The notes beneath the pieces were generated by a model. The model ran no database searches. It saw only the letters and a program-made list of their open reading frames with translations, and was not told the origin of the DNA. Source: a virus. Taken from it: a stretch of 35,318 nt of DNA. The stretch covers positions 1-35,318 of IMG/VR virus record IMGVR_UViG_3300037558_003025; one strand, given 5' to 3'. Positions 1 to 35,318 of the stretch are shown here, one piece after another. Position 1 is the first letter of the stretch; each line of letters opens with the position of its first letter. A program made the translations under genes and the position numbers.

Positions 1-399
1 ATCGTCCTGCGCAACCAGTCCTCGCGGATCGCGATGCGCCATTACCGCCAGCGCCGCGCGCATGGTGGGTCGCTGCTCTCGCTCGAGGTGCCGCTGGCCG
101 GTACCCGCGAGCCGGTCGGCGACACGCTGACCGAGGACGACGGCCTTGCCGCCTGGCACGGCCAGACCTGCTGCGCCGCCGCTGTGACCGAACTTCACCA
201 CGCCCTGCAGGCCGCCCTCGCGCGGCTGCCGGCCGAGGATCGCCGGTTCTGCGCGGCGCTGGCGCATCGCCCCGTCACCGCGCTCGCGGCCGAGGGTTTC
301 GGCAGTCGGTCCGCGCTCTACCGCCGCCTCGCCGATCTTCGTCACGTCCTCACCGCCCACGGTCTTGGTCCCGCCTGGGACGATCTCGCGGCGGCCTGA
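1..399 (+). CDS. Sigma-70 region 4-like transcription factor, 5' partial
   Basis: The reading frame is open from base 1, so the start lies upstream of the window. About 132 residues are visible. The first 30 are basic and resemble the end of sigma region 2 (RHYRQRR, then a SLEVPL segment like the SLD linker of sigma factors). After an acidic linker, the last 65 residues form a helix-turn-helix of the sigma region 4 type: an ALARLPAEDR helix, then SRSALYRRLADLR as the likely recognition helix. Inference: it directs RNA polymerase, or acts as a DNA-binding regulator, for phage genes. It stands first in the rightward early operon, 22 bases before the next gene. The family is assigned by motif only, and an unrelated helix-turn-helix protein is the main alternative. 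Confidence 0.55.
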   Translation: MVLRNQSSRIAMRHYRQRRAHGGSLLSLEVPLAGTREPVGDTLTEDDGLAAWHGQTCCAAAVTELHHALQAALARLPAEDRRFCAALAHRPVTALAAEGFGSRSALYRRLADLRHVLTAHGLGPAWDDLAAA

Positions 400-421
400 G
401 TAGAGGCGAAAGGAGGAGATC

Positions 422-811
422 ATGTTCATGGGCACCACACCCTTCATCACGGTCCGCGCCCGCCGACCGCTCACCGAGATCGAGTTCTGCGCCTGGGTGG
501 CGCAGGCCGTGCCGGGCGACCGGCTCGAATACCATCGCGGCTTTCTGACGCTCGATCGTTGTCAGGGATTGTCCCGCTTCACGACCGAAGAACGCACAAG
601 GCTGACCTGGCTAGGCGCCCGCGCGTTCTGGGCCGCCGAACAGGGCCTCGTGCACCTGGTGCAAGAGCGCTTGGGTCCCGACCAGTTCGCCTACATCGCC
701 GTCGCCCGCCCCAAGCCGAAGGCCGCAGCCGTGTCGCTGTCCGCGCTCCTGCTCGCCGAGCAGGGGCAGCCCGACCACGCCACCGGTTCGAGTGGTCGGG
801 CTGCCGCGTGA
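422..811 (+). CDS. Small hypothetical phage protein
   Basis: This is a 129-residue protein with no domain I recognise. The start is secure: an AGGAGGAG ribosome-binding site lies a few bases before the ATG. The N-terminal half is mixed and likely folded (PFITVRARRPLTEIEFCAWVAQ, helix-rich). The C-terminal 40 residues are alanine- and serine-rich and probably flexible. There are no transmembrane segments or metal-binding motifs. It sits between the sigma-like gene and another unknown in the early operon, so a regulatory or replication-accessory role is possible but not shown. Confidence 0.6.
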   Translation: MFMGTTPFITVRARRPLTEIEFCAWVAQAVPGDRLEYHRGFLTLDRCQGLSRFTTEERTRLTWLGARAFWAAEQGLVHLVQERLGPDQFAYIAVARPKPKAAAVSLSALLLAEQGQPDHATGSSGRAAA

Positions 812-855
812 TGATCCCCTTCCGATCCCTTTTTGCCGATCATGGAGACCCTTAC

Positions 856-1344
856 ATGCCGTTCCCCGCGAACACCCCCACCGTCGACGACCTGCCGGGC
901 CTCGGCTTGCAGGACATCGCCCAGCTGCCCGTCGAACTGCTGGCCATCCTGCAGCGCGATGTCGACGAGCGCATCAAGCGCGACAAGGCCGCGAAGGCCC
1001 GCCTCGATGGCGCGCTGACGGTCCGCTACGCCACCCGCGCCGCCGAGGAACGGCAGGCGGCGGGCAAGGACACCGGCACGATCCGCTTCGACGATGGTGA
1101 TTTCACCGTGGTCGCCGATCTGCCGAAACGGGTCGATTGGGATCAGGATCGCCTCGCCGCCATGGTCGAGCGCATCCGCGCCGCCGGGGACGATCCCGCG
1201 CAGTATGTCGACATCGCGTTCAAGGTGCCCGAGCGCAAATACGCCGCCTGGCCCGATGCCATCCGCGCCGGTTTCGAGCCCGCGCGCACCGTCCGGCCCG
1301 GGACGCTGAAGATCGAGATCGTCCCGCAGGGGGGCGATCAATGA
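856..1344 (+). CDS. Hypothetical protein preceding the Sak4-like ATPase
   Basis: 162 residues. I chose the ATG at 856 because GGAG lies 8 bases upstream; an ATG at 811, overlapping the previous stop, is possible and would add 15 residues. The protein is charged and helical, with an N-terminal LPGLGLQDIAQLPVELLAILQRDVDERIKRDK-type stretch that could form a short coiled coil, followed by an alpha/beta segment (TIRFDDGDFTVVADLPKRVDWD). The stop overlaps the ATPase start by 4 nt (ATGA), so the two are translationally coupled and may act together. I do not recognise the family. A replication or recombination accessory is an inference from position. Confidence 0.6.
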   Translation: MPFPANTPTVDDLPGLGLQDIAQLPVELLAILQRDVDERIKRDKAAKARLDGALTVRYATRAAEERQAAGKDTGTIRFDDGDFTVVADLPKRVDWDQDRLAAMVERIRAAGDDPAQYVDIAFKVPERKYAAWPDAIRAGFEPARTVRPGTLKIEIVPQGGDQ

Positions 1345-2195
1345 GCCTGCGCATCATCTCCGCCGACGACCGGCTGCGCGAAGCGCAGGGCAAGACCACC
1401 ATGGCGCTGTTCGGGCCGAGCGGCGCGGGCAAGACCACGCTGCTGAAGACCCTGCCGCCAGCCGAAACGCTCTGCATCGATCTGGAGGCGGGCCTCAAGT
1501 CGGTCCAGGACTGGCCGGGCGACAGCATCCCGATCCGCCGCTTTTCCGACGCGGTCGACATCGCCTGCCTGATCGGCGGCGCGAACCCGGCCGCCCAGCC
1601 CGAGGAGCATTTCTCGGAGGCGCATCATGCGCATTTGCGCGCGCAGCACCCCGAGCTGGCCGAGAAGATCGATACCAAGCGCATCATTTTCGTCGACAGC
1701 ATCACCGACCTGACGCGCCAGGCCATGGCATGGGCCAAGACCCGGCCCGAGGCGCTGTCGGAACGGACCGGCAAGCCGGACACGCGCGGCGCCTACGGCC
1801 TGCTGGCGCGCGAGGTCATCGGTCTCCTGAAGCATCTGCAGCATGCGCCCGGCCGCACCGTGATCTTCGTCGGCATCCTCGAGAAGGTTGTCGACGACAT
1901 GAACCGGGTGACCTGGCAGCCGCAGATGGACGGCGGAAAGGTCGCCCGCGAGCTCCCCGGCATCGTCGATCAGGTGCTGACGATGAGCCTGTTCACGCAG
2001 GATCCCGGCGCGAGCCCTGATGCGCCCCCGACCTGGCGGCACGATCCCGACAAGGGCAACGCGCGCCGCCTCGTCTGCCAGTCCGGCAATCCGTTCGGCC
2101 TGCCGGCCAAGGACCGCAGCGGCAGGCTCGACCTGACCGAGCCGCCCGATCTCGGCGCGCTCCTCACCAAGATCAACCAACCCCGGAAAGGATGA
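1341..2195 (+). CDS. Sak4-like RecA-fold ATPase (phage recombinase-type nucleotide-binding protein)
   Basis: 284 residues with a P-loop at residues 25-32 (GPSGAGKT) and a Walker B strand near residues 114-120 (IIFVDS). The short RecA-like core without extra domains fits the phage Sak4 family, known as single-strand annealing or RecA-like proteins working with a phage ssDNA-binding protein. The next gene looks like such a partner, which supports the call. The expected role is annealing or strand exchange during recombination-dependent phage replication in the cytoplasm. The start overlaps the previous stop by 4 nt. Alternative: a generic AAA ATPase of unknown function. The ATPase call is firm; the Sak4 assignment is moderate. 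Confidence 0.75.
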   Translation: MSLRIISADDRLREAQGKTTMALFGPSGAGKTTLLKTLPPAETLCIDLEAGLKSVQDWPGDSIPIRRFSDAVDIACLIGGANPAAQPEEHFSEAHHAHLRAQHPELAEKIDTKRIIFVDSITDLTRQAMAWAKTRPEALSERTGKPDTRGAYGLLAREVIGLLKHLQHAPGRTVIFVGILEKVVDDMNRVTWQPQMDGGKVARELPGIVDQVLTMSLFTQDPGASPDAPPTWRHDPDKGNARRLVCQSGNPFGLPAKDRSGRLDLTEPPDLGALLTKINQPRKG

Positions 2196-2199
2196 CGAC

Positions 2200-2925
2200 A
2201 TGACCTTCGACATGAACGACGTGGAGCCGCAGCAGTCCGGCGACCTGATCCCCGATGGCACCTTCGCCAAGCTGGTGATGACGCTGCGCAAAGGCGGCAC
2301 CGACGGATCGAGCGACGCGGATCGCGGGCTGCTCAAGGCCTCCAACCAGCCCGGCAGCGACGTGCTGATGCTCGACGCCGAGTTCACCGTCGCCGAGGGT
2401 CCGCATGCCCGGCGCAAGTTCTGGCAGAACTTCACCGTGCAGGGCGGCAAGCTCGACGAGCAGGGCCAGTCGATCGGCTGGAAGATCTCGAAGTCGACCT
2501 TCCGCGCGATGATCGACAGCGCGCTGGGGCTGAACCCCGAGGACATGAGCGAGGCGGCGAAAGCCAAGCGGGTGCTGCGCGGGCTCGCCGATCTCGACGG
2601 GATCAGCTTCGTCGCGAAGATCCAGATCGAGCCGAGCCGCAACCCCGCCTACAAGGACGCCAACAAGCTCGACCATGTCGTGCTGCCCACCGCGCCCGAA
2701 TGGCAGAAGGTGATGGCGGGCGAGCCCGTGCCCGCCCAGCCCTCGAACAAGCCCCGGCCCGCCGTCGCAGCCGCGCAGCCCGCGACCCCGGCATGGGGCC
2801 AGCCGCAGTCGGCCTCCGCGCCGGCGGCGCCTGCCTGGGGTGCGCCGTCGGCTCCGGCCCAGCCCGCCAACCAGACGCCGCCCGCCGCCAAACCCGGCAG
2901 CGGCCCGGCTTGGCTGAACCCGTGA
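2200..2925 (+). CDS. Probable phage ssDNA-binding protein (DUF669-like)
   Basis: 241 residues. The first 170 look like a beta-rich DNA-binding domain (FTVAEGPHARRKFWQNFTV, then a helical part and an ISFVAKIQIEPSRNPAYKD strand pair) similar to the DUF669 group that accompanies phage Sak4-type ATPases. The last 65 residues are a disordered Ala/Pro tail with repeated PAWG motifs ending in GPAWLNP. Tails of this type are typical of SSB-like proteins and recruit partners, although this one is not acidic. The gene starts 4 bases after the ATPase stop and overlaps the next GTG start. Function is inferred from tail composition and neighbourhood rather than a catalytic motif. Confidence 0.55.
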   Translation: MTFDMNDVEPQQSGDLIPDGTFAKLVMTLRKGGTDGSSDADRGLLKASNQPGSDVLMLDAEFTVAEGPHARRKFWQNFTVQGGKLDEQGQSIGWKISKSTFRAMIDSALGLNPEDMSEAAKAKRVLRGLADLDGISFVAKIQIEPSRNPAYKDANKLDHVVLPTAPEWQKVMAGEPVPAQPSNKPRPAVAAAQPATPAWGQPQSASAPAAPAWGAPSAPAQPANQTPPAAKPGSGPAWLNP

Positions 2926-3155
2926 GCCCGGACGAATGGCAGGCGCATGTCACCACGGAGGCGGCACTGGCGATGGGACGCTGGCTCGAGGCGCGCGGGC
3001 GTCTCGACCGCCCCATCGCCAGCCTGACCCGGCGCGATCTGGAATGCATGGCGTCCAACGCCATCAGCCGGTTCATCGTGCTGTCCTCCGAGCGCCGGAC
3101 CGCCGCGCCGGACAGGGAGGAGCGCGACGCGCTGGACCTGCTGCTCATGGGGTGA
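2922..3155 (+). CDS. Small hypothetical protein, GTG start
   Basis: 77 residues. The GTG at 2922 overlaps the previous stop (GTGA), the same coupling used by the neighbours, and the upstream part of the frame reads as noise, so this start is preferred. The product is helical and charged, with no metal-binding, membrane or catalytic motif visible. The arginine- and glutamate-rich C-terminus (SERRTAAPDREERD) is probably exposed. The stop overlaps the next GTG start by 4 nt. The family is not recognised; it is kept as a gene because of the tight overlaps on both sides and protein-like composition. Confidence 0.55.
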   Translation: MSPDEWQAHVTTEAALAMGRWLEARGRLDRPIASLTRRDLECMASNAISRFIVLSSERRTAAPDREERDALDLLLMG

Positions 3156-3520
3156 CGCGCGCCGATCTCGCCCGGCGCGTGCCCTGCGCTCACTGCGGTC
3201 GCGAGGCCCGGGGCTTCGGCTACTGCCACGGCCTGCGCTGGGATCGTCACCCTCATTACCGCTTCTGCTCGATGGCTTGCCTGATGGCGGGCTCGGCCAA
3301 CGCCAAAAGGAACCACGGCATGATCGACAAGACCGACATGGAGACGCGCGCCATCGTGGAGGCCCGCCGAATGCTCGCCGAGGCGCTGACGGAGATGGGC
3401 CTGATGGCGCCCTTCTTCGACCGCACGGCTGCGGACATCGACCGCGTGATCGAGGCCTGCGTCGACGGCTTTCAGGCTTCGATGCAGCGCCAGTCCGACA
3501 ACGGCGATGTGCCGTTCTGA
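3152..3520 (+). CDS. Small zinc-binding protein (DUF6511-like)
   Basis: 122 residues from a GTG at 3152 that overlaps the previous stop. The N-terminal half carries a CxxC pair (Cys12, Cys15), Cys25, and a second pair Cys39-x3-Cys43 within YRFCSMAC, with an intervening aromatic-rich GFGYCHGLRW segment. This looks like a treble-clef or zinc-ribbon fold. The C-terminal half is helical (EARRMLAEALTEMG). The pattern resembles DUF6511, a small family I associate with rhodobacterial phages; that link is from memory and moderate. Position between the SSB-like protein and the Cas4-like nuclease suggests a DNA-metabolism accessory. The GC-rich start region was checked in all frames and only this one is protein-like. 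Confidence 0.6.
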   Translation: MTRADLARRVPCAHCGREARGFGYCHGLRWDRHPHYRFCSMACLMAGSANAKRNHGMIDKTDMETRAIVEARRMLAEALTEMGLMAPFFDRTAADIDRVIEACVDGFQASMQRQSDNGDVPF

Positions 3521-3530
3521 GGGGGTGAGG

Positions 3531-4304
3531 ATGCTGGTCGATTTCAATCACGGATCCGGCTGTGTCTATGGCCGCGACGCCTCTGAACCGGAACCCCTCG
3601 GCGCGCGGATCAACGGCCGCATCGATGCCGCGCTGGAGGCCGAACGCGAGGGCCAACGCCCGCGCGACTATCTGGGCGCCAGCCGCATCGGCGAACCCTG
3701 CGCGCGGCGGCTGGTCTACGAGGTCACCCACACGCCGCCCGATCCCGGCAAGGATTTCGAGGGGCACGTTCTTCGCGTCTTCGCGGCCGGGCATGTCTTC
3801 GAGGATCTGGCAATCCGCTGGCTCCGGCAGGCCGGATTCGATCTGCGCACGCAGACGCAGGCTGGCGGCCAGTTCGGTTTCGAGACGGCGGGCGGGCGCA
3901 TTCGCGGCCATGTGGACGGCGTAATCGTCGGCGGCCCGGAGATCGGCCTCGAATGGCCTTTGCTCTGGGAGCACAAGGCGCTGAAAGCCTCGTCCTGGTC
4001 GGACACTGCGAAGAAAGGCGTGCAGCTCTCGAAGCCCGTCTATTTCGGCCAGATGCAGATCTACATGGCCTACATGGGCCTCGGGTCCGCGCTTTTCACG
4101 GCGCTGAACAAGGACACCTGCGAGCTCTACCACGAACATTTGCCGTTCGATCCGGCCGCCGCGCAGGCGCTGTCGGACAAGGCGGTCGACGTGCTGCGCG
4201 CCGCGGACGCGGGCGATCTTCTGCCCCGCATCGCGACCAGCCCGGACTTCTTCCTCTGCCGGTTCTGCCCTTTCGCAACCCGCTGCTGGGAGGACCGCGC
4301 ATGA
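3531..4304 (+). CDS. Cas4/RecB-like PD-(D/E)XK exonuclease with Fe-S cysteines
   Basis: 257 residues. The nuclease core shows Asp129 (GHVDG), Glu147-x-Lys149 (WEHK) and a following YFGQMQ helix with Gln174, the RecB motif set. Four cysteines, Cys57 in CARRLVY and Cys243, Cys246, Cys252 near the C-terminus, match the iron-sulphur pattern of Cas4 and AddB nucleases. In phages such enzymes process DNA ends for recombination and replication. There is no CRISPR array or other cas gene in the window, so an adaptation role is unlikely. The start at 3531 follows a GGGGGTGAGG ribosome-binding site, and the stop overlaps the helicase start by 4 nt, so the two may work as a nuclease-helicase pair. Confidence 0.8.
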   Translation: MLVDFNHGSGCVYGRDASEPEPLGARINGRIDAALEAEREGQRPRDYLGASRIGEPCARRLVYEVTHTPPDPGKDFEGHVLRVFAAGHVFEDLAIRWLRQAGFDLRTQTQAGGQFGFETAGGRIRGHVDGVIVGGPEIGLEWPLLWEHKALKASSWSDTAKKGVQLSKPVYFGQMQIYMAYMGLGSALFTALNKDTCELYHEHLPFDPAAAQALSDKAVDVLRAADAGDLLPRIATSPDFFLCRFCPFATRCWEDRA

Positions 4305-5584
4305 CCATCACCCTTTCCGATACCCAAGGCCGCGCCATCGCCGCGATCCGCGACTGGTTCGAGACGCGGCGGCACGACCAGCAGATCTTTCGGCTGTTCG
4401 GCTATGCCGGGACCGGCAAGACCACGATCACCGCCATGGCGATCGAGGCGCTGGGGCTCGAACCGATGACCCCGGGCGGGCTTGGCGGCGTGCTCTTCGC
4501 CGCCTTCACCGGCAAGGCGGCGCTCGTGATGACGCGCAAGGGAACGCCCGCGCAGACCATCCACAGCCTGATCTACCGGGTCTCGGAGGCGACGCCGGAA
4601 GAGATCGCGCGCGCGACCGAGGATCTGGCGGCGCTCCGGCGCGACCTGCCGCGCATGGGCCCGGCCGAGCGGGGTTTCGCAATGACGCGCATCGCCCAGC
4701 TCGAGTTGCGCCTCGAGGACATCCACCAGCCGAAGTTCCTGATCAACGAGCAGTCGATCCTGCGCGACGCGGACCTCCTGGTGCTCGACGAGGTGTCGAT
4801 GGTGGGCAAGGAGATGGCCCACGATCTCATGGCCTTCGGCAAGCCGATCCTCGTGCTGGGCGATCCGGGGCAGCTGCCGCCCGTGAAGGACACGGGCTTT
4901 TTCACCGAGACCGTGCCGGACGTGATGCTGACCGAGGTGCACCGCCAGGCGGGCGACAGCGCCATCCTGCGGCTCGCGACGCTGGCCCGTGAGGGGCTGC
5001 CGATCCCACCCGGCGCCCATGACGACCATGTCTGGAAGATGTCGCGCCACGAGGTCGGTCCTGCGCAGATGCTCCAGGGTGGCCAGGTGATCTGCGGCAC
5101 CAACGCGACGCGGCGCTGGCTGAACACCGCGATGAAGCGCGCGGCCGGGTTCGGTGCCGATTATCCGACCGGCCACGGCGAGAAGATCATCTGCCTCAAG
5201 AACCGCCACGATCTCGGGCTGATCAACGGCATGTTCCTGACCCTGACCGAGGTGCGGCAGGATCCGGACGACGCCTTCGCCTTCAGCGCCATGGTCGAGA
5301 CCGAGGACGGGGTGAGCCTCGGCGGGCGACAGAGTTTCTGGCGCGGCGAATATGCCGATCATGTCGCCTACGACCCCGAGCGCGGGCGACGGGAATGGCA
5401 GATCCGGCGCGGGTTGATCGAGTCCAGCTGGGGCTACGCCATCACCTGCCACAAGTCGCAGGGCTCGCAATGGGAGAACGTCGTCGTGTTCGACGACGGT
5501 TTCGGGCGCAGCGCCGCCGACCGCAACCGATGGCTCTACACCGCGATCACCCGGGCCGAGAAAGGTCTGGTGATCCTTGCTTGA
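4301..5584 (+). CDS. Superfamily 1B DNA helicase, RecD/Dda-like
   Basis: 427 residues with the helicase motifs in order: Walker A GYAGTGKT at residues 34-41, motif II LVLDEVSM near 159-166, motif III GDPGQLPPV near 187, a UvrD_C_2-type motif THKSQG-like (TCHKSQGSQWENVVVF) near 382, and motif VI LYTAITRA near 412. This order fits the 5'-3' RecD/Dda helicases. It probably unwinds DNA during recombination-linked replication together with the preceding nuclease. The ATG at 4301 overlaps the nuclease stop and has GGAGG upstream. The C-terminus overlaps the primase start by 8 nt. No domain appears missing. Confidence 0.88.
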   Translation: MTITLSDTQGRAIAAIRDWFETRRHDQQIFRLFGYAGTGKTTITAMAIEALGLEPMTPGGLGGVLFAAFTGKAALVMTRKGTPAQTIHSLIYRVSEATPEEIARATEDLAALRRDLPRMGPAERGFAMTRIAQLELRLEDIHQPKFLINEQSILRDADLLVLDEVSMVGKEMAHDLMAFGKPILVLGDPGQLPPVKDTGFFTETVPDVMLTEVHRQAGDSAILRLATLAREGLPIPPGAHDDHVWKMSRHEVGPAQMLQGGQVICGTNATRRWLNTAMKRAAGFGADYPTGHGEKIICLKNRHDLGLINGMFLTLTEVRQDPDDAFAFSAMVETEDGVSLGGRQSFWRGEYADHVAYDPERGRREWQIRRGLIESSWGYAITCHKSQGSQWENVVVFDDGFGRSAADRNRWLYTAITRAEKGLVILA

Positions 5585-8501
5585 CCTCAACGACGCCAAA
5601 CCGCTCGGCGGCGAGCCTCTGCGCTACGATCTCGACCTGGTGGTGGCGCGCCTTCGCGAGACCGCGGAAGTCTGGGTGCCACGCCTGTTTCCGCACGGGC
5701 GCAGGTCGGGCGACGAGTGGCGGCTCGCCAACATCCGGGGCGACGCGCCGCGCAACACAGGCTCCTGTGTCATCACCCTGCGCGGTGCGCATGCCGGCGA
5801 CTGGATCGATTTCGACGGCAATCAGGGCGGCGGCCCGATCAGCGCCATCGAGGAAGCGACCGGGCTCGACGGCCGAGCCCTGATCGTCGAGGCGGCCGCG
5901 ATCGCGGGCATCGCGCCCGGCGCGCCGGAACGTCGCGCGCCGCCGACGCCGCCCCCATTGAAGCGCGATCCCGCGCTCGAGATCGCGCACATCCTGACGG
6001 GTGCGGAGACGATCACGGGCTCTCCGGTCGCGCGGTATCTGACCGGACGGGGCCTGATGGTGCCCGAGGCCGCCGATCTGCTGTTTCACCCTGACCTGAC
6101 CCATTGGGAGACGAAGACCGGCTATCCGGCCATGCTTGGCCAGGTCCGCGACCGCGATGGCGCGGTCATCGGCCTGCACCGCAGCTACCTCGCCACCGAT
6201 GAGGTGGCGGTCACCAAGGCGCCCCTCGACAAGGCGAAGAAGATGCTCGGCCGGGTGGCTGGTGGCGCGGTGCGTCTCGCCGATCTCGGCGACGGCGATC
6301 GGCTTGGGCTTTCCGAAGGCATCGAGACCGGCCTCGCGGTGATGACCGCATGCCCCGATTTGCCGGTCTGGGCGACGTTGTCGACATCGGGCCTCGAACA
6401 GGTCGATCTGCCGCCAAGCGTCCCGCGCGTCGTGATCCTGGCCGACAACGATACCTCCGGGGCCGGTCTGCGGGCCGCCGAGGCCGCCGCCCGGCGCCTG
6501 CGCGCGCAAGGGCGCGACGTGGCCGTCGTCCTGCCGCCCGAGGAAGGCGAGGATTTCAACGACCTGCTGCTGCGCGAAGGACCCGAGGCTGTCGCCGCCC
6601 TGATCGCCGATGCGGAGGCCATCACCGAGGCCGAACCCACACTACTGATCGGGCAGCACCGGCCGGTCAACTATCAGGGCAGCGGCGAGGCCATCCCCAC
6701 CTTGCGCGCCGACGAGGGCGATCTCGCCCGCTCGGTCGAGCGGGTCTGGAGCCTGCTCATGGCCTCGAACCGGACACCATGGGTGTTCCGTTTCGCCGGG
6801 CAGCCGACATGGGTGGTGCCTGACGACGAGGGCCGTCCGGTCGCCACCGCGATTACCGAGGAACGCTTGCGTCACATGCTTGCGCGGCTGGCGCATTGGA
6901 AGAAGCTGAATGGCAAGGGCGAGCTGGTCGCGGCCCCGCCGCCGATCGCAGTGGTCAAATCCGTGCTGGCCACGCCCGATCCCGCGCTGCCCGTGCTGGT
7001 TGGCATCGTCAATACGCCCGTGTTCGGTCGCGGCGGCACGCTGCTGACCACGCCGGGATATCATCCCGACGCGCGGCTTCTCTATGCCCCGACGCCCGGA
7101 TTTATGGTGCCGACCATTCCGACCAAGCCGTCAGCCGCCGAGATCGCCGCCGCGCGCAATCTGCTATGCGAGGATCTGCTCGGCGACTTCCCCTTCGTCG
7201 GTCCCGCCGAGATGGCGCATGTGATCGCGCTGCTGCTGCTCGGCTTCCTGCGGGGCATGATCGATGGGCCGACGCCGCTGCACCTGATCGAGAAGCCCAG
7301 CCCCGGCTCCGGCGCCACGCTCATGGTCGATGCCGTGGCCACCATCCTTACCGGCTCGGGCGCGAGCGTCATGACCGAAGGGCGCGACGACGACGAATGG
7401 CGCAAGCGCGTCACCGCGAAGCTGCGCCAGATCCCCGCCATCGTGTTGATCGACAACCTGCGCGCCAAGCTCGACAGCTCCGCCGTTGCAGCCGCCCTGA
7501 CGGCGCCCTTCTGGGAGGACCGGATCCTCGGCGCATCGGAAATGGCGCGGCTGCCGATCCGCTGCCTCTGGATCGCCACCGGCAACAACCCCGAGTTCTC
7601 CAATGAGATGGCGCGCCGCCTCCTGCGCATCCGGCTCGATCCCCACGAGGAGCGCCCGTGGCAGCGCACCGGCTTCCGCCATCCCGATCTGATGACATGG
7701 GTGCGTGCCAACCGCCCCCGGCTGGTCGCCGCCTGCCTCACGCTATGCCAGGCGTGGATCGCCGCCGGAAAGCCGCGCGGGGCGCGCACTATCGGCTCCT
7801 TCGAGAACTGGGCGCATGTCGTCGGCGGCGTGCTCGAGGTCGCGGGTATTCCCGGCTTCCTCGGCAATCTCGACGAGATGATGGAGGCCTCCGACAGCGA
7901 GGGCGCGGGCTGGAGCGCCTTCATCGCCGCCTGGTGGGATCGTTTCGGAACCGCCGAGGTGGGCGCGGCCGACCTCTTCGACGTGGCCCTGTTCTGCGAT
8001 CCGGCGCCCCCCATCACCGGTCACACGGACCGCGCGCAGAAGACCAGCTTCGGGATCGCCATCAAGAAGATGCGGGACCGCGTGTTTGGCATCGGTGCGC
8101 GGAAGGTGCGCGTTGTCAAAGCCGGGATCGAACACAAGGCGACGCGCTGGAAACTTGAGGTCTGCGAGGGCCGTCCGTCCCGACGTGGGCCTGAACAACC
8201 TCAGGCTGGGGAACCTCGGCCCTGCGAGGGGAACCTCCAAACCGGAGGTTCCCCGGCTCAAGTGTCTGAGATCATTGGACGAGGGGAACCTGGGGAACCT
8301 GGGGAACCTCTTTCAACCCTTACGCACACGCGCGCGCACGCACATGCGAAGGATGATCCCGAAAAAGGTTCCCCAGGTTACCGAGGTTCCCTAAACCATT
8401 CGAGATCAGGGGGTTATGCCGGGGAACCTACAGGGGAACCTCCGATCCGAGGTTCCCAAGGTTCACCCATCCCCGACTGGCTACGGGAGCTCGATCCATG
8501 A
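5577..8501 (+). CDS. Primase-helicase (Toprim plus degenerate SF3/AAA+ ATPase) with iteron-coded tail
   Basis: 974 residues from a TTG at 5577 that overlaps the helicase stop. Residues 1-110 resemble a cysteine-less CHC2 primase-type zinc-binding fold (DWIDFDGNQGGG). Residues about 241-330 are a Toprim domain with Glu247/Glu250 (SEGIE) and Asp290/Asp292 (ADND), the catalytic centre for primer synthesis. Residues about 560-760 are an ATPase with a weak P-loop (PSPGSGATLMV, lacking the usual GK[ST]), Walker B AIVLIDN near 621 and a sensor ATGNN near 662. From about residue 871 the protein turns into low-complexity Gly/Glu/Pro and His/Ala stretches that simply translate the DNA repeats there. 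Role: priming and possibly unwinding at the origin. The degenerate P-loop leaves helicase activity uncertain. Confidence 0.85.
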   Translation: MLDLNDAKPLGGEPLRYDLDLVVARLRETAEVWVPRLFPHGRRSGDEWRLANIRGDAPRNTGSCVITLRGAHAGDWIDFDGNQGGGPISAIEEATGLDGRALIVEAAAIAGIAPGAPERRAPPTPPPLKRDPALEIAHILTGAETITGSPVARYLTGRGLMVPEAADLLFHPDLTHWETKTGYPAMLGQVRDRDGAVIGLHRSYLATDEVAVTKAPLDKAKKMLGRVAGGAVRLADLGDGDRLGLSEGIETGLAVMTACPDLPVWATLSTSGLEQVDLPPSVPRVVILADNDTSGAGLRAAEAAARRLRAQGRDVAVVLPPEEGEDFNDLLLREGPEAVAALIADAEAITEAEPTLLIGQHRPVNYQGSGEAIPTLRADEGDLARSVERVWSLLMASNRTPWVFRFAGQPTWVVPDDEGRPVATAITEERLRHMLARLAHWKKLNGKGELVAAPPPIAVVKSVLATPDPALPVLVGIVNTPVFGRGGTLLTTPGYHPDARLLYAPTPGFMVPTIPTKPSAAEIAAARNLLCEDLLGDFPFVGPAEMAHVIALLLLGFLRGMIDGPTPLHLIEKPSPGSGATLMVDAVATILTGSGASVMTEGRDDDEWRKRVTAKLRQIPAIVLIDNLRAKLDSSAVAAALTAPFWEDRILGASEMARLPIRCLWIATGNNPEFSNEMARRLLRIRLDPHEERPWQRTGFRHPDLMTWVRANRPRLVAACLTLCQAWIAAGKPRGARTIGSFENWAHVVGGVLEVAGIPGFLGNLDEMMEASDSEGAGWSAFIAAWWDRFGTAEVGAADLFDVALFCDPAPPITGHTDRAQKTSFGIAIKKMRDRVFGIGARKVRVVKAGIEHKATRWKLEVCEGRPSRRGPEQPQAGEPRPCEGNLQTGGSPAQVSEIIGRGEPGEPGEPLSTLTHTRAHAHAKDDPEKGSPGYRGSLNHSRSGGYAGEPTGEPPIRGSQGSPIPDWLRELDP
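8228..8254 (+). repeat. Perfect 11-bp inverted repeat within the iteron array
   Basis: GGGGAACCTCC (8228-8238) and its exact complement GGAGGTTCCCC (8244-8254) flank a 5-base AAACC spacer. Each arm contains one full iteron. The unit can form a cruciform or hairpin, or bind a dimeric initiator. No T-run follows, so it is not an intrinsic terminator. Confidence 0.7.
8321..8348 (+). other. 28-bp alternating pyrimidine-purine tract
   Basis: Bases 8321-8348 alternate strictly between pyrimidine and purine, mostly CG and CA steps. Such tracts favour left-handed Z-DNA under negative supercoiling. It separates the tandem iterons at 8283-8309 from the reverse-oriented iterons at 8366-8392 and codes for THTRAHAHA. 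A role as an unwinding or structural element of the origin is inferred only. Confidence 0.5.
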
Positions 8502-8557
8502 GCCCCGCATGCCCTGCCCATCACCCCATCGATCAGCAACCCGGAAAGGAGCCCATC

Positions 8558-9076
8558 ATGGCCCACGCATCTCTGACCCCGACACCCATGAGCGCCCCGT
8601 TCCCCGGCGTGCCGGTCGTCCTCGCCCTCGATCTCGGCACCACGACCGGCTGGGCTTTGCAGGCTGCGGACGGTCTGATCACCAGCGGCACCGTATCCTT
8701 CCGACCGAGCCGCTATGACGGCGGCGGCATGCGCTACCTGAGGTTCCGGGGCTGGCTCGAGCAACTGGCTCACGACGCTGGAGCCATCACCGCCATCCAT
8801 TTCGAGGAGGTGCGCAGACACGTCGGCACCGACGCGGCGCATGTCTATGGCGGGCTGCTCGCCACGCTGACGTCATGGGCGGAGACCGCGGGCGTCGCGT
8901 ATCAGGGCGTGCCTGTCGGCACCATCAAGCGCCACGCTACCGGCAAGGGCAACGCGAACAAGGACGCCATGATGGCGGCCGCCCGGGCGCGCGGCTTCTC
9001 GCCCGCCGACGACAACGAGGCCGACGCCATCGCGATCCTGCTCTGGGCGCTGGAGACCCGGGGAGGTGTGCAATGA
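8558..9076 (+). CDS. RuvC-like Holliday junction resolvase
   Basis: 172 residues from the ATG at 8558, chosen because AAAGGAG lies 6 bases upstream; an in-frame ATG at 8498 overlapping the primase stop would add 20 unfolded-looking residues. The RNase H-like fold shows the acidic centre: Asp25 in LALDLGTTTG, Glu83/Glu84 in HFEEV, and Asp152/Glu154/Asp156 in DDNEADA, with the KDAMM helix before it. Such phage resolvases cut branched recombination and replication intermediates before packaging. It closes the recombination-replication set, directly after the iteron array, and overlaps the next start by 4 nt. Confidence 0.85.
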   Translation: MAHASLTPTPMSAPFPGVPVVLALDLGTTTGWALQAADGLITSGTVSFRPSRYDGGGMRYLRFRGWLEQLAHDAGAITAIHFEEVRRHVGTDAAHVYGGLLATLTSWAETAGVAYQGVPVGTIKRHATGKGNANKDAMMAAARARGFSPADDNEADAIAILLWALETRGGVQ

Positions 9077-9276
9077 GCGGCATGCGGTTCACGCCCAAGG
9101 GCTACGGCGGTCACCGCCGCAATCCCGACGAGGTCAAGCGCGACGGCTGGAAGGAACAGGGGCTGCTGGCCGTCGCCGTCGACGACGACCGCCTGACCTG
9201 GCCCGAGCGGGAGCTGGTGCGCCAGCTCGGCGAGCGTCTCTACGGCAAGCGGGAACGGGAGGCGCGCCATGGGTGA
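9073..9276 (+). CDS. Small hypothetical protein
   Basis: 67 residues, with its ATG overlapping the resolvase stop by 4 nt and its 3' end overlapping the next gene by 8 nt. Composition is charged and basic (FTPKGYGGHRRNPDEVKRDGWKEQ), then a helical region with two Leu-Arg patterns (RELVRQLGERLYGKRERE). No known motif. Its fixed place between the resolvase and the helix-turn-helix-like gene suggests a small DNA-associated protein, but this is not shown. Confidence 0.55.
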   Translation: MSGMRFTPKGYGGHRRNPDEVKRDGWKEQGLLAVAVDDDRLTWPERELVRQLGERLYGKREREARHG

Positions 9277-9715
9277 GTGGACCACAGCGCAGGTGCAGGA
9301 CCGGCTGGAACTTGCGGCGGGCGTGATGCGGCAGATGCCGGGCGTGATGCCGCAGGGCTTCTTCAACGCATGGCCCGAGTATTTCCACAGCTTCGCCGAC
9401 AAGGTCGGCCAGGAGCCGCAGATGCGTCGCCCGAGGCCCAGCCCGCGACAGATCACGCAGGCCGAGGAAGCGATGCTCTGGCTGCGTTGGCTCGAGCCCG
9501 AGGATGGGCGCCTGGTCTGGGCCCGCGCCGACGGCATGGCGTGGAAGCCGATCTGCTGGCAGTTCGGTCTGTCGCGCACGGCCGCGACCAAGCGCTGGCA
9601 GTACGGCCTTGCGGTGATCACCTGGCGGCTGAACGGTCGCGTGCCGTCGCCCCGACGCTCGCAGCAGTTCGTCATCGAAAACGCCAATCGCCTGTCAAGA
9701 AAAATCGTCCTCTGA
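9269..9715 (+). CDS. Helix-turn-helix-like phage protein (DUF6362-like)
   Basis: 148 residues. The middle contains an acidic and tryptophan-rich stretch (EAMLWLRWLEPEDGRLVWAR) followed by WKPICWQFGLSRTAATKRWQYGL, which reads as a helix-turn-helix with SRTAATKRW as recognition helix, similar to sigma or LuxR-type readers. I associate the pattern with DUF6362, a family frequent in alphaproteobacterial phages; this naming is from memory. It is the last gene of the early operon, directly before the large gene-free leader and the methyltransferase block, so it could switch on later genes. It could instead be a terminase-small-subunit-like DNA binder. It ends in a basic tail (LSRKIVL). Confidence 0.6.
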   Translation: MGEWTTAQVQDRLELAAGVMRQMPGVMPQGFFNAWPEYFHSFADKVGQEPQMRRPRPSPRQITQAEEAMLWLRWLEPEDGRLVWARADGMAWKPICWQFGLSRTAATKRWQYGLAVITWRLNGRVPSPRRSQQFVIENANRLSRKIVL

Positions 9716-10105
9716 GGAAATTTTCGGGTGTACATCGCAGGACCTTACACATTTCGTCGAGGCCGTTAGAAAACGATTATGCTCGGGAGAGGAGCGCGCA
9801 GGCAGACGCCGCGCCGCTGGCTTCCCGGGTCCAGCGAAGGGTCCAGCCGGAGTCCGATGGGCTAACCCGTTGAGTTCTTGGTTCCTTCCTGGCGACATTC
9901 GTATGCTGGCGGGCGAAGCGCGCAATATCGCCAGCGTCAGGGTCGATTTTTTGGGAAGCCACCCCGGCGGGTATCCACCCGCGACCTGCTGAAAACCGCA
10001 ACAAAACAAACCTTTGGCACCGGACACGCCCGGTGGCCGTTGGACCCCTCGTGGAGTCCAGGCTGGCGGCTGGTGTCCGGAATCCACCCGATTGAGGCGA
10101 ACCGA
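9716..10105 (+). other. Gene-free leader between early operon and methyltransferases
   Basis: No convincing gene is found in 390 bases on either strand. The first 60 bases are less GC-rich and include TTAGAAAACGATTATGCT-like sequence that could be a promoter, without clear boxes. Further on are three successive stem-loops: 9967-9982 (GCGGGT/ACCCGC), 10018-10035 (CACCGG/CCGGTG) and an imperfect one at 10041-10060 (TGGAC/GTCCA). A GAGG ribosome-binding site at 10094-10097 serves the next gene. It may be a promoter region or a structured 5' leader; at this GC content some hairpins occur by chance. Confidence 0.45.
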
Positions 10106-11356
10106 ATGACCCTGAGCTTTGCACCGGATGCGATCGAGATGTGGCCGCTAGCCAAGCTCCAGCCCTACGCGAAGAACGCGAAGCTGCACGGTTCGGATCA
10201 GGTCGCGAAGATCGCCGCCAGCATGGCGGAGTTCGGCTGGACGGTTCCGTGCCTGGTCGCCGACGATGGCGAGTTGATCGCGGGACATGGCCGTGTGCTG
10301 GCCGCCACGCAGCTGGGGCTGACCGAGGCCCCAGTGATTGTGCTGGGACACCTGACCGAGGCGCAGCGTCGGGCGTACCGTATCGCGGACAACAAGCTGG
10401 CAGAAAGCCCATGGGACGAAGCGCTGCTGTCGGCCGAGCTGAACGATCTGCTGGCCGAGGACTACGACCTGTCGCTCATCGGGTTTGATGACGCTGAGCT
10501 TGAGGCCCTGTTGGCCGGTGAGGTCGACCCCGAAACCGCCTCCCGCGAGGGCGAGGACGATGTTCCAGAGGCCCCCGAGACCCCGATCAGTCGTCCCGGC
10601 GATCTCTGGGTGCTGGGCAAGCATCGGCTGCTCTGCGGGAACGCGACGGTGGCCACGGACGTCAAGCGTCTACTCGGCGATGTGACACCGCTGCTGATGG
10701 TCACTGATCCGCCCTATGGCGTCGAATACGATCCGGGCTGGCGCAACAAGGCGGGAGCTGCCGCGACCAAGCGCACCGGCAAGGTGCTGAATGATGACCG
10801 CGCGGATTGGCGCGAGGCCTGGGCGCTGTTCCCGGGTGACGTCGCTTATGTCTGGCACGGCGCGCTGCATGCGACGACGGTTGCGGAGAGCCTCGAAGCG
10901 TCTAGCTTCAACATCCGGTCCCAGATCATTTGGGCCAAGGATCGCCTCGTGCTGAGCCGCGGCGATTATCACTGGCAGCACGAACCCTGCCTCTACGCTG
11001 TGAAAAAAACCGGCAAGGGCCATTGGGCGGGCGACCGCAAGCAGACGACGCTCTGGCAAATCGCCAACAAAGATCAGGATGCGGAAACCGTGCACGGGAC
11101 CCAGAAGCCCGTCGAATGCATGCGTCGGCCAATTCTGAACAATTCCAGCCCCGGTCAGGCGGTCTACGAGCCCTTCATGGGATCCGGCACCACCCTGATC
11201 GCGGCCGAAACCACGGGACGAGTTTGCCTCGGGATCGAACTGAACCCGGCCTATGTCGATGTCGCCATCCAGCGATGGCAGCAGTTCACCGGTCAAGCGG
11301 CCGTGCTGGACGGGACTGGCCAGACCTTCGCCGATCTGACGGCCAACCCACGCTGA
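10106..11356 (+). CDS. ParB-like/DNA methyltransferase fusion (beta-class, N6-adenine or N4-cytosine)
   Basis: 416 residues; the ATG at 10106 follows GAGG by 8 bases. Residues 10-130 are a ParB/sulfiredoxin-type domain (LIAGHGRVLAA at 58-68, YRIADNKLAE at 91-100). Residues 165-400 are a class beta methyltransferase: motif IV DPPY at 201-204 precedes the SAM-binding FMGSGTT at 357-363, with TQKP at 332-335. It transfers a methyl group from SAM to adenine N6 or cytosine N4. Phages use such orphan enzymes to protect DNA from host restriction or to mark it. No restriction endonuclease is adjacent. It is followed after 4 bases by the C5 methyltransferase. Confidence 0.9.
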   Translation: MTLSFAPDAIEMWPLAKLQPYAKNAKLHGSDQVAKIAASMAEFGWTVPCLVADDGELIAGHGRVLAATQLGLTEAPVIVLGHLTEAQRRAYRIADNKLAESPWDEALLSAELNDLLAEDYDLSLIGFDDAELEALLAGEVDPETASREGEDDVPEAPETPISRPGDLWVLGKHRLLCGNATVATDVKRLLGDVTPLLMVTDPPYGVEYDPGWRNKAGAAATKRTGKVLNDDRADWREAWALFPGDVAYVWHGALHATTVAESLEASSFNIRSQIIWAKDRLVLSRGDYHWQHEPCLYAVKKTGKGHWAGDRKQTTLWQIANKDQDAETVHGTQKPVECMRRPILNNSSPGQAVYEPFMGSGTTLIAAETTGRVCLGIELNPAYVDVAIQRWQQFTGQAAVLDGTGQTFADLTANPR

Positions 11357-11360
11357 GGCG

Positions 11361-12536
11361 ATGCATGACCTGGCTTTACATCCCTCCGGGGGCGCTTCCG
11401 GAGACGGAGACCTGTTCGGTCTCTCGCTCTGTTCCGGCGCAGGCGGGCTCGACCTCGGGCTCACCATCGCCATGCCCGGATATCGAACTGTGGGCCATGT
11501 CGAACGGGAAACCTACGCCGCGGCCATTCTCGTGGCACGGATGGAAGAGGCGGCCCTGGATCCAGCGCCTGTCTGGGACGATGTTGCCAGCTTCGACGGC
11601 CGCCCGTGGCGCGGCGCGGTGGACATCGTCACTGCGGGCTATCCGTGCCAGCCGTTCTCCGTCGCGGGCAAACGCAGAGGCGCGGACGATCCGCGCCACC
11701 TCTGGCCGCATGTCGCCCGGATCATCGGCGAGGTCCAGCCGCCCTTCGTCTTCCTCGAGAATGTCGCTCATCATCTCCGCCTCGGATTCCCCGAAGTCGC
11801 CGGAGGGCTGGTCGGCATGGGCTACCGCCTTGCGGCGGGCCTCTTCACGGCGGCGGAAGTCGGTGCGCCGCACAAGCGCGAGCGGCTCTTCATCCTCGCC
11901 ATCCGCGAGCACGACCAACTGGCCGACCCCGCGCGCTTGCTCCGGGACCCGGTCGAGTGGCGGGAACCGGACCGAGATGCTCCGGCTCTGGCCGACGCCC
12001 CGCGCCAGCGCCAACGAGAACAGGCAGACGAAACCGACGCCGTCACAGGAAGCGGGCAAGCATGGGATGAATCTCGCGACGACGGCCGCGATGTGGCCAA
12101 CGCCACAGACCGACAGTTTCCGGAGCCGGGGCGGTGCCCGAAAGCACGAGAAGGGGTTGGACGGGATGGCCCGGGACTGGCCGACGCCGATGGCGACGGA
12201 CGGGAACAAGCCGAGCGCGGGCAATCGCAAATCGGCCGATCTGACCAGCGCCAGCCAGATGTGGATGACGCCAACGGCGCGGGATCACAAGGATGGGGCG
12301 ACGACATTGGCGAACACGCCGGTGAACGGCCTGCTTGGCCGCCAGGTCCTGATGACGCCGATGGCTGGGAGCGATACCTCCGAGCCGCGCCGGACCTTGA
12401 ACCCGCTGTTCGTCGAGGCGCTGATGGGCTGGCCCACCGGGTGGACCGCCTTCGGCTCTGCGGCAACGGCGTGGTCCCACTGGTTGCCGCGCATGCGCTC
12501 CGAACTCTTGCAGCTCAATTGCTGGCCGATGGATGA
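11361..12536 (+). CDS. C5-cytosine DNA methyltransferase
   Basis: 391 residues. Motif I LCSGAGGLDLG (23-33), motif IV GYPCQPFS with catalytic Cys96, motif VI ENV (133-135), motif VIII KRERLFIL (172-179) and motif X GNGVVPL (368-374) are all present, so the enzyme looks complete. Between motifs VIII and X lies a long Asp/Arg/Gly-rich segment (about 185-340) replacing an ordinary target-recognition domain. It methylates cytosine C5, probably as self-protection or part of a methylation programme with the upstream enzyme. The ATG has its GAGG only 2 bases upstream, which is short. The same DNA is open in the +1 frame over its whole length; see the alternative-frame entry. Confidence 0.88.
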   Translation: MHDLALHPSGGASGDGDLFGLSLCSGAGGLDLGLTIAMPGYRTVGHVERETYAAAILVARMEEAALDPAPVWDDVASFDGRPWRGAVDIVTAGYPCQPFSVAGKRRGADDPRHLWPHVARIIGEVQPPFVFLENVAHHLRLGFPEVAGGLVGMGYRLAAGLFTAAEVGAPHKRERLFILAIREHDQLADPARLLRDPVEWREPDRDAPALADAPRQRQREQADETDAVTGSGQAWDESRDDGRDVANATDRQFPEPGRCPKAREGVGRDGPGLADADGDGREQAERGQSQIGRSDQRQPDVDDANGAGSQGWGDDIGEHAGERPAWPPGPDDADGWERYLRAAPDLEPAVRRGADGLAHRVDRLRLCGNGVVPLVAAHALRTLAAQLLADG

Positions 12537-12549
12537 GGCGGCGGGATGA
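11365..12549 (+). CDS. Alternative-frame ORF inside the C5 methyltransferase gene (WPTP-repeat protein)
   Basis: This +1 frame is open for 394 residues across the whole methyltransferase gene. Its first 190 residues are Ser/Arg/Pro-rich. From 11923 on it becomes a distinct repeat protein with NWPTP, LWPTP, MWPTP, DWPTP and then two MTP motifs, ending with LNPLFVEALMGWPTGWT and a W-rich C-terminus. I recognise the WPTP and LNPxFVExLMGWPxGWT patterns from phage methylase-type proteins. Its ATG at 11365 is better spaced (6 bases) from the shared GAGG than the methyltransferase ATG. Its stop at 12547-12549 forms an ATGA overlap with the next gene, as elsewhere in this genome. Translation is unproven; the alternative is a fossil frame or frameshift product. 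Confidence 0.4.
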   Translation: MTWLYIPPGALPETETCSVSRSVPAQAGSTSGSPSPCPDIELWAMSNGKPTPRPFSWHGWKRRPWIQRLSGTMLPASTAARGAARWTSSLRAIRASRSPSRANAEARTIRATSGRMSPGSSARSSRPSSSSRMSLIISASDSPKSPEGWSAWATALRRASSRRRKSVRRTSASGSSSSPSASTTNWPTPRACSGTRSSGGNRTEMLRLWPTPRASANENRQTKPTPSQEAGKHGMNLATTAAMWPTPQTDSFRSRGGARKHEKGLDGMARDWPTPMATDGNKPSAGNRKSADLTSASQMWMTPTARDHKDGATTLANTPVNGLLGRQVLMTPMAGSDTSEPRRTLNPLFVEALMGWPTGWTAFGSAATAWSHWLPRMRSELLQLNCWPMDEAAG

Positions 12550-12770
12550 AACAGTCACGCCTCATGTCGCTGGCCGAAGCCGTCGCCAATGTGCTTGTCG
12601 GCTACGGTGTCGCGGTTCTTACGCAGATCCTGATCTTCCCGATCTTCGGATTGCAGACGACACTGGCTCAGAACCTGAAAATGGGTGCAATCTTCACAGT
12701 GGTGAGCATCGCCCGATCTTTCGCCCTGCGGCGGGTGTTCGAGGCAATCCGAATGCGAAGCGCCAAATGA
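12546..12770 (+). CDS. Small two-helix membrane protein (DUF7220-like)
   Basis: 74 residues with two hydrophobic segments: about 9-33 (AEAVANVLVGYGVAVLTQIL and onward) and about 45-58 (MGAIFTVVSIARSFAL), basic at the C-terminus (RRVFEAIRMRSAK). The composition suggests an inner-membrane hairpin with both ends in the cytoplasm. I know highly similar small proteins from many phages next to DNA methylases; the DUF7220 label is from memory. A holin is conceivable from size and topology, but no lysozyme is beside it and the family has no shown lysis role. The start overlaps the stop of the alternative-frame ORF by 4 nt and lies 9 nt after the methyltransferase stop. Confidence 0.7.
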   Translation: MKQSRLMSLAEAVANVLVGYGVAVLTQILIFPIFGLQTTLAQNLKMGAIFTVVSIARSFALRRVFEAIRMRSAK

Positions 12771-12823
12771 GAAACCGCCGCCCCACTGGGACGACGGCGA
12801 TCAGTTCAACGTGCTCGGATACC

Positions 12824-13345
12824 TCAAGCGGCTGGCAGTTTGTACACGCGGCCCCGATCCTCGACCTTCTCCGAGGTGATTTCGAGCCCGAGCTTTTTCT
12901 TGAGCGCGCCGGACATAGCGCCGCGTACGGTATGTGACTGCCATCCGGTTGCCGCCATGATTTCCGCGATGCTTGCACCATCTGGCGCGCGCAACATCGC
13001 GATGAGGGTGGCCTGCTTGGTGGCTTCACGCGGGGTGCGCGTCTTTGGTGCTGCATCCTCGGTTGGCTTGGTTTCCGCGCTGTCAGTCTCAATGCCGATG
13101 GCGGCGAGGCCTGTGTCGGTCGCAACCAGCGTAACGCCATGACCGTCGCCGGTCTCGCGCCAGACGGGCTCACCGTTGCGGATATCGGCGTCGACCTCTT
13201 CGAGGAAGCCTTTGGCGAGCATCGCGCCGACCACCTTGGTAGCTGCCCCGCCACGCAGGCTCTCTGGCAGCGGCAAGGCGATATGGCCGTCGCGTTGGGC
13301 TGCGGCGCTGAGAATGATGGCTTGGGTGTCTGTGAGTCTGGTCAT
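12824..13345 (-). CDS. DUF3489 family protein
   Basis: 173 residues on the minus strand; a GGAGG ribosome-binding site lies before the ATG at 13345. The N-terminal 80 residues look like a winged-helix domain (TDTQAIILSAAAQRDGHIALPLP, then a VVGAMLAKGFLEEV helix and beta wing). After a Thr/Pro/Lys linker, residues 105-170 form the DUF3489 domain (KQATLIAMLRAPDGASIAEIMAATGWQ, then HTVRGAMSGALKKKLGL), itself helix-turn-helix-like. Two DNA-binding-like domains suggest a transcriptional regulator, though the family is uncharacterised. It is convergent with the membrane protein gene and last of three leftward genes. Confidence 0.8.
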   Translation of the reverse strand: MTRLTDTQAIILSAAAQRDGHIALPLPESLRGGAATKVVGAMLAKGFLEEVDADIRNGEPVWRETGDGHGVTLVATDTGLAAIGIETDSAETKPTEDAAPKTRTPREATKQATLIAMLRAPDGASIAEIMAATGWQSHTVRGAMSGALKKKLGLEITSEKVEDRGRVYKLPAA

Positions 13346-13397
13346 GTTTGCCTCCGGGTTTTGAGCCGCGCGGAATGCGAGGCTTCTACCGGGGCGA

Positions 13398-13416
13398 GCC
13401 CGCCGCTTGGGCGGGC
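13398..13416 (-). other. Stem-loop between two leftward genes
   Basis: A perfect 7-bp stem (GCCCGCC/GGCGGGC) with a 5-base loop lies in the 91-base gap between the genes ending at 13437 and starting at 13345. No T-run follows on either strand, so it is not a classic intrinsic terminator. It may tune read-through between the leftward genes. Confidence 0.35.
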
Positions 13417-13436
13417 CGGGACCGACGCGCGATGGC

Positions 13437-13625
13437 TCAGTTGTCGCGCGCGATCAGGGCGAGCAGGACGGCCGCCATGCCGCCGAGATATTCGCTGCGG
13501 CGAAACACGATCTCGTCGATCTCGCTCGCGGTGTTGATGGTCGGGTCGACCTGCAGGTCGCTGCCCATGTGCGGCATCAGGCGGGTGGCCTCGAGGTTGT
13601 AGCGCTCTGCAAGGGTGCTGGTCAT
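13437..13625 (-). CDS. Small hypothetical protein, leftward operon
   Basis: 62 residues. The ATG at 13625 has GGAG 8 bases upstream and is preferred; a GTG at 13634 overlapping the previous stop would add three residues. The sequence is acidic and helical (LAERYNLEATRLMPHM, then ASEIDEIVFRRSEYLGGMAAVLLALIARD). The last 15 residues are hydrophobic enough for an amphipathic helix, but too short for a confident membrane segment. No family recognised. It lies between an 89-residue protein and the DUF3489 gene, all apparently transcribed from the 13901-14012 region. Confidence 0.55.
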   Translation of the reverse strand: MTSTLAERYNLEATRLMPHMGSDLQVDPTINTASEIDEIVFRRSEYLGGMAAVLLALIARDN

Positions 13626-13630
13626 TGGGC

Positions 13631-13900
13631 TCACTCCGCGTATTCGCCTTCACCGAAGGCGCTGTCGGTGATGCGCTTCAGGAGGCTGGCGTAGTGCTCG
13701 AGGCTGCCAACCGTCGCCCAGCCGATCTCGTCGGGGTGGCAGTTGAAATGCTCGTCGCTGAGGGTCTGAAGCCGGGCGAGCATCTCGTCGATCTCGGCCT
13801 TCTTGCCGATGAAGGCGTTCAAAGCCGCCTCCTTGTTGCGGCGTGCCTTCTCGGCGCGAAGCTGGTGGCGGGGCGTTGTCTGCGGGTTCAGGCGGGTCAT
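13631..13900 (-). CDS. Small coiled-coil-like hypothetical protein, first gene of the leftward operon
   Basis: 89 residues, with AAGGAG 8 bases before the ATG at 13900. The N-terminus is very basic (RHQLRAEKARRNKEAALN) and continues into a heptad-like helix (KKAEIDEMLARLQTLSDEH), followed by a compact C-terminal part (CHPDEIGWATVGSLEHYASLLKRITDSAFG). It could bind nucleic acid through the basic helix. No known family is recognised. It is the promoter-proximal gene of the only leftward unit in the window, so an early or lysogenic expression pattern different from the rightward genes is likely. Confidence 0.6.
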   Translation of the reverse strand: MTRLNPQTTPRHQLRAEKARRNKEAALNAFIGKKAEIDEMLARLQTLSDEHFNCHPDEIGWATVGSLEHYASLLKRITDSAFGEGEYAE

Positions 13901-14012
13901 CGTAGCGGCTCCTTGGGCTGCGTCGTTTCGTTGTAAGCAGCTTCGCTCTGTAGCGGGCGCTTATCCAGTTTAATCAAAGCAATATCAGTGCTTTATGTAA
14001 GGATTGCCGATC
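13901..14012. promoter_or_regulatory. Divergent intergenic region
   Basis: These 112 bases separate the leftward unit from the rightward late genes and are the most AT-rich non-coding stretch in this part (around 13968-14000). Any promoters for both directions should lie here. I see only weak -35/-10-like sequences, such as TTTAAT followed 17 bases later by TTTATG on the + strand. An AAGGA ribosome-binding site at 13999-14003 serves the gene at 14013. Confidence 0.45.
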
Positions 14013-14261
14013 ATGCCAACACGCCGTTACCAGCTGACAGCCGAATGGCAGGAAATCGGCCAAGGCCCTCTAATGGTCGAGGCCGAAACCAATCAGGCCG
14101 TGCTTGTGCATTTCGCGGATACGATCCCCAACGCGCCCGACGCGCCAGCCCATCAGGTCAATCGCGGCACCTGCGTCACCTATGAAGGCAGCGCCTTCTG
14201 CTATGCGCGGGCGGCGCAGCATCAGATCGCCAAGCTGATCGCCACCGGGGACCTGTTGTGA
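14013..14261 (+). CDS. Small hypothetical protein at the start of the late region
   Basis: 82 residues; ATG at 14013 with AAGGA 9 bases upstream. The sequence reads as a small alpha/beta protein (YQLTAEWQEIGQGPLMVEAETNQAVLVHFADT, then GTCVTYEGSAFCYARA and an amphipathic helix at the end). The beta-rich first half resembles short virion accessory proteins, but I do not recognise a family. It is the first rightward gene after the divergent region and its stop overlaps the next GTG start by 4 nt, which ties it to the late genes. A virion or packaging accessory role is inferred. Confidence 0.55.
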   Translation: MPTRRYQLTAEWQEIGQGPLMVEAETNQAVLVHFADTIPNAPDAPAHQVNRGTCVTYEGSAFCYARAAQHQIAKLIATGDLL

Positions 14262-14656
14262 CGGGGCATCATATCCCGGCGGCGGCGCCGCGCTACGGCG
14301 TGTTCTGCATCTGGGCCGAGGAAGGCGCCGACCTCAGCAGCGGTGTCTTCGAATGGTCCTTCGGAAACGGAAACGAGTCGCCCTCCGGCGTCGGCGTCTT
14401 CGTACCCTTCGATTGCGAACTCTTCGCGGTCGGTCTGGTCATTGAAGGCACGGGTCCCGCTGAGGTCGAAGTCCGCCAGAACGGCGCAAGCTCTGGCCGC
14501 AGTGTTGAGATCACGTCTGGGGACCGGGCCTTCATGGATTTTGCCCAATCGCCCGTTGCCTTTGCGGCCGGAGATGTCGTCGGTTTCCGCACCGTGATCG
14601 GCGGCGTTGATACGAATGGTGGAACGGTCACAGCCTGGTTCCGCTACCCGATCTAA
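14258..14656 (+). CDS. Beta-rich hypothetical protein, possible head or fibre accessory
   Basis: 132 residues from a GTG overlapping the previous stop. Nearly the whole chain is predicted beta by eye: a GVFCIWAEE start, GVGVFVPFDCELFAVGLVIEG, PAEVEVRQNG, FAAGDVVGFRTVIGG, and TVTAWFRYPI at the end. The pattern of regularly spaced strands resembles jelly-roll or C1q/TNF-like modules found in phage head fibres and receptor-binding proteins. There are no signal peptide or membrane segments. Its position directly before the terminase small subunit is unusual for a tail fibre, so a capsid-decorating role is as likely. Function inferred from fold impression only. Confidence 0.5.
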   Translation: MTGHHIPAAAPRYGVFCIWAEEGADLSSGVFEWSFGNGNESPSGVGVFVPFDCELFAVGLVIEGTGPAEVEVRQNGASSGRSVEITSGDRAFMDFAQSPVAFAAGDVVGFRTVIGGVDTNGGTVTAWFRYPI

Positions 14657-14666
14657 GAGGCGCGTC

Positions 14667-15227
14667 ATGGAGGGTCTGAGCGAGCGCCAGTATGCCGCCC
14701 GCGTCGGCCTTTCACGTGGTGCAATCCAGAAGGCCAAAGCGACAGGGCGGCTGGTTCTGCATGGCGATGGCAGCATTGACGCGGCGGCCAGCGATGCCTT
14801 GCGCGCCGAAGCAACCGATCCGTCCAAGACCCGAAAAGCGCCACAGCCGAAGCTCAAACCCGTCCCGGAGGCCGCAGTCTCCGCCGTGGGCGAGACGCTC
14901 CGTGAACAGGGTCTGGCCGCGCCACAAATCGGCAGCGGAACCACCTTCCTGCAGGCCAAGACCGCGAACGAAGTACTGAAGGCGCAGGAGCGCCGCCTCC
15001 GGCTGCAAAAGCTGAAAGGCGAGTTGATCGACCGGGCCCGCGCGTTGTCGCTGGTGTTCCGGCTGGCGCGGCAGGAGCGCGACGTTTGGGTGAACTGGCC
15101 CGCCCGCGCGGCGGCGCTGATGGCGGCCGATCTGAGTGTGGAGCCTGCAGCAATGCAGAAGGTTCTGGAGAAACATGTCCGTGCCCAGCTCGACGATCTT
15201 GCCGAGGTCAAACCCGATCTCCGGTGA
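14667..15227 (+). CDS. Terminase small subunit (Nu1-like)
   Basis: 186 residues; the ATG at 14667 follows AGAGG by 7 bases. Residues 1-45 form a MerR/Nu1-type winged helix (LSERQYAARVGLSRGAIQKAKATGR). A Pro/Ala linker leads to a helical oligomerisation part (LKAQERRLRLQKLKGELIDRARALSLVFRLARQERD). Terminase small subunits recognise the pac or cos site and load the large subunit. The gene overlaps the large subunit gene by 53 nt in another frame, the expected order. Family recognition rests on the helix-turn-helix plus position. Confidence 0.75.
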   Translation: MEGLSERQYAARVGLSRGAIQKAKATGRLVLHGDGSIDAAASDALRAEATDPSKTRKAPQPKLKPVPEAAVSAVGETLREQGLAAPQIGSGTTFLQAKTANEVLKAQERRLRLQKLKGELIDRARALSLVFRLARQERDVWVNWPARAAALMAADLSVEPAAMQKVLEKHVRAQLDDLAEVKPDLR

Positions 15228-17178
15228 TGCCGACGATTTTCTGGATTTTGAAGGCGCGGCAGAGATCCTGCGTGCCTGGGGCGCGGGCCTCACGCCCGAT
15301 CCGGACCTGACCGTGTCGGAATGGGCGGACAGGCACCGGATGCTTTCGGGTCGCGCATCGGCCGAACCCGGGCGGTATCGCACGGCGCGTACGCCCTACA
15401 TGGGCGAGATCATGGACCGCTTGAGCCCCGGCGATCCGACCCAACGGATTGTGTTCATGAAGGCCGCGCAGGTCGGTGCGACCGAAGCGGGCAACAACTG
15501 GATAGGGTTCGCGATCCACCAGGCGCCGGGGCCGATGCTGGCGGTCCAGCCGACGGTGGAATTGGCCAAGCGCAACTCGCGCCAGCGGATCGACCCGCTG
15601 ATCGACGAAAGCCCGGAGTTGCGGGAGCGGGTCAAACCGGCGCGCTCGCGCGACGCCGGCAACACCATGCTGTCCAAGGAATTCGCGGGCGGCATCCTGA
15701 TCATGACCGGGGCGAATTCGGCGGTAGGTCTCCGCTCGACCCCGGCGCGCTACATCTTCCTCGACGAGGTCGATGCCTATCCGGCCTCGGCCGACGAGGA
15801 AGGCGACCCGGTCACGTTGGCCGAGGCACGGTCGCTGACTTTCGCCCACCGGCGCAAGGTGTTCCTGGTCTCGACGCCGACCATTCGGGGGATGAGCCGG
15901 ATCGAACGGGACTACGATGCCAGCGATCAACGTCGGTTCTTCGTGCCATGTCCGCATTGCGGCGCGATGCAGTGGCTGAAATTTGAACGGCTGCGTTGGG
16001 AAAAGGGACAACCGGAAACGGCCGAATATCACTGCGAGGGCTGCGACACGCCCATCGCCGAACACCACAAAACGGCGATGCTGGAGGGCGGCGAATGGCG
16101 GGCGACCGCCGTCGCCGCTGACCCGACCACGGTCGGGTATCACCTTTCAGCGATTTATTCGCCGATCGGCTGGCTGAGCTGGGAGCGGATCGTGCGGGCA
16201 TGGGACGCGGCGCAGGGGTCGGACGAAGCGATCAAGGCGTTCCGCAACACGATCCTCGGCGAGACATGGGTTGAGACCGGCGAAGCGCCGGACTGGCAGC
16301 GGCTCTACGACCAGCGAGAGCGCTGGAAACCGGGCATTGTCCCGGCGGGCGGGTTGTTCCTGACGGCCGGGGCCGACGTGCAGAAGGACCGGATCGAGAT
16401 CGATGTCTGGGCCTGGGGACGAGGGCTGGAAAGCTGGCTCGTCGATCACATCGTGATCGAAGGCGGTCCCGACAGGCATGAGGCTTGGGGCGATCTGACG
16501 GCGCTGCTGGACCGGACCTGGCCACACGAGCGTGGTGCGCATCTGAAGATCGCGCGGCTCGCCATCGACACCGGCTACGAGGCCCCGGCGGTCTATGGCT
16601 GGTCGCGAGCTCAGGGGTTTGCGCAGGTGTCGCCGGTAAAGGGCGTCGAAGGGTTCAACCGAGCAAGCCCGGTGTCGGGGCCCACCTATGTGGATGCGAC
16701 CGAGGGCGGCAAACGTCTGCGACGCGGGGCGCGCCTTTGGACCGTGGCGGTGTCGACCTTCAAGGCCGAGACCTACCGCTTCCTGCGTCTGGCGCGCCCA
16801 ACCGAGGAGGACATGTCCGACGGGGCGGTGTTCCCGCCGGGATCGGTGCATCTGCCGCATTGGGTCGAAAACGAATGGCTGAAGCAGTTCGTTGCCGAGC
16901 AATTGGTAACGGTGCGTACGAAGCGTGGCTTCGCACGACTGGAATGGCAGAAACTGCGCGAACGCAACGAGGCGCTGGATTGCCGGGTCTACGCCCGCTC
17001 CGCCGCCTGGATCGCGGGCGCGGATCGCTGGCCCGACGAGAAATGGCGCGACCTCGAGGATCAACTTGGGGTCGCTGATGCCTCTGCAGATCCGGCAGGG
17101 CAGATCAACAGGCAAGCACAGACGGCTCAAGGCAAACGCCAATCCGACTGGCTCGGACGGCGTGGAGGATGGTTTTGA
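15175..17178 (+). CDS. Terminase large subunit, GpA-like
   Basis: 667 residues from the ATG at 15175 (GGAG 4 bases upstream). The ATPase shows a Walker A-like MKAAQVGATEAG (95-106), Walker B YIFLDEVDA (193-201) and motif III STPT (233-236). A zinc ribbon with Cys259, Cys262, Cys287, Cys290 follows. The nuclease domain has acidic residues in TAGADVQKDRIEID and AIDTGYEAPAVYG. This matches lambda gpA: a DNA-translocating motor that cuts concatemers and pumps DNA into proheads. It is followed by the joining protein and portal, as in lambda. It is complete for the family. Confidence 0.93.
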   Translation: MSVPSSTILPRSNPISGDADDFLDFEGAAEILRAWGAGLTPDPDLTVSEWADRHRMLSGRASAEPGRYRTARTPYMGEIMDRLSPGDPTQRIVFMKAAQVGATEAGNNWIGFAIHQAPGPMLAVQPTVELAKRNSRQRIDPLIDESPELRERVKPARSRDAGNTMLSKEFAGGILIMTGANSAVGLRSTPARYIFLDEVDAYPASADEEGDPVTLAEARSLTFAHRRKVFLVSTPTIRGMSRIERDYDASDQRRFFVPCPHCGAMQWLKFERLRWEKGQPETAEYHCEGCDTPIAEHHKTAMLEGGEWRATAVAADPTTVGYHLSAIYSPIGWLSWERIVRAWDAAQGSDEAIKAFRNTILGETWVETGEAPDWQRLYDQRERWKPGIVPAGGLFLTAGADVQKDRIEIDVWAWGRGLESWLVDHIVIEGGPDRHEAWGDLTALLDRTWPHERGAHLKIARLAIDTGYEAPAVYGWSRAQGFAQVSPVKGVEGFNRASPVSGPTYVDATEGGKRLRRGARLWTVAVSTFKAETYRFLRLARPTEEDMSDGAVFPPGSVHLPHWVENEWLKQFVAEQLVTVRTKRGFARLEWQKLRERNEALDCRVYARSAAWIAGADRWPDEKWRDLEDQLGVADASADPAGQINRQAQTAQGKRQSDWLGRRGGWF

Positions 17179-17179
17179 C

Positions 17180-17389
17180 ATGACCGACTGGACGGAAACC
17201 GAGCTGTCGGCCCTGCGCCGGGCCTATGCCAGCGGCACGACCCGGGTCAGCTATGATGGCAAGTCGGTGGATTACGGTTCGGCCGAAGATCTGCTGGCGC
17301 GTATTCGTACCATTGAGCGCGCTATCGCGGGGACGACACGGCCACTGCCGATCGCAGGGCTCGCGGGCTTCTCGCGCGGAGATCTCTGA
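17180..17389 (+). CDS. Head-tail joining protein, gpW-like
   Basis: 69 residues starting one base after the terminase stop. The sequence (TELSALRRAYASGTTRVSYDGKSVDYGSAEDLLARIRTIE) matches the gpW pattern: helix, beta hairpin with V-x-Y-x-x-K-x-V-x-Y, then helix. Lambda gpW closes the portal after packaging and provides the site for tail attachment. It lies between terminase and portal as in lambda, overlapping the portal start by one base. Confidence 0.85.
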   Translation: MTDWTETELSALRRAYASGTTRVSYDGKSVDYGSAEDLLARIRTIERAIAGTTRPLPIAGLAGFSRGDL

Positions 17390-18945
17390 TGTCTGCCAAC
17401 TGGTTTGACCACGCCATAGCCTCGGTTGCGCCACGCACGGCGGCCCGTCGTGTCCTAGCAAGGCAGGCGTTCGAGACGCTGACGCGGGGTTATGATGGCG
17501 CGGCCAAAGGGCGGCGCACTGAAGGCTGGCGCGCGCCGGGCACATCCGCCGACACCGAGGTTGGCGTGGCCGGGGCGCTCTTGCGTGACCGGATGCGCGA
17601 TCTGGTCCGTAACAATCCCCACGCGGCCAAGGCCGTGGCAGTGCTTGTGAACAACATCGTCGGCGCGGGCATCATGCCCCGTGCGGCGAGCGGCAACGAC
17701 AAACTGGACCGCAAGGTCGATGCGCTTTTCGCCCGGTGGTCGGACTCCGCCGATGCCGACGGCCAGCTCGACTTCTATGGCCTGCAAACCCTGATCTGCC
17801 GCGAGATGGTCGAGGCGGGCGAGGTGCTTGTGCGCCGCCGCCTGCGTCGATCCTCGGACGGCCTGCCGGTGCCGCTGCAACTGCAGGTGCTGGAAGCCGA
17901 CTTCCTCGACGCGACGAAGTCCGGCGCCATTGGCTCGGGACGCTTGGTCCAAGGGATCGAGTTCAACCCGGTCGGCAAACGCCGGGCCTATTGGCTGCAT
18001 GCCGAACACCCCGGCGATGCCTATGGCACCTTGCAAAACGGCCTGCAAAGCCGCCCGGTCCCGGCGACCGAGATCGCCCATGTTTACGAGAAGCAGCGCA
18101 CGCAGGCGCGCGGCGTTCCCTGGGGTGCGCCTGTGATCCGAAGTTTGCGTGATCTTGACGACTATGAGGTCGCCGAACTGGTCCGCAAGAAGACCGAGGC
18201 CTGCGTCACGGCCATCGTCTTCGGCGACGACGAGGCGCAGCAGGGCATCGCTCCCTCGGTGGTCGATGCCGACGGCAACCGGGTCGAGCAGTTCGAGCCG
18301 GGGCTCATCGCCTATGCCCGCGGCGGGAAGGACATTCGGTTCAACCAGCCCTCGGCGACGGGGGGCTACGGCGAATACAAGCGGGCGAGCCTGCACACGA
18401 TCTCGGCCGGGTTCCGGGTGCCCTATGAATTGCTCACCGGCGATCTCAGCCAGGTCAACTATTCATCGATCCGGGCGGGGCTCGTGGAGTTCCGCCGCCA
18501 GATCGACGCAGTGCAATGGCAGCTCTTCATCCCGATGTTCTGCGCGCCGGTGTGGCGGTGGTTCACCGATGCGGCATGGGCAGCAGGCCAGATCCCGACG
18601 CCGGATGTGCCGGTGGAATGGTCGCCGCCGAAATTCGAGGCCGTGGATCCACAGAAGGAAGCCATGGCGAACCTCTTGTCGATCCGCTCCGGCACCATGA
18701 CGCTGGCTGAGGTGATCGCGCGGCAGGGGCGCAACCCCGACGCCGTGCTGGCCGAGATCGCCGCCACGAACGCGAAGCTCGACGATCTTGGGCTGGTGCT
18801 CGACAGCGACCCACGGCGCGTCACCAAGACCGGCAGCGCCCAATCCAATGAAGGGGCAAGCGATCCGGCCGCCGATGATCCGGATGCCGACAACACCACC
18901 ACCGATCCGGAAACCGATCCGGCGCAGGCCGACCAACAGGACTGA
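17389..18945 (+). CDS. Portal protein, lambda-type
   Basis: 518 residues. Typical portal features are an N-terminal RNNPHAAKAVAVLVNNIVGAG segment, IEFNPVGKRRAYWLH, AHVYEKQRTQARGVPWGAPVI, and GYGEYKRASLHTISAGFRVPYELLTGDLSQVNYSS; the last is a hallmark of the lambda gpB family. It forms the dodecameric channel at one capsid vertex. The C-terminal 50 residues are acidic and disordered (DPAADDPDADN). The start overlaps the previous stop by one base, and it ends 5 bases before the protease-capsid gene. Confidence 0.93.
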   Translation: MSANWFDHAIASVAPRTAARRVLARQAFETLTRGYDGAAKGRRTEGWRAPGTSADTEVGVAGALLRDRMRDLVRNNPHAAKAVAVLVNNIVGAGIMPRAASGNDKLDRKVDALFARWSDSADADGQLDFYGLQTLICREMVEAGEVLVRRRLRRSSDGLPVPLQLQVLEADFLDATKSGAIGSGRLVQGIEFNPVGKRRAYWLHAEHPGDAYGTLQNGLQSRPVPATEIAHVYEKQRTQARGVPWGAPVIRSLRDLDDYEVAELVRKKTEACVTAIVFGDDEAQQGIAPSVVDADGNRVEQFEPGLIAYARGGKDIRFNQPSATGGYGEYKRASLHTISAGFRVPYELLTGDLSQVNYSSIRAGLVEFRRQIDAVQWQLFIPMFCAPVWRWFTDAAWAAGQIPTPDVPVEWSPPKFEAVDPQKEAMANLLSIRSGTMTLAEVIARQGRNPDAVLAEIAATNAKLDDLGLVLDSDPRRVTKTGSAQSNEGASDPAADDPDADNTTTDPETDPAQADQQD

Positions 18946-18950
18946 CCAAC

Positions 18951-21017
18951 ATGGACACGATGATCGAAATCCCGGCCTTGCGTCGGATGGCGGAGCTTGC
19001 GCCGAACTCAGCCGATACCGACGCCCGCACCGTCGAAGTGATCTGGTCGGCAGGCGCTCGGGTCCGCCGGTCGACCCTGTTCGGCGAACCCTATGATGAG
19101 GAGCTTAGCCTCGATCCGGACCATGTGCGGCTGGATCGGTTGAACGCAGGCGCGCCGTTTCTGAAGGTGCACGAGATCGACACGCTGGATGCCGTGATCG
19201 GCTCGGTTGTGCCTGGGTCAGCGCGCATCGAAAACGGCCGGGGCATCGCGCAGGTCCGGATCTCAGAACGCGCAGATGTCGAACCGATTTGGCGCGATAT
19301 CCAGGCGGGCCATATCCGCGCGGTCTCCATCGGCTATCAGGTCCACCGCTTCGAGGTCTCGAAACCCGAAGCCGCCCGCGAACTCTGGCGCGCGGTGGAC
19401 TGGACGCCCTTCGAGGTGTCCGCCGTCGCTGTCGGCGCCGATCCCGCCGCGGGCTTCCGCGCCCAGCATCCCCTTCACGACTGCGTCCTCCACCGCCGGG
19501 ACGCCCCTCCCACCACGAAAGGACCGATCCCGATGACGGACAAGACCGAAACCCCGGCGCTCGACGCCGCGACCCCCGCCACCACCCAGCCGACCGAGCC
19601 GGTTGAAACGGAGGACACCACAATGACCGAACCGAAACCGGCTGCGCCCGATCCGAAGGGTGCCGCAGTTGAAACCCGGGCCCAGCCCAAGCCCCAGAAA
19701 CCCGACGCCGCTGCTGCACCCGATACAGAGGCAGTCGCCACTCGCGCGCGCGAAACCGAGCGAGATCGCGTCTCTACAATCTATGATCTGGCAGGCCGTC
19801 TGAACCTCGAGCGCAGCTTTGCCGAGGATCTGGTGAAACGCGGGACGGATATCGGTGAAGCCCGCCGTCTGATCCTCGATCAGGTCGCCTCCAAATCCGA
19901 GGAAACCCGCACCTTCAGCCAGGTGTCGATCCCGCTTGGTGGCCGCGATGAGCAGATCACGCGCCGCGACGCCGTGGCGAATGCACTGCTGCACCGCTAT
20001 AGCCCGACGCTGTTCCAGCTTGAGGACGCGGCGCGCCAGTATCGCGGCATGACGCTCATGGAACTGGCCCGCGAAAGCCTCGGAAATGCCGGGGTCAATA
20101 CGCGCGGCCTGTCGCGCGACGAGGTTGCGACGCGCGCGCTGCACTCGACCTCGGACTTCCCCGAGATCCTGTCGGCGGTGACCAACAAAACCCTGCGGCA
20201 GGCCTATGATGCCTATCCCCGCACCTTCATGCTGTTCTGCCGCCAGGTGCTGGCCACCGACTTCAAGGCGATGCACCGGGTGCAGCTCGGCGAAGCGCCG
20301 CAGCTTCTGGAGGTCGGTGAGAGCGGCGAGTTCAAGCGCGGCACGCTCGGCGAGAGCAAGGAGAGCTACAAGGTCAAGACCTATGGCCGGGTGGTCGCGA
20401 TCACCCGCCAGACGCTGATCAACGACGACTTGGACGCCTTCACCCGGATCCCGGCGATGTATGGCAACTCCATCGCGCAGCTGGAAAGCGACGTTGTCTG
20501 GGGCATCATCACCGCCAACCCGGCGATGGCCGACGGCAACGCTCTGTTCCACACCACCCACAAGAACCTCGCGGGCACCGGGGCGGCGCTCGACGTGAGC
20601 AGCGTCGGTGCGGCCCGTGCCACCATGGCCAAGCAGACCGGTCTCGACAAGAAGACGGTGCTGAACGTTCGGCCTGCGTTCCTGATCGTGCCCGCCTCGC
20701 TGGAGCTGAAGGCCGAGCAGCTGGTCGCGCAGAACCTCGTGCCCGCCGCAACGTCCAGCGTGGTGCCGCAGTCGATCCGGACGCTCGCGCCGATCAGCGA
20801 GCCCCGGCTTGATGCGGTCAGCGAAACCGCCTGGTATCTGGCGGCCAGCCCGAACCAGATCGACACTATCGAATATGCCTATCTCGAGGGTCAACAGGGT
20901 GCCTACATCGAGACCCGCAATGGCTTCGACGTCGATGGCGTCGAAATCAAGTGTCGCCTCGACTTCGGGGCCAAGGCCATCGACTGGCGCGGCCTCTACA
21001 AGAACCCGGGTGCGTAA
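18951..21017 (+). CDS. Prohead protease/major capsid protein fusion
   Basis: 688 residues. Residues 20-172 are an HK97-type S78 serine protease: His74 in KVHE, Ser126 in AVSIGYQV, and the DWTPFEVSAVAVGADPAAGF segment. Residues 173-310 are an Ala/Pro/Thr/Glu-rich scaffold-like linker with a helical end. Residues 310-688 are the capsid protein, with GRVVAITRQTLINDDLDAF and FHTTHKN, reminiscent of Mu gpT-like capsid proteins. The protease should cut itself and the scaffold away during prohead maturation. Strong internal ribosome-binding sites precede Met195 and Met225, so a scaffold-capsid product without protease may also be made. This fusion is a known type in such phages. Confidence 0.9.
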   Translation: MDTMIEIPALRRMAELAPNSADTDARTVEVIWSAGARVRRSTLFGEPYDEELSLDPDHVRLDRLNAGAPFLKVHEIDTLDAVIGSVVPGSARIENGRGIAQVRISERADVEPIWRDIQAGHIRAVSIGYQVHRFEVSKPEAARELWRAVDWTPFEVSAVAVGADPAAGFRAQHPLHDCVLHRRDAPPTTKGPIPMTDKTETPALDAATPATTQPTEPVETEDTTMTEPKPAAPDPKGAAVETRAQPKPQKPDAAAAPDTEAVATRARETERDRVSTIYDLAGRLNLERSFAEDLVKRGTDIGEARRLILDQVASKSEETRTFSQVSIPLGGRDEQITRRDAVANALLHRYSPTLFQLEDAARQYRGMTLMELARESLGNAGVNTRGLSRDEVATRALHSTSDFPEILSAVTNKTLRQAYDAYPRTFMLFCRQVLATDFKAMHRVQLGEAPQLLEVGESGEFKRGTLGESKESYKVKTYGRVVAITRQTLINDDLDAFTRIPAMYGNSIAQLESDVVWGIITANPAMADGNALFHTTHKNLAGTGAALDVSSVGAARATMAKQTGLDKKTVLNVRPAFLIVPASLELKAEQLVAQNLVPAATSSVVPQSIRTLAPISEPRLDAVSETAWYLAASPNQIDTIEYAYLEGQQGAYIETRNGFDVDGVEIKCRLDFGAKAIDWRGLYKNPGA
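19518..19535 (+). promoter_or_regulatory. Internal ribosome-binding site and in-frame ATG (Met195) in the protease-capsid gene
   Basis: AAAGGA at 19518-19523 stands 9 bases before an in-frame ATG at 19533, at the junction between protease and linker. Translation from here would yield a scaffold plus capsid protein of 494 residues without protease. The arrangement recalls nested scaffold starts such as lambda C/Nu3. Use is inferred. Confidence 0.5.
19610..19625 (+). promoter_or_regulatory. Second internal ribosome-binding site and in-frame ATG (Met225)
   Basis: GGAGG at 19610-19614 stands 8 bases before an in-frame ATG at 19623. This is a near-ideal site inside a coding region and is stronger than the one at the annotated gene start. 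It would give a 464-residue linker-capsid product. Confidence 0.55.
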
Positions 21018-21046
21018 ACCGGGCCATCCCTGACATCTCACCTCTG

Positions 21047-21080
21047 ACGGGCGGTCCAATCGGGCCGCCCGTTCGCTTTT
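21047..21080 (+). terminator. Intrinsic terminator after the capsid gene
   Basis: ACGGGCGG (21047-21054) pairs with CCGCCCGT (21065-21072), and the stem extends inward by a G-T pair and two C-G pairs to a 4-base AATC loop. A T-rich run (TCGCTTTT) follows. The 78-base gap is the only sizeable one in the head module. It probably lowers transcription past the capsid gene so that connectors are made in smaller amount. Confidence 0.65.
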
Positions 21081-21095
21081 GCAAAGGATCCCGCA

Positions 21096-21431
21096 ATGAA
21101 GAACTACGTCCAGCCCGGCAACACCATCACTCTGACCGCGCCCTATGCCGTCGCCTCCGGCGATGGGCTGCTCGTCGGCTCCATCTTCGGCATCGCCGCG
21201 GGCGCCGCCGCCCTCGGCGATCCCGTCGAGACCGCGCTCGTCGGCGTGTTCGACCTAACCAAGGTTGGCTCACAGGCCTGGACCGCGGGTGCCAAGGTCT
21301 ATTGGGATGACACCAACAAGCGCACCACAAGCGTGGCAACATCGAACACGTTGATCGGCGTTGCGACAGAAGCCGTGGCAGGCGGGGCCGGTGACACCAT
21401 CGGTCGCGTGCGCCTGAACGCTTCGTTCTGA
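21096..21431 (+). CDS. DUF2190 capsid cement/decoration protein
   Basis: 111 residues. The opening MKNYVQPGNTITLTAPYAVASGDGLLVG and the repeated GDPVE, VGVFDLTKV and GVATEAVAGG strands match the DUF2190 family, small beta proteins that stabilise capsids. AAAGGA ribosome-binding site precedes the ATG. It follows the capsid gene after a terminator and overlaps the next gene by one base. A cement protein is normally needed in high copy, so some read-through or a promoter in the gap is likely, but I see none clearly. Confidence 0.82.
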   Translation: MKNYVQPGNTITLTAPYAVASGDGLLVGSIFGIAAGAAALGDPVETALVGVFDLTKVGSQAWTAGAKVYWDDTNKRTTSVATSNTLIGVATEAVAGGAGDTIGRVRLNASF

Positions 21432-21742
21432 TGACAGCGTTTGCCGCCGTGGTTGACGCGCTCTTTGCCGATCCGAACATTGGGCGGGAAGCGGTCTACA
21501 CCTCCGATGGCGGTGCGCCAGTGCTGGTACGTGTCGTCTCGCGGCAGGCGGATTCGATCACCGACTTCGGCGATGCCCGGCTCTGGTCTGAAACGACCCG
21601 GATCGACCTTCGCGTGGCCGATGTCGCGAACCCGCGCCCCGGCGACCGGATCGAGATTGATGGCGACGCGTTCCTTATCCAGGGCGAGCCGGTCCGCGAC
21701 CGAGAGCGGATCGTCTGGACCGTGGACTTGAGGCCAGCTTGA
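21431..21742 (+). CDS. Head-tail connector, gpFII-like
   Basis: 103 residues, a beta-barrel-like pattern (VYTSDGGAPVLVRVVSRQ, RIDLRVADVANPRPGDRIEIDGDAFLIQGEPVRDRERIVWTVDLRPA) typical of the lambda gpFII/Gifsy-2 head-tail attachment fold. These proteins bind the gpW or portal ring and form the docking site for the tail. Its ATG overlaps the previous stop by one base and its stop overlaps a TTG start of the next gene, consistent with the connector operon. Confidence 0.7.
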   Translation: MTAFAAVVDALFADPNIGREAVYTSDGGAPVLVRVVSRQADSITDFGDARLWSETTRIDLRVADVANPRPGDRIEIDGDAFLIQGEPVRDRERIVWTVDLRPA

Positions 21743-22371
21743 AACTGAAACTCGACATCACGCCCGATCTCGTCGCCGCCATGGCCGCCGAGGTGAACGC
21801 CGGCGAGAAGGCCGTCACCGCCGCCATGCGCGAGGCCGGGACCGGGCTGAAGACCGCCTGGCGCGGCCAGATCACCGGCGCAGGGCTCGGGCGACGGCTC
21901 GCCAACTCGATCCGCAACCAGACTTTTCCGCGCGCAGGCGAGAGCCTTGATGCCGCCGCGCTGGTCTGGTCCAAAGCCCCGGTCATCGTCGGTGCGCACG
22001 ACACTGGTCCGCTGATCCGCTCGAAAGCTGGGTTCTACCTCGCGATCCCGACCGCAGCAGCAGGTCGGGGCCTGCGCGGTCGCCGCATCACCCCGGGCGA
22101 ATGGGAACAGCGGCGCGGTCTGCGCCTGCGCTTTGTCTATCGCCGCCGAGGACCCAGCCTCCTCGTCGCTGACGGGGCCCGCATCAACACTCGCGGACAG
22201 GCGGTGGCATCGCGTGCGAAAACCGGCCGCAACCAGGTCACCGCTCCGATCTTCCTCCTGGTCCCGCAGGTCAAGTTGCCGAAGCGGCTGGATCTGGCGC
22301 GCGATGCGGCGCGGATCCATGAGGCCGTGCCGGGGTTGATTGTGGCAAACTGGCTAGAGACCAAGATATGA
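21739..22371 (+). CDS. DUF6441 family protein, tail-completion or connector type
   Basis: 210 residues from a TTG that overlaps the previous stop by 4 nt. The chain begins KLKLDITPDLVAAMAAEVNAGEKAVTAAMREAG and has the basic block RRRGPSLLVADGARINTRGQ. The pattern resembles DUF6441, a family at this position in rhodobacterial phages, and broadly the minor tail/HK97 gp10-like proteins. It may join the neck. After its stop the gene order is interrupted by a low-GC gene before the tail terminator. Family naming is from memory. Confidence 0.65.
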   Translation: MKLKLDITPDLVAAMAAEVNAGEKAVTAAMREAGTGLKTAWRGQITGAGLGRRLANSIRNQTFPRAGESLDAAALVWSKAPVIVGAHDTGPLIRSKAGFYLAIPTAAAGRGLRGRRITPGEWEQRRGLRLRFVYRRRGPSLLVADGARINTRGQAVASRAKTGRNQVTAPIFLLVPQVKLPKRLDLARDAARIHEAVPGLIVANWLETKI

Positions 22372-22426
22372 AACAGGCTATTGCTTCAAAGACACTTTTT
22401 CCTGAATCGATCGGAGCTACCCGGCA

Positions 22427-23221
22427 ATGGACCTACAAGATCTTCTACCGGATGATTTCTCACGGGACTTGTTGGCTGGAAGCCTACGGGTAGCGCGAGA
22501 CATGGAAAATCCCGTCCGGATGCACCTGTCTGCTGCAGGCTTGCGTGAACTCTTCGGTCACCTTCTGCACACGCTGGCTCCAGACGAAGAAGTCCGAAAA
22601 TGCAGGTGGTTCGAGCAAGCAGAAGATACGCCAACGGTTACTCGGCGTCAGCGCGCGACGTATGCGACGCAGGGAGGGTTCTCGGACGAATTCATCGAGT
22701 CTTTAGGGGTAGATGTCGACGAGCTTCATAAAGAAGCCATTGATGCGATCAACGAACTGAACAAAGCGACGCATGTTCGTCCGAAAACTCTACAACAAGA
22801 TCCAAAAGCGATTGATGCCTTCATCGCAGAAGCGGTCGGCGCGTTGGAAGGGCTTTTGATCTCGTTCTCTGAGTGCCGCAGTTCAGTTCAAAACGCCCTC
22901 GAGAAAAGCGTGTACGAGACCATGATGAACGCGCTTGTTACAGAAAACTTTGACACCATCAGCTTGCTCTCCGGGCGCGGCTATGAAGTCGATCTTTGGA
23001 TAGATGATGACGATGTCGAAATAGTTTCGATCTCCGCTGAGAATGTGCTCGTGCGGTTCTCGGGCATTGCTCCTGTAACGCTGCATTATGGCCCAAAGAA
23101 CGATGCAGCGGAAATATCTCATGACTTTCCATTTTGGATGGTTTTCGAGGCAAAGGTCGAAACTCCGACGAAATTGAAATTGGTAGATCACTTCTTTGAT
23201 GACAGTGGCTGGTTCGAGTAA
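22427..23221 (+). CDS. Cargo (moron) protein, possible pPIWI-associated nuclease-like
   Basis: 264 residues; ATG at 22427 with GGAG 10 bases upstream. GC is about 50%, against about 67% around it, and codon use differs, which indicates recent transfer. The N-terminal half has a conserved-looking helical region (MHLSAAGLRELFGHLLHTLAPDEEV, then TRRQRATYATQGG and INELNKATHV). The C-terminal half is beta-rich with an acidic DLWIDDDDVEIVSI segment. I recall this pattern from proteins labelled predicted pPIWI-associating nuclease, found with prokaryotic Argonaute-like defence genes, but no PIWI gene is present here. A defence or exclusion role is a hypothesis. It stands alone, with 55 and 61 bases of gap on its sides. 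Confidence 0.5.
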   Translation: MDLQDLLPDDFSRDLLAGSLRVARDMENPVRMHLSAAGLRELFGHLLHTLAPDEEVRKCRWFEQAEDTPTVTRRQRATYATQGGFSDEFIESLGVDVDELHKEAIDAINELNKATHVRPKTLQQDPKAIDAFIAEAVGALEGLLISFSECRSSVQNALEKSVYETMMNALVTENFDTISLLSGRGYEVDLWIDDDDVEIVSISAENVLVRFSGIAPVTLHYGPKNDAAEISHDFPFWMVFEAKVETPTKLKLVDHFFDDSGWFE

Positions 23222-23282
23222 GAGCCTCTCCCCCTGCGGCTGACCATTATGCTCAAAACATGGACCCAAAGCTGCAACTGAT

Positions 23283-23702
23283 ATGCCCACCATCCGTGAA
23301 ACCATCCTAAACGCGCTGCACGCGCGGCTTTCAGCGATGCCCGCCACCGCCCTGCGGGGTGAGGTGCTGCCCGAGCGCGTGCCGATCGAAGGCCTACTGA
23401 TCCTGCGCGACGGCGAGCCGGGAGAGCCCGAGGTCACGCTGTCGCCCCTGCGCTACCACTACCAGCACCGCGCCGAGATCGAGTCGGTCGTGCAGGGCAC
23501 CGACCGTGACGCCGCCTTCGACACGCTGACTGCCAGCGTCGGTGCAGGGCTTGCCGCCGACCGCACGCTGGGCGGGCTCTGCGACTGGGTCGAGGCCGAA
23601 GGCCCGCGCCCGGTCGATCTGCCAGTCGAGGGCGCGGCGAGCCTGAAGGCAGCCGTGATCCCGGTGGTGCTGCACTATTCCACGGCCGACCCGCTCGGCT
23701 GA
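23283..23702 (+). CDS. Tail terminator-like minor tail protein
   Basis: 139 residues (TIRETILNALHARLSAMPATALRGEVLPERVPIEGLLILRDGEPGEPEVTLSPLRYHYQH, then a helix-strand pattern ending VVLHYSTADPLG). The helix plus four-strand arrangement, with the final I/VPVxLHY strand, is typical of lambda gpU-like tail terminators, which cap the tail tube and join it to the head. No good ribosome-binding site precedes the ATG, unlike its neighbours. This may be a scar of the cargo-gene insertion directly upstream. It precedes the tube gene as expected. Confidence 0.65.
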   Translation: MPTIRETILNALHARLSAMPATALRGEVLPERVPIEGLLILRDGEPGEPEVTLSPLRYHYQHRAEIESVVQGTDRDAAFDTLTASVGAGLAADRTLGGLCDWVEAEGPRPVDLPVEGAASLKAAVIPVVLHYSTADPLG

Positions 23703-23726
23703 TCCCGATAACCCGAGGAGAACACC

Positions 23727-24668
23727 ATGGCACGAGCCCAGGGGGCGCGGGCGCTGATGGCGCTTGCGTTCGAAACGACCTATGGAACGCCGCCCGTGAG
23801 CGGCTTCATCCGAATGCCCTTCGCAAGCACCTCGCTGGGGGCAGAACAGCCGCTGCTGAACTCGGAGCTTCTGGGCTACGGCCGCGATCCGCTGGCGCCG
23901 ATCAAGGACGCGGTGACCGCCGATGGCGACATCGTCGTGCCGCTCGACGCCGAGGCCTTCGGCTTCTGGCTGAAGGCGGCGTTTGGCGCGCCGACGACCA
24001 CGGGTGCGGAAGCGCCGTACAGCCATGAGTTCCAGTCGGGGTCCTGGACGCTGCCCAGCATGTCGATCGAGACCGGCATGCCCGAGGTGCCGCGCTACGC
24101 GATGTACTCGGGCTGCGTGCTCGACCAGATCAATTGGCAGATGCAGCGCTCGGGCCTGCTGACCGCTACGGCGCGGCTGGTGGCGCAGGGCGAGACGGTC
24201 GGGACCACGACGAGCGCGGGAACACCGGCCGCGCTGGAGCTGAAGCGTTTCGGGCATTTCAACGGGTCGATCGCGCGCAACGGCTCGGCCCTCGGCAATG
24301 TGGTCTCGGCCGAGATCACCTATGCCAACAATCTCGACCGCATCGAGACCATCCGCTCGGACGGACGCATCGACGGGGCGGACCCGTCCATCGCGGCGCT
24401 CACCGGCCGGATCGAGGTGCGGTTCGCCGACCAGACGCTGGTGACGCAGGCGATCAACGGCGAGGCCTGCGAGATGGAATTCGCCTACGTCCTGCCCTCG
24501 GGCGAGAGCTTCACCTTCACGGTGCACGCCGTCTACCTGCCGCGCCCACGCGTCGAGATCTCCGGGCCGCAGGGCGTGCAGGCCACCTTCGACTGGCAGG
24601 CCGCCCGCGACAGCGTCGTCGGCCGGATGTGCACAGCCACCCTCGTGAACGATGTGGAGACCTACTGA
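23727..24668 (+). CDS. Major tail tube protein
   Basis: 313 residues with GAGGAG before the ATG. Features are the start ARAQGARALMALAFETTYGTPPVSGF, the hallmark opening of tail tube proteins of this type, many beta strands, and a C-terminal Ig-like part (EISGPQGVQATFDWQAARD). The subunits stack in hexameric rings around the tape measure to form the tail tube of a siphovirus. It lies between tail terminator and assembly chaperone, the standard order, and ends one base into the next start codon. Confidence 0.85.
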   Translation: MARAQGARALMALAFETTYGTPPVSGFIRMPFASTSLGAEQPLLNSELLGYGRDPLAPIKDAVTADGDIVVPLDAEAFGFWLKAAFGAPTTTGAEAPYSHEFQSGSWTLPSMSIETGMPEVPRYAMYSGCVLDQINWQMQRSGLLTATARLVAQGETVGTTTSAGTPAALELKRFGHFNGSIARNGSALGNVVSAEITYANNLDRIETIRSDGRIDGADPSIAALTGRIEVRFADQTLVTQAINGEACEMEFAYVLPSGESFTFTVHAVYLPRPRVEISGPQGVQATFDWQAARDSVVGRMCTATLVNDVETY

Positions 24669-25105
24669 TGCTGACGCTCGATCTGACGAACGCGCCGCGC
24701 TGGCATGACCTCGCGCCCGGCGTCCGGGTGCAGCTCCGCCCGCTGACCACCGCGCTGATGGTGGCGACCCGCAGCGATTCCGCCGTCGAGGCAGTTCCGG
24801 AGGAGGCTTCCGACGAGGAGCGCGCCGTCGCCTTCGCCAAGGCGCTGGCCCGCCGCGCGGTGCTCGCCTGGGAGGGCATCGGCGATGCGGACGGCAAGTC
24901 CATCGACCCGAACCCGGCGGCCATCGACGCGCTGCTCGACGTCTGGCCGATCTTCGAGGCCTTCCAGCTGACCTATGTCTCGAAGGGCCTGCTGCTGGAA
25001 CAGGAAAAAAACGCCTCCGCGCCCTCGCCGAATGGTCCTTCGGCGGGGGCGAGCGATACTGCGAAGCCTGTGCGCAAGCCTGCCCGGACTGCCCGGCGCG
25101 GCTGA
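24668..25105 (+). CDS. Tail assembly chaperone, zero-frame product (gpG-like)
   Basis: 145 residues. The first 113 form the chaperone domain (MLTLDLTNAPRWHDLAPGVRV, then ERAVAFAKALARRAVLAWEGIGD, WPIFEAFQLTYVSKGLLLEQE). The slippery heptamer A AAA AAC at 25006-25012 is reached at Glu-Lys-Asn. Without slippage the protein continues into a disordered Ser/Pro/Ala-rich and basic tail (KPVRKPARTARRG). In lambda the equivalent gpG and the frameshifted gpGT bind the tape measure and tube subunits in a fixed ratio. It lies between tube and tape measure, the classic place. Confidence 0.8.
   Translation: MLTLDLTNAPRWHDLAPGVRVQLRPLTTALMVATRSDSAVEAVPEEASDEERAVAFAKALARRAVLAWEGIGDADGKSIDPNPAAIDALLDVWPIFEAFQLTYVSKGLLLEQEKNASAPSPNGPSAGASDTAKPVRKPARTARRG
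25006..25012 (+). other. Canonical -1 frameshift site A AAA AAC
   Basis: The zero-frame codons are GAA, AAA, AAC, giving the X XXY YYZ heptamer A AAA AAC exactly in phase. A shift back by one base keeps both tRNAs paired with AAA and moves ribosomes into the next frame, which stays open for 110 codons to 25344. The seven-A run in a GC-rich gene stands out. A downstream stimulatory structure is likely in the GC-rich following sequence but was not modelled. Confidence 0.75.
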
Positions 25106-25344
25106 ACCGTCCGGAAACGCCGGAGGGCTGGCAGGTCTGGGACCTGGTCGGTCGTCTCGGTGGCCAGCTGCGTGTCCTGCCCGGCGCCGTGATCGGCTGG
25201 GACATGTCTTCGGCGCTGGCGCTCGGTGACGCGCTCGGCGTGCCGCCGCTCGCCATGGCCGAACTGCTGCCCGTCATCGAGGCGGTGATGGTGGCCAAGC
25301 TCAACGAACAGATGGATCACTCCCATGGCGGAAAAACGGGTTAG
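25012..25344 (+). CDS. Tail assembly chaperone -1 frame extension (gpT-like, DUF7697-like)
   Basis: This 110-codon stretch has no suitable start codon near its beginning and is best read as the C-terminal part of a frameshift fusion of about 225 residues. It begins RLRALAEWSFGGGERY, has a cysteine cluster C-x2-C-x3-C-x2-C (EACAQACPDC) likely to bind zinc, and continues RLNRPETPEGWQVWDLVGRLGGQ to ALGVPPLAMAELLPVIEAVMVAKLNEQM. I recognise the second half as a DUF7697-like conserved family. Overlap with the tape-measure start (25325) by 20 bases is normal here. The fused form should recruit tube subunits to the tape measure. Confidence 0.75.
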   Translation, partial: RLRALAEWSFGGGERYCEACAQACPDCPARLNRPETPEGWQVWDLVGRLGGQLRVLPGAVIGWDMSSALALGDALGVPPLAMAELLPVIEAVMVAKLNEQMDHSHGGKTG

Positions 25345-27742
25345 CGTCCGCATCGCGGCGGTGGGCGGGCGACAGGTGCGCGCCGAACTGGAAGGCGTCG
25401 GCGAGGCCGGGTCGCGCGGCTTCGGACGGCTGAGCCGCGAGATGGAGGCGGCGAACGCCCGGCTCGCGGCCTTCTCGCGGCGGGTGCGCGTGGCGGCTGC
25501 CGCCGCAGTTGCTGCAGCGGCAGCGGCCGGAGTAGCCATGGTGCGCTCCGGCCTGCAGACGGTCGATGCGCAGGCGAAGCTTGCGCAGTCGCTCGGGACC
25601 ACCGTCGCCTCGATCCAGACGCTCGAGCGCGCAGGCGAGCTGGCGGGCGTGTCGATGTCTGGGATCGAACAGGCAACGAAGGATCTGACGCGTCGTCTCA
25701 GCCAGGCGGCCGCCGGAACCGGTCCTGCGGCCGACGCGCTGGACCGTCTGGGGCTGTCTGCAACAGACCTGATCGCGCTGCCTCTGGATCAGCGAGTGGG
25801 GGCGATCAACGCCGCCATCGAGGAATTTGTCCCGGCAGCCGAACGCGCAGCCGTCGCGGGGCAGCTCTTCGGCGAGGAAGGCTCCATCGCCATGTCGCGG
25901 ATCGACACCGCGACGCTGCGCCAGGCGACCGAGGACGTCCTCGCTTTCGGGGTCGTGGTCTCGGAGCAGGACGCCGACCAGATCGAGAGCACGAATGATG
26001 CGATCTCCCGGCTCGGGCTGATCTGGCGCGGGTTGTCGAACCAGCTGGCCGTCGCCGCTGCTCCGGCGCTGGAAGCCGTCGCCAACGCCATGGCGGCGGT
26101 CGCCAGCCGCACCGGGCCGCTGGGCATCGCGATCCGTGGTCTCTTCGACAACATCGGCCGCCTGACCACCTATGCCGCCACCTTCGCGGCGTTCCTCGCG
26201 GGCCGCTGGGTCGCCGGGATGGCTGTCGCAGCGCTCTCGGTCCGGGGCTTGGCCACCGCGCTCGTCGTCCTGCGCGGCGCGCTGATCCGCACCGGGATTG
26301 GGGCGTTGATCGTTGGCGCGGGCGAGCTTGTCTACCAGTTCACCCGCCTCGTGTCGGGGGCTGGCGGCTTTGGCGAGGCAATGTCCCTCCTGAAAGACCT
26401 CGCCGTCGAGGTCTGGGATCGGATCAAGATGGGCGCTGCTGCGACGGGTGCAGCCGCCACGGCAATGTTTTTCGACCTGAAGGCCGACGCCGCCTCGGGC
26501 ATGCAGAGCGCCATCGAGAGCGTGGTGGGTTTCGGCAACACCGCCGCGAACACGTTCGAGGGCGCCTACGAGGCGATCAAGGCGATCTGGGGTCTGCTGC
26601 CCGCCGCGATTGGCGACCTCGCGTTCCAGGCGGCCAACAGCCTGATCGACGGTGTCGAGGCGATGCTGAATGGCGTCGTCTCGCGGATCAACACATTCAT
26701 CGGCGGGATCAACCAGGGGCTGGAAGCGCTCGGGTCCGAGCGGCGCATCTCGATCATCCCCGATCTCGAGCTGGGCCAGATCGAGAACCGGTTTGAGGGC
26801 GCAGCAACTGCCGCGACCACCGCCGCACAGACTGCCTTCGACCGCGCTTTTGAGGATAACCCGCTTTCCGCACCCGATCTCGGGCTCACCGCGGCGGCCA
26901 ATACTGCGCTTGCCACGGCCAACACATATCGTGGCGCGGCCCGCGATCTCGCCGAAGGGGCTCGTGCCCCGCTGGAAAGCTGGCAGGCGCTACGCGATGC
27001 GGTGCGCGGCACCGACGAGGCCAGTGCCGATGCGCTGACCGAGGCGACCGACGCGGCGGACCGTTTTGAGACAGCCCTTGGTGACGCCGGACGCGCGGCC
27101 AGTGATGCCGGTGCGGCGGCCGGGGTAGCTGCTGCTGCCGCGGAGCCCGACACCGAAGCAGCAGTTTCCGGTTGGCAGGCGGTCACCACCGCGCTCAGCG
27201 ACTATGCCAGCAAGGCCCGCGAGATCGGCGGCGATGTCGGCCAGAGCCTCGTCAGCGCGTTCCAATCGGCCGAGAACGCAGTGGCTACGTTCGTGAAAAC
27301 CGGCAAGCTGGATTTTCGCGACCTCGTTACCTCGCTGCTGGCCGACCTTGCGAAGCTGGCGGCGCGTCGGTTCATCCTGGGGCCGATCGCCAATGCGCTA
27401 TCAGGTGCGCTCGGCGGAGCGGGTGGTATCTTTGCGAACATCCTGCATTCGGGCGGCATGGTTCAATCGGGCGGGCCTTCGCGCATGGTCCCGGCCATGG
27501 CTTTCGCCGCTGCGCCCCGGATGCATGGCGGTGGCGTGGCCGGACTTCGCCACGACGAGGTGCCCGCAATCCTGCAGCGCGGCGAACGCGTGCTGTCGCG
27601 GCGTGAGGCGCAATCGTATGGCGGAGGCGGTGGGGTCAACGTCACCATAATGGCCCGTGACGCCGAGAGCTTCCGGAAATCGAGGACGCAGGTCGCGGCG
27701 GACATCTCCCGCGCCGTGTCCCTCGGGCGGAGGGGTATGTGA
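25325..27742 (+). CDS. Tail tape measure protein
   Basis: 805 residues. After a basic N-terminus comes a hydrophobic Ala-rich segment (about 55-75) and another membrane-like region near 270-330 (FAAFLAGRWVAGMAVAALSVRGLATALVVLRGALI). The centre is long helical Ala/Asp/Glu-rich sequence, including residues about 445-615 of which a diverged copy occurs at 34806-35318. The C-terminus is glycine-rich with HSGGMVQSGG and GLRHDEVPAILQRGERVLSRREA, the common C-terminal motif of such proteins. It sets tail length and helps DNA entry. The length predicts a tail of roughly 120 nm at 0.15 nm per residue. Confidence 0.9.
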   Translation: MAEKRVSVRIAAVGGRQVRAELEGVGEAGSRGFGRLSREMEAANARLAAFSRRVRVAAAAAVAAAAAAGVAMVRSGLQTVDAQAKLAQSLGTTVASIQTLERAGELAGVSMSGIEQATKDLTRRLSQAAAGTGPAADALDRLGLSATDLIALPLDQRVGAINAAIEEFVPAAERAAVAGQLFGEEGSIAMSRIDTATLRQATEDVLAFGVVVSEQDADQIESTNDAISRLGLIWRGLSNQLAVAAAPALEAVANAMAAVASRTGPLGIAIRGLFDNIGRLTTYAATFAAFLAGRWVAGMAVAALSVRGLATALVVLRGALIRTGIGALIVGAGELVYQFTRLVSGAGGFGEAMSLLKDLAVEVWDRIKMGAAATGAAATAMFFDLKADAASGMQSAIESVVGFGNTAANTFEGAYEAIKAIWGLLPAAIGDLAFQAANSLIDGVEAMLNGVVSRINTFIGGINQGLEALGSERRISIIPDLELGQIENRFEGAATAATTAAQTAFDRAFEDNPLSAPDLGLTAAANTALATANTYRGAARDLAEGARAPLESWQALRDAVRGTDEASADALTEATDAADRFETALGDAGRAASDAGAAAGVAAAAAEPDTEAAVSGWQAVTTALSDYASKAREIGGDVGQSLVSAFQSAENAVATFVKTGKLDFRDLVTSLLADLAKLAARRFILGPIANALSGALGGAGGIFANILHSGGMVQSGGPSRMVPAMAFAAAPRMHGGGVAGLRHDEVPAILQRGERVLSRREAQSYGGGGGVNVTIMARDAESFRKSRTQVAADISRAVSLGRRGM

Positions 27743-28368
27743 TGGCGTTTCATGAGGTCCGGTTTCCCGACAATATCAGCCGCGGCGCGCGGGGTGGGCC
27801 GGAACGCCGCACGCAGATCGTCGAACTTGCCTCGGGCGACGAGGAGCGAAACGCCAGCTGGGCGAACTCGCGCCGTCGCTACGATGTGGCCTACGGCATC
27901 CGACGCGCGGACGATCTCGCGGCCATCGTCGCTTTCTTCGAGGCGCGGAACGGCCGCCTGCACGGCTTCCGGTTCAAGGACTGGGCCGATCGCAAGTCCT
28001 GCCTTCCCTCGGTCACGCCGTCGCCCACCGATCAGTCGATCGGTACAGGCGACGGCGTGACGACCGCCTTCCAGCTGATGAAGCACTACACCTCCGGCGC
28101 GCAATCCTGGACGCGCGCCATCGCCAAGCCGGTTGTGGGCAGCGTGCGCATGGCGCTGGCAGGCGTCGAGCAGCCCTCAGGCTGGTCGGTCGACACCGCC
28201 ACCGGTATCGTGGCCTTCGGCGCCGCGCCGGGCGCTGGCGTCGCCATCACCGCGGGCTTCGAGTTCGACGTTCCGGTCCGCTTCGACACCGATGCGCTCG
28301 ATGTGACACTCGACCTCGAGCGCCTCGGCTCGATCACTTCCATTCCTCTTCTGGAGATCCGGCGATGA
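27742..28368 (+). CDS. Distal tail protein, DUF2460 family (GTA gp12-like)
   Basis: 208 residues. The opening FHEVRFPDNISRGARGGPERRTQIVELASGDEERNASWANSRRRYDVAYGIR is diagnostic for the DUF2460/TIGR02217 family, the distal tail protein of Rhodobacter gene transfer agents and related phages. The second half is beta-rich, with FRFKDWADRKS. It forms the ring between tube and tip. The ATG at 27742 overlaps the tape-measure stop by one base; a GTG one codon earlier is also possible. Confidence 0.9.
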   Translation: MAFHEVRFPDNISRGARGGPERRTQIVELASGDEERNASWANSRRRYDVAYGIRRADDLAAIVAFFEARNGRLHGFRFKDWADRKSCLPSVTPSPTDQSIGTGDGVTTAFQLMKHYTSGAQSWTRAIAKPVVGSVRMALAGVEQPSGWSVDTATGIVAFGAAPGAGVAITAGFEFDVPVRFDTDALDVTLDLERLGSITSIPLLEIRR

Positions 28369-29249
28369 AGACCCTCGATCCCGCTCTGCAGGCCCATCTC
28401 GACGAGGGCACGACGACGCTCGCCTGGTGCTGGCGGATCACGCGGGCCGACGGCGTCACCTTCGGCTTTACCGATCACGACCGGACGCTCAGCTTCGACG
28501 GGACCGACTTCGAGCCGGAGAGCGGGCTCACGGCCTCGGAGGTGCGCTCGGGCTCGGACCTGTCGGTCGATGCGCAGGACGCCGAGGGCGTGCTTACCTC
28601 TGACCGGATCACCGAGACCGACATTCTCGATGGCCGCTGGGACAACGCCGAGGTCGAGGTCTGGCGGGTGAACTGGGTCGATCCGGGTCAGCGGGTTCTG
28701 ATGCGCCGGGGCGCCATCGGCCAGATCCGGCGCGGGCGGCTCGCCTTCGTCGCCGAGGTGCGTTCGCTCGCCCATGTCCTCGGCCAGACGGTCGGGCGGA
28801 CCTTTCAAGCGACCTGCGACGCGGCCCTTGGTGATGCTCGCTGCGGGGTCGATCTCGAGGGCCCCACCGTCAAGCGTGACGGCACTGTCATCGATCTGCT
28901 GCGCGACAGGGCGTTCAGCGCGTCGGGTCTCGGCGGCTTTACCACGGGCTGGTTTACCTTTGGCACCGTCGAATGGGCCAGCGGGCTCAATGCCGGGCGG
29001 TGCGCAGAAATCATCGCGCATGACGTAACAGACAGCATCGCGGTGCTGACACTACTCGAAGCGCCGGTGCGGTCTATCGCGGGCGGTGATGCCTTCACCA
29101 TCCGCGCAGGATGCGACAAGCGGATCGAGACCTGTGGCGCGAAATTCGCTAACACCGCCAATTTCCGAGGCTTTCCCCACATCCCGGGGCAGGACGCGGT
29201 GCTGAGATACGCCACGAAGGATGGCGGCCACGAGGGGTCCATACTGTGA
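28365..29249 (+). CDS. Tail tip hub protein, DUF2163 family (GTA gp13-like)
   Basis: 294 residues. LAWCWRITRADGVTFGFTDHDRTLSFDG near the N-terminus and CGAKFANTANFRGFPHIPGQDAVLRYA near the C-terminus are hallmark motifs of the DUF2163/TIGR02218 (phage BR0599) family. Several cysteines (AGCDKRIETCGAKF) recall the iron-sulphur-containing hub of the gene transfer agent. The gene overlaps its neighbours by 4 nt on both sides, so it is coupled with the distal tail and peptidase genes. Confidence 0.9.
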   Translation: MKTLDPALQAHLDEGTTTLAWCWRITRADGVTFGFTDHDRTLSFDGTDFEPESGLTASEVRSGSDLSVDAQDAEGVLTSDRITETDILDGRWDNAEVEVWRVNWVDPGQRVLMRRGAIGQIRRGRLAFVAEVRSLAHVLGQTVGRTFQATCDAALGDARCGVDLEGPTVKRDGTVIDLLRDRAFSASGLGGFTTGWFTFGTVEWASGLNAGRCAEIIAHDVTDSIAVLTLLEAPVRSIAGGDAFTIRAGCDKRIETCGAKFANTANFRGFPHIPGQDAVLRYATKDGGHEGSIL

Positions 29250-29677
29250 GCGCCGATCCCGACCGAGTCATTGCGACTGCGCGCTCCTGGCTCGGCACGC
29301 CTTATCACGACCAGGCAAGCCTCCGGGGCGTTGGCTGCGACTGCCTTGGACTGGCGCGCGGCGTCTGGCGTGACGTCGTCGGGCCAGAGCCGTTCCCGAT
29401 CCCGCCCTACAGCCGGGACTGGGGCGAGACTGGGCCGCGCGAGGTTCTGGCCGAAGGCGCTCGGCGCATGATGTCGGAAATTTCAGCTTCAGAGGCCGGT
29501 CCCGGCGCGCTGGTCCTGTTCCGGATGACGCCCCGCGCCATCGCCAAGCATGTCGGCATCCTGACCGGCCCTGACAGTTTCCTCCACGCCTATGAGCGGC
29601 TCGGCGTGATCGAGGAAGCGCTGACCTTATCCTGGCGACGGCGCATCGCCTTCGCTTTCCTGTTCCCGCAACGCTGA
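29246..29677 (+). CDS. NlpC/P60 cell-wall peptidase of the tail tip (GTA gp14-like)
   Basis: 143 residues from a GTG overlapping the previous stop. The catalytic set is Cys33 in GCDCLGL, His102 in AKHVGIL and His114 in FLHAYE. TIGR02219-type peptidases cut the stem peptide of peptidoglycan so DNA can enter through the tail tip. In rhodobacterial gene transfer agents this enzyme sits between DUF2163 and the tip megaprotein, exactly as here. It is the only cell-wall hydrolase found in the window; its place fits entry rather than lysis. Confidence 0.9.
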   Translation: MSADPDRVIATARSWLGTPYHDQASLRGVGCDCLGLARGVWRDVVGPEPFPIPPYSRDWGETGPREVLAEGARRMMSEISASEAGPGALVLFRMTPRAIAKHVGILTGPDSFLHAYERLGVIEEALTLSWRRRIAFAFLFPQR

Positions 29678-29686
29678 GACCCCGAC

Positions 29687-32600
29687 ATGGCCACACTCGT
29701 TCTCGGTGCCGCTGGCGCTGCTATTGGCGGCAGTATTGGCGGCGCGATCCTCGGCGTCAGCGCGGCCACCATCGGCGGGTTCATCGGCTCCACCATCGGC
29801 TCGGTCGTCGACAGCTGGATCATCTCGTCGCTTGCGCCAACCCAGCGGATCGAAGGCGCGCGGATGGACAATCTGCGCATCACCTCGGCCACGGAAGGGG
29901 CGGTGATCCCGCGCCTCTATGGCCGCATGCGGATTGGCGGCAACATCATCTGGGCGACGGATTTCCGCGAGGAGACCAAGACCACCACGCAGGGCGGCGG
30001 CAAAGGCGGTGGGGGTGGCGGCAAGGTCAAGACGACCGAATACTTCTACTATGCCAGCTTCGCGGTGGCGCTCTGCGAGGGGCCGATCACCGGCATTGGC
30101 CGCATCTGGGCCGACGGGAAGCTGCTGGACACCGCCGGGATCACGTGGCGCTGGTATCCGGGCGACGAGAGCCAGACGACCGATCCGTTTATGTCCGCGA
30201 AGATGGGCGTGGCCAACACGCCAGCATATCGCGGCACAGCCTATGTCGTCTTCGAGGACCTGCCGCTCGGGAATTACGGCAACCGCATCCCGCAACTGAG
30301 TTTCGAGGTATTCCGTCCGCTGGCCGATCCGGACACGGCAGAGGGTCTCACGCAGGCGGTCACCATGATCCCGGCCTCAGGTGAGTTCGCCTATGCCACG
30401 CAGGGCATCCGGAAGGGCAGTAGCGGGTCGTCTGAGCCCGAGAACCTCAACGCGCTGACTGACACCGCCGACATGGTTGTGGCGCTGGACCGGCTGCAGG
30501 CCATGGCCCCGAAAGTCGAAAGTGTGTCGCTGGTCGTAGCCTGGTTTGGCGATGATCTGCGCGCGGGCAATTGCAAGGTGCGGCCCGGGGTTGAGGTCAC
30601 CGCTAAAACCACCACGCCGTCCGCGTGGTCCGTGAATGGTGTCAGCCGCGCCAATGCCTTTCTGGTCAGCCGCGACGATCAGGATCGCCCGGTCTATGGT
30701 GGCACGCCAGCCGATTTCGCTGTCGTGCAGGCGATCCAGGAGATGAAGACGCGCGGGCTGAGGGTGACCTTCTATCCGTTCATCCTGATGGACGTGCCGC
30801 CCGGCAACACGCTGCCGAACCCGTACTCGGACAACGCCGCGGAGACGGGTCAGCCAGTCTTCCCGTGGCGCGGGCGGATCACCTGTTCACCTGCAGCAGG
30901 ATACGCCGGGACCGTGGACAAGACTGCTACGGCCGCAAGCCAAGTCGCGGCGCTGTTCGGCGCGGCGACGTCCGCGAGCTTCAGCGTCTCGGGTCAGTCG
31001 GTCTCCTGGACAGGCACGCCCGGCGACTGGGGCCTGCGCCGCATGGTGCTGCACTACGCCCATCTCTGCGTGGCGGCGGGCGGTGTCGATGCGTTCCTCA
31101 TCGGGACCGAGATGCCGGGGCTGACGACGATCCGCTCGGGCGCCAGCACCTATCCGGCGGTGCAGGCCTATCGGGACCTCCTCTCGGATGTGCGGTCGAT
31201 CCTCGGGGCCGGTTTGAGCCTCGGCTATGCGGCCGACTGGTCGGAGTATTTCGGTCACCAGCCGGGTGACGGCAGCGGCGACGCGTTCTTCCACCTCGAT
31301 CCGCTCTGGGCCGATCCGGAGATCGATTTCGTCGGCATCGACAACTACATGCCGCTGTCGGATTGGCGCGACGGGTTCAACCATGCCGACGCGGCCGAGG
31401 GCTGGCCCGCGATCTACGACCGGGCCTACCTGCAGGGGAACATTGCGGGCGGCGAAGGCTTCGAATGGTTCTACGCCAGCGCGGCCGACCGCACCGCGCA
31501 GGTGCGGACCCCGATTGCCGATGGCGCGGCCAGCAAGCCATGGGTGTTTCGCTACAAGGATCTGCGCGCCTGGTGGTCGAACCCGCATTGCGACCGTCCG
31601 GGCGGCGTGGAGAGCGGGACGCCGACCGCGTGGGCGCCGGAGTCCAAGCCGATCTGGTTCACCGAGCTGGGCTGCCCGGCCATCGACCGGGGCACCAACC
31701 AGCCGAACGTCTTCTTCGATCCGAAATCCTCCGAAAGCTTCGTGCCGTACTTCTCGCGCGGCTGGCGGGACGACGCGATCCAGCGCGCCTATCTCGAGGC
31801 GACGTACCTCTGGTGGGGCGAGCCGGCGAACAACCCGATCTCGTCGGTCTACGGTAGCCGGATGGTGCACGTCCCGGAATGCGCGGCCTGGACCTGGGAC
31901 GCGCGGCCCTATCCCTTCTTCCCGGCGTTGACCGACGTCTGGACGGACGGCGGCAACTGGCGCCTCGGCCACTGGCTGACCGGCCGGCTCGGCGCGGTGT
32001 CGCTGGCCTCGCTTGTCCGCCATCTCTGCCTCCGCGCCGGGCTGCCCGAGGACCGGATCGACGTCACCGGCCTATGGGGCGCTGTCGAGGGCTACGCCAT
32101 CGGCGCGCTGGAAAGCCCGCGCGCCTCGATCACCACGCTGTCGCGGCACTTCGGCTTCGACGCCGTCGAGACCGAGGGGGTGATCCGCTTCGTCATGCGC
32201 GGCCGGGCCGCGGTCGCGAGCGTCAGCCCCGACGGCCTCGTCGCGGCGCGCGAGGGCGACGTCCTCGAGCTCACGCGCGGCCAGGAGACCGAACTGCCGC
32301 AGGCGCTGAAATGGCAGGTGGCCCGCGCGGACGAGGATTACGAGGCGGCGCAGGTCGAGGCCCGGCGCATCACTGTGGACACGACCCGGATCGCGTCGGA
32401 GAGCTTCCCCATGGCGGTGCCGCCCGAGGAGGCCGAGCGCCGCTGCCGCCGCGCGCTCATGGAAGCCTGGACGGGGCGCGAGAGCGCGGTCTTGCGCCTG
32501 CCGCCGTCGCGGCTTGCGCTCGACCCGGCCGATGTCGTGTCGTTCGTCCACGACGGTCGTGCCGTCCCGCTGCGGCTCGTGTCCATCGCCGATGCGGACG

Positions 32601-33655
32601 CTCGCGGCATCGAGGCCGTCCGCCAGGACCGCGAGGCCTACGACCTGCCGCCGGGAGCCCCGCGGCCCTCGGCGCTCTCGCAGGCGGTCGTCTTCGGAGC
32701 ACCCGAAGCGGTCCTCCTCGACCTGCCTCAGCTGACCGAGGACCAGCCGGCGCACCGCCCCTTCGCCGCGTCACATGCCGTGCCGTGGCCGGGGGAGATA
32801 GCGGTGTTCCGTAGCCCCTCGACCGATAGCTTCGAACTGCTCACCAGCTTCGGCACACGAGCCCGGCTCGGCACGCTGGTCTCGGACTTCTACCCGGGGC
32901 CGACGTCGCGCTTCGACCTCGGCAATGCGCTGGTGGTCGATCTGCTCACCGGGACGCTGGAGAGCGTCACCGACCTGACCCTGTTCGGCGGCGCCAACGC
33001 GCTCGCCATCGAGAGCGCGCCGGGCACCTGGGAGATCGTCCAGGCCGGCGCAGCGGAGTTGCTGGCGCCCGGCCGCTATCGCCTGACCCGGCTCCTGCGC
33101 GGCCAGCGCGGCACCGAAAGCGCCATGGGCAACCCGGCGCCTGCTGGCGCACGGGTCATAGTGCTCGACGACAGCCTCGCTTCGCTGCCCATCGCGGAGG
33201 CCGATCTCGGCGTCCCGTGGAACTGGCGCATCGGCTCGGCGAGCCGTCCGGTCAGCGACGAGACATATGTCGCCACGAGCTTCACGCCGCAGGGCGTTGG
33301 TCTGCGCCCTTTCTCCATCGCCCATGTTGAGCAGCTGTGGCGCACGCCACGCAGTCCCGGCGATCTCACGATCCGTTGGACGCGCCGGTCCCGCGCGCTC
33401 TCGGCGGACAGCTGGGGCGCAGTGGAGGTGCCGCTGACAGAGGAGGTCGAAGCCTACGACGTCGAAATCCTCGACGGCGCCGCAATCAAGCGGGTGCTGA
33501 GCGCGACCACGACCAGCGCGATCTACACGGCCGCCCACCAAACGGCCGATTGGGGCGCGCTGCTCGCGCCCGGCGATACTCTCGATATACGCATCTATCA
33601 GCTCTCCGCCCTCGTGGGACGGGGCGCGCCCAAGACCGTCACGCTGATACTCTGA
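29687..33655 (+). CDS. Tail tip/host-specificity megaprotein (GTA gp15-like, TIM-barrel)
   Basis: 1322 residues. It begins with a Gly/Ala-rich hydrophobic stretch (1-45), then an N-terminal hub domain with the low-complexity GGGKGGGGGGK near 104-114. A TIM-barrel domain follows (about 360-740; WFGDDL, LGYAADWSEYFGH, FVGIDNYMPLSDW and WFTELGCPAID are glycosidase-like). Then come a tail_3-type domain near 780-960 and beta-rich C-terminal domains (LAPGRYRLTRLLRGQRGTE). The family forms the baseplate hub and host-recognition tip. The glycosidase-like barrel may bind or trim surface polysaccharide. Overall order follows the gene transfer agent. Confidence 0.9.
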   Translation: MATLVLGAAGAAIGGSIGGAILGVSAATIGGFIGSTIGSVVDSWIISSLAPTQRIEGARMDNLRITSATEGAVIPRLYGRMRIGGNIIWATDFREETKTTTQGGGKGGGGGGKVKTTEYFYYASFAVALCEGPITGIGRIWADGKLLDTAGITWRWYPGDESQTTDPFMSAKMGVANTPAYRGTAYVVFEDLPLGNYGNRIPQLSFEVFRPLADPDTAEGLTQAVTMIPASGEFAYATQGIRKGSSGSSEPENLNALTDTADMVVALDRLQAMAPKVESVSLVVAWFGDDLRAGNCKVRPGVEVTAKTTTPSAWSVNGVSRANAFLVSRDDQDRPVYGGTPADFAVVQAIQEMKTRGLRVTFYPFILMDVPPGNTLPNPYSDNAAETGQPVFPWRGRITCSPAAGYAGTVDKTATAASQVAALFGAATSASFSVSGQSVSWTGTPGDWGLRRMVLHYAHLCVAAGGVDAFLIGTEMPGLTTIRSGASTYPAVQAYRDLLSDVRSILGAGLSLGYAADWSEYFGHQPGDGSGDAFFHLDPLWADPEIDFVGIDNYMPLSDWRDGFNHADAAEGWPAIYDRAYLQGNIAGGEGFEWFYASAADRTAQVRTPIADGAASKPWVFRYKDLRAWWSNPHCDRPGGVESGTPTAWAPESKPIWFTELGCPAIDRGTNQPNVFFDPKSSESFVPYFSRGWRDDAIQRAYLEATYLWWGEPANNPISSVYGSRMVHVPECAAWTWDARPYPFFPALTDVWTDGGNWRLGHWLTGRLGAVSLASLVRHLCLRAGLPEDRIDVTGLWGAVEGYAIGALESPRASITTLSRHFGFDAVETEGVIRFVMRGRAAVASVSPDGLVAAREGDVLELTRGQETELPQALKWQVARADEDYEAAQVEARRITVDTTRIASESFPMAVPPEEAERRCRRALMEAWTGRESAVLRLPPSRLALDPADVVSFVHDGRAVPLRLVSIADADARGIEAVRQDREAYDLPPGAPRPSALSQAVVFGAPEAVLLDLPQLTEDQPAHRPFAASHAVPWPGEIAVFRSPSTDSFELLTSFGTRARLGTLVSDFYPGPTSRFDLGNALVVDLLTGTLESVTDLTLFGGANALAIESAPGTWEIVQAGAAELLAPGRYRLTRLLRGQRGTESAMGNPAPAGARVIVLDDSLASLPIAEADLGVPWNWRIGSASRPVSDETYVATSFTPQGVGLRPFSIAHVEQLWRTPRSPGDLTIRWTRRSRALSADSWGAVEVPLTEEVEAYDVEILDGAAIKRVLSATTTSAIYTAAHQTADWGALLAPGDTLDIRIYQLSALVGRGAPKTVTLIL

Positions 33656-33665
33656 AGGCCATCCC

Positions 33666-34784
33666 ATGTCCGACGTCACGACCCATCTTCTGCTGCCCTA
33701 CATCCTCGCGGCGCAGGCCCAGAAGCATGTCACCCACAACGAGGCGCTGCGGATTCTCGACGGGCTCGTCCAGCTCTCCGTCCGTGGCACGGCCCGGACC
33801 GCACCACCGCCCGACCCGAACGATGGTGACCGGTTCCTTGTGTCCCCCGGTGCGACGGGTGACTGGACCGGCTGGGACAACAGCATCGCGTACTGGGTCG
33901 ACGGGGCGTGGATGCAGCTTCCGCCTCGGCCCGGCTGGCGGGCGTGGGTTGAGGAGTTCGACGGAACAGCAAACTCTCCGGGGGAGAGTTTGCCCGGAGA
34001 ACGGCTGCTGCTGGTCTACAATGGCGCGGGCTGGATCGGGACCACCCCAGACGTGCTGCAGAACATGGCACTCCTGGGGCTGGGCACCACAGCGGATGCG
34101 TCGAACCCGTTCTCGGCCAAGCTGAACGCCGCGCTCTGGACGGCGAAGACCGCGGCCGAGGGCGGCACCGGCGATCTCTTCTACACCATGAACAAGGAGG
34201 CTGCGGGCGACGATCTCGGGCTGACGCTCCAGACCGGCTTCGTGACCAAGGCGCTCGTGGGGCTCTTCGGCTCCGACCGGTTCCGGCTTGCCGTCTCGGC
34301 CGACGGCAGCACCTTCTTCGACGGGCTGAGCGTCGACAACGCCAGCGGCATCGTCGAGCAGCCCCGATTGCCACGGTTCAAGGCCTACACTAACTACGAC
34401 AACTACGTCGGCGTCGGCACCTGGACGAAGATCGCCATTAACAACACCGACACCAACGATCAGGGCGCGTTCGACGCCGCGAACAACCACTTCGTGGCGC
34501 CCGTGGACGGCACCTACCTCTTCGGCGCAACGCTCCTCTACAAGATCAACGCCAGCGCCACGGCCCGCATGCGCGGGCGGCTGGTCCTGAACGGCACCGC
34601 CGAAATCCGCGGCTCCCTCGGCGAAATCTCCGCCACCCACGTTTCGCTCGCCACCGCCATCTGGCTGCAGACGATGGTCCCCCTCACCGCGGGCGATACC
34701 GTCGAGCTGCAGGGGTATTTCCGGGTCGCGGATGGCTATTTCGCCGCCGATCACACGTCGTTCTGGGGCGCGAAGGTCGGGTGA
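33666..34784 (+). CDS. DUF2793 tail fibre with C1q/TNF-like C-terminal domain
   Basis: 372 residues. The N-terminal 100 residues are the DUF2793 domain (LPYILAAQAQKHVTHNEALRILDGLVQLSV), which attaches to the tail tip. The middle has a DNMALLGLGTTADA-type linker. Residues 235-372 form a C1q-like jelly-roll (VGTWTKIAINN, FVAPVDGTYLFGATLLY, HTSFWGAKVG), a usual receptor-binding fold. Residues about 98-110 (FDGTANSPGESLPGE) look like an insertion into an otherwise continuous WV..RLLVYNG pattern and are coded by a perfect palindrome. It is the last full gene of the tail module and probably the main host-range determinant. Confidence 0.8.
   Translation: MSDVTTHLLLPYILAAQAQKHVTHNEALRILDGLVQLSVRGTARTAPPPDPNDGDRFLVSPGATGDWTGWDNSIAYWVDGAWMQLPPRPGWRAWVEEFDGTANSPGESLPGERLLLVYNGAGWIGTTPDVLQNMALLGLGTTADASNPFSAKLNAALWTAKTAAEGGTGDLFYTMNKEAAGDDLGLTLQTGFVTKALVGLFGSDRFRLAVSADGSTFFDGLSVDNASGIVEQPRLPRFKAYTNYDNYVGVGTWTKIAINNTDTNDQGAFDAANNHFVAPVDGTYLFGATLLYKINASATARMRGRLVLNGTAEIRGSLGEISATHVSLATAIWLQTMVPLTAGDTVELQGYFRVADGYFAADHTSFWGAKVG
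33969..33993 (+). repeat. Perfect 11-bp inverted repeat inside the fibre gene
   Basis: GCAAACTCTCC (33969-33979) and GGAGAGTTTGC (33983-33993) flank a GGG loop. It is lower in GC than its surroundings and codes a short stretch that looks inserted relative to the usual DUF2793 pattern. It might be a small palindromic mobile element, a recombination point, or an mRNA hairpin. Confidence 0.65.
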
Positions 34785-34805
34785 GGGAAACAACCACGTG
34801 AAGCG

Positions 34806-35318
34806 ATGCTGAACGGCGTGGTCTCGCGCATCAACGGTTTCATCGGCGGGATCAATCAGGGGCTGGAAGCCCTCGGATCGGAGCGGCGCATCTCGTTGGT
34901 GCCCGACCTCGACCTCGGCGAGATCGAGAACCGCTTCGAAGGGGCGGCGACAACCGCGACCACCGCTGCTCAGACTGCCTTTGACCGGGCTTTCGAGAAC
35001 AACCCGCTCACCGCACCCGATCTTGGGCTCACCCAGGCGGCCAATACTGCGCTTGCCACCGCCAATACCTATCGCAGCGACGCGCGCGATCTGGCTGAGG
35101 GCGCGCGTGCGCCGATCGCCAGTTGGCAGGCCCTCCGTGATGCGGTGCGAAGCAGCAGCGAGGATGGCGCGGATGCGCTGACCGAGGCGACCGACGCGGC
35201 TGAGCGGTTCGAGACGGCTCTTGGGGATGCCGGACGCGCCGCTGCCGGTGCGGGCGCAGCGACCGGGTCTGCAGCGGCCGCCGCCGAACCAGATACCGAA
35301 GCCGCAGTCTCCGGCTAG
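34806..35318 (+). pseudogene. Partial, diverged copy of the tape-measure gene
   Basis: 170 codons from an ATG at 34806 to a TAG at the last base of the window. The product aligns without gaps to tape-measure residues about 448-617 (DNA 26665-27174), with about 23 substitutions by eye (roughly 86% identity), most of them conservative. Similarity begins right after the fibre gene, at GAAGCGATGCTGAA, and ends at the stop codon, which replaces a Trp codon of the full gene. No ribosome-binding site fits well. It lacks the hydrophobic and C-terminal parts, so it cannot work as a tape measure. It is a remnant of another phage's gene, a duplication, or a contig-end artefact. Confidence 0.65.

Follow-up and report, generated by a model that had tools for sequence, protein, structure and literature searches.

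The DNA analysed here, called the window throughout, is a 35,318-nt stretch of the tailed-phage IMG/VR record IMGVR_UViG_3300037558_003025, in which the structural genes (terminase, portal, major head, tape measure and tail) lie downstream of the replication genes. The gene of main interest encodes a 974-aa primase/AAA+ protein, the putative initiator, on the forward strand at 5577..8501, its TTG start having been assigned mechanically. Its neighbour is a gene for a Dda-like SF1 helicase (3953..5584, +), while a RuvC-like resolvase gene (8498..9076, +), given here for context only, overlaps its end. Near the replication genes, a ParB-like nuclease domain is fused to an N6/N4 DNA methyltransferase (9878-11356) with a C5 methyltransferase after it (11361-12536). 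The whole window was searched against Rfam and for tRNAs, with no matches.

The initiator gene encodes DUF7146 (residues 135-234, E 3.6e-27) and Toprim_3 (residues 243-337, E 2.1e-22) primase domains at 5979..6587 (+), an AAA+ region (6714..7886, +), a C-terminal winged-helix-like domain (residues 774-862; 7896..8162, +) and a tail of 113 residues. An AlphaFold2 model of residues 362-871 (pLDDT 83, pTM 0.78) predicts the AAA+ region followed by the winged-helix-like domain; in the latter, residues 818-830 form a helix, and residues 842-852 and 855-862 form strands. The solved structures nearest to the AAA+ part are the SaPI5 primase-helicase (Z 12.8, rmsd 5.8, 320 aligned residues) and PriRep1 (Z 12.3), with further structural matches to the pox D5/E5 helicases and NrS-1; searched by sequence against solved structures, the AAA+ and C-terminal part gave a single match, at E 0.08. 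Fold searches with the C-terminal domain alone yielded no confident match, the better of the weak ones (Foldseek E no better than 0.6, Z <=7.3) including assorted winged helices, and the domain is put forward as the iteron reader on the AlphaFold2 model together with the covariation described below. The P-loop (PGSGAT) has an alanine in place of the Walker A lysine, and Walker B is DN (window 7281-7337). The motif PG(S/T)GA(T/S) occurs in every member shown, with an alanine column that is invariant across 42 sequences, and the lysine is also absent from the distant homologues RpAliso and vir525; the DN of Walker B is likewise shared by the family and its distant homologues. Because the Walker A lysine is missing and Walker B is DN, helicase activity is doubtful and should not be assumed; going by these motifs, the AAA+ initiator may be ATPase-dead or atypical, and the missing lysine makes the Dda-like helicase a candidate unwinding partner.

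The reading frame ends in 113 codons, translated as ...GEPGEPGEP..., that contain an array of the 9-mer GGGGAACCT at 8208-8467, comprising nine exact copies (seven forward, two reverse), three with one mismatch and a thirteenth with two mismatches (8375-8383). The 9-mer search placed exact iterons at 8208..8216 (iteron 1, +), 8228..8236 (iteron 2, +, in another reading frame and translated as GNL) and 8246..8254 (iteron 3, -), of which the second and third form a perfect 11-bp inverted pair, GGGGAACCTCC / GGAGGTTCCCC, at 8228-8254. An exact tandem triple with a 9-bp period (iterons 4-6, 8283..8309, +) forms the left flank of a central core, and iterons 7-9 (exact, two mismatches and one mismatch, respectively; 8366..8392, -) form its right flank. 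Beyond the core lie exact iterons 10 (8421..8429, +) and 11 (8433..8441, +) and iterons 12-13, with one mismatch apiece (8450..8467, -). The core itself is an alternating purine-pyrimidine tract of 28 nt (8321..8348, +), well ahead of every other alternating run in the window (runner-up 12 nt) and a candidate unwinding element; an AT-rich unwinding element is absent from the array, and this GC-rich tract stands in its place. Elsewhere in the 35 kb there are four scattered matches to GGGGAACCT at <=1 mismatch, none of them exact. Shuffled sequences gave a mean of 7.9 such matches per whole window, so that about 0.06 would be expected in the array stretch. The counts given in an earlier note on this DNA (nine exact and about four near copies in both orientations), as well as its three direct tandem copies and its perfect inverted pair, are all borne out by the sequence; the central alternating tract is an addition to what that note had listed.

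The gene was found at 131 loci, mostly from Alphaproteobacteria or their phages; the relatives search with locus L086 as query retrieved that locus alone. Nearly all complete relatives have a tail of about 100-150 codons containing an array of like layout, and the arrangement >><>>> tract <<<>><< is common to more than 100 of them. The 9-mer itself switches in concert, every copy in either orientation changing together, with one type per array; about 30 distinct consensus sites were scored, among them GGGGAACCT, TGTGAACCT, TGTGAGCCT, GGGGAACGT, TGGGGACCT and CGTGAGGGT. In contigs whose array is of the KGKGAACCT type, this site is nearly confined to the array, stray single copies aside. The register of the CEV-type class (GTGTGAGG, e.g. 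L064, L066 and L131) is uncertain, and two of its members were excluded from the tree test described below. The longest alternating run averages 25 nt in 42 tails, against 8.7 in shuffles; in 12 of 13 long records (the exception being G013) the tract is by far the longest such run, measuring 28-30 nt in most and 23 in two, with the next longest at 11-15.

Some individual loci merit separate mention. Five tails (L051, L053, L079, L109 and L110) contain mixed arrays of TGTGAGCCT and TGTGAACCT, and L051, with an intermediate residue pair (ERARKT), is perhaps mid-way through a specificity switch. The tail of L125 is short (43 codons) and most of its array is gone, reflecting either a real deletion or an assembly collapse of the repeats. 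Two related elements occur together in the genome of Jannaschia seosinensis (L089 and L092, same site type) and in one bin of a Roseomonas MAG (L119 and L122, different site types).

The low-complexity protein tail (8163..8498, +) is the translated array, and across relatives its peptide tracks the 9-mer type (GEP, CEP, GGP, WGP, CEV, GEC, GER and others). Iteron copies occupy two or three reading phases, and the phase of the central tract varies between relatives while the tract itself persists. Judged by this comparison, the conserved thing is the DNA and not the peptide, as the earlier note had proposed when it suggested selection on the DNA rather than the protein; the check it put forward, whether the repeat persists as its reading frame varies, has a positive outcome. 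That the GEP/GSP repeats are instead selected as protein can be given next to no weight: the tail is translated, its frame is open in nearly all relatives and its terminus, PDWLRELDP, is well conserved, but its residues change completely with the 9-mer type, the copies lie on both strands, and distant homologues stop straight after the C-terminal domain. A second alternative takes the inverted copies as hairpins in single-stranded DNA or RNA, serving as a priming site, as a cruciform for the RuvC-like resolvase or as mRNA structure. The strand does fold far more stably than shuffled sequence (-75.3 kcal/mol against a mean of -47.6, z -6.6), and the RuvC-like gene lies directly downstream; inverted iterons would fold in any case, however, and hairpin arms need only match their partners, yet all 12-13 copies are one 9-mer whose covariation with the winged-helix domain suits a duplex site. 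We consider such hairpins quite improbable as the explanation of the array.

Evidence on what reads the array comes from residues that change with the site. Between primases that are more than 94% identical and carry either the GGGGAACCT or the TGTGAACCT type, consistent differences fall mostly at residues 841-861. Co-change was tested on 78 distinct relatives, using a tree built from residues 1-770 and leaving out the iteron-coded tail columns. Changes fell on the same branch for position 5 with residue 855 (7/7), position 6 with 819 (9/9) and position 7 with 823 (9/11), and among the strongest associations were also position 3 with 854, 857 and 853, position 1 with 854 and 848, and position 8 with 813 and 824. 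The resulting pairings are specific: R/K at 819 goes with A6 and Q/H/N with G6; T at 823 with C7 and I/V with other bases; I/M at 827 with C8 and K/R with purines; H at 853 with G3 and R/Q with T3; A at 855 with A5 and T/S/V/L with other bases; and T1 with L852, or with R854 following R/Q853. In the AlphaFold2 model, residues 819, 823 and 827, which co-vary with positions 6, 7 and 8, are spaced i, i+4 and i+8 on one face of the predicted recognition helix (818-830; 8028..8066, +), and residues 852-855 lie at the wing tip (852-857; 8130..8147, +), where 852/854, 853 and 855 co-vary with positions 1, 3 and 5, respectively.

Most of these pairings were fixed in writing before further relatives were obtained, and the rules were slightly widened (N819, R827, and R854 for T1) once the new sequences had been seen, which limits the test. 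Applied to 40 new domains, the rules reached a per-position accuracy of 0.93-1.00, compared with 0.77, 0.44, 0.87, 0.69, 0.59 and 0.64 at positions 1, 3, 5, 6, 7 and 8 for prediction from the nearest relative by upstream region. All six variable positions were predicted correctly in 25 of 29 distinct held-out cases by the rules (the register of L268 having been corrected by hand) and in 3 of 29 by the nearest relative; pooled, the comparison stands at 54:3 in favour of the rules, with a p value of 4e-13 that serves only as a guide, the 29 cases being interrelated. The misses were L381 (H853 with T3) and, at position 8, L273, L278 and L267. When single columns were ranked, the assigned residue led the list, alone or in a tie, at positions 1, 3, 5, 7 and 8, with column 827 the best single predictor of position 8 in the held-out relatives; for position 6, residue 819 was best in training, but three other columns outdid it on the held-out set.

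Because rules based on its own residues predict the sites of held-out relatives, the primase itself very probably reads the sites of the array. The earlier note had also named proteins of the resolvase region as candidate binders, but there is no need to invoke them. The reader residues adjoin the array, at no more than about 80 bases from the first iteron for the wing and about 180 for the helix, so that hitchhiking contributes to the association. An explanation purely by linkage and gene conversion, with the 3' block exchanged, the repeats homogenised and the residues merely carried along, would draw on this proximity, and block exchange accounts for the sharpness of the boundary that the 95% clade shows at residue 841. 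Nevertheless, distinct site positions follow distinct residues along one helix face, columns between and around the assigned residues predict worse for most positions, and the same residue-base pairings recur in separate lineages and beat the closest relative on the held-out set, all of which makes linkage alone a most improbable account.

Altogether, we read the array as the replication origin of a tailed alphaproteobacterial phage, recognised by the product of the gene in which it lies, with a probability of about 0.83. The iteron-origin interpretation put forward in the earlier note gains support from the conserved layout and from the covariation of the 9-mer with the C-terminal domain of the primase, features of sequence that point to, rather than demonstrate, origin function. 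The check by cumulative GC skew that it had proposed holds in part: the minimum for the whole window lies beside the array, at 8802, and in six of 13 records it falls 0.3-0.7 kb away (318-688 bp in the five close records other than the window), these six representing two lineages, whereas in the remaining seven it lies kilobases off, at 2.4-4.9 kb in four and about 7 kb in three. A further homologue belongs to vir525 (L255, 4036-4371; BK063673.1), a Methanosarcinales-associated archaeal virus, in which the protein stops straight after the C-terminal domain; the intergenic region that follows has a 74% AT stretch with eight exact copies and one near copy of TGCGGGTAT around it, three more near copies lie in the 4 kb upstream, and this array is apparently an unannotated origin. 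The reading frame may thus have run into the origin in the phage group of the window.

Iterons commonly have control roles besides initiation. The sites might accordingly be bound by the initiator mainly for copy control, autoregulation or handcuffing, with the working origin elsewhere, a view that would suit an array devoid of an AT-rich element and the skew minima lying several kilobases off in seven of 13 records. We regard it as unlikely, although less so than the alternatives above: the array sits at the 3' end of the gene, where a promoter search restricted to sigma-70-like sites found none, the comparable array of vir525 flanks an AT-rich stretch, as in PICI origins (PMC6092414), and site copies are almost absent outside the array in contigs of that array type. 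A role as transcription operator was set aside, the search for sigma-70-like sites having found no promoter, and a partition site, a packaging site and a resolvase target were likewise considered and dropped.

If the array is an origin, the C-terminal winged helix of the initiator would bind the 9-bp sites, helix residues 819, 823 and 827 reading positions 6, 7 and 8 and the wing (852-855) reading positions 1-5, contacts that are suggested by the covariation. The opposed iteron triplets would face the central tract, where the initiator could assemble and open the duplex and where the Toprim domain would then prime, with unwinding provided by either the atypical AAA+ domain or the neighbouring Dda-like helicase. 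The tail peptide would be a by-product of an origin that lies within coding sequence, and that location also means that recombination would carry the DNA-reading domain and the origin together. Specificity could in this way diversify while cognate reader/origin pairs remain joined, a diversification to be expected if co-resident related phages must not fire each other's origins.

Several known systems share parts of this arrangement. In PICI/SaPI origins, two iteron sets surround a presumed AT-rich melting site 3' of the rep gene (PMC6092414). The replicon described here resembles this Pri-Rep-ori organisation in its primase and AAA+ Rep (sometimes fused in PICI), in an origin toward the 3' side of the gene and in two iteron sets flanking a presumed melting site; it differs in that the array lies inside the coding region rather than directly 3' of rep (being intergenic only in vir525), that the DNA between the iteron sets of the window is a GC-rich alternating tract and not AT-rich, and that the carrier, unlike the satellites, has its own terminase, portal, major head, tape measure and tail genes. 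The P4 alpha protein has a C-terminal winged helix and a GGTGAAC-like iteron. It combines primase, helicase and origin recognition in one polypeptide, according to the part of PMC8965321 that cites Ziegelin 1993. Primase and AAA+ are likewise found in the window protein, with a weak winged-helix match; unlike in P4 alpha, DUF7146/Toprim_3 stands in front, the Walker A lysine is absent and the iterons lie inside the gene. Origin repeats inside the gene of their binder are known from lambda O/ori-lambda, TP901-1 ORF13 and Tuc2009 Rep (PMC7466680; PMC8965321), and the window shares this placement, its binding protein being suggested by location and covariation. However, these three proteins are not primases and have few site types, ori-lambda has an AT-rich region, and no residue-to-base code for lambda O, TP901-1 or Tuc2009 is described in the literature consulted. 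The analogy with lambda gene O drawn in the earlier note is sound for location, while PICI/SaPI Pri-Rep-ori and P4 alpha are closer in architecture.

Co-variation itself has a precedent in the RepA_N proteins of PLE, Vibrio satellites whose DNA-binding domain varies together with the origin iterons and is exchanged with them as one module (PMC8263062); there, two modules with semi-palindromic iterons of about 30 bp and an intergenic origin are involved, whereas here about 30 types are compared at the resolution of single residues and bases. The phrog_10537 proteins of large alphaproteobacterial phages, together with vir525, have a homologous AAA+ and C-terminal domain that also lacks the lysine, but differ in having no translated tail, the array of vir525 being intergenic. 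No array was found within 500 bases downstream in RpAliso and Caulobacter phage C1. On balance, the best reading of the locus is a Pri-Rep/ori replicon that follows PICI/P4 logic and has its origin overprinted on the gene of its initiator; it is not filed under the PICI or P4 families because the AT-rich core, the location, the Walker A lysine and the satellite nature all fail to match. A literature search with most subscription journals outside its scope found the array undescribed, and it retrieved neither DUF7146 primases that have an internal origin nor a code of this kind; the combination of features, so large a number of site types and a code resolved to single residues were likewise absent from the literature searched. 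More tentatively, and with somewhat more doubt than confidence, the locus could represent a replicon class of its own, in which the initiator gene carries the origin overprinted on its 3' end, a Z-DNA-prone tract is opened instead of AT-rich DNA, the AAA+ domain lacks its lysine, and a winged-helix code separates dozens of mutually exclusive compatibility-group types.

Initiator-origin specificity is usually known for just one or two protein/site pairs. With about 30 natural site types in a shared frame, origin recognition would become legible position by position and testable by single substitutions. The finding also raises the questions of whether, in GC-rich genomes, an alternating purine-pyrimidine tract can do the work of an AT-rich unwinding element, and of whether DNA is unwound at all by an initiator that lacks the Walker A lysine. 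For the phages and prophages of Alphaproteobacteria, it would offer a route from sequence alone to their origins and compatibility groups.
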